A stretch of 53,913 nt of DNA from Bdellovibrionales bacterium GWB1_55_8 (lineage in GTDB: Bacteria > Bdellovibrionota > UBA1018). Shown in pieces: positions 1 through 53,913 of the stretch. The DNA lies in NCBI GenBank assembly GCA_001769835.1, contig MEPR01000079.1, positions 8,762 to 62,674 on the forward strand, in the 5' to 3' direction. The notes below the pieces were generated by a model. That model was not told the origin of the DNA, did no database searches, and saw only the letters and a list, made by a program, of their open reading frames with translations. How positions within the stretch are numbered: the stretch's first letter is position 1; each line of letters opens with the position of its first letter. Position numbers and translations under genes: made by a program.

Positions 1-1
1 C

Positions 2-88
2 GTCGAAGGGGACGAGATTCGCCTGAAGTACGAGCAGAGTGACGGCAAGAATGTCAGCAAGTACTTCAGGAAAACTGCTGGCTGCTGA
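2..88 (+). CDS. 3' end of an unidentified CDS (partial)
   Basis: An open frame enters from the left edge and stops at TGA 86-88, giving 28 residues ending FRKTAGC. The visible tail is charged (EGDEIRLKYEQ) and too short to assign to a family. It lies on the same strand as the cytochrome gene, about 45 bases ahead of it. The real gene start is outside the window. Confidence 0.5.
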   Translation, partial: VEGDEIRLKYEQSDGKNVSKYFRKTAGC

Positions 89-132
89 TTTCGGCCGTTT
101 CGGCTGAGGCGCCAAGTTTCGGGGGGGAATTC

Positions 133-1533
133 ATGAGAAGGACGGTTTCGTTCTTGGTTTGTCTGCTTATTGCCTTTCATGGCGGGCTTGGTTTCTCGAA
201 AGAAAAGGGGCCAGCGCCTTCCCCCAGGGCTCCCGCGGTGCATGCAGGCAGGGCGTATATCGAGAAAAACGGCTACAAAGGCCCCGAGACTTGCGAGGAA
301 TGTCATCCAGGGACAGCCAAGGAGTTCCTTGGCGTCGTCCACTGGAAACACGCGTCGAAGGTCACCAATGTGGAAGGACTGGATCCGAATAAGGAATATG
401 GAATGCTCAACCGTATCTACACGATGTGCAATGGCAACGACATCGTGAATGATTTGAAAGAGATTCCGAAGAACGCAGCCGGAAAATCCAAGTTTTCCGG
501 CTGCAGTACCTGTCATCCGGGCAACAACATCAGCGGGGTGGGGAGTGTTGGGCCCGAGGCGGAGAAGGCGATCGACTGCCTGGTCTGTCACTCCACTGAA
601 TATGATTTTCGAGCGCGCAAGGCCTTTCGCGATGAGCAGGGCCGAGTAGTGATGGGGCAGGATCGAAGCAAGAAGGCGGCTCTCGCGATCGGCAAGCCTA
701 CAGTGAAGAACTGCATGGTCTGCCATGAGTCGGCAGGCGGCGGAGTGCTTATCAAGCGAGGGTTTTCGTTCACGGCGGAAACCGATGTACATGCGGAAAA
801 GGGCATGACTTGCGTGGATTGCCACAAAACGAAGAACCATCGAATACCGACCGGATTTGACCCGAATAACTGGGCGAACGACGGTTTGCGTCTGGCCTGC
901 GCTGATTGCCACACGGAGCAGCCTCATCAGGACGCTGATTACAACCGACACACCGCTCGTATCGCGTGCCAGACCTGCCATATTCCCCGGACTGGCGGTG
1001 CTCTGGCCAAGGACTTCACCAAGTGGACCAAGGGGAGCGACGGCTTTTTCGAGCCCACCACACTCCGCAAGGAAGCCAATGAAACACTGCCGGTGTACGC
1101 GTGGTTCAATAAAAACGTGATCAACAAGCCTGAGTTCATCGGGCCCAAGGGACGCCGCTCCGACAAGACCAGCAAAATTTACCCGTTCAAGATTTTCCAA
1201 GGAAAGGCATATTTCGACAAAAAAACAGGAGCGCTTCTTTCCATGGACTTCGCGCCCCCCATGGCCACTGGCGACACGCTGGCGGGAGTCGCCTCAGCAG
1301 CCAAGAAACTCGGCATCAAGAAATATGAGCCGGTGCCTGGTTGGCAGACAGTCTATTTCGCGAGCAGTCATCTTGTTACAAAAGAGAATGCTCTGACTTG
1401 CATTAACTGCCATTCGGTCAACAGCGTGCTGAATTTCAGGGAACTGGGTTACTCCGAGAAAGAAATGAAAAAGCTCACGAGTGCGCAGCTCTACTTTGAA
1501 AAGGCCGCCAAGCAGCAGGAAGAGGAGTGGTAG
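133..1533 (+). CDS. Octaheme c-type cytochrome, tetrathionate-reductase-like
   Basis: The 466-aa protein has an N-terminal signal peptide (about residues 1-22) and exactly eight CxxCH haem motifs, at about residues 54, 124, 149, 194, 227, 256, 279 and 423. It should therefore be a periplasmic octahaem cytochrome. The spacing, with a first haem followed by a long gap holding HWKH and MCNGND and then CSTCH, resembles the octahaem tetrathionate reductase (Otr) family of Shewanella. That family reduces tetrathionate, nitrite or hydroxylamine in vitro. No CxxCK motif is present, so it is not NrfA. A G-rich ribosome site (GGGGGGG) lies just before the ATG. No quinol dehydrogenase or maturation gene is visible beside it, so the electron donor is unknown. 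The multihaem assignment is certain; the substrate is inferred. Confidence 0.85.
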   Translation: MRRTVSFLVCLLIAFHGGLGFSKEKGPAPSPRAPAVHAGRAYIEKNGYKGPETCEECHPGTAKEFLGVVHWKHASKVTNVEGLDPNKEYGMLNRIYTMCNGNDIVNDLKEIPKNAAGKSKFSGCSTCHPGNNISGVGSVGPEAEKAIDCLVCHSTEYDFRARKAFRDEQGRVVMGQDRSKKAALAIGKPTVKNCMVCHESAGGGVLIKRGFSFTAETDVHAEKGMTCVDCHKTKNHRIPTGFDPNNWANDGLRLACADCHTEQPHQDADYNRHTARIACQTCHIPRTGGALAKDFTKWTKGSDGFFEPTTLRKEANETLPVYAWFNKNVINKPEFIGPKGRRSDKTSKIYPFKIFQGKAYFDKKTGALLSMDFAPPMATGDTLAGVASAAKKLGIKKYEPVPGWQTVYFASSHLVTKENALTCINCHSVNSVLNFRELGYSEKEMKKLTSAQLYFEKAAKQQEEEW

Positions 1534-1581
1534 ACCGGGTCGACGCCAGAAGAAAGGTCCACGCCCTGCATCTAAACGGGC

Positions 1582-1779
1582 ATGCGCCTGATGAAATGGT
1601 TGCGGCGAAAGAAGGCGCCGGCAGCTGCTGACCGGCACGATCCAGCCCGCCGCTGGCAGCAGATGGCTCTTTCTGATGAAGACGCCCGGCTTGTTGAGGA
1701 AGCCCTACCTCAACACCACGAAACGCCGAGCAAAACCAATCGTGATTTTCTGGCCAGATTGCGGCGCAGGGCCGGATAG
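1582..1779 (+). CDS. Small basic hypothetical protein
   Basis: This is a 65-aa protein with a basic start (MRLMKWLRRKK), a central WQQMALSDEDARLVEEAL segment and a basic tail. It has no signal peptide and no family I recognise. It is supported by a second, degenerate copy of its middle (58 bp, roughly 80% identical by eye) at 3065-3122, where the reading frame and the QQMALS-ED-RLVE pattern are kept. That conservation suggests a real coding element carried with the mobile debris of this region. The true start could be ATG 1591 (MKWL). Confidence 0.45.
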   Translation: MRLMKWLRRKKAPAAADRHDPARRWQQMALSDEDARLVEEALPQHHETPSKTNRDFLARLRRRAG

Positions 1780-1787
1780 GGAAGCGC

Positions 1788-2171
1788 CTAATCAGAATCG
1801 CCGTCGCTTGCTCCTCTGGTAAAATAATAGGATGCGCCCAGAAGCGTGGGACCGGAGAAAATGGGGACGAATAGGACCAGAACGGGAAGCCATGCCCTGT
1901 CTTCCGGCGAGCCAAAGAGCGCCGTAAACGCGATCATCAAAACGAGAACTGTTACCAGGCCACGTTTGATCGTTTTCCAGAACAATTCTTCCGGGGTTTC
2001 GGATTTGGGGAGCGCCATCCTGTACCCGATGAAGCTGGAGAGGAGAGCTATGCTGACGAACGCGATAGCGTTGCGTTTCCAGGCGTCGTCAAACTTGAAA
2101 CCTTTTGAGGCAGCCAGCAGGTAGCCGGTAATAAATGGACCACCCAGCAACGCTGATATTCGCAGCAACAT
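1788..2171 (-). CDS. Small integral membrane protein, unknown function
   Basis: The 127-aa protein is very hydrophobic, with about four likely membrane segments: ISALLGGPFITGYLLA near the start, IAFVSIALLSSFIGYRM, VTVLVLMIAFTALFG and LPVLVLFVPIFSGPTLL. The C-terminus is short and acidic. I do not recognise the family. The gene is convergent with the 65-aa gene and sits alone between it and the transposase debris. The regular hydrophobic pattern argues that the frame is real, although another gene-length ORF on the opposite strand overlaps it. Confidence 0.6.
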   Translation of the reverse strand: MLLRISALLGGPFITGYLLAASKGFKFDDAWKRNAIAFVSIALLSSFIGYRMALPKSETPEELFWKTIKRGLVTVLVLMIAFTALFGSPEDRAWLPVLVLFVPIFSGPTLLGASYYFTRGASDGDSD

Positions 2172-2272
2172 TCACCGATGTTAGCTCGAATTCAACCCTC
2201 CGTCTTCGTTTTTGCCGGATCAGACGGTTTAGATCGCGCGGAAAATCCCCGGCTCAGGCGCCCGCAGACTCG

Positions 2273-2508
2273 GTGTTTATAGAAAACTGGAGCCCCGAGC
2301 AGATCGCGGGTCGTTCCAAGATCGACGGACCGCAAGAGATCAGCCACGAATCGCTTATCAGCTCGTTCTGTTCAATCGCAAAAAGGGAGGAACTCATCAA
2401 GTCCTGACTCCCAGCAAATGCCTGGGCTTCTTGACTCCAAAAGAAGTCCATTCTGATCAGGGTCCACGTCCTCAAAACCAAGCTTTCACTTCCAGGTGTT
2501 GCATTTGA
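2273..2508 (+). pseudogene. IS30-family transposase relic (internally deleted, frameshifted)
   Basis: Reading from 2273 gives ENWSPEQIAGR then ISHESLI, the signature of the IS30 transposase N-terminal region. After a frame change at about 2360 the next frame reads LFNRKKGGT and then jumps to LTPSKCLGFLTPKEV, which matches the C-terminal RPRKCLGF-TP-EVF segment of the same family. The whole DDE catalytic core between these blocks is missing, so the remnant cannot transpose. It stops at TGA 2506-2508, immediately before the Y1-transposase gene. No terminal inverted repeats could be identified with confidence. Confidence 0.75.
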
Positions 2509-2522
2509 TAGATCTCCAGGGC

Positions 2523-3065
2523 ATGAAACAAGCCTCATTTCTCCCATCCCTTCGTCTCGAGCATGGGGGAGATGTCTGTCAGGGGCGAAGGAAAGTTGCT
2601 CGTCCGTTCAGTCACAAGCACCCGATCCATCTGGTGCTTCGTTCCAGTCGCGCGCGAGGCAGATGGTCTTTACTCACACGCGATAACGCGCGACGTATCG
2701 AAAAGCTTCTCAATGCATGCGCAAAGAAACATCGGATTCAGGTGTATCGATTTGTAAACGTCGGAAACCACTTGCATCTGCTGATCAGAACTACGGCTTC
2801 GGGTTACCTTGCTGCCAAACAGGACTTCCAGGGCTTTGTTCGCGAATTCGCGGGATCGATTGCGTTTCAGGTCACTGGCGCAAAAAAGGCGAATGCGAAA
2901 GGCAGGTTTTGGGATAAGACGCTCTATTCCAGACTTGTGAGCTGGGGGCGAGAGTTCAAGAGAGTGACCGAGTACTTCACGAAGAACTTTCTTGAGGCAC
3001 GAGGACTCTGGACGGGAAGCTGGAACCCGTTTGAAACCGTCTTTGCCACGGCACCGCCCGGTTAG
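2523..3065 (+). CDS. REP-associated tyrosine transposase (Y1_Tnp/IS200-like)
   Basis: The 180-aa protein shows the RAYT pattern: an N-terminal GRRKVARPFSHKHPIHLVLR block, the HUH-type metal motif (NHLHLLIR), and a C-terminal helix with YFTKNF that can supply the catalytic Tyr. Family members are single-strand DNA nucleases that act on REP palindromes. I chose ATG 2523 (MKQASFLPS) because family proteins start with MKQ-x-F; an upstream ATG at 2496 is in frame but lies inside the IS30 relic. No clear REP array is visible nearby. The gene appears intact and lies within a small cluster of mobile debris. Confidence 0.85.
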   Translation: MKQASFLPSLRLEHGGDVCQGRRKVARPFSHKHPIHLVLRSSRARGRWSLLTRDNARRIEKLLNACAKKHRIQVYRFVNVGNHLHLLIRTTASGYLAAKQDFQGFVREFAGSIAFQVTGAKKANAKGRFWDKTLYSRLVSWGREFKRVTEYFTKNFLEARGLWTGSWNPFETVFATAPPG

Positions 3066-3122
3066 CCCACCGTCGGCAGCAGATGGCGCTTTCGGCCGAA
3101 GACTCCCGGCTTGTGGAAAAAG
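3065..3122 (+). repeat. Degenerate second copy of part of the 65-aa gene
   Basis: These 58 bases align without gaps to 1645-1702, with about 11 mismatches by eye. Read in the matching frame they still give RRQQMALSAEDSRLVEK. The similarity ends at the end of the convergent lipoprotein gene. It begins right at the stop codon of the Y1 transposase. It is therefore a broken remnant of a second copy, not an intact gene. Confidence 0.7.
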
Positions 3123-3123
3123 A

Positions 3124-3732
3124 TCAAAGCAGCGACAAGAAGTCGTGCAGGCTGATCATCGTTCCGCAGCTGATTCCCACCTGGGCGTTTTCCTCGAGGA
3201 GGTAAACCTCTCCGCCTTGGCGGGAGGTGAGGAACAATGGATCGGCAGCGGACTCAATTCGGTCGTACACAGAGACATACTGGGTCCCATAGTAGTGGCC
3301 GATCGACTCATCTCTCTTGGTTTCCGCCTGAATCGTCAGAATCTGATTCTCATTCGAGGAGCGGGTGGCAGGCTCGTCGCCTTCGTAAGTACGGGAGTCC
3401 TGAATTGTCTTCCGAGCAATGGTGGTGGAGCCTGAGCGGTAGGCGAGCGCAATGAGGTCGCCGCGGACAACCTGCCCGACCTGGGTCGGCTCGATAATGA
3501 TGAGCTTGACCTTGTCGCGCAGTGCTTGCGCAGTTTGGTTTTGCGCATCTTTTTTGAGCGCTTTGAATTCCCGATAAAGGCTGCGCAGCTGGGAATGCGC
3601 GCAGTAATCATCGCTAGCTGCGTTGATCTGGACGGGGATCCCGAGTTTTCTCTCGAGTTTCTCCTCCAGGCTTTTGCAGCCCGCAAGGCCCAGGCTGAGA
3701 GCGACGATCATCGAAAGTGTCAAACCACGCAT
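3124..3732 (-). CDS. Putative lipoprotein, unknown function
   Basis: The start is ATG at 3732, preceded by TTGGAGG, giving 202 aa; the longer open frame to 3861 has no signal upstream. The N-terminus MRGLTLSMIVALSLGLAGC is a lipoprotein signal with cleavage before Cys19, followed by KSLEEKLERKLG. The rest is soluble and mixed, with a short coiled-coil-prone stretch (YREFKALKKDAQ). I do not recognise the family. Its probable location is the periplasmic face of the inner or outer membrane. It is divergent from the MBL hydrolase gene, with about 120 bases between the starts. Confidence 0.7.
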   Translation of the reverse strand: MRGLTLSMIVALSLGLAGCKSLEEKLERKLGIPVQINAASDDYCAHSQLRSLYREFKALKKDAQNQTAQALRDKVKLIIIEPTQVGQVVRGDLIALAYRSGSTTIARKTIQDSRTYEGDEPATRSSNENQILTIQAETKRDESIGHYYGTQYVSVYDRIESAADPLFLTSRQGGEVYLLEENAQVGISCGTMISLHDFLSLL

Positions 3733-3852
3733 GCTGACCTCCAAAGTGGGTGCGTTGTAAGCTAGTTGCAGACCTATTCGCAACCGAAATCGGCCGCCTG
3801 GCTCCTTCCTTAGCGCTGGGAGCACCCAGTCCTTTGTGCTACTCTCGCGCGC

Positions 3853-5654
<1,802 letters not shown>

Positions 5655-5690
5655 GTCATCATCACGCAAGAACTTGAACTAGGGGAAGTC

Positions 5691-6116
5691 ATGACGCTCA
5701 ATAAAGCACTTCGTACCACTTGGTCCGTCTCGTTGAATTTTGCGCTGATCAGCGCTTTTGCTGTTTCCGCTTTCGCTGAAAATCCAGCGGTTCCCGCGGG
5801 CTCGGCTCCGGCACCCGGCAACGGTGTTCCTGCGCAGCCTGGAATCGGCGGCATGCTGGTTCCGTTCCTGGCGATGTTCGCCGTCGTTTATTTCCTGATG
5901 ATTCGGCCTCAGCAAAAGAAAATGCGCGAGCAGCAGGCAATGATCAACGCGCTTCAACAGGGCGATGAAGTCGTCACGAGTTCTGGAATTATCGGAACGA
6001 TCACGGGCCTGACTGAAAAAGTGGTCACGATCGAGATCGCGTCGAATGTTAAAATCAAAGTAATGAAAAGTCATGTTGCCCAGGTAGTGAAGGGCCAGAT
6101 CAAGGATCTCGGCTGA
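5691..6116 (+). CDS. yajC: Preprotein translocase accessory subunit YajC
   Basis: The 141-aa protein works with SecDF at the SecYEG translocon. A hydrophobic N-terminal stretch is followed by a Pro/Ala/Gly-rich linker and a single strong membrane segment, LVPFLAMFAVVYFLMIRPQQ. The RPQQKKMREQQ and GDEVVTSSGIIGTI motifs after it are diagnostic of YajC. At 141 aa it is longer than the usual 85-110 aa because of the extra N-terminal segment, which looks like a cleavable signal peptide (cut near AFA, about residue 25). The ribosome site AGGGGAAG precedes the ATG. Confidence 0.95.
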   Translation: MTLNKALRTTWSVSLNFALISAFAVSAFAENPAVPAGSAPAPGNGVPAQPGIGGMLVPFLAMFAVVYFLMIRPQQKKMREQQAMINALQQGDEVVTSSGIIGTITGLTEKVVTIEIASNVKIKVMKSHVAQVVKGQIKDLG

Positions 6117-6138
6117 TAGCCGAGCAGAGGAGCAACTC

Positions 6139-7854
6139 ATGAACCGGAGCTGGTGGGCGAAGTTCGCGCTGCTGATGTTCTTTACCGTTCTTTCAGTGAT
6201 CTACGTATATCCAACGCTTGCGCGGCTGGATCTGGAGAACACGAAATTTCCTTTCAAGCAGAAGATCAATCTCGGGCTGGACTTGCAGGGCGGCCTGTAC
6301 ATGGTCCTCGGCGTCGACTTCAATAAGGTTTTCAAGGACATCGTCGATCGCCAGGCTTCGGCTCTGGAAGGGCGATTGAAAGAAAAGGGAATCCCGGTAA
6401 AGAACGTGAAAGTCGTTCGCGAGGGGCTGCCGGTCGAAGATCCGCATATCACCTTTGAGTTCGATATCGCGAAGAACGATGAGGTCCGAAACATTATCAA
6501 AGACGAGTTCTGGACGCTTCGAATGGTCGGTGACAAACCGGGCAACTATGAAGTGGGTTTGTCTCGCGAGTTCCGCGTCGACGTCCGCGATCGCACGATG
6601 AACCAGAGTATCGAAGTCATTCGGAATCGTATTGACGAATTCGGCGTAACCGAGCCCTCGATCGTGAGTCAGGGAACGGACCGCCTGGTGGTCGAACTCC
6701 CCGGCGTGAAAGACATCGAACGCGCCAAGGGCCTGATCGGGCGTACCGCGAAACTTGAATTCAAGATCGTCGACGACAAAGCCATGGCGCCAGACCAGGT
6801 CGCCGCGCTCGTGAATGAAATCGAGCAAAAGCAGAACATCACCTTCAAGGAAGGCCAGAAGTTCTCCGACTATGTAGCGAAGCTCAACGAGCACGCGAAG
6901 GGCCGGATTCCTGAAGGCGACGAGATCGCATTTGAGCGCTCCACCGTGCCGGGCATGCCGGCTACGCGGATTCCTTACCTCCTGCACTCCAAAGTGGATG
7001 TGACCGGGGAAGAGCTTGCTGACGCGAATGTCAATTTCGACCAGGAAACTCGTCGCCCGAACGTCGGGTTCCAGATGAATCCCCGTGGAGCCACGATGTT
7101 CGGTAAGCTCACCGGCGACAACATTGGTCGCAGACTGGCCATCGTGCTCGACAATATCGTGCACTCGGCGCCGGTCATTCAGAGCAAGATTTCTGAAAAT
7201 GGACAGATCACGCTGGGTCAGGGCGATCCTGACGCGCTGATGAAAGAAGCCAAGGACCTTGCGATCGTGCTTCGCGCAGGCGCATTGCCGGCTCAGCTCG
7301 ATTTCCTCGAGCAGCGGGTGGTCGGACCGTCTCTTGGAAGCGACTCGATCAAAAAGGGAGCTATTGCAAGCACAGTCGGAATCCTGATGGTCTTTTTGTT
7401 CGCCGGAGTTTATTACCGGAAGTCCGGTGTGATCGCGATCATCTCGTTGTTGCTGAACGTCCTTTTTGTCCTGGCGATTCTAGTGGGCATGGAAGCCACT
7501 TTGACGCTTCCGGGTATCGCAGGTATTGCGCTTACGATCGGCATGGCGGTCGACTCAAATATCATCATTTTTGAGCGTATTCGCGATGAAGTCAGGGCGG
7601 GCAAGCAGCTGCACGGAGCGATTGAAGCAGGATTCCAAAAAGCTTTCAGTGCCATTTTGGATTCGAACATCACGACTGCTGCAGCTGCTGTTGTTCTTCT
7701 GATGTACGGAACAGGTCCGATCAAGGGCTTTGCCGTGACATTGTTGATCGGGATCGTGACCACCGTGTTCGCAGCCGTCTTTGTTTGCCGGCTGATGTTT
7801 GATTTATATCTCAAGCGCCTCCAGGACAAGGGGCAGCAAACCATCAGTATCTGA
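6139..7854 (+). CDS. secD: Protein translocase subunit SecD
   Basis: SecD uses the proton gradient to help proteins exit the translocon on the periplasmic side. The 571-aa protein has one N-terminal membrane helix, then LGLDLQGGLYMVLGV (the D1 motif). The large periplasmic domain contains RNRIDEFGVTEPSI and VELPGVKD. The C-terminal membrane block has five helices with GIALTIGMAVDSNIIIFERIR, the RND-type signature. The ribosome site GAGGAG lies before the ATG. It is 22 bases after yajC and 15 bases before secF, so this is one operon. Confidence 0.97.
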   Translation: MNRSWWAKFALLMFFTVLSVIYVYPTLARLDLENTKFPFKQKINLGLDLQGGLYMVLGVDFNKVFKDIVDRQASALEGRLKEKGIPVKNVKVVREGLPVEDPHITFEFDIAKNDEVRNIIKDEFWTLRMVGDKPGNYEVGLSREFRVDVRDRTMNQSIEVIRNRIDEFGVTEPSIVSQGTDRLVVELPGVKDIERAKGLIGRTAKLEFKIVDDKAMAPDQVAALVNEIEQKQNITFKEGQKFSDYVAKLNEHAKGRIPEGDEIAFERSTVPGMPATRIPYLLHSKVDVTGEELADANVNFDQETRRPNVGFQMNPRGATMFGKLTGDNIGRRLAIVLDNIVHSAPVIQSKISENGQITLGQGDPDALMKEAKDLAIVLRAGALPAQLDFLEQRVVGPSLGSDSIKKGAIASTVGILMVFLFAGVYYRKSGVIAIISLLLNVLFVLAILVGMEATLTLPGIAGIALTIGMAVDSNIIIFERIRDEVRAGKQLHGAIEAGFQKAFSAILDSNITTAAAAVVLLMYGTGPIKGFAVTLLIGIVTTVFAAVFVCRLMFDLYLKRLQDKGQQTISI

Positions 7855-7869
7855 TGAGAGGATAGACAG

Positions 7870-8838
7870 ATGTTTCAGCTGATTCGACCGGATACTAATT
7901 ACGATTTCGTCGGAAAACGTTTTATCTGGGCAGGCATTTCCGGAGCCGCGGTTTTGCTTACCATTGTTCTTTTCTTCACGAAGGGCCTGAATTACGGAAT
8001 CGATTTCACAGGCGGCGCTGAGGTGCAGGTAAGAGTGCCTCAGAACTGGGAAATCGGGATGGTCCGATCCGCTATTGAACAAGGCGGGTTGGAAGGAGCG
8101 CGGGTTCAGCAGATCGGTGAACCGGCGGCTCACGAGTTTCTGATCAAAGCTCAAGGCGACGCCTCGACGCTGAACCAGGTTTCCGGACAGGTGGAAGCAG
8201 CGATCTCCAAGCAGCTCAAACCCGGCGAGTACGAGATCCAGAGAGTGGACGTTGTTGGGCCCGCGGCAGGCAAGTCACTTCGGATGAGCGGTTTCCTTTC
8301 AATGTTCTACGCGCTTCTGGCGATCCTGATCTATGTCGGGATCCGGTTTGATATCCGTTATGCGCCCGGTCTCGTGGTCGCGCTTTTCCATGACGCAATT
8401 ATCGTTATCGGTATTTTTATTGTGACAGGAAAGCAGTTTGATCTTCAGATCCTCGCAGCCCTTCTCGCGTTGATCGGGTATTCCTGCAACGATACGATCG
8501 TTATTTACGACCGCATTCGCGAAGTTCTGCAGATTCATCCCGGTATGAAAATCGAGGTCGCGGTGAACAAGGCCGTAAACGAAACCCTCGGTCGTTCGAT
8601 TCTGACTTCAGTAGTCACGTTGCTGACTGTCGTTGCTCTTCTCTTTTTCGGTGGCAACGTCATTCATGATTTCGCCTTTGCTCTGACGGTCGGCATTATC
8701 GCGGGTTGTTACTCCACAATATTTGTAGCGAGTCCGTTCGTGATCGCGATTTCGAATTATTACGACAAGCGCCTGGCCAAGCAGCAGGGAAGTTCGGGTG
8801 GTCCGGGCGGTGCCGTTCGGCAACCCAAAACGACCTAA
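7870..8838 (+). CDS. secF: Protein translocase subunit SecF
   Basis: SecF is the partner of SecD in the proton-driven SecDF complex. The 322-aa protein starts with a membrane helix and the NYGIDFTGGAEVQV motif. The periplasmic segment follows, with QRVDVVGPAAGKSL. Five further membrane helices then contain LIGYSCNDTIVIYDRIRE, the conserved RND-type signature, and LGRSILTSVVTLLTV. The tail is short and rich in Gly and Gln. The ribosome site GAGAGGA precedes the start. Confidence 0.97.
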   Translation: MFQLIRPDTNYDFVGKRFIWAGISGAAVLLTIVLFFTKGLNYGIDFTGGAEVQVRVPQNWEIGMVRSAIEQGGLEGARVQQIGEPAAHEFLIKAQGDASTLNQVSGQVEAAISKQLKPGEYEIQRVDVVGPAAGKSLRMSGFLSMFYALLAILIYVGIRFDIRYAPGLVVALFHDAIIVIGIFIVTGKQFDLQILAALLALIGYSCNDTIVIYDRIREVLQIHPGMKIEVAVNKAVNETLGRSILTSVVTLLTVVALLFFGGNVIHDFAFALTVGIIAGCYSTIFVASPFVIAISNYYDKRLAKQQGSSGGPGGAVRQPKTT

Positions 8839-8880
8839 CTTGCATTGCCAGAGCCAGTATTTCCCAGAAGCAGTATTTCA

Positions 8881-10656
8881 ATGAAACGACATCTTCGGCC
8901 TCGCGATTGGAAGTTCAGGGCCGAAGCCTCGTCGATTCCTGCTGACGAGCTCAGTGAGCTCAAACGCGCGACAGGATTGTCTGAAATCGCGCTCAGAGTC
9001 TGCCTGATGCGCGGTCTTGAAACCGCTGAATCGATTCAGGCATTTTTGAATCCCAGGTTTGAGACGATCCGGCCTCCTTCAACCATCCGCGACATGGGGC
9101 CTGCCATTGAGCGGCTGGCACGCGCGCACGATCATGGCGAGCTCGTCTGGGTATTTGGCGATTATGACGTGGATGGAACCACGGGGGCCGCGCTTTTCGG
9201 CTGGGTACTGCGCGATTTCGGTTTTCGTTTTGAAATCAGGCAACCCGATCGCTTCCGCGATGGTTATGGTCTGAACGTCGGAGCCGTGGAAGAGGCGAAG
9301 GCGGCTGGAGCTTCGGTTCTTCTCACGGTCGATTGTGGAATCACGAGTTTTGCGGCCGCGGAGCGCGCAGTCGAACTTGGCATTGATCTCGTCATCGTGG
9401 ATCATCATCAGCTCGATCCCACCCAAGGGCTGCCGAAAGCTGTAGCCGTCATCAATCCGCAACGAGCTGATTGCGAGAGTGGCCTGAGACAGCTTTGCGG
9501 CTGCGGCCTCGCGTTTTATGTTTCGATCGCGCTTCGGGCGCGCGGACGGGAGCTGGGCTGGTTTGCGGGCACTGCGGAGCCTAACCTGAAACAGCACCTG
9601 GATCTTGTGGTGCTCGCGACGGCAGCGGACATGGTTCCGCTGACGGGTGATAATCACATTCTGGTCCGCCATGGGCTTGAGGTTCTGAAGAACACTAAAA
9701 AGCCGGGTTTTCGGGCTCTTCTGGAAGCCGCTGGAATCGGCTCGCGTGATGTCAGTCCGGGACATCTGGGTTTTACTTTAGGGCCGCGGATCAATGCTTC
9801 CGGCCGCATGGGTTCCGCGAGTCTCGCGCTCGAACTTTTGACGACCCGGGACCCCGCCGTGGCACCCGCACTGGCTCAGAAGCTGGAGCGGATGAATGCG
9901 GAACGCGCTGAGACTCAGAATCGTATTTGGGACGAGGTCCGCGTGCGGGTGGAAGAGGGAATGGGGCGTGGCCTTTTTCAAAACGGGGTGGTGGTTGCTG
10001 ACCCCGGATGGCACGAAGGTGTCGTCGGAATCGTCGCTTCACGAGTGACCGAGACTTTCAGAAGACCTGCCGCTGTTCTGGCGATTCGGGACGGACATGG
10101 CAAAGGGAGTGTGCGGTCCTATGGAGGGAAAGATGTGCTTTCGGCACTTCGCTCCTGCGCTGGGCTCCTTTTAGGCTTTGGCGGCCATCGTCATGCTGCA
10201 GGGCTTTCCATTGATCCGACCCAAATCGATGAATTCGCGAATTCATTCGACGCGGCGCTTTCCGGAGTGGGAGAAGAAGGGGATTCTCCTCCGCTTCTTT
10301 TAGAAGGGAACTGCACGCTGGAGGACCTCAGTGTCGAGTCCATTGCAGAGCTCGAACGCCTAGGGCCTTTTGGACCAGGCAATCCCGAGCCCGTGTTCGC
10401 ATTTTCCGCGCAGGTGGAGAACCAGCAGGTGCTTAAAGGCAGGCATTTGAAATATCGACTTGGCGAAAAGGGAACCGCGGCGCTTGAGGCCATCTGGTTT
10501 CATGGCGCAGAGCGTGAGCTGATCCCGGAGGTAGGGCAGCGGTGGGAGTGGGCCGGCGTTCCGGAGTTAAATCGATTCAGAGGCCGTGTCACTCCGACAA
10601 TCCGCGTGAAGGACTGCCGCCAGAGCGGTGCATTCGACAGCGCCCGGCTTGACTAA
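8881..10656 (+). CDS. recJ: Single-stranded-DNA exonuclease RecJ
   Basis: RecJ degrades ssDNA 5' to 3' in recombination and mismatch repair. The 591-aa protein shows DHH-phosphoesterase motifs in order: VFGDYDVDGTTG, LLTVDCGITS, VIVDHHQ and LDLVVLATAADMVPL. The DHHA1 motif LGFGGHRHAAGLSI and the C-terminal OB fold (GPFGPGNPEPVF) follow. I chose ATG 8881 (MKRHLRPRDW), since family proteins start just before a W; an upstream TTG at 8845 is possible but has no better ribosome site. It lies 42 bases after secF, an arrangement seen in several proteobacterial groups, and is probably co-transcribed. Confidence 0.95.
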   Translation: MKRHLRPRDWKFRAEASSIPADELSELKRATGLSEIALRVCLMRGLETAESIQAFLNPRFETIRPPSTIRDMGPAIERLARAHDHGELVWVFGDYDVDGTTGAALFGWVLRDFGFRFEIRQPDRFRDGYGLNVGAVEEAKAAGASVLLTVDCGITSFAAAERAVELGIDLVIVDHHQLDPTQGLPKAVAVINPQRADCESGLRQLCGCGLAFYVSIALRARGRELGWFAGTAEPNLKQHLDLVVLATAADMVPLTGDNHILVRHGLEVLKNTKKPGFRALLEAAGIGSRDVSPGHLGFTLGPRINASGRMGSASLALELLTTRDPAVAPALAQKLERMNAERAETQNRIWDEVRVRVEEGMGRGLFQNGVVVADPGWHEGVVGIVASRVTETFRRPAAVLAIRDGHGKGSVRSYGGKDVLSALRSCAGLLLGFGGHRHAAGLSIDPTQIDEFANSFDAALSGVGEEGDSPPLLLEGNCTLEDLSVESIAELERLGPFGPGNPEPVFAFSAQVENQQVLKGRHLKYRLGEKGTAALEAIWFHGAERELIPEVGQRWEWAGVPELNRFRGRVTPTIRVKDCRQSGAFDSARLD

Positions 10657-10715
10657 AGCGGCTAGCTCGGTAAAATCGACCTAGTATTTTTTGCTACCCA
10701 CCTTCGTTTAGAAGG

Positions 10716-10735
10716 CAGTCACAGGAAAGTGACTG
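10716..10735 (+). other. Small stem-loop in the leader of the subtilase gene
   Basis: A perfect 7-bp inverted repeat (CAGTCAC, 6-base loop, GTGACTG) sits between recJ and the peptidase gene. No T-run follows, so it is not a classic terminator. It could be a leader hairpin or an operator. No other recognisable element lies in 10657-10786. Confidence 0.35.
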
Positions 10736-10786
10736 GTTTCGGGACGTTTCTGAGGTTGGGTCACCGGGGGCGCCATTGGAGGGCGA

Positions 10787-12490
10787 ATGAAGAAAGCTGT
10801 GTGGGGATACATAACTGGAACGGTAGCGCTAGCTCTGATTCCGGCAACGGGGTTTTCTGCAGTACAAGTAAAGTCAACCGGCACGCATGTTCCGGGACAG
10901 GTGATTGTGAAGTTGAAAGAAGCTTCAGGACACCAGGTTCAAGCCAATCTGATCTCCGCGCTTCAGGCGAAACTCGGGGATGAATCCATTCTCGATATCA
11001 AACCGTTTGTCACCGACAAGCGCCTTCATACCATTCAGCTGGCCAAAGACGGTGATATCTCCGTTGCTCTGTCCGTGTTGAAAGACGAGAACGCTATCGC
11101 CTACGCGGAACCGAATTTCATTTACCGCGCACTCGACGACGGGCTGCCGGTCGGAGCCCCCAATGACCCGGATTTCGCGAAAACCTGGGGCATTTTCAAT
11201 TTCGGTCAGAAAGATCCTGCGGGCCAGGTCGGAACAGCGGGTTCTGACGTGGGCATCATGCAGCTTTGGCAGAACGGCATCCGTGGAAGCCGCAAAGTCC
11301 TTGTTGCCGTGATCGACACAGGCATTGACTGGACCCATCCGGACCTGATCGAAAACCTGTACACGAATCCGGGCGAAGCCGGCGAGTTGGCCACGAACGG
11401 AAAAGATGACGACGGCAACGGCTTCATCGACGATACCCATGGCTGGAATTTCGCCAAGAACACGCGGAATTCAAGCGATGACCATGATCATGGAACTCAT
11501 GTGGCGGGCACCATCGGCGCCGTTGGAAACAACGGAGTCGGCGTTGCCGGCGTGAACTGGGAAGTGAGTCTGCTTCCCGTGAAGTTCCTCGATGCACAGG
11601 GCGGTGGTACGGCCCAGGGCGCGATCGAATCGATCAATTACGCGACCAAGATGAAGGTTCAGGTCATGAACAACAGCTGGGGTGGTGGTTCTTTCTCCCA
11701 GACGCTTATGGACTCAATCGTGCGGTCTAAAGAAGCGGGTATCCTCTTCGCGGCTGCCGCCGGTAACGACGGCACCAACAACGATACGTCGCCGACCTAT
11801 CCTGCGAGCTACAAGGTCGATAACATTCTCGCCGTCGCGGCGACAGACAACACGGACAAGCTGGCCAGCTTCTCGAATTACGGCCGCAAGACCGTTCATG
11901 TCGCGGCCCCGGGCGTGAAGGTTTACAGCACCACCAAAGGCGGCAAATATGCGGCTTTCAGTGGGACTTCCATGGCCACTCCGCATGCCGTCGGTGTTGC
12001 GGCGCTCCTTTCCTCGGCAAATCCGCAATGGACCTTCTCTGATATCAAGGACCGCATGATCACCACCAGTGATCCGGTCCGCGGCCTATCAAAGAAGGTT
12101 TTCTCTCGCGGACGCATCAATGCTTACAACGCGATGAATGGCATTGTTCCTCCGTCGGATGAGCCGGATGAATCGAAATGGCAGAACGTGGAGCACGTGC
12201 TTGAGTCCGATCATCCTTATGCGGACAAGGCGAACCTCTCGTTCGAGATCAAGCATCCGGGCGCGAAGTACATCCGAGTGCATTTCGAGAAGATTCAGAC
12301 CGAGCGCAATTTCGATGTCGTGAAACTCGAAACGACCGGCGGCGAACTGCTCGAAAAGCTTTCGGGCGATATGAACGATTACACCACCGACTATGCGGCC
12401 GGTGACACCGTAGTCGTGAAATTCACTTCGGACGTCAGCGTGAATGGCTGGGGCTTCAAGGTGGATCGCATTCAGGTAATCACGGAGTAA
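10787..12490 (+). CDS. Secreted S8-family serine peptidase (subtilase)
   Basis: The 567-aa protein has a signal peptide (about residues 1-25). An inhibitor-I9-like propeptide follows (PGQVIVKLKEAS to AYAEPNFIYRA, about 37-110). The catalytic domain has Asp in AVIDTGIDWTHPDL, His in DHDHGTHVAGTIGA and Ser in FSGTSMATPHAVGVAALL. DDDGNGFIDDTHGWNF between Asp and His is typical of the WW/Ca-binding subtilases. About 120 C-terminal residues form a beta-rich domain (FEKIQTERNFDVVKLET, VVKFTSDVSVNGWGF) like the CUB-type tails of other subtilases. It should be exported and self-processed. The next gene starts one base after the stop. Confidence 0.95.
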   Translation: MKKAVWGYITGTVALALIPATGFSAVQVKSTGTHVPGQVIVKLKEASGHQVQANLISALQAKLGDESILDIKPFVTDKRLHTIQLAKDGDISVALSVLKDENAIAYAEPNFIYRALDDGLPVGAPNDPDFAKTWGIFNFGQKDPAGQVGTAGSDVGIMQLWQNGIRGSRKVLVAVIDTGIDWTHPDLIENLYTNPGEAGELATNGKDDDGNGFIDDTHGWNFAKNTRNSSDDHDHGTHVAGTIGAVGNNGVGVAGVNWEVSLLPVKFLDAQGGGTAQGAIESINYATKMKVQVMNNSWGGGSFSQTLMDSIVRSKEAGILFAAAAGNDGTNNDTSPTYPASYKVDNILAVAATDNTDKLASFSNYGRKTVHVAAPGVKVYSTTKGGKYAAFSGTSMATPHAVGVAALLSSANPQWTFSDIKDRMITTSDPVRGLSKKVFSRGRINAYNAMNGIVPPSDEPDESKWQNVEHVLESDHPYADKANLSFEIKHPGAKYIRVHFEKIQTERNFDVVKLETTGGELLEKLSGDMNDYTTDYAAGDTVVVKFTSDVSVNGWGFKVDRIQVITE

Positions 12491-12491
12491 A

Positions 12492-13046
12492 ATGTCTCTG
12501 ATTTCTTTTTTTCAAGGAGGCCTGGGGTTGGGTTTCGCCCTGGGCCTTCTCTTATCTTCTGCCTGGATGGATTCGGCGGGCGCGAGCAGTCCGTCGCCGA
12601 GCCCATCTCCCTCTATCAGTGCTTCACCGGAGCCCGTCAAGCTGACTGGCGCCGAGGTCAAATCGCTGCTGAGAGAGTTCAATCGAGCGCTGCATGCTGA
12701 GTTGCGAGCTCTTGAACACCGACAAAAATTCGAATTGAAGGATCTGGTCTCTTCCCAGAAGGCCCGCAAATACGAATGGGAAGCCCGCGAACGCGAGGCG
12801 CGCCGCCTTTTTTTCGCCGAAAATGAGAAAGGTCCTGCCAGGCGTGCCTACATTCAGGATTTTCTGGAACGCCGTAAGACGCTTCACAAGATGATGAAGG
12901 AAGAAAAACGCGAGCGAACGCGCACTCACGAGGTCCGGCGCAAAGCCCTGCGCGAGGACCAGTACGTCCGGTCAAAGGAATTCCAGGAGTTTCTGAATCG
13001 CGGAGAGCGTCCGCCTGAGCGGCTCTGGCCGCAGCCTGGAAGTTGA
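12492..13046 (+). CDS. Exported coiled-coil protein, unknown function
   Basis: The 184-aa protein has a hydrophobic signal-like start ending near SAGA (about residue 31), then a Ser-Pro repeat linker (SPSPSPSPS). A long, highly charged helix follows from about residue 55 to the end, with alternating Lys/Arg and Glu runs (EWEAREREARR, MMKEEKRERTRTHEVRRK). I recognise no family. The ATG comes one base after the subtilase stop, with CACGGAG in the end of that gene as its ribosome site. The two are therefore probably translationally coupled, and the helix protein may be a partner, chaperone or substrate of the peptidase. Confidence 0.75.
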   Translation: MSLISFFQGGLGLGFALGLLLSSAWMDSAGASSPSPSPSPSISASPEPVKLTGAEVKSLLREFNRALHAELRALEHRQKFELKDLVSSQKARKYEWEAREREARRLFFAENEKGPARRAYIQDFLERRKTLHKMMKEEKRERTRTHEVRRKALREDQYVRSKEFQEFLNRGERPPERLWPQPGS

Positions 13047-13151
13047 ACTTCGGTTTCTCCCGAGCGCTCCGCCCGATCATGCAATCGGCTTTCGTCGTGG
13101 TCTGTTCTTCGCACCCTGTCTCTCCAGATCCCATTGGAAAAGGAGACTCAA

Positions 13152-13700
13152 ATGAAAATGAAGTACTCAACTCTTGCGATGCTATGTGCGGGAGCCTGGG
13201 CTGGCTCGCTTCAGCTGGCAGCTGCTCAGTATGATGGCGGCGCCCCTGGGGCGACACCCCAGCCAACTCCGACCGGCTCTCCTGCGATTGCATGTGAAGT
13301 CGAATCCAGGGTGGCCGGCCTGACAGGGGCGGCTGAAGTGCCTCCGGTTGACCCATCGGGAACCGGAGCAGCCAGTTTTGGTATTCGAAACCGAAGCGAA
13401 ATATCTTTTTCAGTCGTCGTGACCGGTCTGACCAGTGAGATCGTCGGGGCGCACATCCATATTGGGGCGCCCGGCGTGAATGGCCCGGTGATATTTCCGC
13501 TGGCTTCAGAAGGCTTCAGTAATTCAATAAGCGGAGTCCTGACCGAAAGTGATTTCACTCCCGCGCCCGAGCAAGGAATTAACACCTTTCAGGAGGCGGT
13601 AAACGCCGTACTGGAGGGAAATACCTACGCAAACGTCCATACGACGAACAATCCCAATGGAGAAATCCGAGGTCAGATACTGCAGGCTGAAGGGCAGTGA
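13152..13700 (+). CDS. Exported CHRD-domain protein
   Basis: ATG 13152 follows AGGAG at 13141, giving 182 aa with a signal peptide (MKMKYSTLAMLCAGAWAG, cut near AAAQ). One CHRD domain covers most of the rest: VAGLTGAAEVPPVDPSGTG, the HIHIGAPGVNGPV strand and the closing NVHTTNNPNGEIRGQI. CHRD domains occur in chordin and in many bacterial exported proteins, and their biochemical role in bacteria is not established. The gene stands alone, convergent with spoT. Confidence 0.9.
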   Translation: MKMKYSTLAMLCAGAWAGSLQLAAAQYDGGAPGATPQPTPTGSPAIACEVESRVAGLTGAAEVPPVDPSGTGAASFGIRNRSEISFSVVVTGLTSEIVGAHIHIGAPGVNGPVIFPLASEGFSNSISGVLTESDFTPAPEQGINTFQEAVNAVLEGNTYANVHTTNNPNGEIRGQILQAEGQ

Positions 13701-13725
13701 TTCGCCAGGTCACTCGCTTCACTCG

Positions 13726-15912
13726 CTAAGATCGGACTCGCTCCACCGAGATTACGCCTTTTTTGCCTTCCAACGCGCTCGTGATCTTGTGAAGCTGCGA
13801 AAGGTCTCCGACCTCGACATCAAAAATCGCGATCGCCTTCTTGTCTTTTGTGGTTCGGATGTTGGCCGAGGAGATATTGACGCCGCATCCTGAAATCGTC
13901 TGCGACATGATCGCCAGCAGACCGGGTTCATCGAGCGAGAGCACGCGGATTTTGACGGTCCTTTTGATGGTCTTGTTCTCTCGTACGTTCCACTGGACGT
14001 CGACACGCCTTTCCTGGTCATTGTCGATGGCTTTCGTGCACGTGGCCGTGTGCACGGTCACCCCACGGCCGCGGGTGATAAACCCGACGATGCTGTCGCC
14101 CGGCAGCGGGTTGCAACATCGCCCAAAGCGCACAAGGACGTCGTCCAGATTTGCGACAGTGATGGCGTTCCGGCTCTCGCCACGTTTTTTCGCGACGTTC
14201 AATACTTTTCTGAGGAAGCTTTCGTCTTCCGCCTTGGCGGCTTCCGTTTTCCGTTCCAACGCTTCCTTTGGAAGAATCAGCGGAATCAGATCATCGACCG
14301 AAATGCGTCCATATCCCAACCCTGCCCAGAGCTCCTCCGGCGAGCGAAGACCCTGAGCCTGCACGGCTTTCAACAGTTCGCCTGATTTTTCAACTTTGGA
14401 CAAACTCTGGCTATAGGCGCGCAGCGCCTTTTCCAGTACCGCCTTGCCCAGTTCGCGCGAGCGGTCGCGTTCCTGTTCCTTGATGAAGGCGCGGATCTTT
14501 GCTTTTGCCCGGGAGCTCCTGACGATCTTGAGCCAGTCTTTTGAAGGGCTTTGAGTGGTGGAAGTGACGATCTCGACGGTGTCGCCCGACTTTAAACGAT
14601 GTTTGAGCGGAACGATCTTGCCGTTCACTTTGGCGCCGACGCACTTGTGCCCGACATCAGTATGCACCGCGTACGCGAAGTCGAGAGGGGATGCGCCGTG
14701 AGCGAGCTGCTTGACCTCGCCCTTGGGAGTGAAGACGAAAACGTCTTCGGCGAACAGGTCGATTTTCACTGTCTCCAGGAATTCGTTCGGATCAGAGAGA
14801 TCCTGATGCCATTCCAGGAGGCGGTTCACCCATTCCACGTTTTCGCGGGACCGGGTGTCGAAGCGGCCTTCCTTGTATTTCCAGTGCGCCGCAATTCCGC
14901 CTTCGGCGACCTGATTCATTTCCTGGGTGCGGATCTGGATTTCCACCCGGTCGCCGGCAGGACCGATGACGGTCGTATGCAGTGATTGGTAGCCATTGGC
15001 CTTCGGCATGGCGATGTAATCCTTGAAGCGGCCTGGAATCGGTTTATAGCTGGCGTGAATAACCCCGAGGGCCTTATAGCACTCGGTGATGTTGTCGACG
15101 ATGATCCGGAATGCGATCGTGTCGAAAACCTGGTCGAAATCGACTTTACGACGCTCCATTTTATTGAAGATCGAGAAGAAATGCTTCGCACGCCCCGAAA
15201 CCTGGGCGTTCATGTCGTATTCCTTCAGCTTCTCATCGAGAACCTCGGAGAAGTCGTCCGTGTATTTCTGGCGCTCGCGTTTGGTTTTCGCGACTGTTTG
15301 CGCAAGCCGGTAATAAATGTCCGGATGAAGATAACGGAGGCAGAGATCCTCGAGTTCCGTCTTGATCCAGCCGATTCCGAGGCGATTGGCGATGGGTGCA
15401 TAGATGTCGAGCGTTTCCTGCGCGATGATCTTCTGCTTATGCGGCGAAAGGTGTTCGAGCGTCCGCATGTTGTTCAGCCGGTCAGCAAGTTTGACGAGGA
15501 TCACCCGGATGTCCTTCGCCATTGCCAGGATCATCTTTCGGAAGTTTTCCGCCTGTTTTTCCTCGGAAGTCTTGAAGGTGATCTGGGACAGCTTCGTGAC
15601 GCCATCGACCAGGTCAGCGATGTCGTTACCGAATTCCTTCTGAATCTGCTCCAGGGTGGCGTGAGTGTCCTCAACCGTGTCGTGCAGGAGTCCGACAGCG
15701 ATGCTCGCCATGTCCAGCTTCAGGTCCGCGAGAGTCTGCGCGACTTCAGCCGGATGAATCATGTAAGGTTCGCCGCTTGAACGAAGCTGCCCCCGATGGG
15801 CCTCTTCGGCAAATTTATAGGCTTTCGTGAGCAGTTCGAGTTTCGCGTCCGGGTAGTAGCTCGAAACCGTGTTGGAAATAGTCTCGAGCGAGGCGCTCTT
15901 GGGTTTAGCCAT
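13726..15912 (-). CDS. spoT: Bifunctional (p)ppGpp synthetase/hydrolase (RelA/SpoT)
   Basis: The 728-aa stringent-response enzyme has an HD hydrolase domain with an intact HDxxED (LLHDTVEDT, about residue 75). The synthetase domain follows with GRFKDYIAMPKANGYQSLHT, then a TGS domain (VFTPKGEVKQLAHGASPLDFAY), a zinc-finger/helical part with GRCCNPLPGDSIVGFITRGR, and a C-terminal ACT domain (GLLAIMSQTISG). Intact hydrolase and synthetase motifs favour a bifunctional Rel/SpoT enzyme. Its start overlaps the gmk stop by 8 bases, so the minus-strand order accA-gmk-spoT is probably one operon. Confidence 0.96.
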   Translation of the reverse strand: MAKPKSASLETISNTVSSYYPDAKLELLTKAYKFAEEAHRGQLRSSGEPYMIHPAEVAQTLADLKLDMASIAVGLLHDTVEDTHATLEQIQKEFGNDIADLVDGVTKLSQITFKTSEEKQAENFRKMILAMAKDIRVILVKLADRLNNMRTLEHLSPHKQKIIAQETLDIYAPIANRLGIGWIKTELEDLCLRYLHPDIYYRLAQTVAKTKRERQKYTDDFSEVLDEKLKEYDMNAQVSGRAKHFFSIFNKMERRKVDFDQVFDTIAFRIIVDNITECYKALGVIHASYKPIPGRFKDYIAMPKANGYQSLHTTVIGPAGDRVEIQIRTQEMNQVAEGGIAAHWKYKEGRFDTRSRENVEWVNRLLEWHQDLSDPNEFLETVKIDLFAEDVFVFTPKGEVKQLAHGASPLDFAYAVHTDVGHKCVGAKVNGKIVPLKHRLKSGDTVEIVTSTTQSPSKDWLKIVRSSRAKAKIRAFIKEQERDRSRELGKAVLEKALRAYSQSLSKVEKSGELLKAVQAQGLRSPEELWAGLGYGRISVDDLIPLILPKEALERKTEAAKAEDESFLRKVLNVAKKRGESRNAITVANLDDVLVRFGRCCNPLPGDSIVGFITRGRGVTVHTATCTKAIDNDQERRVDVQWNVRENKTIKRTVKIRVLSLDEPGLLAIMSQTISGCGVNISSANIRTTKDKKAIAIFDVEVGDLSQLHKITSALEGKKGVISVERVRS

Positions 15913-16477
15913 TTTTCTCCGTCAGCAGGTGACTGACCACTTCCTTGAGTTCAGCATAGGCATGATCGAGCTGGTCATTCACCACGATCCGATCGAATCG
16001 GGGAGCGTGTTCCATCTCGTCTCGCGCGTTTTTAAGGCGTTTTTGAATGGTTTCCTCGGAATCAGTACCTCGGTGCCTGAGTCGGGATTCCAGGTGCGCA
16101 AGACTCGGCGGCGCGATGAAGATCCGGAAGCATTCACGAGGGTAAGCTTTCCTCAGGCTTTCGGCACCCTGCACGTCAATGTCGAGGAGAACGGATTTGC
16201 CCTGTTCGAAACATTTTTCGATCACGGTCCTGGATGTGCCGTAATAATTGCCGTGAACGAGCGCCCACTCGGCGAACCGGTGGTCCTGGATCCCTTTTTC
16301 AAACTCCGCTTTTGAAACGAAGTGGTATTCGACTCCATTTTGTTCCCGCCCGCGAGGCGCTCGGGTGGTGGTCGAGATCGAGAGCACGAGTTTGCCCGCG
16401 AAATCGCGCAATAATCGTTCGCACAGAGTGGTTTTACCTCCCCCTGAAGGGGCCGAGATCACAACTAATTTACTCAT
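15905..16477 (-). CDS. gmk: Guanylate kinase
   Basis: This enzyme phosphorylates GMP to GDP with ATP. The 190-aa protein has the P-loop SAPSGGGKTTL near the start, the GMP-binding STTTRAPRGREQNGVEYHFV region, and the ILLDIDVQG-like element (VLLDIDVQGAESLRKAY). The length is normal. It is upstream of spoT with overlapping ends, linking GTP supply and (p)ppGpp metabolism. In enterobacteria rpoZ lies between these two genes; here it is absent. Confidence 0.96.
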   Translation of the reverse strand: MSKLVVISAPSGGGKTTLCERLLRDFAGKLVLSISTTTRAPRGREQNGVEYHFVSKAEFEKGIQDHRFAEWALVHGNYYGTSRTVIEKCFEQGKSVLLDIDVQGAESLRKAYPRECFRIFIAPPSLAHLESRLRHRGTDSEETIQKRLKNARDEMEHAPRFDRIVVNDQLDHAYAELKEVVSHLLTEKNG

Positions 16478-16517
16478 TAGAGTACGTTCTCAACAGTACA
16501 GTTCTCAGGCTTTATGC

Positions 16518-17549
16518 TCATTCCAATTTCGCATGAGCGAGCGCCTGGTGGCCCATGCCGCGGAACTTCTGAATTCGTTCAGATGCCCTGGTTTTCGAGG
16601 ATTTCCGTCCCGCTTTGATCAAGGGCTCAGTGTACTTGATGAGACCCTCGCGGAGCAACAGGCAAGCGGCCAGCCAGTCGCGATGCGCGCCGCCTTTCGG
16701 TTCCGTGATGATCCCATCGATCACACCCAGTTTCTGGAGTTCAGGGGGGCTCATTTTAAGCCGATTGGCGGCGTTTTCCGCCAAACCTGAGTTGCTCCAG
16801 AGGATGGATGCGCAGCTTTCCGGGGAAATCACGGAATAGGTACTGTACTCCTGCATCAGAACCACATCGGCTACACCGATGGCAAGCGCGCCGCCCGACC
16901 CGCCCTCGCCAATCACGACGGCGACAACCGGCACTGACAGCTCGAACATGGTCTGAATGCTTTCAGCGATCGCCTGAGCCTGGCCCCGCTCCTCGGCTTC
17001 GATGCCAGGGTAAGCCCCGGGAGTATCAATGAAGGCAAGGATCGGCATCTGCGCGCGATCGGCCATCCTCATCAAACGAATGGCTTTGCGATATCCCTCC
17101 GGGCGCGCCATTCCGAAGTTTCTCTCCATTTTCTGTTTCGTGGTCCGGCCTTTCTGATGACCGAGGATCAGAACAGGCGTTCTTTTGCTGTCCAAAGGTT
17201 TGGCCGGGCTTGGTTCAGTGCTTGGAACGGCCGGCGGCCAGGTTGCCACGCCTGCGAGCAACGCCCTGTCGTCACCGAAGGTGCGGTCTCCGTGGAGTTC
17301 CAGGAAGTCCGGGAAAAGCATGTCCACGTAGTCTCGTGTGTAGGGTCGGTTGGGATGGCGGCAAAGCTGTACGCGTTGCCAGGGACTGAGCTGCGCGAAA
17401 GTATCGTCGATGAGCTGCAAGACCTTCTTTTCGAGGATGGTGATTTCCTTCGAAAAGTCGACGCCCTCCTGACCCGCGATTTCCTTCAGGTCCTTCAGTT
17501 TCTTTTCAAGGTTGATGATCGGTTTTTCAAATTCGAGGAATGGTTCCAT
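16518..17549 (-). CDS. accA: Acetyl-CoA carboxylase carboxyltransferase subunit alpha
   Basis: AccA pairs with AccD to move the carboxyl group from carboxybiotin to acetyl-CoA, the first step of fatty-acid synthesis. The 343-aa protein shows EFEKPI at the N-terminus, RPYTRDYVDMLFPDFLELHG, the CoA/biotin-site stretch MAFGMARPEGYRKA-like (NFGMARPEGYRKAIRLM), FIDTPGAYPGIEAEERGQ and the oxyanion GEGGSGGALAI. It carries about 20 more residues than E. coli AccA, mainly as a short insert after LLAGVATW with a Pro/Ser-rich stretch. It is first in the accA-gmk-spoT cluster. Confidence 0.97.
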   Translation of the reverse strand: MEPFLEFEKPIINLEKKLKDLKEIAGQEGVDFSKEITILEKKVLQLIDDTFAQLSPWQRVQLCRHPNRPYTRDYVDMLFPDFLELHGDRTFGDDRALLAGVATWPPAVPSTEPSPAKPLDSKRTPVLILGHQKGRTTKQKMERNFGMARPEGYRKAIRLMRMADRAQMPILAFIDTPGAYPGIEAEERGQAQAIAESIQTMFELSVPVVAVVIGEGGSGGALAIGVADVVLMQEYSTYSVISPESCASILWSNSGLAENAANRLKMSPPELQKLGVIDGIITEPKGGAHRDWLAACLLLREGLIKYTEPLIKAGRKSSKTRASERIQKFRGMGHQALAHAKLE

Positions 17550-17658
17550 GAGGCGACGAAACTAGCACGGTTCGCGTCGCGGTGGAACCAGCAAGCCGCC
17601 TGAGATCGACGCGATTCCGACAAGGAAGGTCGAATACTCGAGATTTGGCGGAGCAAAC

Positions 17659-17687
17659 TTGAGTGTTCTATTCGGTATAGCTACACT
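17659..17687 (+). promoter_or_regulatory. Candidate sigma-70-type promoter
   Basis: TTGAGT (17659-17664) and TACACT (17682-17687) are separated by 17 bases. They lie immediately ahead of the FliL-like gene. If used, transcription would begin near the ATG at 17694, giving an almost leaderless message. Confidence 0.35.
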
Positions 17688-17693
17688 AAGGAG

Positions 17694-18329
17694 ATGGCAG
17701 AATCGAACTCCTCGCGAGTAGCTCGCCTTCGCGCTGCACTTCATTCGACTTCCTTTTTGGGCCGCCTTTCACATCCGTTCACCGTTTTCGGGGACATGTG
17801 GGTGGCGTTTCGGGGACCGGATGCCCCGAGCCGCAAGATGGCTCTCGTCTTTTTCCTGAGTCTTGGAGTTCTTGCTCTTGCCTTGGGCATGGCTTATCAG
17901 CGCTATCTCCGTTTTCAGGATTTGAAGGCGCTCTCTTCGGGAAGCGCAGCTTTTGAAGATGCTTCCAAGAATATCGGAGAGTTCATTCACAAGCAGGCCG
18001 AGACCGCCCGGCACAGGTTCAGTACGCTTCCTCTGGGTCGTTTCAACGTGGAAGTGCGACCTGCGGTAGGGTCCGAGGGTGATTTCCAGTCCGCTGAAAT
18101 CGAAATCGTCATTGAATGCGATAGCAAAGAGACACGTTATTTCATTGAAGATAACATGCCGAGGGTCCGTGATCAGATCACGAACGTACTCCTTCCCTTG
18201 GAGCGAGATGAGCTGATGACTCGAGATGGAAAGAAGCTCCTGAAAAAGAAGCTTCTCGACCGAGTCAATGCATGGCTTCCCGAAGGCCAGGTCATTGAGT
18301 TGTTCTTCCTGGACGTCATCGTCAAATAG
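17694..18329 (+). CDS. FliL-like single-pass membrane protein
   Basis: The 211-aa protein has a cytoplasmic N-terminus, one membrane helix (MALVFFLSLGVLALALGMAY, about residues 46-65) and a periplasmic domain. The domain ends in the FliL pattern: FIEDNMPRVRDQITNVL, a conserved middle (LMTRDGKKLLKKKLLDRVN) and a final LPEGQVIELFFLDVIVK. FliL stabilises flagellar stators; distant versions occur outside flagellar operons. No flagellar genes are in the window, so the role here is unknown. AAGGAG abuts the ATG with no spacer, which is unusual; ATG 17797 (MWVAF) is a possible later start. It is convergent with the sigma-54 activator gene. Confidence 0.75.
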   Translation: MAESNSSRVARLRAALHSTSFLGRLSHPFTVFGDMWVAFRGPDAPSRKMALVFFLSLGVLALALGMAYQRYLRFQDLKALSSGSAAFEDASKNIGEFIHKQAETARHRFSTLPLGRFNVEVRPAVGSEGDFQSAEIEIVIECDSKETRYFIEDNMPRVRDQITNVLLPLERDELMTRDGKKLLKKKLLDRVNAWLPEGQVIELFFLDVIVK

Positions 18330-18332
18330 AAG

Positions 18333-19667
18333 CTAGGCAGCTTCCACACCCGAAGACTGGGTTAACCAGATTTCCCCGGTGGGAGCCTTTTTCGCGGCAC
18401 TGCGGGGTCCCTCGATCCGGTGCCGTTTCAGCATCTCGAAAAGCGTGCTGCGAGCGACGCCCAGAATCTTTGCGGCTGTCGCACGGTTCCCATTGGCCAA
18501 GCGCAGGGATTTCAGGAGGAGAAGACGCTCCATTTCCTTGAGGCTCAATACCCCAGCACCGAGTTCGAGTTGAGGGTTGACGGAAATATTGTCAGGTGTC
18601 AGCAGAAATTCAAAGGCCTCTTCGCTCAATACCGGCGTGAAGGGTCCTGCAAGTCCGCTGGCTCTTTCGATTGCATGCCGAAGTTCGCGTACATTTCCAG
18701 GCCAGGAGTGGGCTTTGAGGCGCAGCAGCGCTTTGGGGGAGAAGCTCCGGTCCAGATCAGCCGCGAACTGCCTGGCCAGCATTTCAACATCGTCAGGACG
18801 TGATCTGAGTGATGGAATATCAATTGTCACGGAGGCGATCCGGTAATAGAGATCGCGTCTGAATTTGCCTTCTTCTACGAGTTTAAGTAGCGGGTGGTGA
18901 GTGGCGCAGATGAGGCGTACATCCGCACGTGACGGGCGATCAGCGCCGACGGGCCGAATTTCCCCGTCTTCCAGGAATCGCAGAAGTTTGACCTGAATGT
19001 CGGCAGGCAGGTCGCCGATTTCATCCAGAAAGAGCGTCCCGTTATGGGCCTGCATGAGTGCTCCGGGACGCTGATTCATGGCGCCCGTGAAAGCCCCTTT
19101 CACATGCCCGAAGAGCTCGCTTTCAGCGAGCGACAGGGCCAAGGCCCCGCAATGAAGCGGAACGAACGGACCGCTCGCCCGATCGCTCCAGGCGTGAATC
19201 AGATGCGCGAGCACCTCCTTGCCGGTGCCGGTTTCGCCTGCGAGATAGATGGACAGCGGAGTGGCGGCCGCCTTTTTCGTCATCCAGAGAATACGCCGGC
19301 CTTCCGCCGATTTTGTCAGCCAAGGCCTCACTCCGGTTGGCATTTGAGGGAGGGCGTCGGCAGCGCCTGTTTGCTGGATCGTGAGCACGCTTTCAGCCAG
19401 CTGGAACGGGAGCCCCGCAGGCACCTGGCTTTCGCGCACTGCCAGATCTCCGAGTCGGCACGGAGGGGCGCTTTCGTTCACGCGCAGCCAATAAGGGCTC
19501 CCCCCAGGGATGTTGTTGAATGTGGGTGAGAGGACCGCGGCTTCGATCGGTGCGGTAGCATCCCTGAGCCGGATGCAGGAATCCTCGCCTCGACCTATTT
19601 TGACCGCGCCCTTCAAAGGAAATGTACGGACTTCGCCTGAAGGGTCCTGAATTCTGATTTGCCACAT
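18333..19667 (-). CDS. FHA-domain sigma-54-dependent transcriptional activator
   Basis: The 444-aa protein begins with an FHA domain (FPLKGAVKIGRGEDSCIRL, about residues 15-95), which binds phosphothreonine peptides. The AAA+ sigma-54 interaction domain follows with Walker A GETGTGKE, the GAFTGA loop that contacts sigma-54, Walker [10 protein letters not shown] and the sensor region. The C-terminal Fis-type helix-turn-helix reads NRATAAKILGVARSTLFEML. The domain order FHA-AAA-HTH suggests activation by a Ser/Thr kinase rather than by a two-component kinase. It stands alone; its target promoters are not evident. Confidence 0.93.
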   Translation of the reverse strand: MWQIRIQDPSGEVRTFPLKGAVKIGRGEDSCIRLRDATAPIEAAVLSPTFNNIPGGSPYWLRVNESAPPCRLGDLAVRESQVPAGLPFQLAESVLTIQQTGAADALPQMPTGVRPWLTKSAEGRRILWMTKKAAATPLSIYLAGETGTGKEVLAHLIHAWSDRASGPFVPLHCGALALSLAESELFGHVKGAFTGAMNQRPGALMQAHNGTLFLDEIGDLPADIQVKLLRFLEDGEIRPVGADRPSRADVRLICATHHPLLKLVEEGKFRRDLYYRIASVTIDIPSLRSRPDDVEMLARQFAADLDRSFSPKALLRLKAHSWPGNVRELRHAIERASGLAGPFTPVLSEEAFEFLLTPDNISVNPQLELGAGVLSLKEMERLLLLKSLRLANGNRATAAKILGVARSTLFEMLKRHRIEGPRSAAKKAPTGEIWLTQSSGVEAA

Positions 19668-19866
19668 GGTTCGATTCTCCTTTTGATGGCAGCCGCTTGA
19701 GCAATCAGTGTTCCAGCTCGCGATTCTGTGCCTCTGAACGCCCCCGGTTTTCGGAAAGACATGGCTGAGTGTGCGATTTCAGGACTGAAATTCGGTTCTT
19801 CGTGATATCCAACTCCCGGATCACAGGTCTTTTTGTCCTTGTCTTGCCAGGGGTTTTGGATGTGGT

Positions 19867-19904
19867 TTGAACCGGGTGGTTCAATCCCGAACCGCTAACG
19901 GTTC
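19867..19904. promoter_or_regulatory. Two adjacent perfect inverted repeats upstream of engB
   Basis: TTGAACC-4-GGTTCAA (19867-19884) is followed by GAACCG-4-CGGTTC (19889-19904). Both share a GAACC half-site, which fits tandem operators or paired RNA hairpins. They lie in the gap between the divergent activator and engB genes. I see no gene in 19668-19976. Confidence 0.4.
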
Positions 19905-19976
19905 AGAGGCGAGCCGTGCTGGGTGACCCCGGATCTCAGGAAGACCTTAGAAAGACCTCAGAAAGGGAGTTTTCTT

Positions 19977-20576
19977 TTGGCCGGCGAATTCGTGCTCACG
20001 ATAGGCAGTGAAACCCAGATTCCAGATACCCTGAAGGGCATCTTTCTGAAGGGCCGGCGCGAGCCACGCATCGCCATGGTAGGGCGTTCGAACGTTGGAA
20101 AGAGTTCCCTGATCAATGCTCTCCTGGGAACGCGCCTGGCTCAAGTCAGCAAGGAGCCGGGAAAAACCCGGGCGATCCATTTTTATTTTTGGAAAGACGC
20201 GGGCAAGATCATCGCCGACCTGCCCGGCTACGGCTATGCGCGCGCCGGACATGAGGAGCGCGAGCGCTGGGCCACTTTTATAGGCGCCTACCTAAGGGCG
20301 GACGAAGGTCTGGACCGCGCCTTTGTGCTGCTCGATGCGCGACACGGCCCGACCGAGCTCGATCTCGATGCCATGCGTTTTCTGGCGGAAAACGGTATTC
20401 CGATGACCGCGGTGTTCACCAAGGCTGATGTCCTGAAAACCCAAAGCGAGCGTGCCATCCGTAAACGCGAATCGCTGGCTCTGCTGAAGGAGCTGGGGTT
20501 TGGTCCCGATAACATCTTCTGGGTATCGGCTCGAGGACAAACTGGGTTGCAGGAGCTGCTTCGCGCGATGAAATGA
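19977..20576 (+). CDS. engB: Ribosome biogenesis GTPase EngB/YsxC
   Basis: EngB is an essential GTPase for 50S assembly. G1 is GRSNVGKSSLINALL, G2 lies in the GKTRAIHFYF region, G3 is ADLPGYGYA, G4 is TKAD and G5 is the VSARGQ stretch. The open frame extends up to GTG 19923. TTG 19977 is chosen instead: AAAGGGAG sits 7-8 bases before it, and the resulting start MAGEFVLTIGS matches the usual family N-terminus (a short EFV-S strand). This gives 199 aa, the normal size. Confidence 0.93.
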   Translation: MAGEFVLTIGSETQIPDTLKGIFLKGRREPRIAMVGRSNVGKSSLINALLGTRLAQVSKEPGKTRAIHFYFWKDAGKIIADLPGYGYARAGHEERERWATFIGAYLRADEGLDRAFVLLDARHGPTELDLDAMRFLAENGIPMTAVFTKADVLKTQSERAIRKRESLALLKELGFGPDNIFWVSARGQTGLQELLRAMK

Positions 20577-20627
20577 GCGCCGGTTCCCTTTGATTTAAGA
20601 CGGGACGATCGTTATTCTCCAAGGACT

Positions 20628-21683
20628 ATGGCTTTGCTTTCATCCCTTCGAGTCGGAATCGTAGCGCCCTCATTTCAGGTACCTCAAGCGGAGTTTGAAC
20701 TCGGTCTTGAGAAGCTTCGTGAGGAAAACTGGTTTTTTAAAGTCCATCCACAATGCCGGCGTGCTTATCGCTACTTTGCAGGCACTGATGAAGAACGAGC
20801 CCAGGCCTTTTTCGAGTATGCACAGGATCCATCCATTGACATCGTCTGGTGCGCGCGGGGGGGGTATGGTGCAGCGAGAATTCTGCCATATCTCGAGCGG
20901 CTGGTCGCGAAAAACGGGCTGCCCCCGAGAAAGCTTCTCGCGGGCTATTCGGATTCGACCGCTTTACTGGAGTATGTTCGCTCCCGCTGGGGTTGGTCCG
21001 CATTGCACTCACCAATGGCGGGTCTGAGGAGTTTTCGTGCGCTTTCCCCGGGAGAATGGAAAGCCATGCGGCAGTTCTTCAGCGGAGAATCGCCGAAAAA
21101 TCCCTGGGGCGCGAAGAAACTCCGATTCGCCACGAAAGCCCCGTCTCAGAACATTGAAGGTGAACTCGTTGGTGGGAACCTGTCGGTCTGGGCTTCGATG
21201 ATCGGAACGCCTTTTGAGCCGGTAGTGCAGGGGAAGTTCGTCTTTTTCGAAGATGTCGACGAGTCTCTTTATCGTCTCGACCGGATGGCGGAGCAGGTGG
21301 GCCAGTCAGGGATGCTGTCCGGAGCAAAGGGAATCATTCTTGGGAATTTCCTGAACTGCACAGACAAGGTCTCGAACGTGCTTGCGGAGGTTCCAAAAGG
21401 AAAGAACCGCGCGCGCGTGATTGCGTCCCCGAAGCCCTCTGAGCTTGAGCCAGCGCGAAAGAAATTGAACGAGAAAAAAATGATCCCGAAGCTTTTCGGT
21501 GAGCTGGGCGATCGGGTCGGAATTCCTGTCGCTTACGGCTTGCCGGTGGGGCATGGGCCGGCCAAGTACTCGCTTCCGCTCGGGGCGAAATACCGGCTTT
21601 CCCGGAGCGGAGGTTTTGAGCTTTTGCAATGGGACTGGCGCCCTTCGCACGCGCCTCTAGACAGAAATACTCATTTAGGTTAG
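20628..21683 (+). CDS. ldcA: LD-carboxypeptidase (peptidase family S66)
   Basis: Family members remove the terminal D-Ala from murein tetrapeptides during cell-wall recycling. The 351-aa protein has no signal peptide, consistent with a cytoplasmic recycling enzyme. IVAPSF is at the N-terminus, WCARGGYGAARILPYL precedes the nucleophile, and the catalytic Ser is in LLAGYSDSTALL. LVGGNLSV and FFEDVDESLYRLDRM supply the Glu region, with the catalytic His in LPVGHGP. It lies about 50 bases after engB and may be co-transcribed. Confidence 0.9.
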   Translation: MALLSSLRVGIVAPSFQVPQAEFELGLEKLREENWFFKVHPQCRRAYRYFAGTDEERAQAFFEYAQDPSIDIVWCARGGYGAARILPYLERLVAKNGLPPRKLLAGYSDSTALLEYVRSRWGWSALHSPMAGLRSFRALSPGEWKAMRQFFSGESPKNPWGAKKLRFATKAPSQNIEGELVGGNLSVWASMIGTPFEPVVQGKFVFFEDVDESLYRLDRMAEQVGQSGMLSGAKGIILGNFLNCTDKVSNVLAEVPKGKNRARVIASPKPSELEPARKKLNEKKMIPKLFGELGDRVGIPVAYGLPVGHGPAKYSLPLGAKYRLSRSGGFELLQWDWRPSHAPLDRNTHLG

Positions 21684-21704
21684 TCCTTTAGGTCCTACCT
21701 GATT

Positions 21705-21791
21705 GGCTCCTTGGCGGAATTGGTAGACGCGCACGACTCAAAATCGTGTATCCTCACGGGTGTCCGAGTTCGATTCTCGGAGGAGCCACCA
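21705..21791 (+). tRNA. tRNA-Leu (anticodon CAA)
   Basis: A complete class II tRNA is visible. The acceptor arms are GGCTCCT and AGGAGCC, with discriminator A and an encoded CCA at 21789-21791. The anticodon stem is CACGA/TCGTG with loop CTCAAAA, so the anticodon is CAA and reads UUG. The long variable arm folds as ATCC-4-GGGT. The T arm is CCGAG-TTCGATT-CTCGG. The region 3' of it has a different character (damaged genes, lower GC). Confidence 0.95.
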
Positions 21792-21938
21792 AAATTTCTT
21801 AATCACCACTTACATTTACACTGACGCTCGACGGGACCCCGGTTTCCGATTCATCCAAGAAATGGAGTTACCACCCGCGAGCTGCGGTCTCGAGCTTAAG
21901 TTGGAGGTAGCCGGTTTTGTCGGTGCCGTCATACGCTC

Positions 21939-22838
21939 TTAGGCCCAGAGTTTCCAGGTATTCCACAAAGTAGGGGGGGCAGTTCCGGGGGCGTAGTAGG
22001 AGTTTCCAAGAATTTGTGCACCCGAATGAGAGAGATCGTTGAGGCGCAAAAATGAAACAAAAGCGATTCGTGTATCGTAGTGATCCCAGGTCTGGAAAAA
22101 ATCCTGGATGAAGTGACCTTGTTTGGATTGAGAACTGCTGCTGTACGCCGAGCCTGTGTGATACCCCACTTCCTGAAGGTGAATGGGTTTGGAAACATCG
22201 GTGTAAACCGAAACGAGCGAGGCGATGTCAGCCGAACTGATCGTCGGATCTTTGACCGTAAAATCGCCATTCATCGGATAATAGGTGAGCGCGATGATGT
22301 CGCTTATGGTGTTGTTCAGTTGCTCCAGTCCACCTTGAATCGCCCGCGCATGCGTGGCGACATTTGCATAAAAGCGCCAGTAATTTGCCCAAAAGTGTGA
22401 GCTCGTGCTTTGCGCCGTGTGGTCAAGCTCATTTCCAATTTGAAGAGCGACGATTTCGATATCAGGGATCCTAGTAAAAATAAAATCCAACATCTTGTTG
22501 AAGCGGCAGGCGATAATGTCGATCGTATTCTGTGTGGCAACAAGTGACGAATCAGCGGCAAAATCCGCACTCGAAAAATCGCCCGGCAGAGTCCATACAT
22601 TTGTGGTCATTGGATTTACGGTCAGACTGAGCTTGAGATTTTGCGCCGGAAATATTCCATTAAAAGCGGCAAACATATTTGAGTATGGATCGGTGTACGC
22701 TCCTGGCGTACAAGTACCGGTCCCAGCGCTTTCCACCGCATTCCAGGCAACATGAAGGGGTATGGCGCCTGCTCCGGCGGCTTTAGCTAAAGCAAGATTA
22801 CTTGAAATCGCTGGCAGGGGTGACATCCATGACGTCAT
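21939..22838 (-). CDS. Clan-A glycosidase-like protein, 3' frameshifted
   Basis: The 299-aa frame looks like the TIM-barrel domain of a retaining clan-A glycoside hydrolase. IVALQIGNELDH supplies the acid/base Glu (137) on strand 4, ALTYYPMNGDF is a strand-6 motif as in GH53-like enzymes, and IHLQEVGYHTG supplies the nucleophile Glu (223). The frame ends early at LWNTWKLWA. Adding one base to the C7 run near 21974 continues it as APPYFVEYLETLGLRAYDG down to a stop at 21868-21870, the normal family ending. No signal peptide is present, and the ATG directly follows a TGA in the same frame. The N-terminus may therefore also be missing. The sugar substrate is unknown. Confidence 0.7.
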   Translation of the reverse strand: MTSWMSPLPAISSNLALAKAAGAGAIPLHVAWNAVESAGTGTCTPGAYTDPYSNMFAAFNGIFPAQNLKLSLTVNPMTTNVWTLPGDFSSADFAADSSLVATQNTIDIIACRFNKMLDFIFTRIPDIEIVALQIGNELDHTAQSTSSHFWANYWRFYANVATHARAIQGGLEQLNNTISDIIALTYYPMNGDFTVKDPTISSADIASLVSVYTDVSKPIHLQEVGYHTGSAYSSSSQSKQGHFIQDFFQTWDHYDTRIAFVSFLRLNDLSHSGAQILGNSYYAPGTAPPTLWNTWKLWA

Positions 22839-23296
22839 TCAGCTCCCGGGGTTTTCTTTACAGGAATGATTGCTGATATCCACGCTTACAATTTCTTGGA
22901 GAGATCCCGGCCAAGGCTCACTGCTCTCGCGCAACGTTTCCCGAAAGATCAGCATGCGGAGAGAGAGCGTCAATAAACGCCCGCTTTCAGTTTCCTGTCG
23001 AATGGTGATCATGCAGATCATCAGAATCCGACGAATCTCGTACCCCAGGTGAAAACCGATCCCTGCAGCGACGATCAGGGAAGCGCTATGTGCGTCGTTC
23101 AGTCCGAGCGCATAAAAGAGGCCGGAAAGGTAAGCTCGGCCGTCGCCCCGGGAGCCCGGATCTTTCCACCTCCTCGCGTCGAAAGATAGCTGGAGCTTCC
23201 GCCTGCATCCAGGCTGAAGCGTGCCTCGGCCTGCCCTGGGAGGAACAGGGCCAGACTGGCCAGACAGGCCGTCGCAATTTGAAGAGAGATTCTCAT
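22839..23296 (-). pseudogene. Frameshifted exported protein gene
   Basis: An ATG at 23296 begins MRISLQIATACLASLALF, a clear signal peptide, and continues RFSLDAGGSSSYLSTRGGG until a stop at about 23099. One frame over, at the segment GAELTF-like (ATAELTFP), the reading continues as GLFYALGLNDAHSASLIV then FHLGYEIRR and further alternating strands to TGA 22839-22841. One inserted base near 23122 joins the two into a plausible protein of about 150 residues. The alternating pattern suggests a small beta-rich exported or outer-membrane protein. This is either a real frameshift or a sequencing error. It lies directly upstream of the glycosidase frame. Confidence 0.45.
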
Positions 23297-23378
23297 GAGT
23301 CAGATTGTAAATGGCCAGACGTAAGCTGGAAAAGACAAAACAGGGTCGCAATAAAGGTCTTTGGGGCGTTCGCTCGAA

Positions 23379-24044
23379 CTACCGCCTCGGGTAGCCTTCC
23401 GCGACGAGCGCGTGCAGAAGGGCTCGTTTCAGCTCTTTCTTTACCAGCGGCGCAGGTCCCCAGATCGTCTGGAAGTTCTGGGGATCGTTCCAGAACTCAT
23501 CCCATTCGGGAGTTCCGTGAATCCTGTTCAGGTAGGCGAAAAAGCCCGCGTCTCCCACACGCTCGCGACCTTTTTCGGTGAGTTGAATCTGCAGGTCATT
23601 CTTGCAGAGCGTGTTTCGCGTCCCCAGGGATGCGATCGCCTTTTCGAACTCCTGCGGAGTGATTTCGATTTCCGACTTCACGAGGCGATACATCGCCCTG
23701 AGACCTTTCCTGGCCCTTTTTGAGCCCGTAGCTGAAAGCGCCTCGCCGACTTTCAGCAGATATCTTGCCTCATGGGCATCAAAGGCGGATTGAGTTCCAT
23801 CGACAATCACCAGGAAGGGAAAGGCGACGCCAAGCACTGCAAGCGTGGTGATCGCCTTGAAGTGATCCTGGTCAAAAAATTTCATCGTCTCGTCGTAATC
23901 GTAAATGCCCTTGATAAGGAATCCAAAACCCCTGTTCTGTTGGATCTCCATCCCGCTCTGCAAATAGCTTTCGGCACATTGGCCGGCAAAGGCTTGGGTA
24001 CCGCTGAGGGTGATCGCGAGTAAAACAAGAAGAAGCTTTTTCAT
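23379..24044 (-). CDS. Exported protein, paralogue of 25828-26505
   Basis: The 221-aa protein has a signal peptide (MKKLLLVLLAITLSGTQAFA). A first Cys follows (GQCAESYLQ), then a hydrophobic segment (ITTLAVLGVAFPFLVIV, about residues 65-81) and a helical region (ARYLLKVGEAL). The C-terminal part has IEITPQEFEKAIASL, LCKNDLQIQLTEKGRERV and EFWNDPQNF. The same order of signal, Cys, membrane segment, helices, Cys, L-EEGR-like block and EFW motif occurs in 25828-26505, so the two are diverged paralogues. The function is unknown. Its start overlaps the stop of the next upstream gene (ATGA, 24041-24044). Confidence 0.75.
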   Translation of the reverse strand: MKKLLLVLLAITLSGTQAFAGQCAESYLQSGMEIQQNRGFGFLIKGIYDYDETMKFFDQDHFKAITTLAVLGVAFPFLVIVDGTQSAFDAHEARYLLKVGEALSATGSKRARKGLRAMYRLVKSEIEITPQEFEKAIASLGTRNTLCKNDLQIQLTEKGRERVGDAGFFAYLNRIHGTPEWDEFWNDPQNFQTIWGPAPLVKKELKRALLHALVAEGYPRR

Positions 24045-25108
24045 TTTGATTTCCTTCTCAGGATGACTTTGGATTCCTTGAAAACGTCCGAATCATCATC
24101 GCGGTCGCCGCCGATCGAGTAGGTGACCTGAACAGGGGCGCGCGACTGGAGGGGAATCTCGAAATCGTTTTCCTTCTCGTATTTGAGCGAGATCCGGAAA
24201 GCTCTGCTCAGGGTCAAGCGCTTCCCGTCTTTCATCTCTTTTTTTATGGTGCAATCCGAACGTTCGTAGGTCCTTTCGACACACTTGCCGGTGCCGTGGA
24301 TCTTGAATTTCGGTTCGCGAACTTCGATCTCCTTCTTTCTTGAGAGATCGAACTCAAGCATGATTCCGTTCGCCGAACCCAGGATCACCGCCTCGGGTGC
24401 GAGTTTTCCGCTTTCCCAGTTTTCGATGAGCTTGGTTGAATTCCAGTATTCCGGATCCCAGCTCTTCATGCAGTCAAAGCCAGCATAGCGCTGCTCCAGG
24501 GAATGACAGTCTCGGATCTGGCGTGCGGCGCGAAGGCCCAGTTGATCCGAATAACGCGCGTAGTTCTGAGCCAGGTCGTCATTGATGATTCCGAAGTGAT
24601 GAAGCGCTTCCTTGAAGAGCTTGATTCGCATTGCCTTCTCGAGATTTTCTTCGGCCTGAAGCTTTTCAAATCCGCGGTTTGATTGCTCAAGCTGACGGAC
24701 TCCCCAGTCGTAGAAGCCAGAAAGGATGAAGATCGCTTCCTCGCCATTCTCGTTGAGTCCGAAGTCGAGAAGAAGCGGTTCCAATTCTCCGCGGGGGTTC
24801 TTCCGGAAACGACGCTCACTCAGTCGCTCCTCAATATGACCCAGGATCGAAGCCAGTCTTTCGCGGCTCACCTGATAGGAGGTGAAGACTTCATCGAAGA
24901 ATGCCTGCGGGGTTTCCCTGGTATCGAAAATCAGTCCCTGCGCCGCCCTTTGCTGATGAAGCCTGACGCCGGAATGATAGTAGGCGAAATCACCTCCGCC
25001 ATCGGCCGTGCCACCTCCTCCTCCGGCGGCGAAGGAGGGGGTCCATCCGCAGAGGAGGAGGGCTAAGCCGACTGCAATCTGAAGTATTTCCTGGGAGGGC
25101 TTTATCAT
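24041..25108 (-). CDS. Exported protein, unknown function
   Basis: The 355-aa protein has a signal peptide ending near SFAAG, followed by a Gly-rich linker (AGGGGGTADGGGDF). A mainly helical middle (FFDEVFTSYQVSRERLASIL, HIEERLSERR) and a C-terminal beta-rich domain with two Cys (GKCVERTYERSDCTIKKE) follow. I recognise no family. AGGGGG-GDFAYYHSG-RL resembles the start of several exported proteins from Bdellovibrio-like bacteria. It is central to a four-gene minus-strand cluster of exported proteins and is coupled to the following gene by a 4-base overlap. Confidence 0.7.
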   Translation of the reverse strand: MIKPSQEILQIAVGLALLLCGWTPSFAAGGGGGTADGGGDFAYYHSGVRLHQQRAAQGLIFDTRETPQAFFDEVFTSYQVSRERLASILGHIEERLSERRFRKNPRGELEPLLLDFGLNENGEEAIFILSGFYDWGVRQLEQSNRGFEKLQAEENLEKAMRIKLFKEALHHFGIINDDLAQNYARYSDQLGLRAARQIRDCHSLEQRYAGFDCMKSWDPEYWNSTKLIENWESGKLAPEAVILGSANGIMLEFDLSRKKEIEVREPKFKIHGTGKCVERTYERSDCTIKKEMKDGKRLTLSRAFRISLKYEKENDFEIPLQSRAPVQVTYSIGGDRDDDSDVFKESKVILRRKSK

Positions 25109-25199
25109 GGCAAAAATACCAGATCGTATTAGTACACTATTAATTGCTCGGAAACAAGTCGAATTCTGAGATTCATCTTCTTGTTTTCACAGTGCTTTC

Positions 25200-25826
25200 T
25201 TATTCGCGATGACAGGTCATGTACATGTGGAAAGGCTGATTCAGTGGCAGGCGTTGGATGAGCTCACTGAAACTGATGTTGGGTTCCTCAGCCTGCAGCC
25301 GTGCTGCTTCAGGAGAGCTGGCGAAAACGAAAGAGGTTCCGTCATCCTCCAGGAAGCTTTCAACGCTCATGAGGGGTTTTGTTCCGGCGTATACGACAGC
25401 GCTGATGAAGACGCTTTGTCCCACCGGTTTCGTCGCGATCAGCACGTAGTTTCCCTTTGGAAGTTCATTTGACCCGAACGATGCAAAAGCAAGTGCGGAG
25501 TCGTTTTCCCTGCTGAGATCGAGGAAGGGGATGGTCGAATGGACGCGTCTTCCATCGGCGGTGAAGGCTTCGTGATCGATGACTTTCATTCCCGCGATTT
25601 CTTCCCGGCTCAGTCGGGACGAAAACGGCGGCGTTCCGCGGTCCGAGGCCACGTACATCAGATATTGCCTGCTCATCATCGTCTTCGTCCCAGGATTGTT
25701 CTCCGTGGGGTAGCTGTTCTCGATGACTGTCTTCACTTCCACATCACAGGACATGCGGGACGGTGATGCGGCGTGAGTGTTCAGGGTGATGAGAAAAATT
25801 CCAACGCTGATCAGTATCTTTTTCAT
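25200..25826 (-). CDS. Exported protein, unknown function
   Basis: The 208-aa protein begins with a short signal peptide (MKKILISVGIFLITLNTHA) and a Cys soon after (MSCDVEVKTVIENSY). The remainder is a beta-rich soluble domain (GNYVLIATKPVGQSVFIS, PLMSVESFLEDDGTSFVF) closing with HMYMTCHRE, so two Cys could form a disulfide in the periplasm. No family is recognised. It starts one base after the stop of 25828-26505 and is certainly in the same transcription unit. Confidence 0.7.
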   Translation of the reverse strand: MKKILISVGIFLITLNTHAASPSRMSCDVEVKTVIENSYPTENNPGTKTMMSRQYLMYVASDRGTPPFSSRLSREEIAGMKVIDHEAFTADGRRVHSTIPFLDLSRENDSALAFASFGSNELPKGNYVLIATKPVGQSVFISAVVYAGTKPLMSVESFLEDDGTSFVFASSPEAARLQAEEPNISFSELIQRLPLNQPFHMYMTCHRE

Positions 25827-25827
25827 T

Positions 25828-26505
25828 TCAGTAGCCCTTCCTTTTCAGTTCATTGACGAGGTTTTTAACGACTTCTTTCTTCTTGATGGGACTCGGTGCC
25901 CGTGTGAATTCAAAATGCGAAACCGTTTCCCAGAATTCCCGGAACACTCTTTCGTCATCCACGATGGCGTAGAGTTCGTAGACATCCTTTACCCCATGGC
26001 GTTCCAGATACCGCCGGCCTTCTTCACTGAGGGTGATCCTGTCGGTGTAAGGGCAGAAAAAAGATCCGGTCTTCAGATCCGAGACGATTTCGTGAAATGT
26101 CTTCCGATCGATCTCGATCTTTCTGCTCACCGACTTGAAGAGTTTTCGTTCCATTTTCAGTGCGGTCTTGGTCTCAGTAGAGGCGGTGAATTCAGCCATT
26201 TTCCTTGCGTAGCTGCGGTGCGAAGCCTTGTAGGCCTCCATTCCTGGCATAACAACGACACCCATGATCGTGGCTGCGACAACCATGATGGGATAGGAAA
26301 GCACGGCTCCGGCCATGGTGTCCGTGTAGCGCCGGTAGTTATGGTAGCTGTAGAGCTCCTTCAGGTCCTGGAAGTACGTGGACCGGTTCGCAACCACCTC
26401 TTCGCGATACACGCTCGAACACCCTGAGGATGCCTGGGCCGGAAGCGCGCTTGAAACAGCGAAAAAAGCGGCCAGAAACAACACGATCGGCTTTTTCATT
26501 TTCAT
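25828..26505 (-). CDS. Exported protein, paralogue of 23379-24044
   Basis: The 225-aa protein has a signal peptide (MKMKKPIVLFLAAFF, cut after AQA) and CSSVYREEVVANRS. A hydrophobic stretch (AVLSYPIMVVAATIMGVVV, about residues 67-85) is followed by a charged helix with ARKMAEFTA. The end carries KIEIDRKTFHEIV, FFCPYTDRITLSEEGRRYLE and REFWETVSHFEF. This matches the other paralogue block by block at low identity. It is first in the minus-strand cluster, and its start faces the TIGR02147 gene across a 111-base gap holding a 20-bp palindrome. Confidence 0.75.
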   Translation of the reverse strand: MKMKKPIVLFLAAFFAVSSALPAQASSGCSSVYREEVVANRSTYFQDLKELYSYHNYRRYTDTMAGAVLSYPIMVVAATIMGVVVMPGMEAYKASHRSYARKMAEFTASTETKTALKMERKLFKSVSRKIEIDRKTFHEIVSDLKTGSFFCPYTDRITLSEEGRRYLERHGVKDVYELYAIVDDERVFREFWETVSHFEFTRAPSPIKKKEVVKNLVNELKRKGY

Positions 26506-26579
26506 CTCCTTGTCAGGCGGCAGGATTAACCGACCTTAGTGCGTCGCGCCATATGTCTTTAGTAAATAGATAAGGAGAT

Positions 26580-26599
26580 TATTTACCTGCAGGTAAATA
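26580..26599. promoter_or_regulatory. Perfect 20-bp palindrome, candidate operator
   Basis: TATTTACCTG followed by its exact complement CAGGTAAATA lies 17 bases before the ATG of the TIGR02147 gene. A half-site GTAAATA occurs at 26562-26568, and ATATGTCTT is repeated at about 26551 and 26597. The arrangement in a divergent gap suggests an operator for the regulator, controlling itself and the exported-protein cluster. Confidence 0.6.
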
Positions 26600-26616
26600 T
26601 GTCTTAAGCTTCATAT

Positions 26617-27429
26617 ATGAATATCTTTTCGTATTCCGATTATCGGAAGGTCATTCGCGACAGCCTGAGCGGACGTCCGAGAAAGGGGTACGGCCAGCTG
26701 AGCCGGCTTGCGGAATCGATGGGTGTCAACGCCACTTTCATTAGTCAGGTTCTCAGTGCCGCGAAGGCCTTCAGTCCTGAGCAGGGTGTTGTGGTGGCGG
26801 AGTTTCTCGGGTTTACGGAGCTGGAAGCCGAATATTTCGTCCTGCTCGTGCAGATCGAGCGTGCAGGCAGCCTGAAGCTCAGGCGCATCCATGAAAAGCG
26901 GCAACGCGAACTTCAGAAACAATCGAAGGATCTTCTTCACCGCCTCACGCCCGACCAGGTCCTGTCCGAGGAGCAGAAGGCGATCTTTTACTCCGACTGG
27001 CACTACTCTGCGGTTCGGCAGATGACGGCGATACCCGGATTCGACACGCCTGACGCGATCGGAGAGCGGCTTTCCATTCCGATTTCACTTGTCCGCGAAA
27101 TTCTATCTTTTCTGGTGAAGTCAGGGCTCTGCATCCAGAAGTCACGGGGACGATTTTCGGTGGGACCTAGCCGGACACATCTTGAGGGAGGTTCCCCCTG
27201 GGTCAAGGTTCATCACCAGAACTGGCGGGCAAGGGCCATTGAAGACGTGAACCAGCCAGAGGACGGTATTCGGCTTCACTACTCCTCGCCGATGACCGTA
27301 TCGCGCGAGGACGCCTTGAAAATAAGGGCAATGGCCGTGCAGCTCATAGATGACGTCGGGAAATCCGTCAGGAAGACACATTCCGAGGAACTGCTTTGTC
27401 TCAATGTCGACTGGTTTCGCGTCCAGTAG
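26617..27429 (+). CDS. TIGR02147-family regulator (HTH + DUF4423)
   Basis: The 270-aa protein starts FSYSDYRKVIRDSL, the standard opening of TIGR02147 proteins. An N-terminal helix-turn-helix (GQLSRLAESMGVNATFISQV) and LGFTELEAEYFVLLVQIERA follow. The C-terminal DUF4423 winged-helix part has YSDWHYSAVRQMTAIPGF and LSIPISLVREILSFLVKSGL. The family is expanded in Fibrobacter and Bdellovibrio-like bacteria, and its members are thought to be DNA-binding regulators. Divergent placement from four exported-protein genes, with a palindrome between, suggests a local regulator. Confidence 0.85.
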   Translation: MNIFSYSDYRKVIRDSLSGRPRKGYGQLSRLAESMGVNATFISQVLSAAKAFSPEQGVVVAEFLGFTELEAEYFVLLVQIERAGSLKLRRIHEKRQRELQKQSKDLLHRLTPDQVLSEEQKAIFYSDWHYSAVRQMTAIPGFDTPDAIGERLSIPISLVREILSFLVKSGLCIQKSRGRFSVGPSRTHLEGGSPWVKVHHQNWRARAIEDVNQPEDGIRLHYSSPMTVSREDALKIRAMAVQLIDDVGKSVRKTHSEELLCLNVDWFRVQ

Positions 27430-27965
27430 CTGACGGACGGAGCAACCGCCGCCGTTCGTAAGACTCCAAATCGGGTCTGAGTTTTTGACTTGCATGGGTT
27501 AAGCTGCTAACAGCAGGCGCTGTTTTGGCGGATGGACCGAGCAGGTGCCGGTTTGTGCAGCAAGCAAATCACGCCTACCCGCGGTCAATAATTTCTCACT
27601 TAAGCCGGTATTTCCGCCTAAACCCTGCCCGGCGTCCTCTGGTTCCAGGGATCGATAATCCGGGTCCCATTGAATCGGAGTGATCATGCTTTCTGAGTTG
27701 AAGGCGAGATGGGTTCAAGTCTTCAGCGTAGGTTGTGCCCGCTCCCTGGCGAATTTCGGCTCTTGATCCTGGGTCGGAGGCGTTCCATCGATCTCTTGGC
27801 CGTCGAACAGGTGTGCTTGCCAGCCGTTTGGCAGATGCGGTTGGCTTCGTGACTCCCATGGGTTTCTCCTTAATGAATCAAACGAAGAAGCTGCAAGGCG
27901 CAAACCAGGGCAGTACTGATCGCCGCCCGTTTGAGACTGGAGCCTAATTTGCTTCTTTTTCAGGC
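27430..27965. other. 536-base stretch without a recognisable gene
   Basis: Several short frames exist on both strands. The only one with a good ribosome site is 27596-27859 on the minus strand (87 aa, AAGGAG 6 bases before ATG), but its product resembles nothing I know. A second minus frame over the same stretch is broken by a single stop near 27715. Small inverted repeats (CTGCT-3-AGCAG, AACAGC-4-GCTGTT) lie at about 27500-27520. It could be decayed coding sequence or an unrecognised RNA. Confidence 0.4.
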
Positions 27966-28931
27966 GTGTGGCCTGAGCTGAAATACGAGCAGTGGCGGGA
28001 CTCCTGCCAAACCCTGCATCGCTGGATGCAGATCATCGGCAAAGTGAAGCTGTCGAAGTCGCCGTGGCTGAACCACTCCTGGCATTCGACGTTTTTCCTC
28101 ACTCCACGAGGCCTTACCTCAGCCTTGATCCATGACGGGCCCCGTGCATTCGCGGTGGATTTCGATTTTGTGGATCATCTGCTCGTGATTCAGGACGATC
28201 GAGGCGCTGAAGTGAAGCTTCAGTTGATGCCGGAAAGCGTCGCATCCTTTTACAGGAAAGTGTTTCGTGCGTTTGACGGAATGGGCATTCAAGCACACAT
28301 TGATCCCAGGCCCAATGAGCTTCCGGATCGCGAGCGATTCTCGGAGGACGTGATTCATTGCTCTTACGATCCGGAGTTTTCATCGCGGTTTTGGCAGGCG
28401 ATGCTCAGGACGCATCAGGTGATGCAGGAGTTTCGTTCCCGGTACGTGGGGAAGGTGAGTCCGATTCATTTCTTCTGGGGCAGCATGGATCTTGCGATCA
28501 CTCGTTTTTCCGGCAGACGAGCTCCTCAGCATCCCGGAGGAGTGTTGAACCTTCCAGATCTTGTGACGCGCGAGGCGTACTCGCATGAGGTGAGCAGCTG
28601 TGGGTTCTGGCCAGGAAATGACCTCGTCCCGTATCCTGCTTTCTATAGCTACGCTTACCCTATTCCCGCCGGGTTTGAGTCAGCGCGCATCCGTCCGAAC
28701 GGCGCCATTTACCACGAGACTTTGCGCGAGTTTCTTTTGCCTTATGATCTGGTTCGCGCATCAGCCGATCCAGCGGCCACCTTGCTCGATTTCTTTCAGA
28801 GCACATATGATGCCGCCGCGAATCTGGGCGGGTGGGACCGCGTTTCGCTGGAGGAAAGCCCGTTTCTGAAGCTTCTTCAGCTCAGTCGCGCTTCTTCACG
28901 ACGCGCAGGGCAGCTGAAGAAAGCGGGCTAG
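27966..28931 (+). CDS. DUF5996 family protein
   Basis: The 321-aa cytoplasmic protein opens WPELKYEQWRDSCQTLHRWM, then QIIGKVKL, a signature of the DUF5996 family. It continues with NHSWHSTFFLTPRGLTS, VDHLLVIQDD, SPIHFFWGSMDLAITRFSGR and EVSSCGFWPGN, all in family order. The family's function is not known. The start is GTG 27966, which sits just before the first conserved Trp; no strong ribosome site is visible. The next gene follows after about 50 bases on the same strand. Confidence 0.88.
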   Translation: MWPELKYEQWRDSCQTLHRWMQIIGKVKLSKSPWLNHSWHSTFFLTPRGLTSALIHDGPRAFAVDFDFVDHLLVIQDDRGAEVKLQLMPESVASFYRKVFRAFDGMGIQAHIDPRPNELPDRERFSEDVIHCSYDPEFSSRFWQAMLRTHQVMQEFRSRYVGKVSPIHFFWGSMDLAITRFSGRRAPQHPGGVLNLPDLVTREAYSHEVSSCGFWPGNDLVPYPAFYSYAYPIPAGFESARIRPNGAIYHETLREFLLPYDLVRASADPAATLLDFFQSTYDAAANLGGWDRVSLEESPFLKLLQLSRASSRRAGQLKKAG

Positions 28932-28979
28932 TGGGGGCTGCTTGATGCGGCTGTCGCGATTTTTGCACCGCTGCTATGT

Positions 28980-30086
28980 ATGAATAATCCGCAGCGACGA
29001 ATTCGTTATGGTGTGATTGGTCTCGGCCATATAGCTCAAGCGGCTGTGCTACCTGCGTTTGAACACGCGGAAAACGCGGAGCTGGCGGCTTTATTTTCGC
29101 GGGACCGCGAAAAGCTCAAGGTGCTTGGAAATCAGTATGGAGTGCAGACTCGTGCATCCTACGATGATTTCGAAACGGTTCTTCGCCGTGAGCGCATTGA
29201 CGCGGTCTATATCGCACTTCCGAACCACCTTCATCGCGAGTACACCATTCGCGCGGCCAAGGCGGGTTGCCACGTGCTATGCGAAAAGCCCATGGCCCTG
29301 AACGAGCAGGAATGCTGGGACATGATTCATGCCGCGAACGACGCGCGGATCAAGCTGATGATCGCTTATCGGCTGCATTTCGAGGAGGCGAACCTCTCGT
29401 GTGTCGAGCTGATCGAATCGGGTGTGATCGGCGATCCCCGGTTCTTTGATTCTGTATTCGCTTTTCCGGCAAAAGAGGGAAATATCCGGACACGGAAAAA
29501 AACAGGTGGAGGGCCGCTTTACGATATCGGGATCTATTGCATCAATGCGGTGAGATACCTGTTTCGGAGCGAGCCTGTCGAAGTCGTCGCGATTGGCAGT
29601 GCAAAGCGCGTTGGCGAGGTTGAAGAGACGGTCAGCGCGATTATGCGTTTTCCAGAGGAGCGCATCGCTTCGTTCACCTGCAGTTTTGGCACAGCTCATG
29701 TCGCGAAGTACTCCGTGTCCGGAACGAAAGGCGAGATTTTGCTGGAGAACGCCTACCAATATACTGGGGATATGATCCAGAAGGTGATCGTCAACGAGGA
29801 AACCAGTCAGACAAAATTTGCGCAGCGTGATCAGTTCGCTCCTGAATTGATCTACTTCTCCAATTGCATCCTGAATGATGTGGAGCCTGAGCCTTCCGGA
29901 TATGAGGGCCTCGCGGACATACGAGTCATCGAGGCCATCCAGAAGGCCGAAAGAACCGCACGCGCGGTCGTGGTGGAGCCGCTCTCGCGCGCGATCAGGC
30001 CAGATCTCGATCAGGCCATTGATCGGGAAGCGGTGGAGGAGCCCAAGCCTGTTCACGCCGAGAGCCCGAAAAAAGAGGCTGCCTAA
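28980..30086 (+). CDS. Gfo/Idh/MocA-family NAD(P)-dependent oxidoreductase
   Basis: The 368-aa protein has an N-terminal Rossmann fold (RYGVIGLGHIAQAAVLP, about residues 9-25) and the conserved CEKPMALN motif with the Lys-Pro that orients the cofactor. The C-terminal alpha/beta domain has GGGPLYDIGIYCINAVRYLF, where the D..IY.I pattern supplies the usual catalytic residues. It is closest in style to glucose-fructose oxidoreductase-like members that act on sugars or inositol; the substrate cannot be read. There is no Tat signal. The tail beyond about residue 340 is charged and probably disordered. Confidence 0.9.
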   Translation: MNNPQRRIRYGVIGLGHIAQAAVLPAFEHAENAELAALFSRDREKLKVLGNQYGVQTRASYDDFETVLRRERIDAVYIALPNHLHREYTIRAAKAGCHVLCEKPMALNEQECWDMIHAANDARIKLMIAYRLHFEEANLSCVELIESGVIGDPRFFDSVFAFPAKEGNIRTRKKTGGGPLYDIGIYCINAVRYLFRSEPVEVVAIGSAKRVGEVEETVSAIMRFPEERIASFTCSFGTAHVAKYSVSGTKGEILLENAYQYTGDMIQKVIVNEETSQTKFAQRDQFAPELIYFSNCILNDVEPEPSGYEGLADIRVIEAIQKAERTARAVVVEPLSRAIRPDLDQAIDREAVEEPKPVHAESPKKEAA

Positions 30087-30249
30087 AAAGAATTGATCAC
30101 GAGAAGTCCTTCGCTCAGGCGGAGGCACTCGTTGAAATAGCTATAACGCAGAGCATTAAAAACCAGTAATGTTGGAAGCCCCATTTTTTATGTGCTAGAT
30201 AGCACCGAAATTATTCCCCGCGCTCTAAGCGGAAGAAGGGCTTACACGT

Positions 30250-32448
30250 ATGTACAGGAAATCTGTTGCCTATCTATTGCTCGCCACGTTTACCAGCAGC
30301 CTCACGCTCCCAACGGCATTTGGAAACGATCTTCCTTCTGAAATCGAGACCGCACGCACTGAAGGCCAGGCTGACGGGGCTGCTGATGGAGCTCGCGAAG
30401 CTGATGCTCGCGGAAACGCAGAAGGTATGGCTGCAGGTCGCGATGCTGGCTACAAGGACGCCTTTGCCCGTTGCGAGCGCCAGGAGCAGAAGCGCGCCCG
30501 CGATAATGGTTTCGCGGATGGTTTTCTTCGCGGTGAAGCCGAGGGGGTGGAACTGGGGCGTGCCGAAGGTACCGCGGAGGGCGATCGCAAAGGATTTGAA
30601 GAAGGTCGTGCTGACGGCATGCGCCGGGCGGACACTGATGCAAAACGCGAAGCACCGCCAAAGGGTTCAGCCGCAGGCATTCAGGAGGCAAATGGTTCCG
30701 ACACGGCGGAACGCGCCGCCCGCGATGGCGTGGTAGCCGGCGATCGTGACGCTCTGAAAAAAGCCGAAGCCGAGGATTATCCTTTTGGTCGACGTCAGTA
30801 CAGGGATGAGAGATTTGCAGAAGCGATCGAACACACGGACCTGCTTGAAAATCTTCTCTCATCGACACAAAAGCAGGGCGTTTCATCACGATCCTTCGTC
30901 AGAGTTTCCGGAGTCAGTGCACCGGCTCCTGATAACCGGTTCTTCAATCCTCGTCGGCAGTATCCGTCACAGCAGGAGAATCTCGCTTATTCGGAGGCCT
31001 ACGCGTTGGCTTACAACGCGGAATTCCGTTCGAGTTACGAGGCGATCTTCCAGCCCGTGTTTGATCAGGCCCGTCGTACAGGCGAGGAAGCCGGCTGCGA
31101 GGCCGCGCGCCAGGCCGATTACCGCAGTTTTTACCAAACTGGCTGGAATGACGGGAAACCCAAGGGGTACGCCAAGTCGTACCGAGCCGAACGTGACAAA
31201 TCCGCTCGCGCCGCCTATCAGAGCCGGTTCCAGGAGGCGTCCAATACGGCCTATCAGCAGACTTACAACACCGCCTACGAGCGTTATTTCGAGCAGGCCC
31301 GTTCTGAAGCATTTGCCAAACGTGTCGGTGAAATCTATCAGGCTGCGTTCATCGATGCTCATGACCGGCGCTTTGCTGAAACTTATCCCGGGCACGCTCA
31401 GTCGGAGAAGGAGCGAGGACGAAAAGAGGAACATGAAGATTTCGTCCTGCGTCCGGTACGCTTGATTGAAGGTTCCGTTGTCGAATCCGTCGCGGATGGA
31501 GTCTATGAGCCGGGCGAGGCACTTGCGGTGAGTCTGGTTCTGAGGAACTTCGCGGACCACGAGCTGAAAGGTGAGGATATCAAGATCCAGGTGGAATCAC
31601 TCAGTCCGACGCTGCTGACGTTGCCTAGCGGGGAAACGACGCTTTCCAGAGATCTTCAGCGAAAGAGTATCGTGAAGGTGAAACGCGGGTTTCAATTTTA
31701 TCTGAACGAGTCCGCCCTGGGCCGTACGGCCGCGCTCCGTTTGACCGCGTTCTACAAGGGGCGTGTGATTGGTGAAGTTTCGCTGCAGCCGCGCGGGCAG
31801 TATTCAATGGAAATTCAAATCGTCGAAACGCCGGTGCTGAAAGAAGGCCTTGAAGCCGCACTTCGGGTGAAGGTGAAAAATCGCTCACAGCTCCCGAGCG
31901 AAGACGGCATGCGCGTGTCGTTCCGCACAAAATCCCGGCAAGTTGAGGTGAAGAACTCCGACGTTGCTTTGCCATCATTTCGTCCCGGAGAGGAGCGCAT
32001 GGTCGAATTCCCCATGATCGCACGTACCGAAGGACGGGTGAATCTGGCGTACGCGGTGGAAGCCACCGTGGGTTCCGGAAGACGCGTGGGAATCCTGGAT
32101 CAGACCGGTTCGCTGCCTGTCAGAAACGATTACACGATCGAGCCGATTACGAATCTAACCGAGCTGAAAAGCGCGGGAATCGTTCGCCTCGGGTATCTGG
32201 TGACAAACGTCGCTTCGCGAGCAATCACCAAGACCCTTGAACTTTCGATCAGAATCGAGTCCAAATCGGCGGAAGACGTATTTGCGATTACGGGGCCTAA
32301 TCCGCAGTTCCTGAGGCCATTGGTGTATGGTCAGCAGTCGCGCTTTGTCGCTCCTGTAGTGGTGAAAAGCAGCAATTCGGGTGGCGCGGTCTTCCTGGAG
32401 CTCCGGGAAGCCGGTCGAACCGTGATCATTCGGAAATTTGAGTTCTGA
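30250..32448 (+). CDS. Large exported repeat protein with Ig-like/CARDB-like C-terminus
   Basis: The 732-aa protein has a signal peptide (cut near AFGN, about residue 25). Residues 33-135 are an Ala/Glu/Gly/Asp region with Gly every fourth residue (EGQADGAADGAREAD, AEGTAEGDRKGFEEGRADG). Residues about 245-390 are a Tyr/Phe-rich helix with aromatic residues every fourth position (YSEAYALAYNAEFRSSYEAIF, QTYNTAYERYFEQA). The rest contains two or three beta domains resembling CARDB (YEPGEALAVSLVLRNFADHE, LEAALRVKVKNRSQLP). I know no named family. It heads a three-gene exported cassette (12- and 3-base gaps) and may be an extended envelope or surface protein. Confidence 0.8.
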   Translation: MYRKSVAYLLLATFTSSLTLPTAFGNDLPSEIETARTEGQADGAADGAREADARGNAEGMAAGRDAGYKDAFARCERQEQKRARDNGFADGFLRGEAEGVELGRAEGTAEGDRKGFEEGRADGMRRADTDAKREAPPKGSAAGIQEANGSDTAERAARDGVVAGDRDALKKAEAEDYPFGRRQYRDERFAEAIEHTDLLENLLSSTQKQGVSSRSFVRVSGVSAPAPDNRFFNPRRQYPSQQENLAYSEAYALAYNAEFRSSYEAIFQPVFDQARRTGEEAGCEAARQADYRSFYQTGWNDGKPKGYAKSYRAERDKSARAAYQSRFQEASNTAYQQTYNTAYERYFEQARSEAFAKRVGEIYQAAFIDAHDRRFAETYPGHAQSEKERGRKEEHEDFVLRPVRLIEGSVVESVADGVYEPGEALAVSLVLRNFADHELKGEDIKIQVESLSPTLLTLPSGETTLSRDLQRKSIVKVKRGFQFYLNESALGRTAALRLTAFYKGRVIGEVSLQPRGQYSMEIQIVETPVLKEGLEAALRVKVKNRSQLPSEDGMRVSFRTKSRQVEVKNSDVALPSFRPGEERMVEFPMIARTEGRVNLAYAVEATVGSGRRVGILDQTGSLPVRNDYTIEPITNLTELKSAGIVRLGYLVTNVASRAITKTLELSIRIESKSAEDVFAITGPNPQFLRPLVYGQQSRFVAPVVVKSSNSGGAVFLELREAGRTVIIRKFEF

Positions 32449-32460
32449 TTCGGAGGAATT

Positions 32461-32973
32461 ATGAGAATCCAATCTTTTGCAAAACTAACTCTTTCAGTCC
32501 TGGTCCTCGCGTTTGCCTCGGCATGTGTTCAGATCCCTGAGTCCTACGTTGGTAGTTACCTGGATCCTGTTTCAGGCGCCAAACTTTCACTTCTTTCGAA
32601 TCAGGCGGAACTTCTGGAGCCAAGCGGGCGAAAACTGAAGGGCAAGGTGAAGGCGCTTTCCTTTGAACGCCTTCTTGGCGGCAAAAGCGGTATTCAGATC
32701 AACAATAACTCCAAGGACCCCAAGAAGGTCGAGCTGTTCTGGGTGTTCCCGCGCGTCGAAACGCGCAAGGAAGCGGCGGGTATGGTCTGGCTGGAAGCCG
32801 AGGTGATTTACGCCTTGCTGGATAATCCTGAGTCAAAGAAGGCCAGTCGACTTGAAGTTTTCCAGTGCAGGAACGGAACGGTCCTGCTTGACGTGAAGAA
32901 TAGTGATTGGCAGATCGGATGTCCGGAAACGGCGTCCTATTACGATTTCCATCGAATCAAGGAAGAGGGTTGA
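32461..32973 (+). CDS. Small lipoprotein of the three-gene cassette
   Basis: The 170-aa protein has a lipoprotein signal ending LAFASAC (Cys22). A short beta-rich domain follows (YVGSYLDPVSGAKLSLLS, LLEPSGRKLKGKVKALSFER) with two later Cys (FQCRNGTVLL, WQIGCPET). It has no recognisable family. CGGAGGAATT precedes the ATG as a strong ribosome site. Its place between the large repeat protein and the SGS-repeat protein suggests the three work together at the outer membrane. Confidence 0.75.
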   Translation: MRIQSFAKLTLSVLVLAFASACVQIPESYVGSYLDPVSGAKLSLLSNQAELLEPSGRKLKGKVKALSFERLLGGKSGIQINNNSKDPKKVELFWVFPRVETRKEAAGMVWLEAEVIYALLDNPESKKASRLEVFQCRNGTVLLDVKNSDWQIGCPETASYYDFHRIKEEG

Positions 32974-32976
32974 TCC

Positions 32977-34074
32977 ATGAAATTCAGCGCAGTTTTGTTG
33001 TTAGGAACGCTCGTTTCTTTTTCAGCGCAGGCCGGTCTTCCGGATTGCCAGCCAGCGCAGGGCTACGCGATTGATGGTTTTTCGCGGAACGAAGCCCTGA
33101 TGCTCGAATGGAATCAGCGATTTGCGCAGGCTCCCTCCGGCTCTTTTGATGAAAAATATGCGGACCGTGAACGCCGGACGGCGGGCGCTGCGGCGCTGAA
33201 TGCGCTTGCAACCGCTTCCGCCTTGGCCGGCGAGCATACGCAGGACGAACTTCATGCCTTCGCTCAGCTGATGAACCGTAAATACGGCGGGGCTTCGAGC
33301 GGAAGCTACACCGAGAGCGTCTATCTCACGGCGGCGCGTCTGGCGTGGGATGCCTTCGCACTTCGCGGGAATTCGAACTTCACCTGTATTACCGAGTGGC
33401 GTGACATGTGGTCGCTGGCTCGGACCTATGCATCTTTCTACGCTTCAGCCTCTTCGGGCTCGAAGGCCGAAAGCGCCTATCTACAGCTGGCTCGGACCGG
33501 GTATTCAGAGACCAATAGGCGCTTTGAACACTGGATCAAGTATTCGCGCGAGTCGTATGCGGAACTTGAAGGCCTCGCCGATGAACTCTGGACCCTTTAT
33601 GGCCGTGCCTCGAGTGGTTCTCTGGAGGAGGCCTTTGCGAAGAACGCAGGAACGCTGACCTACCGTTACGCCCTTGAGCGATTGAACAGCTCTCTCGGTT
33701 ATTATTCAACCGGCGAACTTCTGGATCTGCAGAAGGTTTACGATGCCTGCTATTCGCGCGCGACTTCGGGGAGCGTGAAAGAAAGCTACTGCCGCCAGGC
33801 GCGTGATCTGGTTCGACAGGAAATCATGCGTCGTCCCCCTGGTGGCGAAGCCCCGAGGCCCCAGCCCGATCCACAACCAGTTCCTCCGCCTCCGGCTCCT
33901 CGTCCCGAGCCTATTCCGGGTGACTACGTTGAATGCGAACTCCGGACGGTGTTGGGTTCCTACCGTGGCATCGGAACGGATAGGAATTCCGCGTCTGATT
34001 CCGCTCTGCGCGTTTGTCTAGGCAGCGAGAGTGAATACAGCTGCTCGACAGGCGCGTTGAACTGCAGCCGCTGA
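32977..34074 (+). CDS. Exported SGS-repeat protein
   Basis: The 365-aa protein has a signal peptide (MKFSAVLLLGTLVSFSAQA). A recurring helix-loop unit carries the loop motif A-S/T-SGS-x-x-E: APSGSFDEKY, ASSGSYTESVY, ASSGSKAESAY, ASSGSLEEAF and ATSGSVKESY, each followed by an AR-rich helix. This suggests a short alpha-solenoid of about five units up to residue 290. A Pro-rich linker (PQPDPQPVPPPPAPRPEP) leads to a C-terminal Cys-containing domain (YVECELRTVLGSYRG, CSTGALNC). I do not know the family. It is the third gene of the exported cassette. Confidence 0.75.
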   Translation: MKFSAVLLLGTLVSFSAQAGLPDCQPAQGYAIDGFSRNEALMLEWNQRFAQAPSGSFDEKYADRERRTAGAAALNALATASALAGEHTQDELHAFAQLMNRKYGGASSGSYTESVYLTAARLAWDAFALRGNSNFTCITEWRDMWSLARTYASFYASASSGSKAESAYLQLARTGYSETNRRFEHWIKYSRESYAELEGLADELWTLYGRASSGSLEEAFAKNAGTLTYRYALERLNSSLGYYSTGELLDLQKVYDACYSRATSGSVKESYCRQARDLVRQEIMRRPPGGEAPRPQPDPQPVPPPPAPRPEPIPGDYVECELRTVLGSYRGIGTDRNSASDSALRVCLGSESEYSCSTGALNCSR

Positions 34075-34089
34075 TGCTAAGACAGCAGT

Positions 34090-34911
34090 ATGATTGACCG
34101 GCTCTTGCAGCAGTTAATGGAGCTGCATCCCGTTTCCCTTGCGTTCTTGGGGACCCTGTTCACCTGGGGTATGACAGCACTCGGCGCTTCGACGATCTTT
34201 CTCACTGGGGAGAAGGTGAATTTGAAGGTCCTGGACTGGATGCTCGGGTTTGCGGCGGGCGTGATGATTGCGGCGAGTTTCTGGTCCCTGCTTTCGCCCG
34301 CGATCGAAATGTCCAAGGGAATGACCGTCCCCGTCTGGTTTCCCGCGTTTACCGGCTTTCTTGCGGGAGCCATCTGCCTTCGTCTGATCGACCGTGTTCT
34401 GCCGCACCTTCATCTCGGGTTTTCCATGGACGAAGCGGAAGGGCGCAAAACCGGCTGGCGGCGAAGCACGCTCCTGGTGCTTGCAATCACTCTTCACAAT
34501 GTTCCTGAAGGCCTTGCTGTCGGCGTGGCATTTGGAGCACTGGCCGCGGATCCGTCAAACCTTCCGGCTGCGCTGGCTTTGGCGCTCGGTATCGGCATTC
34601 AGAATTTTCCTGAGGGGCTTGCTGTCGCTGCTCCGTTGCGGCGTGAGGGGTTCACGCGTTTCAAGGCTTTCTGGTATGGGCAGCTCACGGGAGTGGTCGA
34701 GATTATTGCCGGAGTTCTTGGCGCCGGACTCGTGCTTCTGGTGCAACCGATTCTTCCTTACGCCCTGGCCTTTGCCGCGGGAGCCATGATTTTCGTTGTC
34801 GTGGAAGAGGTGATTCCGGAATCCCAGCGGGGCCATCACACGGATCTTGCCACGATGGGGACGATCATCGGGTTTGCCCTGATGATGCTGCTGGATGTCG
34901 GCCTGAGCTAG
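34090..34911 (+). CDS. ZIP-family metal transporter
   Basis: The 273-aa inner-membrane protein imports zinc or related divalent metals. It has about eight membrane segments. The metal-site helices carry LAITLHNVPEGLAVGVAFG and ALGIGIQNFPEGLAVAAPLR, the paired H-N-PEG signatures of the family, and VVVEEVIPESQ lies near the end. The cytoplasmic loop between helices 3 and 4 is short (HLHLGFSMDEAEGRKTGWR) with His residues. It is 15 bases after the SGS-repeat gene, so read-through is possible, but the functions look unrelated. Confidence 0.92.
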   Translation: MIDRLLQQLMELHPVSLAFLGTLFTWGMTALGASTIFLTGEKVNLKVLDWMLGFAAGVMIAASFWSLLSPAIEMSKGMTVPVWFPAFTGFLAGAICLRLIDRVLPHLHLGFSMDEAEGRKTGWRRSTLLVLAITLHNVPEGLAVGVAFGALAADPSNLPAALALALGIGIQNFPEGLAVAAPLRREGFTRFKAFWYGQLTGVVEIIAGVLGAGLVLLVQPILPYALAFAAGAMIFVVVEEVIPESQRGHHTDLATMGTIIGFALMMLLDVGLS

Positions 34912-35715
34912 TTACCTGCAGCTTTCAGAAATCCCATTTTGGCTCGTGAAAAGTCTGCGTTCAAAGTCGTAAATGAATGAGCTCCGCCAATCGAAGCAAA
35001 CCACGGGCTTCGCCTCGGGGAGGAGATTTTCCGGTACTGAAATTTCCGGAACATCTTTAGCCTTGTAGATGCAGCTGCGGAATTCCAGCGAGATGTTTTT
35101 GGCGCTTTCGTTGTTTGCTGTGCCCGTGGCGAATGCCGTTCCCGGAAGGTCCTGGACATAGAGCCTCGGGTTAATCGGCTTCGCCTGGCCGTAATAACGC
35201 ATTGTCTTTTTCTCAAAAGAGCCGGGCACAAGATTCCAGCGATAGTAGTGATGTCTGGGCACGCCTCTCTCGGAAGCGCTGTTGTAAACGGGATCGCGAT
35301 CCGTCGAGTCCACGATCCACTCCGGGTGCACCAGGGGCACGATCTGACCGAAGAGTTCACGCTCGATGCTGTGTTCGGTTTTCACCTGGCCATTTTTGCG
35401 GCTCGATTCGAACTGGCACCCTCGAATGAATTGAACGACGACATAATCCTCGAGTGTTTCGAGAGATGAGGTCTCATACGCCACATGCGCCTTGGTTCCA
35501 AAGGAGGCGCCATCAGAAAAATTGACGCGGTAATTCTCGACGGTCAAGGAGGCGCCAAGAAGAGAGCAGGACTCCGTGGTTTCGCAGGCCGTGTTTTCAG
35601 AGACTTCGACTCGTCTGGAAATCGTGTCCACCGGAGCGGCAAAGGCGCAGAGCGCGGTGAATGCTGCTGGTAGCACTAGGGCTGCCGAGGAGGAGAGGAG
35701 TGAAAGCCTGAACAT
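34912..35715 (-). CDS. Exported protein, unknown function
   Basis: The 267-aa protein has a signal peptide ending near CAFAAP (about residue 27). A soluble beta-rich domain with several Cys follows: NTACETTESCSLLGA, FIRGCQFESS, FRSCIYKAKD, PVVCFDWRSSF and SESCR. Six or more Cys in an exported protein suggest disulfides. No family is recognised. It ends exactly where the ZIP gene ends (convergent, no gap). Its upstream gap (35716-35814) holds a small GAGGG/CCCTC inverted repeat. Confidence 0.7.
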   Translation of the reverse strand: MFRLSLLSSSAALVLPAAFTALCAFAAPVDTISRRVEVSENTACETTESCSLLGASLTVENYRVNFSDGASFGTKAHVAYETSSLETLEDYVVVQFIRGCQFESSRKNGQVKTEHSIERELFGQIVPLVHPEWIVDSTDRDPVYNSASERGVPRHHYYRWNLVPGSFEKKTMRYYGQAKPINPRLYVQDLPGTAFATGTANNESAKNISLEFRSCIYKAKDVPEISVPENLLPEAKPVVCFDWRSSFIYDFERRLFTSQNGISESCR

Positions 35716-35814
35716 CGCAAACCTTTCTTTGCTCCCTCGAATGAGGGCAAGCGAGAGTGGTTTAGCGTATTGAACTGTTTAGTCAATTAATAAGTAGCCT
35801 GGCAGATCCTGCCG

Positions 35815-37911
35815 CTATGGACGTACTGGCTCATGGCCATCGGTTGAAGCCGATGGCAGACGAAGAGCGCCAAGGACCGCTCGAAAACGCTGGTGATTTC
35901 GTATTTTATTGAATACCGGATCATTTGCGACCAACACCATGTGGCTCGCGCGTTCCTCAATGCCATTTTCGAGAAAGGTAAGCGCCTGGTCAGTGTCGCC
36001 AAGCGCCGCGTGGAGGGTCGCGATATCGTAAGCGGAGACATAGCGCTTTTTCGATCGTTTCAGAAGGTCCGATAGAATCTGCCTGGCCTGCGCCGTCTCC
36101 CCGGATAAAGCATAGGCTTGCGCCAAAGCGGATAACATCATGGATTCCCCGCCTGAGAGGTCAGCTGCTCTTTGAAGCGATTGAATGGCGTCGGCTGATT
36201 TTCCCAGCTGTATATATGCTCGGCCGGCCCAATAATGCGGGAGCATGAACGCCGGATTCATCTCGATAGCAGACTGGCAATGGCGAACTGCGGCCTCGTA
36301 GTTCCCGGAAAAATAAGCCACGTTTGCCGCTGCGGATTTTACGATCAACGAGAGAGGTGCCAGGCGAAGAGCGGTCTGAATTTCCATGTCCGCCTCTGAG
36401 GGGCGTTTCATGTATGCAAGAAATTCCGCGTACCACTGGTGAGCGGTCGGGTCGTCAGGGTTGGAAGCAATGGCTCGGCGATAGCGGTCCTCGGCTCCGG
36501 ACCAATCGTGAGTGAAGTAGAGTTTTCCCTCGGCGAGCGACAGCAGCGCATCCGTCGAGCCCGGATTGAGTTCCAGGGCGCGGTCGGCATAGAGAAACAC
36601 TTCGTTCCATGTTGTCTGCGGAGAGGCCCCACCATAAAAAGACCGCAGGCTGGCAGCGCTGGCCATTGCGGCATAGGCGCTGCTGAAATGCGGGTCGATA
36701 GCTACGGCTTTCTTGAGGAGTTCCATGCCTTGCTTAAGGCCTTCCTCCGTCCTTTTCTCGATGAAATAGCGAGCCTTCAGATAAATCAGGTAGGCCTCAC
36801 TATTGGGCGTCGGATCCGGATCAGGTCGGTTTCCAATCGTGCTTGCAGGCGAACGGCCGCGAAACTGTCGGGAAACCTCGCCAGCGATTGTCTTTTGAAG
36901 ACCGAAGATGTCGTTGAGCTCGCCTTCGTAAACCTGAGACCAGCGGCTTTCCTGAGATGCAACATCGATGAATTGGACGCTGATGCGGACTCGTTGGCCC
37001 AGCGTTCTTACGCTCCCCTGGATCAGATATCCGACCTGCAAATCCTTGCCGATCTGCCCCGCAGTTCGATCACTGGATTTGTACTGCATCACGGCAGTGC
37101 GAGCCAGGACCCGTAGATCCCCGGAGCGCGAAAGACTGGAAATCAACTCTTCTGTCAGTCCGTTGGAAAGGTAGGCGTCGTCCTCGCCCTCGTGGCTGAT
37201 GTTTTCAAAAGGGAGTACGGCTATTCTGCTCTTTATGTCAGGAGAGTAGCGTTCGCGGGCCAGCTGGAACTGCCAAAGAACTCCGAGGATCAGGGCTGCA
37301 GTGGCAACGGCGATGCCGGCCTTCTTGAGAATGCGGCGGTTGAAAGCTCGACGATTGAACCAGACCCGGGGCGTAGCGGGTATGGCACTGTTTTCAAAAC
37401 GGATCTCATAGACCGCCACGGGATTTTTGATGTTCTTCAATTGCCTGGCGCCGCGATGTTCGACGGGTATGTCGAGTTTGTGATCCACTTGATAGAAAAC
37501 GGAGCCGCTCATACAGATTCCGCCAGGGCGCGCGACGTATTGAAGTCTGGCCGCGATGTTTACCCCATCTCCGTAGACATCGCCTCCTGACACGACCACA
37601 TCGCCGAGGTGAACTCCGACGCGAATCTGCATCCGCCGGTTCTTAGGTTGATCACGATTCCGCTCAGTAGTCGTTTTCTGAAGTTCTATGGCGAACTGAA
37701 CGGCGTCGAACGCTGTTTCAAAAACGAGCAGAAACGCGTCGCCGATCGTTTTTATCTCGGTTCCGAAGTGCTTTGCGACGATCGGTCGCGTAATGTCCCG
37801 GTGCTCCTGCAGGAGTTCCAGCGCGAGCTTTTCGTTCAGGTGGCTCAAGGCGCTATACCGCACGATATCGGTGAAAACGATTGCGGCGAGTTTTCGCTTT
37901 CCGTCTTTCAT
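35815..37911 (-). CDS. Class III adenylate cyclase with TolB-like and TPR domains
   Basis: The 698-aa protein has an N-terminal cyclase domain (about residues 8-180): metal-binding Asp15 in VFTDIVRYS, Lys54 and Asp58 in TEIKTIGDAFLLVF, and DVYGDGVNIAARL with Asp111, Asn118 and Arg122. The Lys54/Asp111 pair matches adenylate rather than guanylate cyclases. One membrane helix follows (GIAVATAALILGVLWQF, about 200-217). The periplasmic part has a TolB/FlgO-like domain (IAVLPFENISHEGEDDAYLS) and then about six TPR units (LEKRTEEGLKQGMELLKKA, SYAAMASAAS-like). All catalytic residues look intact, so it should make cAMP. Confidence 0.93.
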   Translation of the reverse strand: MKDGKRKLAAIVFTDIVRYSALSHLNEKLALELLQEHRDITRPIVAKHFGTEIKTIGDAFLLVFETAFDAVQFAIELQKTTTERNRDQPKNRRMQIRVGVHLGDVVVSGGDVYGDGVNIAARLQYVARPGGICMSGSVFYQVDHKLDIPVEHRGARQLKNIKNPVAVYEIRFENSAIPATPRVWFNRRAFNRRILKKAGIAVATAALILGVLWQFQLARERYSPDIKSRIAVLPFENISHEGEDDAYLSNGLTEELISSLSRSGDLRVLARTAVMQYKSSDRTAGQIGKDLQVGYLIQGSVRTLGQRVRISVQFIDVASQESRWSQVYEGELNDIFGLQKTIAGEVSRQFRGRSPASTIGNRPDPDPTPNSEAYLIYLKARYFIEKRTEEGLKQGMELLKKAVAIDPHFSSAYAAMASAASLRSFYGGASPQTTWNEVFLYADRALELNPGSTDALLSLAEGKLYFTHDWSGAEDRYRRAIASNPDDPTAHQWYAEFLAYMKRPSEADMEIQTALRLAPLSLIVKSAAANVAYFSGNYEAAVRHCQSAIEMNPAFMLPHYWAGRAYIQLGKSADAIQSLQRAADLSGGESMMLSALAQAYALSGETAQARQILSDLLKRSKKRYVSAYDIATLHAALGDTDQALTFLENGIEERASHMVLVANDPVFNKIRNHQRFRAVLGALRLPSASTDGHEPVRP

Positions 37912-38070
37912 GCTCCTCCGGGCAGGCTGAATCCCATTCTGCTTATCGGAGAAAGCCGCGTCAAAACTGAGAATTTCTGCAAATCTTCATCATCAGTGCG
38001 TCTTCGCAGACCCAGGGGCGCGCCTGCGGCTCGCGGCGTATACTTGGGGTATTGTCCAAAGGGGAACAAG

Positions 38071-39699
38071 ATGCGGAAGTATGTGGCGCAGGTGTTGGCT
38101 GCAACATCTATTATAGGGCTCTCGACGGGGCTGGTGAGCTGCCGGGAGGTCACGCTCAGTATGACAAATGGCATTTCGGAGCTTTCGTCGACCACCTCGA
38201 TCGTGGACGCAAATCCTCCAGTCGTGACTGCGTTCCTGGTTCCGGCATTCCAAAGTTCTCTCCTGGTTTCGGAAATCAGCATCACGGCGACCGACAATCT
38301 CGCGGTAACGGAATTCCTTTTAACCGAGAGCGAGTCCTCTCCGGCGCAGAACGACTCCCGTTGGAGCCCTATCGCGCCCACGAACCATCACTTCTCTTCC
38401 TTTGGGACAAAAACTCTTCATGCTTTCGCCAAGGACGCCGCAGGTAATGTCTCCGCCAGAAAGAGTGCTGGAATCACCATCGCTCCTCCGCCGCCCCAAA
38501 GCGGTTCTCCGAGTGAACCGCTCCTGCTTCAGAGTAATCTCGTTTATCAAGGCGCTTTCCGTATTCCGGGAGGGGATTTTGGAAGTCCTCAATATTCCGG
38601 TTTCAGCTATTCCGGAACAGCAATCACCTATCACCCCGGGAACAACTCGCTCTACATGGTGGGGCACCCTTACCATAATCTGGTGGCCGAGGTATCGATC
38701 CCCGCGATCAAGAGCAGTGGGCAATTGAGCGAACTCAACACGGCCACTGTTCTTCAGAATTTCTCTGACATCACGGAAGGGAATCTGAAAAATATCAATG
38801 CAGGGGGAACACCCTACAGCTCATCACTGCATGTCGGTGGTCTTCTGGTGTTCAATGGAAGATTGATCGGAAACGTGTACGCATACTACGACGCCGCACA
38901 CAATGCGGCGCTCTCTCATTTCGTATCCGGCTTGAATCTGTCCGCAGTCGGTGATTTCCAGGGCATGATTCGCGTTGGAATGCAGAACCCGGGTTTCGTC
39001 GCTGGTTATATGGCAACGATCCCGCCTCAATGGCAGGCACTGCTTGGCGGGCCCGCGATGACCGGACAAGCCGGGATCCCAATCATCGGAAGAAGCTCGC
39101 ATGGACCGGCCGCGACTGTTTTTAACCCGGATGATCTGGGCAGTTCCGTGAGTACTGTTGCGGCGACTCCCGTACTGGGCTATCCGATCGAGCATCCCAC
39201 CCTGGGGAATTACGGCCACACGGACGCGGCGATTCCTGCGGGTTTTAACATGTCGACTCAGATCAATGGCGCGGTTTTTCCCGTGGGTTCAAGTACCGTC
39301 CTATTCTTCGGGCGGCAAGGGCTTGGAAGACCGTGTTACGGACAAGGGACCAGCGATCCCTCTTTGGACCGACAACCAGTGCCGGAATATCCAACTGTCA
39401 TGTATTGCTACGACCCGGTGAGTGCCGCGAAAGGCTCGCACGGATATCCGTATTCAATGATCATCTGGGCTTACAACGCGAACGATCTCGTCGCGGCGAA
39501 AAAGGGTCAGAAAAATATCTGGGACGTTCTGCCTTACGATGTGTGGTTTCCTGTTCTTCCCATCGGAACCGGCAACGAAACCATGGGCGGCGTGGGCTAT
39601 GATCCTGAACGCCAGCTCATTTATGTGTCGCAGAAAAACGGCGATCCCGGAACGGGGTATTTTTCAGGCCCTGTGATTCATGTTTTCAAGATTCAATAG
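38071..39699 (+). CDS. Lipoprotein with Ig-like N-terminus, unknown function
   Basis: The long open frame begins at 37609 inside the cyclase gene, but the real start is ATG 38071, preceded by AAAGGGGAAC, giving 542 aa. The signal ends LSTGLVSC (Cys24). A beta-sandwich domain follows (ITATDNLAVTEFLLTES to NVSARKSAGI), then a short Pro/Ser linker. A large C-terminal domain has repeated strands, for example YQGAFRIPGGDFG, ITYHPGNNSLYMVGH, GLLVFNGRLIGNVY and GVGYDPERQLIYVSQ. The last part looks like a beta-propeller. No enzyme motif is seen. Confidence 0.75.
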   Translation: MRKYVAQVLAATSIIGLSTGLVSCREVTLSMTNGISELSSTTSIVDANPPVVTAFLVPAFQSSLLVSEISITATDNLAVTEFLLTESESSPAQNDSRWSPIAPTNHHFSSFGTKTLHAFAKDAAGNVSARKSAGITIAPPPPQSGSPSEPLLLQSNLVYQGAFRIPGGDFGSPQYSGFSYSGTAITYHPGNNSLYMVGHPYHNLVAEVSIPAIKSSGQLSELNTATVLQNFSDITEGNLKNINAGGTPYSSSLHVGGLLVFNGRLIGNVYAYYDAAHNAALSHFVSGLNLSAVGDFQGMIRVGMQNPGFVAGYMATIPPQWQALLGGPAMTGQAGIPIIGRSSHGPAATVFNPDDLGSSVSTVAATPVLGYPIEHPTLGNYGHTDAAIPAGFNMSTQINGAVFPVGSSTVLFFGRQGLGRPCYGQGTSDPSLDRQPVPEYPTVMYCYDPVSAAKGSHGYPYSMIIWAYNANDLVAAKKGQKNIWDVLPYDVWFPVLPIGTGNETMGGVGYDPERQLIYVSQKNGDPGTGYFSGPVIHVFKIQ

Positions 39700-39753
39700 C
39701 GGGAACTCCGCCCGATCGTCCCGAAATCCGAATCTCCAGGGCCCGATTGTGAA

Positions 39754-40752
39754 TCAGATCTTCTGTTTCTTGAGATTCAGCTCGGTTGAACCCTCTTCTC
39801 CCAGGTCGTGTCGGTTCAGGCATCCGCTGAGAGCTGAGTGAGAAGGCTCAAGTTTGATCTGAAGCTTGTAATTCTTCTCGTTCTTCAAAGCCTCTTTCAT
39901 GCCAAGCTTCGCGAGATCCAGCGTGTAACGCGAGGTTTCAGTTCCTTCCGCAACCTCAAGAGCGGAGGCCGAGATCTGGCCCGAGAAGAGTTTCTTCGAG
40001 AACCAGAGTGTCCGCTGACGTTTGACGGTGAGACTCAGCTGAACTTCTTTCGAAAACACATGAGTCGGCATTTCAAAGCTGAGCACGCCCGATTTGAAAT
40101 CGACGCTGCTGATGCCCGTGCGGAACGCCTTGCGGATGCCAGCTGTCGGAACCAGGGTGACTTCGGCCTGCACCTGTACGCTCTTCTGCTTTCCGTTGAC
40201 CTGCGTTTCCGCGCTTTCTTTCACGAACACGAGGAATTCCCCGGAGGTTCTTGCGGCACTGAAATCAACCGTTCCTGAATGGCGATCGATGCTGGCGCGG
40301 AGGGTTTCGTGCGGGACAGCGCCTTCAGGAGCCGTCACTTTCACGTTGATGGACGCGTTCACATAGTAATCGGTTTCCGTGCCGACCTTGACAGTCGTCG
40401 TGTAGCTGCAGTCGTAAAATTCCGTATAGTACCGGGCCACCTGGTGGCATTCCCGGCGAGGGCTTTCGCGGCATATGCGATGGCCGCGGCGATCGTTGTG
40501 GCAAACCCGGTGCGAGACCGTATGGCAGACCGTTTCGTAATGACCGAAAACCTGACGAGAGCAGGTTCTGGGGACCAGGACTTCCTGGTACACGTCATGC
40601 TCCTGAACGCCGGAAAGCGAGAGTGAGTGTTCGCTATTGGAGTCGATGGTGAAGGTCTCAGATTGCGAAGCGAATGCGGGCAGCGCATTTCCGGCAGCTC
40701 CTGCGATACCGATCCACATTGCCAAACCTAGAATTTTCAAAAACGATTTCAT
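39754..40752 (-). CDS. Exported protein with a Cys/His-rich segment
   Basis: The 332-aa protein has a signal peptide ending near PAFASQ (about residue 29). Residues about 62-115 are dense in Cys, His, Arg and Tyr (PRTCSRQVFGHYETVCHTV, RVCHNDRRGHRICRE, RRECHQVARYYTEFYDCSY), with six to seven Cys. The rest is beta-rich (INVKVTAPEGAVPHE, GVLSFEMPTHVFSK). The Cys/His spacing is not CxxCH, so haem binding is unlikely; disulfides or a metal site are possible. No family is recognised. Upstream (40753-41028) is a 276-base divergent gap in which I see no gene. Confidence 0.7.
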   Translation of the reverse strand: MKSFLKILGLAMWIGIAGAAGNALPAFASQSETFTIDSNSEHSLSLSGVQEHDVYQEVLVPRTCSRQVFGHYETVCHTVSHRVCHNDRRGHRICRESPRRECHQVARYYTEFYDCSYTTTVKVGTETDYYVNASINVKVTAPEGAVPHETLRASIDRHSGTVDFSAARTSGEFLVFVKESAETQVNGKQKSVQVQAEVTLVPTAGIRKAFRTGISSVDFKSGVLSFEMPTHVFSKEVQLSLTVKRQRTLWFSKKLFSGQISASALEVAEGTETSRYTLDLAKLGMKEALKNEKNYKLQIKLEPSHSALSGCLNRHDLGEEGSTELNLKKQKI

Positions 40753-41079
40753 GACGAGTTCCCCTTAATTTTTTAAAACCGCGGCGCATTGAGCAACACG
40801 TGTGCCGAAGATCGAGGAGCCGCTCAAGCACGCCGAAGTTTGTTATTTTTTTGATCCAACTTGCTGAACTTTCGAGATTCTTTGTTTCGCGAAAACGGAC
40901 TCCAGGAGAGGACATGCTTCAGCTATTTGGATCGAAAAGCTGAACCAACGCCTCAAGTGGAGCCGAAATGCGCCCTCTTGTTTTCACAATTCATCTCCAT
41001 TATTTGAAGGGCGCCCACGGATGACTCTATGCGTTATTTTGATTGTGAATTCAAGCCCAATCGACTAGGTTGCTGCGCT

Positions 41080-42513
41080 ATGGAGCGAGTGGGGTCGTTT
41101 ATTCTTGAGCGGGAACTCGGGCGCGGGGCTACCGCGCAGGTGTTTCTTGCTCATCGAGCAGAAGCGCCTTCTGAAAAGGTCGCTCTCAAGATATTCCATC
41201 CAGGCCTATGGGACCGCGAAGATCTTCGCAAACGCGCTCTCGCGGAGTTCAGGACCGCTTCCGTGCTGAATCATCCGAACATCGTCCGGGTCCTTGAGCC
41301 TTGTTGGGAAACAGACAAACCTGCGGTCGCACTCGAATACGTCGATGGTTCTTCGCTCGAGGAATTTCAGAAGCGCCTGCCATACATTCTTCCTGAAGTA
41401 GCCGTTCTGATCCTGATTGAGGTGCTTTCGGCTTTGGAGCATGCGCATGCGCAGGGCGTGATTCACCGCGATCTGAAGCCTGCCAATATTTTGATCAGCA
41501 AATCGGGCCGCGTTTTGGTGAGTGATTTCGGATTGGCAAAAATGGCCGATGTATCGCGGCTTACGCTTTCGGGCACGATTCTCGGGTCACCCGACTTCAT
41601 GTCTCCCGAACAGGCCAGAGGCGATGTCACGAGCCTGCGATCAGACCTGTTTTCCGCTGCTGCGATTCTCTACTTCCTGATAACCGGAACCAGGCCGTTT
41701 GCGCGTCACTCCCCGTTGGCGACGCTTGCGGCCGTGAACGAGGCAAATGCAGAGCCGGTTCAACGCAGAAACCCGAAGATCAGCGCAGCTCTTGCGCGTA
41801 CTCTGCATCGGGCTCTTCAGGCGGATCCGTTGTCACGTCCCGCCTCCGCGGCCGAAATGCGCGCCGAGTTTCAGGATTACTTGTCCGGCCTCGGGTTAGC
41901 TCGCGAAACATTCAACTTTGCTGATTGGGTAAGCAGTCCGACCGAGACCCTGATGGGCGCTATGAAAATTTGCGCGGAGTCCCTGAGTATCCGGTGCGAG
42001 GCGCTGATTCGCTCGGAACAGTCGGATACATTTCTGGAGACCCTGGCGCATCTCAGTCTTGTGGCGCCGGAAAGCGGGGCGCTTCCAAGGCTGATGAGTG
42101 AATTTGAAACCCGCCAGCGGCAACGCCGTCATAAAAAATTCCTGATCCCGGGAGTCGCTCTGGGTGTCATCTCCGCCTGTGCGGTTGTTCTGGGTGGCTG
42201 GTGGTTTGTTCATGACACCGGTCCGGGCGTGGACGCGATTCCGAGTACGCAATCCGCGTTGAAACCTGTTTCTCATCCGCCACGTATTGTGGCATCCAAG
42301 GCGAAAGCTGCCCCGGCGGTGGGATCCGTCCGTTTCGATGTTCCTGATGACATTCGCGTTTTCTGGAATGGTAAAAAGGTGAATCGGAAGAAGTCACTCA
42401 AGGATCAGAGTCTGGGAAAACATTGGATTCGCCTTGAAAAGAGCGGCAATCGGCCGATCGTTCGCGAGGTTCTTGTCCGGGCGGGCGAGCCCACGGTCAT
42501 TCGGGTAAGGTGA
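41080..42513 (+). CDS. Hanks-type Ser/Thr protein kinase
   Basis: The kinase domain occupies about residues 4-265 of 477: glycine loop GRGATAQVFLAH, Lys in VALKIFHP, catalytic loop HRDLKPANIL, Mg-binding DFGLAK, and activation loop LGSPDFMSPEQARG. A cytoplasmic linker is followed by one membrane helix (GVALGVISACAVVLGGWWF, about residues 360-378). The short periplasmic tail ends in a PEGA-like strand set (VRFDVPDDIRVFWNGKKVN). ATG 41080 is chosen because it sits directly before the kinase fold; ATG 41029 is in frame upstream. The sigma-54 activator starts 3 bases later, so the pair forms a kinase-FHA signalling unit. Confidence 0.93.
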   Translation: MERVGSFILERELGRGATAQVFLAHRAEAPSEKVALKIFHPGLWDREDLRKRALAEFRTASVLNHPNIVRVLEPCWETDKPAVALEYVDGSSLEEFQKRLPYILPEVAVLILIEVLSALEHAHAQGVIHRDLKPANILISKSGRVLVSDFGLAKMADVSRLTLSGTILGSPDFMSPEQARGDVTSLRSDLFSAAAILYFLITGTRPFARHSPLATLAAVNEANAEPVQRRNPKISAALARTLHRALQADPLSRPASAAEMRAEFQDYLSGLGLARETFNFADWVSSPTETLMGAMKICAESLSIRCEALIRSEQSDTFLETLAHLSLVAPESGALPRLMSEFETRQRQRRHKKFLIPGVALGVISACAVVLGGWWFVHDTGPGVDAIPSTQSALKPVSHPPRIVASKAKAAPAVGSVRFDVPDDIRVFWNGKKVNRKKSLKDQSLGKHWIRLEKSGNRPIVREVLVRAGEPTVIRVR

Positions 42514-42516
42514 CTC

Positions 42517-44349
42517 ATGGCGCAGCTGGTTCTTTCCGGAAGTCTGGCTCAAGGCACGCGCGAGCGTCAGTTTCTGATTAGAAAAAAAATGATGACCATT
42601 GGAACCGAAGCCACTCACGATGTGATGGTGTCGGCCAGTTCGCCAGGCGTTCTTTTTTCTCTCGTGATCCAGGACGGCTATTGCGAGGTTCTGCCTTCCA
42701 GGCGTTTGAGAATCAACGGAAACTCAACGATTGGGAGAAGCCGGCTCTCATCCTGCGATCGGATCGAATGGGACGGAGGGTCCGCCGTCTATCTCGACAA
42801 CGAAATCGCCGCGGCAGCGCAACACGTCGAGGGCGTCAGTCTGTCCCGTGCATTGGAAGTTCTTCAGAACCTCTCCGCCACGTTGCAAGGCACGGGAGCG
42901 CTTCAGGCGGGACTGCACCAGACCCTCGATGCATTGGTGGAGTTCGCGGGCGCTGAAGTGGGCTACCTTCTGGTGGAAAATGCGGAGGGTTCGGGGTGGG
43001 CTCTTTCCGCCTCTCGTGCGATCGGACAGGAAAGCGGGGATGTTCCTAGACCCAATCGAAAGGAACTCTTCAGTAATACGATCCTGAAAGAGGCGCTGGA
43101 GCGACGCGAACCGGTTTACGTGGAAAACATCATCGGACATCCCTGGGGAGACGCCGAAAGCGTGATTGCGGCCCGGATCTTCTCGGCAGCGTGTTTCCCG
43201 TTGTGCCTCGGAGAGCGAACGTTCGGCGCCGTATTCCTCTTCACAAGGTCTCCGGGGAAATCCATTCGCCGGGAGTCGCTCGGAGAACTCAGCCTTCTTG
43301 CAAGCCAGGCCGCGTTGATGCTGGCTTCGCAGGCCGAGCTTTCAAATGCCCGCCGCGAGAACGCGCGTTTGAAGTCGCTCGTGAACGCGGGAGACGGAGA
43401 GGTTGCGCTTTATCAGGACTCGCAAAGTCCGATGGTGGAGGTCGCGCGCAAGCTGGAGAAGCTCGCGCGCACGCCGCTTACGGTACTGATCCTCGGGGAA
43501 ACGGGTACGGGTAAAGAGGTTGTTGCCCGTGAACTTCATCGCAAGAGCGACCGCGCGAAGGGCCCTTTTGTCGCAGTCAATTGCGCGGCAATACCGGCGC
43601 CTCTTCTGGAGTCGACGCTTTTTGGATTTGAAAAGGGTGCGTTCACGGGGGCCATCCGCTCGCAGCCGGGTAAATTTCAGATCGCGAGTGGCGGAACTCT
43701 TTTCCTCGACGAAATCGGGGATCTCCCGCTTGAGCTTCAAGCCAAACTCCTGAGAGTTCTGCAGGAAAGAATGGTCGAACCGATCGGCGCGCGCGCTCCG
43801 CTCCCCGTGGATATTCGCGTGCTTTCCGCTACTCATCAGGAACTGGAAAGGGCCGTTCGCGAAGGCCGCTTTCGGCAGGATCTCTATTTCCGTCTGAACG
43901 GAGCCACACTGAAAATTCCGCCGCTTCGGGAGAGAAGGGAAGACATCCTTCCTCTTGCGGACCTGTTTTTGAAGGCAGCCGGTTGTGAGCTTCCGATCTC
44001 TCCAGACGCGCGAGAGGCGCTGACTCGTAACTCCTGGTCAGGAAACGTACGGGAGCTTCAACAGGTCATTACAAGGGCCGGATTTTTGGCTGAAGGCGCG
44101 GAAATCACCCTCAGGGATCTGGAGCTCGATTCCCGGGAAGTTCAGTCAGCGGGTGATTCAGAGCACTGGAGCAGCCTTGAGGATGCGCAAACGGCATTTA
44201 CGAGAGACTTTGTCAGGCGCGCTCTGGAGCGAAATGGGGGAAGCCGATCGCTGGCCGCGGCATCGCTTGGAGTTTCTGAACGCACTCTTTATCGAATTCT
44301 CGCCTCCGAAGCCGACCCGAAAACCGACTCCAAGGCTGACCCGACATGA
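42517..44349 (+). CDS. FHA-GAF sigma-54-dependent transcriptional activator
   Basis: The 610-aa protein has an N-terminal FHA-like domain (about residues 24-95, [12 protein letters not shown] to [13 protein letters not shown]) and a GAF domain (about 110-260, [20 protein letters not shown] and [16 protein letters not shown]). The AAA+ domain has Walker [15 protein letters not shown] and [20 protein letters not shown] Fis-type helix-turn-helix ends it ([20 protein letters not shown]). The start follows the kinase stop with a 3-base gap. A near-perfect -24/-12 promoter 97 bases after its stop is the obvious candidate target. It should be controlled by phosphorylation from the adjacent kinase through the FHA domain. 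Confidence 0.94.
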
Positions 44350-44445
44350 GCCTGGCCATGACAAAGACGGCAGGTGAGGCTGACAGAACTGTCAGGAGAG
44401 GGCAGGGGCAACGAAGTGGATCGAGTTGTTTCAATGACTTAGGAG

Positions 44446-44461
44446 TGGCACTGAGGATGCT
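44446..44461 (+). promoter_or_regulatory. Sigma-54 (-24/-12) promoter
   Basis: TGGCAC at 44446-44451, five bases, then ATGCT at 44457-44461 matches the consensus TGGCAC-N5-TTGCW with one mismatch; the invariant GG and GC are exactly 10 bases apart. It lies between the sigma-54 activator gene and the outer-membrane-like gene, 46 bases before its ATG. The expected transcript start is about 44472. Confidence 0.75.
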
Positions 44462-44506
44462 TTGTTTGGATCCCATGATCGCAGATCAAAAAAAGGAGAA
44501 TGTATC

Positions 44507-45403
44507 ATGAGATCGTATTTGAGGGGCGCAACCGGAGAATTCGGAATCTGGGCCTTTGTGATGGCTGGGCTGACGGCCCTGGTTTTGAGTACGGGTGCTT
44601 CGGCGGCCACGTACAATTTTTATTTCAACAACACCGAGCAGGGCGATAACAGTACTGCGAGTCCCGCACTGAACGTCCAGGACGGGAAAAATGTCTCGCC
44701 AACCCCGCAGGAAACTCCGGCGGCTCAGCCCACGCCCCTGGCGTTTCCGGACGCTGCGGCCGCAGCACTGGCGAATGCCTCAAGTAACGCGCTTAAAAGC
44801 CTGGGTGGCAATCAGGAAACTCCGGTGCCTGCAGCCCCGGATGCGGCGGGTGCTTCATTGGCGAATGCCTCAAGTGCCTCGCTCAACAGTCCGAGCGGCA
44901 TTTTTAACCGCGAGTACCGGCCCTTTCGTTTGATGGTGGGGGCAGCGGCGGTTACAGAACAAGGAACGCATACCTACATATCTGGGATGGGAACAACGGA
45001 GAGCTACGAAGACTTCGGGGACATGCGCTTTGGTGGTGCCGCAAGTCTTGCCCTCTATTTATCGCGCCGTTCCGCTGTGAATTTCTTCGGAGGGATGCAG
45101 CAAGTCACCTATTCAGATACGGAGGACTTTTATCCCACAACGGCGGATCAGCTTCGTGCTTACGCCGGCGTGGAGCTTGAGTTGATGCCCATTCATTTGT
45201 CCCTGTTTGGCGTGGAGGATATTTTCGAAGCAGGGATTTTGCTCGGTGCAACGACGCTTCGTAAGGCACCCGGCAATATCGCTTCAGCACAGGCAGGGGT
45301 TCGCCTCAATTTCAATTTTGGAAATGATTGGGGGCTCACTGCAGCGGGCCGGGCGAACATGGGATTTATTATGGCGGAAGCCGGGCTTGCTTTCCGGATC
45401 TGA
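44507..45403 (+). CDS. Outer-membrane-like beta-barrel protein with internal repeat
   Basis: ATG 44507 is preceded by AAAAGGAG; the frame extends upstream without a better start. The 298-aa protein has a signal peptide (cut near ASAATYN, about residue 30). A duplicated Ala/Pro-rich unit follows (QETPAAQPTPLAFPDAA and QETPVPAAPDAAG, each leading to LANASS). The C-terminal half has alternating beta-strands (FRLMVGAAAVTEQG, AASLALYLSRRSAVNFFGG, GVELELMPIHLSLFGV) and ends AEAGLAFRI. This resembles an 8-strand outer-membrane barrel with a disordered N-terminal linker. It is driven by the sigma-54 promoter and followed after 12 bases by a lipoprotein gene. Confidence 0.75.
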   Translation: MRSYLRGATGEFGIWAFVMAGLTALVLSTGASAATYNFYFNNTEQGDNSTASPALNVQDGKNVSPTPQETPAAQPTPLAFPDAAAAALANASSNALKSLGGNQETPVPAAPDAAGASLANASSASLNSPSGIFNREYRPFRLMVGAAAVTEQGTHTYISGMGTTESYEDFGDMRFGGAASLALYLSRRSAVNFFGGMQQVTYSDTEDFYPTTADQLRAYAGVELELMPIHLSLFGVEDIFEAGILLGATTLRKAPGNIASAQAGVRLNFNFGNDWGLTAAGRANMGFIMAEAGLAFRI

Positions 45404-45415
45404 TCGAGGTGTGAC

Positions 45416-46048
45416 ATGGAAAAAATCAATTATATCGACAAAAGTATTCTGGTTTTCGTAGTTCTCGCTGCTCTGAATGGATGCAACTGGGATCCCGAGG
45501 CCTTGGCAGGAAAGTCTTCCAGGTTTGTGGAGCACACCGAATCAGCTGACTCATGCTCGCAGTCTGGTTACGAGATGCGGCAGTCCTGGGCAACGATGCC
45601 TGAGGGCGCAACCTGCAGCGCTCCCATGCCGCAAATCATTCACATTGAAACCCTTTCAGATGGGGGGCTTTTGGTTCGAGTGAAAAAACTCCCGGACGGG
45701 AAAGTGCCGAGCATCGGAAAGATGGTCTTTGCGACGCAATGGGGTCCCGAGAGAATGGTGGCGTTTCAGTGCACCAATACGGGAGAGGCCCTGGACATGA
45801 GCGGGTTTGAAATCACGTGCCAGCCCCAATCCGCAAAAAGAGTCAGTCCGGTGGAACTCGCTTCGTCGGATCTGCAGCTTTTATTGAAAGCGATTCTGAT
45901 AAGTAACCCAGATTGTGGCGCGCAAATACTTTATGAGGCCGTCTCTGCATCGCGGCCTTGCACGTACGGTAACACCCTTCATTCGATGGTGGCCATGGGA
46001 TCCGTGTTCTTCCCGAGCCTTTGGTTAGAAGACTCTGATAGCTTGTAA
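45416..46048 (+). CDS. Lipoprotein of the sigma-54-regulated unit
   Basis: The 210-aa protein has a lipoprotein signal ending VVLAALNGC (Cys23) and then NWDPEALAG. Further Cys are spread through the soluble part (ADSCSQSGYEMR, GATCSAPMPQ, AFQCTNTGEAL, EITCQPQS, NPDCGAQILY, SRPCTYGNT), suggesting several disulfides. No family is recognised. It is 12 bases downstream of the outer-membrane-like gene, with GAGGTG as ribosome site, and a strong terminator follows its stop. It therefore closes this transcription unit. Confidence 0.75.
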   Translation: MEKINYIDKSILVFVVLAALNGCNWDPEALAGKSSRFVEHTESADSCSQSGYEMRQSWATMPEGATCSAPMPQIIHIETLSDGGLLVRVKKLPDGKVPSIGKMVFATQWGPERMVAFQCTNTGEALDMSGFEITCQPQSAKRVSPVELASSDLQLLLKAILISNPDCGAQILYEAVSASRPCTYGNTLHSMVAMGSVFFPSLWLEDSDSL

Positions 46049-46072
46049 GCAACTCACGGTCCTTCTTCGTTT

Positions 46073-46110
46073 TGCGGCGATCTTCCAGCTTGGGGGATCG
46101 CCGCAGTTTT
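46073..46110 (+). terminator. Rho-independent terminator
   Basis: A perfect 10-bp stem, TGCGGCGATC with its complement GATCGCCGCA (46073-46082 and 46096-46105), with a 13-base loop, is followed by GTTTTAT. It ends the kinase/activator/outer-membrane/lipoprotein unit. Confidence 0.85.
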
Positions 46111-46123
46111 ATGTGCAGCTGTC

Positions 46124-46152
46124 TTGACGTGGTGCGTCAGTCTGTGTTAGCA
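46124..46152 (+). promoter_or_regulatory. Candidate promoter/operator upstream of the 891-aa lipoprotein
   Basis: TTGACG (46124-46129) could be a -35 box, with TTAGCA 17 bases later as a weak -10. Two inverted repeats overlap it: TGACG-5-CGTCA and GTTAGC-5-GCTAAC (46146-46162). The transcript would lead to the ATG at 46195. Confidence 0.35.
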
Positions 46153-46194
46153 ACCGGCTAACTTTTGTAATCACTCTCATTCGAAAGGTTCCGG

Positions 46195-48870
46195 ATGAAC
46201 TCCCCACTGCGTTCGATGTCGCCTCGTTTTTTTCGTGGTTCTCTCACCGCCCTGCTGCTGATCTCCCTCGCAGGTGCCACCGGCTGTAAAAAGCCGCCAA
46301 CGACATTTAACGCTGTCGAGGGCACTGCCACGATCGAGGTGAAGCTTCAGGCCAAAGACAAGGCTGACTCGACCGAGCTGAAGGACCGTGAAGGTGTGCT
46401 TCGGTTGAAGTATGAACGCGCGGGCGGCACGGTTCTCGATCAGCTTTCGACGGATGTTTCATTCACCGGATCAGCCAAAGTTCCGTTGCTTGCCAAGCCT
46501 GTTCTTAAGAAAAAGGATCCTTCTGAGATTCCAACCTTCGTGCTGGCCGGCATCAGTATCCTCCCGGTCGAGGCTCTGGGTTCGGAAACGCCCGTGAAGT
46601 CTTTTGCTGATTTCGCGGGAACGGCGCTCTCTGAATTGAAACTCAAGGCGGAACGAGGCGAGGTGAAGATTCTTCTCACGTTCGTGGGCGCGGACACGCA
46701 ACCGGCCGTTGAGGTTGTCAAAACGGATCGGCCCGTTTACGACCGGGATCCAGCTACCCATTACATCTCGATCAAAAGCGTCTTCGGGAGCCTGAACGCG
46801 GTTCTTGAAGCGACTGATATCCAAGCCACGCTTGCTCAACTCAGGGCTATTGCATCTGCAACATATGAATATCACCGGGAGCTCCTGGAAGTCGCGAGGC
46901 AAGGGAAGAAAGTGGATCTGGAGCACACGATCCTGCTTCTTGATGCGGCGTATTTCACGGTTGCGGACGCCGAAGGCATGAAAGCCCGGATCGCCGCTTT
47001 ATATAAAAGATTGGAGAAAACTTCCGATTCGCAGTTGCGCCGGGATCTCCAGGCCGAGGTCAACCGTGTCGAGAGGAACTATTCGCTTGCGCGTGAGTTC
47101 GGTCAGTTCACCAACCAGATCGTCGCGACGGTGGTCAAGAAATTGTCCGACTTCACGCTCGAGAACGCCACGATTTTAAGTGAACGTCTCTTCGCGGGCG
47201 ATGGCACCAATGCTCTGTTCGACGAAGTGCATGGCAAGTTCAGCCCGTTCAGCGCTGACCAAAAAACTTTCTGGATGGATCGCGCGGTTCTGAAAGGCGC
47301 CTTTGCCAGTGCAGGAAAGTTCGCGCTCGATTATTTCAAGCAGGACACTAGCAAGGATTTTGAAAGTCTGAAGGCGCTGGTGCTGAAATTGAAAGGAACC
47401 GATGGAGCGGATGTCCTGATCGTTGGCGCTCTTCCTGAATTCAGTGAGCTGAGTTTTGAGCAGGCGAAATTTCTGGTCTCCCAAAGCAATCAGAAGGCCG
47501 TTGAGATCGCACTGGATGTGCTGAAGAAGGTGACTGCGATCACCGCGGCGCAGCTGGTATCGGTCGCCGATCTGTTTCACTCCTCTTCTTCAGCCCGCGA
47601 TCAGATCCTTCTTGCTGGTTTGCCGAAGATAAAAGCTTTGAACGTGAACGAGACCAAGGCGATTGTTTCGGCTTCCTATCAGAAGGGAGTGGAAATAGCG
47701 CTCGCGTGCTTCAAAAAGGTGAGTTCACTCAAGGGTGAGGACGTCGCTTCTGTTTGCGAGCTCTTCAATTCGAGTTCATCTGCTCGTGACAGTATTCTTA
47801 TCGGGGCAATTCCAAGCCTGGCAGTGGTCACGCCCGCAGGCATTCACGCGATGGTTGGTGCCAGTTATCAGCGCGGGACCGAAATCGCAGGGATGCTCTT
47901 TCCGAAAACTACGAGTTTGACTGGGGAGGAAGTGGCAAAAATAGCGGAGCTTTATAATTCGTCAAGTTCGGCACGCGATACCATTATCCTCACGGCTCTT
48001 CCGCATCTGAAGCCCGTCACGTTCAGTGGCGTAAAGGCGATGGTGCAGCAGAGTTACCAGAAGGGGGTTGAGCTGTTTAAAACCGCGTTGCCTAAACTCG
48101 GCTCCATCAAAGCAGCGCAAGCCCTCGAAGTGGTGAGTCTCTACAACACGAGTTCATCTGCCCGCGATCAGATCCTTACAGCATCGCTCGATTTCATCGG
48201 GATCGTTCCGGTTTCCGAGATCGTGCAGCTGATGCAGGCGAGTTATCAGTCTCATGAAACCCTTGGGAAGACCCTGATGGGACGCCTGGAAGTTCTGACG
48301 TCAAAGGAGCTTGCGAGCATCGTGAGCATTTATCATTCGAGCTCAACCGTTCGAGATCGCCTGCTGCTGGCCGGCCTGCCAAAGATCGTGCAGCTCTCGG
48401 CAGCCGAGACGATCCTGTTGATTCGTGAGGCTTATCAGGAGCATCTGAAAATAGCACTTTTCGCGTTGGACCGGATTCCAGGCATGACGGCGAATGACGT
48501 GTTCTTGATCGCGGACGTTTATCACAGCAGCTCCACTGTCCGTGACACGATCGTGACTGAAGGCCTGGCGCGGCTGAAAAGTGTCAAAACAGCGGAGTTG
48601 ATCAAGCTGGTGCACGCGGCTTACCAGAAACATCTGGAGATCACGCTGGCCGGATTGGAGAGGACCTCTGACTTGAGCGTGAACAACGCGATTCAGATCG
48701 TTTCGATCTATCACTCGAGTTCTTCGGCTCGCGATAAGATACTGCTGAAAGCCATCGATTTCGTGACAGATCTCGATGAAGAGAATCTGATCCGCCTGGC
48801 CGATCAGGCTTATGCGGATCGAAAAGGGGTTCTGAAGAAAGGCCTGGAGCGGCTTCGGAATCAGCGTTGA
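46195..48870 (+). CDS. Lipoprotein with seven 63-residue repeats (probable alpha-solenoid)
   Basis: The 891-aa protein has a signal ending LAGATGC (Cys31). A beta-rich N-domain of about 170 residues is followed by helical stretches (about 190-400) and a large tandem array. The array marker H/N-S/T-SS-S/T-A/V-RD-x-I-L recurs seven times at an exact 63-residue (189-base) spacing. The first is residue 462 and the last residue 840. Each unit continues with a helix, a loop, an A/S-YQ-helix and a return helix. An earlier degenerate unit (TDGADVLIVGALPEF) may be unit zero. I know no family with this marker. A surface or periplasmic scaffold is a reasonable inference. Its last 10 bases overlap rnhA convergently. 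Confidence 0.85.
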   Translation: MNSPLRSMSPRFFRGSLTALLLISLAGATGCKKPPTTFNAVEGTATIEVKLQAKDKADSTELKDREGVLRLKYERAGGTVLDQLSTDVSFTGSAKVPLLAKPVLKKKDPSEIPTFVLAGISILPVEALGSETPVKSFADFAGTALSELKLKAERGEVKILLTFVGADTQPAVEVVKTDRPVYDRDPATHYISIKSVFGSLNAVLEATDIQATLAQLRAIASATYEYHRELLEVARQGKKVDLEHTILLLDAAYFTVADAEGMKARIAALYKRLEKTSDSQLRRDLQAEVNRVERNYSLAREFGQFTNQIVATVVKKLSDFTLENATILSERLFAGDGTNALFDEVHGKFSPFSADQKTFWMDRAVLKGAFASAGKFALDYFKQDTSKDFESLKALVLKLKGTDGADVLIVGALPEFSELSFEQAKFLVSQSNQKAVEIALDVLKKVTAITAAQLVSVADLFHSSSSARDQILLAGLPKIKALNVNETKAIVSASYQKGVEIALACFKKVSSLKGEDVASVCELFNSSSSARDSILIGAIPSLAVVTPAGIHAMVGASYQRGTEIAGMLFPKTTSLTGEEVAKIAELYNSSSSARDTIILTALPHLKPVTFSGVKAMVQQSYQKGVELFKTALPKLGSIKAAQALEVVSLYNTSSSARDQILTASLDFIGIVPVSEIVQLMQASYQSHETLGKTLMGRLEVLTSKELASIVSIYHSSSTVRDRLLLAGLPKIVQLSAAETILLIREAYQEHLKIALFALDRIPGMTANDVFLIADVYHSSSTVRDTIVTEGLARLKSVKTAELIKLVHAAYQKHLEITLAGLERTSDLSVNNAIQIVSIYHSSSSARDKILLKAIDFVTDLDEENLIRLADQAYADRKGVLKKGLERLRNQR
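47578..48771 (+). repeat. Seven in-frame 189-bp tandem units
   Basis: The codons for the H/N-SSS-RD marker begin at 47578, 47767, 47956, 48145, 48334, 48523 and 48712. Every interval is exactly 189 bases with no indel. The DNA units are diverged, while the protein pattern is kept, so these are old, selected repeats rather than recent duplications. Confidence 0.9.
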
Positions 48871-49328
48871 GCCGAAGTTTCCAGAAGAACTTTCGCTTCC
48901 CGCGCACCTTGAGACGCGAGCGCATCCGCACGCTCGTTCCCGGCATTGCCGTTATGGCTTCGAAGCCAGGTCCAGGTGATCTTCAGCTCCTTTGATGTCT
49001 GAAGCTCGTCAATTGCACTGAGATGCGTGAGATAACGTGGCTCGACGTTTTTCCAGCCGTTCCTGCGCAGTACGGGGATCCGTTTTTCGCATATTTCGAG
49101 GATGGTTCTGGAATCCGAGAAAACGGTGGCTTCCACTTGATTCGGAAGCCATTTCAGCGCTTCGACGATTGCCGTCAGCTCCATGGCCTCGCTATCGGTC
49201 TTGATCGCTGAGCCGTGCATCTCAACCGGGACGCCCTCGGGGGTCCGAATGAAAACGCCCCACCCGCCCGGAGCGCCAGGACTCTTTTTGCAGGCGCCAT
49301 CCGTGTAACAGAAGAACATGAGCTGCAT
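48861..49328 (-). CDS. rnhA: Ribonuclease HI
   Basis: RNase HI cuts the RNA strand of RNA-DNA hybrids, for example Okazaki primers and R-loops. The catalytic acids are all visible: Asp in CYTDGACKKSPG, Glu in DSEAMELTAIVEAL, Asp in FSDSRTIL and Asp in NERADALASQGA. ATG 49328 (MQLMFFCYTDGA) gives 155 aa, the usual length; ATG 49319 is another option and the frame extends to 49364. It is 15 bases downstream of the ppc-like stop, so read-through from ppc is possible. Its 3' end overlaps the 891-aa lipoprotein gene by 10 bases. Confidence 0.93.
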   Translation of the reverse strand: MQLMFFCYTDGACKKSPGAPGGWGVFIRTPEGVPVEMHGSAIKTDSEAMELTAIVEALKWLPNQVEATVFSDSRTILEICEKRIPVLRRNGWKNVEPRYLTHLSAIDELQTSKELKITWTWLRSHNGNAGNERADALASQGAREAKVLLETSAQR

Positions 49329-49378
49329 ACGCTGATCATGGCTCCCGAAATGCGCCGACGTCAAGTTTCTGGTGAGGG

Positions 49379-51694
49379 TCAGCCCGTCGTCATCATGCCG
49401 CTCGAGATTCCGGTGACAGTCGTCCGCAACAGGTTTGCGTTCCGGTTTTTCGTCGCGCTGATTTGCAGAAGATTCAAAGGATGGATCATCGGCGAACGAA
49501 GCTGAATGCTTTCGCCGAGCCAGGGCCGGAACCAGAGGAGGTTCTGTTCGCCCGACATGCTCCGGACAAAACTGCAGGCCTGCCTGTATTCGCTTTCAAA
49601 TGCGAGCAGGGTGGTTTTGGCGAGTTTGCCGGACAATCCGGACTGCTCAAGCGCGATTCTCCAGACACCAAGTTCGACTTTAGCCAGGGTGAACCCCAGG
49701 AGCTTGATATAGGAGCGGAAAAGCGCGTCTTTCCCGAAAGCCTTTTTCAACAGTTTCCGGTTTGCAGGCGGCGTTTTCCTCCAGGCGGAGCCAATGCCCC
49801 ACCATGCAGGAAACAAGGTTCGGCTCTGAGTCCAGCAAAGCACCCAGGGAATGGCTCTTAACGCTTCCACCGCGCTTTTCGGTGTCTTCTTCCGTTTTGC
49901 GGGACGAGAGCCGATACGAAGTGCGCTCAGATAAGCGTAGAGTGTCGCATGTCGCGTGATTTCCGCGAAATCAGGGCTGTGGACCTGCTTGCGATAGGTG
50001 TTTGAGGCATTTTTTGCGAACTGCAATACAATGCGTTGTTCCGCTGCGTCGAGTGTAGAGCTGTTTTTCAGGGATGTTTCGGCCGCCCTTTTTGCGATCC
50101 GCGCAAACTGGCTTCTTGTGATTTCATGACCCGCGAAAGTCCGATCCACCATCTCTCCCTGGATTGTCGCTTTAAAGCGGGTAAGGGCGCTCTCGGGCCA
50201 CCAGGCCGTCTGCTCGTCGATGGAGCCGCCACCGCGGTCAACGCTGCCGCCTGAACCATGGAAGAAGACCGGTTTGCAGGCGTGTCGCCGTATTTCCTGG
50301 TCCAGTTTCCGCACCGCTCTGGCGATGAGAAACCTGCTTCTCAATCCGCCGACTTCCTTGGCGGAGTCTGAATATCCCAGCATGATTTCAACGAAACCGC
50401 CCCAGGCGGTTTTCACCTGTGCAAGGATTGTTCTGTTATGAAGCAGTTCGCGAACGATCCGAGGCGCCTGTTCAAGCGCTTTCTCCTGTTCGAAAAGAGG
50501 GATGACCGGGAATGTTTCCGTCCGGAGAACCTCGCGCACGAGATCCAGCGCCGCATGCACGTCAGCGGGAGAGGACGCCATGCTGATGATCAGCCCTCTG
50601 GCGTAGCAGAGCGGATTTCCTCCTGCTGAGAGTTCTCGCAGTTCGGAGAGCATTCCCGCGATCACGGATCCGCGGGGATTCCGCCGGGCGGAGTGGATCA
50701 AGTCGGCGCTTTCGCGCAGTTCGAGAGGAACAACCAGTCCGGGAAAAAGTTCAAGAATCTGTTTCAAGTAGACGAGCGCAGGGTGTGCTGCCCCGTTCCG
50801 ATGGCGCTGTCTTGACGTCATGGACTCAATCGTTCGCTTCACTTTCTCGACTCTTGCACCGTCGCCGCGTTTGACGATCTGAAGAGAATTGAATAATCGG
50901 GCAAGGTTCAGGTTTTCGGAGTCGTTCAGATTATTTTGAATGATGTTGAGCAGGTAGGTTCTTGAGCATTGGAGACTGCGTTTCAAAGTTTTTCGGTCGA
51001 CATAGGGATGGCCGTCTTTGTCGCCGCCCACCCATGTGCGGATGTGAATGGATGCGATCTCCTGGGATGCTCGCACCAGGGTCTCAATGTTTCCGGGTTG
51101 AAGGAGAATGGAAAAGATGTGCTCGGCTTCATCCTCCACCGACGGCCTGCGGCCCGGCGAAGCCGGCGTTCGCCAAGCCTCTGTGAGCAGATAATGCAGT
51201 TTTTCCTCGTGAGTCCCGAAGCGGCCGTTCAGGATTTCAACGAGTACCTGTTGAAGGGCGCGGAAAAGGAAAATGTTTTCCGGCGCGCGTGCCTCGCTTG
51301 GATGTGCCGTGAGTACATAGATGATTTGCGCTGAGCCGGGTTCCTGGGGGGCGGATTCAGGATGCTGTCGCAGTCGATGGGTGCGATAGGCATTTTCGCA
51401 TGCGTTCATCAGTTCGAGCATCAGCGTGAAGGCATGGGCTGTTTGCATTTGTTCCCGCGCGGACGCGCGTTTGAGCTGCGAATAGAGTCTTTTGAGTTCG
51501 CGATGCTGTTGTTCTCCGGATGTTCCGCGCAGCCCAGCCATGCGACATCGGATATTTTCAATTTTTCTGAATGCGGTCGCTCCCGCTTCCTGTTGAATGA
51601 CCTTGCCGAGCAAAGCGACCGATCGGCTCACAAGACTTTTCAGGACGGGCGAAAGCTCACTCGAGGTTCTGCTGGTCATGCGTGGCAGGAGCAT
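49379..51694 (-). CDS. ppc: Divergent phosphoenolpyruvate carboxylase
   Basis: PEP carboxylase makes oxaloacetate from PEP and bicarbonate. Family motifs appear in order: VLTAHPSEA (catalytic His131), WVGGDKDGHPYVD, MLGYSDSAKEVG, the Gly-rich loop FHGSGGSVDRGGGS, QGEMVDRTFAG, SRPAKR, RAIPWVLCWTQSR and MIHPLNLLQ. Three changes stand out. The first loop Arg (E. coli Arg581 position) is Ser481, while the second Arg (487) is kept. The usual C-terminal R-N-T-G is M-T-T-G. At 771 aa it is about 110 shorter than E. coli Ppc. It may be a low-activity or repurposed enzyme. The start ATG 51694 is uncertain (ATG 51679 also possible). Confidence 0.85.
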   Translation of the reverse strand: MLLPRMTSRTSSELSPVLKSLVSRSVALLGKVIQQEAGATAFRKIENIRCRMAGLRGTSGEQQHRELKRLYSQLKRASAREQMQTAHAFTLMLELMNACENAYRTHRLRQHPESAPQEPGSAQIIYVLTAHPSEARAPENIFLFRALQQVLVEILNGRFGTHEEKLHYLLTEAWRTPASPGRRPSVEDEAEHIFSILLQPGNIETLVRASQEIASIHIRTWVGGDKDGHPYVDRKTLKRSLQCSRTYLLNIIQNNLNDSENLNLARLFNSLQIVKRGDGARVEKVKRTIESMTSRQRHRNGAAHPALVYLKQILELFPGLVVPLELRESADLIHSARRNPRGSVIAGMLSELRELSAGGNPLCYARGLIISMASSPADVHAALDLVREVLRTETFPVIPLFEQEKALEQAPRIVRELLHNRTILAQVKTAWGGFVEIMLGYSDSAKEVGGLRSRFLIARAVRKLDQEIRRHACKPVFFHGSGGSVDRGGGSIDEQTAWWPESALTRFKATIQGEMVDRTFAGHEITRSQFARIAKRAAETSLKNSSTLDAAEQRIVLQFAKNASNTYRKQVHSPDFAEITRHATLYAYLSALRIGSRPAKRKKTPKSAVEALRAIPWVLCWTQSRTLFPAWWGIGSAWRKTPPANRKLLKKAFGKDALFRSYIKLLGFTLAKVELGVWRIALEQSGLSGKLAKTTLLAFESEYRQACSFVRSMSGEQNLLWFRPWLGESIQLRSPMIHPLNLLQISATKNRNANLLRTTVTGISSGMMTTG

Positions 51695-51780
51695 ACCGGT
51701 TTGGCCCAGTGCAGGTCACGCCGCAGGAGTCTGGAATACGAGATGCAGTCAGATGGCCTTTGATCCAAGGAGGATTGATC

Positions 51781-52254
51781 ATGAGACGGATGGCACTTTT
51801 GTCGAGCGCTGTTGGCGCGTTTACACTGATAGTCACGGTAACGGGATGCTCCACGATTCGTGGTGAGAAGAGCGGCAGCGGCGAAGAGCTTGCCGCAAGC
51901 GGTCCTACGGTGGTGGACGTTCAGGTCCAGCCGGAGACCGTGGAATTGAATCAGCAGAATCAGCTGAATGCACCGGCCGCAGTCGTGGCGCAGGTGCAGG
52001 ATATTCGTTCTGACGTCACCAACGTGACCATTCGGTTCTTGAATGCTCCTGTGGAGTTACCGATGGAGCATGTGTCAGGTACGTCGTGGCGGGCCGAGAT
52101 CCCTACGGAAACCGTGCAGCGCCTGGCCATCAATAACCAGACTACGACCTATCAGGCCAACATCTATGCCCGGAACGCTGATGGGGAGGTGGGGGTGAGC
52201 CGTGAACCCATCGACATCGCTATCAAGGCTCCAAACGTGACGGGAGCTGGCTGA
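51781..52254 (+). CDS. Lipoprotein, unknown function
   Basis: CCAAGGAGG lies 7 bases before ATG 51781, fixing the start; an earlier in-frame ATG at 51682 has no such site and overlaps the ppc start. The 157-aa protein has a signal ending VTVTGC (Cys23) and then STIRGEKSGSGEE. The rest is a single beta-sandwich-like domain (VVDVQVQPETVELNQQ, VTIRFLNAPVELPMEHV, QANIYARNADGEVGV), similar to Ig-like domains that ride on exported proteins. No catalytic motif is seen. It is divergent from the ppc-like gene. Confidence 0.75.
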   Translation: MRRMALLSSAVGAFTLIVTVTGCSTIRGEKSGSGEELAASGPTVVDVQVQPETVELNQQNQLNAPAAVVAQVQDIRSDVTNVTIRFLNAPVELPMEHVSGTSWRAEIPTETVQRLAINNQTTTYQANIYARNADGEVGVSREPIDIAIKAPNVTGAG

Positions 52255-52280
52255 GTCATCTGACATAATCGCGAGATAAA

Positions 52281-52346
52281 GCGGCGGAACCTAAACTCGT
52301 TCAAACGTCTCAGGGAGTATGATGCTCTAGTTTAGGTTTTCGCCGC
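52281..52346. ncRNA. Long imperfect hairpin, possible structured RNA
   Basis: GCGGCGGAACCTAAACT pairs almost perfectly with AGTTTAGGTTTTCGCCGC 31 bases later, forming a 17-18 bp stem with a loop that can fold again (GAG-TATGATG-CTC). No T-run follows, so it is not a plain terminator. It lies in the 241-base gap between two lipoprotein genes and could be a small RNA, an mRNA end or a repeat element. Confidence 0.4.
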
Positions 52347-52444
52347 AACTCGTTAATATTTCTTAGTAAATTAGTATACGGGTTAGTTCCGCTTCCGGGC
52401 TTCAAACAACCAGCTTCGGCTTGACCCATGGGTATCACGGGGAT

Positions 52445-52466
52445 ATATGAGCCTCGCTCGTATTTT
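52445..52466 (+). terminator. Leader hairpin with U-tract (attenuator-like)
   Basis: ATATGAGC-CTC-GCTCGTAT forms an 8-bp stem with one G-U pair and is followed by TTTT. It is only 30 bases before the ATG of the next lipoprotein gene, so it may terminate transcription from upstream or act as an attenuator. Confidence 0.55.
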
Positions 52467-52495
52467 TGTCTGAAAAACCCAAGGGAGTTTGACCC

Positions 52496-53155
52496 ATGTT
52501 CAAGAAACTTTTGATGGCGTCCGCGCTGAGCGTCGCTTTGATCGCGACCGGTTGTGGATCGTCGGTGTCTGGAAATATCACCCTGAAAGGCGATCAATCG
52601 ATCGTTCTCTCAGATTCCAATGGCGATACGGTTGAGCTGAACAATGGACCCGCGGTCCTTCAGTTCAAAGGCAACTTGTTCAAGCCTCGCCTGGAAATCG
52701 CCGCTTCCGGCAAAGCTGCTGAGTTCAAGATTCCCCGCAAGCTCGCTACCGGTCAACAAAACCGTTTTTACCTGAAAGCCGAGAAGATTGACCAGCAGGT
52801 GGATCTCGAAGGAAACACCGCTTTTGAACCGATCGGTGTTCGCGAGGAAGTGGGTCTTCAGAGCTGTTATGCTCCCGGCTGGTGCTATGTCGGGTGCTAT
52901 CGGTATTACGATGGCCGTTGCTACGATCGCGGCGGTTACCCTTACTATCCACCGGGTGGTGGCTATAGTAACTTCTGTCCCGGCACCCAACAGGTGCGAA
53001 GAACTTATGAAGACAGCCGTGAGCTTCTCCAGATCAAGTTCCGCGACGCGAAGTCGGCGGATCGGGAGATCCTCGGCGTGTTCGATGGTGACCGTGGAGT
53101 GTCGAGCCGTTTGACCACGGTGGAGCCTCTCGGCCCCTGCGTTACGCATTACTGA
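52496..53155 (+). CDS. Lipoprotein with Gly/Tyr/Cys-rich insert
   Basis: The 219-aa protein follows AAGGGAG and has a signal ending VALIATGC (Cys20). A beta-rich domain follows (GNITLKGDQSIVLSDSNG, VELNNGPAVLQFKGN, FKIPRKLATGQQNRFYL). A distinctive stretch at about residues 121-160 is rich in Tyr, Gly, Pro and Cys (SCYAPGWCYVGCYRYYDGR, YDRGGYPYYPPGGGYSN, then FC). Five to six Cys there suggest disulfides or a metal site. A last domain (LLQIKFRDAKSADREILGVF) closes the protein. No family is recognised. A clear terminator follows. Confidence 0.78.
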   Translation: MFKKLLMASALSVALIATGCGSSVSGNITLKGDQSIVLSDSNGDTVELNNGPAVLQFKGNLFKPRLEIAASGKAAEFKIPRKLATGQQNRFYLKAEKIDQQVDLEGNTAFEPIGVREEVGLQSCYAPGWCYVGCYRYYDGRCYDRGGYPYYPPGGGYSNFCPGTQQVRRTYEDSRELLQIKFRDAKSADREILGVFDGDRGVSSRLTTVEPLGPCVTHY

Positions 53156-53192
53156 TCTCGGACGCGGAAGGCATCCGGATCTGAAAGCATGG

Positions 53193-53226
53193 ACGGGTGG
53201 GCGTGTATCGCTCACCCGTTTTTTTT
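53193..53226 (+). terminator. Rho-independent terminator
   Basis: ACGGGTGGGC pairs with GCTCACCCGT (one G-U pair) around a 7-base loop, followed by a run of eight T. It ends the lipoprotein transcript at 53155 and separates it from the transporter gene. Confidence 0.88.
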
Positions 53227-53240
53227 GATAAGAGAACGGG

Positions 53241-53913
53241 GTGTTCCTGGTTCCCCTGTTGGCCGCAAACCCGCTCCTGCTCGTGTTTCTGGTGGCAGCG
53301 ATCGGATTCCCGCTTGGACGTGTCCGTTGGGGCGGCGCGACTCTGGGTGTGTCGGCCGTGCTTTTCGTGGGTCTCGTGTTTGGCGCGATGGATCCAAGCC
53401 TCGTTATTCCTGAACTCTTCACCACTTTTGGTCTGACGCTTTTTGTTTATACGATCGGACTGAGTAGCGGCCCCGTGTTCTTTTCGTCCTTCCGTAAAAA
53501 AGGAATCACCGAAACGGCCTTTGTGATCGCGATGCTGGGTGCGACCGCCGCAGTCACGATTCTCCTGTCCAGAGTGCTGTTTTCTTTCGACAGTGCCACT
53601 TCCGCGGGTTTGTTCACGGGGGGGCTCAATAATACGCCTGCCTTGGCGGCCGTTCTGGATCAGATCAAAAGGTTGTCTGAAACAACTGGGGCGGAGCCCA
53701 TTTCCAACCCGGTCGTTGCGTATTCCATCGCTTATCCGTTTGGCGTTCTGGGGACAATTCTTGCGATCATGCTCGCACGCAAACTTTGGGGTTCGAAGGA
53801 ACTCGCGCTTTCCGAGGGCGATCCGGCCGCCCAGGGAAAACTTCTGAGTCGAACGATTCTGGTCACCCGACCCGGAGTTGTGGGGCGATCGCTCTCGGAC
53901 CTTGCTCGCGAGA
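53241..53913 (+). CDS. AspT/YidE-type transporter, N-terminal part (runs off window)
   Basis: From GTG 53241 an open frame runs to the right edge (about 224 residues). It has five or six membrane helices (LLAANPLLLVFLVAAIGF, ATLGVSAVLFVGLVFG, TFGLTLFVYTIGLSSGPVFF, AFVIAMLGATAAVTIL, VVAYSIAYPFGVLGTILAI). LFVYTIGLSSGPVFF and GGLNNTPALAAVLDQ match the aspartate-alanine exchanger family (TC 2.A.81). LVTRPGVVGRSLSDL at the edge looks like the start of the RCK_C regulatory domain that follows in this family. The substrate is unknown. The start is the first in-frame option after a stop in the terminator region; its ribosome site is weak. Confidence 0.82.
   Translation, partial: MFLVPLLAANPLLLVFLVAAIGFPLGRVRWGGATLGVSAVLFVGLVFGAMDPSLVIPELFTTFGLTLFVYTIGLSSGPVFFSSFRKKGITETAFVIAMLGATAAVTILLSRVLFSFDSATSAGLFTGGLNNTPALAAVLDQIKRLSETTGAEPISNPVVAYSIAYPFGVLGTILAIMLARKLWGSKELALSEGDPAAQGKLLSRTILVTRPGVVGRSLSDLARE

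Follow-up and report, generated by a model that had tools for sequence, protein, structure and literature searches.

P0001, an 891-residue protein encoded in a 53,913-nucleotide stretch of DNA from Bdellovibrionales bacterium GWB1_55_8 (contig MEPR01000079.1; the whole stretch analysed is termed the window), is probably a lipoprotein of the envelope, with its 700 C-terminal residues predicted to form one long alpha-solenoid of ~31-residue helical hairpins. The SSSARD marker that recurs along this array would be the form taken in the window's lineage by the turn, and by the first part of the second helix, of one of two alternating hairpins (hairpin B); its [KR]-D pair most likely stabilises this helix start as well as unit-to-unit packing. 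Internal duplication would have enlarged the array between two conserved ends, the first unit and a C-terminal cap unit. To judge solely from its fold class, the solenoid most likely acts as a scaffold on which one or more envelope proteins dock or are assembled, its lipid holding it at a membrane. As a whole explanation, an envelope-anchored hairpin-solenoid docking scaffold with a structural marker is one that we regard as moderately probable.

Repeat architecture of P0001

The features of the gene are given below in window coordinates.

46195 to 48870, + strand: coding sequence of the solenoid protein P0001 (891 aa), an open frame with homologues in other genomes
46195 to 46287, + strand: signal peptide whose probable lipobox ends with Cys31 (LAGATG-C), read from the sequence and weak, position -3 being Ala
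46306 to 46734, + strand: N-terminal domain, probably beta-rich (residues 38-180), conserved in several relatives
46762 to 47349, + strand: N-terminal helical region ahead of the regular units (residues 190-385), AlphaFold2 pLDDT mostly ~90, conserved in the family
47350 to 47538, + strand: unit 0 (residues 386-448) with decayed marker GADV, the eighth family-profile match (unit cut P0001_386), two hairpins in the model
47539 to 48861, + strand: units 1-7 (residues 449-889), 63 residues (189 bases) apiece, from the period, base comparison and four helices per unit in the model
47578 to 47601, + strand: first marker, HSSSSARD (residues 462-469), from the sequence
47767, 47956, 48145, 48334, 48523 and 48712-48735, + strand: later markers at 189-base steps, from the sequence

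An earlier reading of the sequence alone had reported an open frame with seven markers at an exact 63-residue (189-base) step and divergent DNA between them, and a recount confirmed all of this, including the coordinates. The marker [HN][ST]SS[ST][AV]RD occurs seven times in the frame at 46195-48870, with its SS-x-[AV]-RD core at residues 464, 527, 590, 653, 716, 779 and 842, a step of 63 throughout. The repeat structure is well supported by self-comparison of the protein, in which identity reached 37% at lag 63 and 31% at lags 126 and 189 and was at most 15% at every lag other than multiples of 63. Pairwise, the units have 40-55% of bases and 21-52% of residues in common, with identical residues mostly encoded by different codons, and because of this base identity and codon divergence sequence comparison dismisses both recent duplication and faulty assembly as the source of the repeat, and its units are old. 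No copy was found elsewhere in the window's genome outside the P0001 gene.

The original count of seven units stands for those that carry the marker, but the family profile and unit cut place an eighth, marker-decayed unit (residues 386-448) in front of them, and each unit resolves into two hairpins. Lags 30 and 33 were also prominent in the self-comparison, and a 30/33 shift within the unit scored above all 2000 of 2000 column shuffles that preserved the hydrophobic pattern; for these reasons the 63-residue unit is, as far as its sequence tells, two homologous helical hairpins of 33 + 30 residues in the order B then A. Hairpin B carries the marker, and the turn of hairpin A reads SYQ or AYQ in most P0001 units.

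At the N-terminus, a hydrophobic stretch is followed by A-T-G-C31 (by eye), in which Ala at -3 departs from the lipobox [LVI][ASTVI][GAS]C, making the P0001 lipobox plausible though non-canonical. Canonical lipoboxes are present in the relatives at loci L071 (LSAC) and L072 (LISC), and L018 and L073 at least have a signal sequence with no obvious lipobox. From the signal peptide and Cys31 we infer that P0001 is likely lipid-anchored at the envelope, a grading that retains the anchor first proposed while allowing for its non-canonical lipobox. A model of the N-terminal domain that follows (pLDDT 33) was too poor to name a fold or to search with. In L073 (5338-8541, + strand), the N-terminal part resembles pentapeptide repeats by eye in place of the beta-rich domain, with the same solenoid after it.

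Predicted structure

The AlphaFold2 model, built from a five-sequence alignment and starting after residue 179, is an all-helical solenoid with pLDDT ~90 across residues 190-890, and this confident prediction backs the folded solenoid that had been proposed from the regular unit length. Its helical array starts at about residue 193, well ahead of the marked units, and contains four helices per 63-residue unit; in each of the seven units that bear the marker, the second Ser of SSxxRD is where the second helix of hairpin B begins. By structural class the modelled P0001 is an alpha-solenoid, with repeated helical hairpins stacked in one elongated array. A Foldseek search with the full model, which the sequence-only reading had suggested alongside structure prediction, returned only generic alpha-solenoids (E <0.001, TM-scores <=0.28), and the predicted structure does have a repeated fold.

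A patchy family with arrays of differing period

Homologues, sought across the phylum as had first been suggested, were recovered in 13 of the 369 genomes examined, the window's own counted, defining a well-supported family of patchy distribution. Searching genome contigs with a family alignment identified four loci, and the P0001 sequence alone had no match in the same contigs. One further homologue comes from a Planctomycetota-labelled contig; among 149 genomes of the surrounding group there were two matches, one being that genome itself and the other weak. Assemblies bearing the labels Oligoflexia, Deltaproteobacteria and Bdellovibrionales account for the remaining named loci. In L020, L021 and L022 the homologue is shorter, at about 615 aa. 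Plasmids yielded no solenoid homologue, and a candidate in one genome (L009 in G050) was dropped on reading, its N-terminal signal region resembling a different lipoprotein.

The strongest period is 63 in the window protein, 62 in L017, L018, L071, L072 and L074, and 61 in L019, L028 and L073, with L023 peaking at 122 (twice 61) and a weak period of 64 in L020-L022. This difference between relatives is located in the marker loop, before [KR]-D. Among 71 units, the nearest unit lay within the same protein for 37 (shuffled labels: mean 6.7, maximum 18), a well-supported grouping of inner units by protein, and for most proteins the last unit was closest to its counterpart in another protein. In a tree of 54 units, built on few columns and with many open forks, the first units of P0001, L017, L018 and L071 clustered, as did the last units of six proteins. 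Because inner units tend to group by protein and end units are common to proteins, the sequences suggest that arrays probably grew by lineage-specific internal duplication between shared end units. Strict selection on unit length, as initially proposed, accords with the exact 63 of P0001 but less well with periods of 61, 62, 63 and 64 among relatives; since inner units group within each protein, descent by internal duplication offers an explanation for uniform unit length within one protein, beside selection on length.

The marker residues were conserved unequally when mapped across the family. The marker site has K or R in 71 of 72 rows and then D in 67 of 74, and the Ser run is not retained in the unit alignment, with relatives reading YNSKD, YSAKD or WSDKD at this site. 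In L072 the two hairpin turns are YNSKD and YDSKS, making their kinship plain. Across the family the marker takes the form [SNG]-x-[KR]-D, which is similar to an N-capping box (S-x-x-D); in the longer loop of the window protein the model starts the helix slightly earlier, so the register is approximate. We infer a structural role for the marker on this basis, most simply as a helix-start element. The rival interpretation, close to the Ser/Arg/Asp contact face that was first suggested, is that R/K-D forms a ladder, one rung per 63 residues, facing an acidic polymer or the acidic strip of a partner, and that the marker is kept for binding. Near-invariance of K/R with exchange between the two would suit such an electrostatic contact, and to this extent the first suggestion survives in the [KR]-D pair; however, the Ser run is lost in relatives, loop length differs between lineages, and in the model the marker coincides with the beginning of a helix, a position that often takes polar and acidic residues on structural grounds and where a structural role fits at least equally well. 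We consider a contact face unlikely.

Comparison with named families

Searches of Pfam, NCBIfam and PHROGs returned no convincing family for P0001 or its relatives, and none of the solved natural protein families in the PDB matched the P0001 unit, supporting, together with the structure searches made, the initial impression that no known repeat family was involved. The searches made place the solenoid family in no named repeat family. The closest Pfam candidates were rejected: DUF1207 (E 6e-4, 19.3 bits against a cut-off of 22) was a scattered helical match, and DUF1652 (23.4 bits, cut-off 23) covered ~27 residues of an artificial three-unit consensus, with no real member matching. Weak NCBIfam matches were also scattered and helical, and far from or under cut-offs.

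Could P0001 instead be a highly diverged TPR or Sel1 protein, or belong to another named family of right-handed repeats? Its best Foldseek matches include TPR, HAT and PPR proteins, and the helical hairpins are of similar size. Against this, TPR, Sel1, HEAT and PPR HMMs gave no match at E up to 5, the hairpins span 30-33 rather than 34-36 residues, TM-scores did not exceed the 0.28 given above, and TPR and Sel1 consensus sequences (entered by hand) showed no excess fit in a gapless test. Such membership is quite unlikely.

DUF4476 (PF14771) was also considered and rejected. At a cut-off of 22.5 bits its HMM left P0001 unmatched at E up to 5 and eight family members unmatched at E up to 1, and profile-profile comparison gave an hhalign probability of at most 0.4% (the DUF4476 alignment being thin, Neff 2.9), against 98.4% for a positive control of two parts of the solenoid family. 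By eye the two groups looked alike, both being secreted bacterial proteins and both having turns of the form F-x-[FS]-D-x-[DE]-[KR] ~31-33 residues apart; from its sequence, DUF4476 may itself be a helical-repeat fold. One DUF4476 gene is present in the window's genome, and the DUF4476 protein at L087 (460-1785, + strand) has several F-x-F-D-S-D-K-like turns ~31 residues apart (by eye).

Gene neighbourhood and a cytochrome link in two relatives

Upstream of the solenoid gene lie a Ser/Thr kinase and a GAF/sigma-54 activator, then an outer-membrane-protein-like gene (likeness by eye, with no family name), then a short lipoprotein-like gene. At its 3' end, the solenoid gene overlaps a convergent RNase H gene by ten bases. 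One feature separates it from the genes upstream.

46072 to 46106, + strand: terminator-like hairpin of 16 pairs followed by TTTTATG, between the upstream gene and the solenoid gene, from a terminator scan

Nine terminator-like sites were detected, where shuffles predicted 2.7, and this one was the longest. A conserved operon that would include the upstream outer-membrane-protein-like and lipoprotein genes was rejected, as no such arrangement was found near relatives and the terminator-like hairpin intervenes. Most relatives had no conserved neighbour gene; among the fifteen window neighbours compared, matches near relatives were limited to the kinase and the sigma-54 regulator, both common gene kinds. 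The kinase gene, with the GAF/sigma-54 activator gene directly after it, occupies 41029-44349 (+ strand), and sigma-54 activator matches fall within ~5 kb of the homologues in L071 and L028, possibly by chance. Elsewhere in the window are an adenylate/guanylate cyclase domain fused to TPR repeats (35815-37911, - strand) and an open frame with eight CXXCH motifs (43-1530, + strand; 496 aa stop to stop), likely a multiheme cytochrome. In L020, L021 and L022, from three genomes of one genus, the homologue has the same neighbours, which by eye are an ABC transporter, a LolA-like protein, a convergent outer-membrane-protein-like gene and RND/TolC-like genes.

In two genomes from different families (G002 and G215), the genes around the homologue encode two small tetraheme cytochromes, an NHL propeller and a cytochrome with ten CXXCH motifs.

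L018, 3593 to 11177, and L071, 690 to 7971: OmcE-like tetraheme cytochromes, NHL propeller and ten-CXXCH cytochrome flanking the homologue

The tetraheme protein had two PDB sequence matches only, both cytochromes: 9yuq_N (E 2e-18) and 7tfs_A (E 5e-13), the latter from the OmcE nanowire entry. OmcE is a tetraheme polymer (PMC12307469). This location and these matches raise the prospect that the solenoid helps to assemble or export extracellular cytochrome filaments (OmcE-like nanowires) or a comparable exported polymer, but of the 13 carrier genomes tested just two, the window's own not being one of them, gave an OmcE-like gene, and the cluster-type proteins L018 and L071 lack the N-terminal domain of the window protein, making this very unlikely. 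P0001 was likewise rejected as a component of an OmcE-type nanowire cluster, the window's genome having no OmcE-like gene.

Significance and relation to known solenoids

With P0001, the envelope proteins of a bacterial group that has been little studied would gain a helical-repeat family that seems not to have been described before and whose hairpin is unusually short; the family also illustrates array growth between conserved end units. Two relatives tie it by location to cytochrome-nanowire genes, offering a place to seek assembly factors.

The nearest sequence matches in the PDB are man-made. The unit profile ranked the designed toroids dTor_12x31L (E 4e-12) and dTor_9x31L (E 5e-10) highest, with E-values that sum 9-12 near-identical copies and so overstate significance, a single copy giving E of about 40-60. 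When aligned without gaps, 20 dTor repeat residues (ISVEELLKLAKAAYYSGTTV) fitted hairpin A at 24.5 bits, compared with 9.8 +/- 3.4 bits for pattern-keeping shuffles (maximum 23.2 of 300), in a post-selection test for which the toroid had already been chosen as best of the PDB. These toroids (PDB 5byo, 4yxz, 4yxy) have a 31-residue helix-turn-helix repeat like the natural hairpins, whereas the natural unit consists of two different hairpins. According to a review (PMC7734218), left-handed closed toroids were picked for design since the architecture was previously unreported. A further reading is that the solenoid family is the natural occurrence of an alpha-solenoid architecture so far obtained by design, left-handed and highly curved with 30-31-residue hairpins, and that in the bacterial envelope it encircles or winds around exported proteins, cytochrome filaments for example; this strikes us as highly doubtful. 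If its superhelix is left-handed, the family would be the natural counterpart of the designed toroids. As left-handed alpha-toroids of human design whose likeness is by sequence only, the dTor proteins are analogues at best, and probably stand in that relation to the solenoid family. The alpha-solenoids of TPR, HAT, PPR and Sel1 proteins likewise stack helical hairpins in an extended superhelix, as the model predicts for P0001, but differ from the solenoid family in their longer hairpin, their lack of a sequence-model match and their very low global TM-scores.
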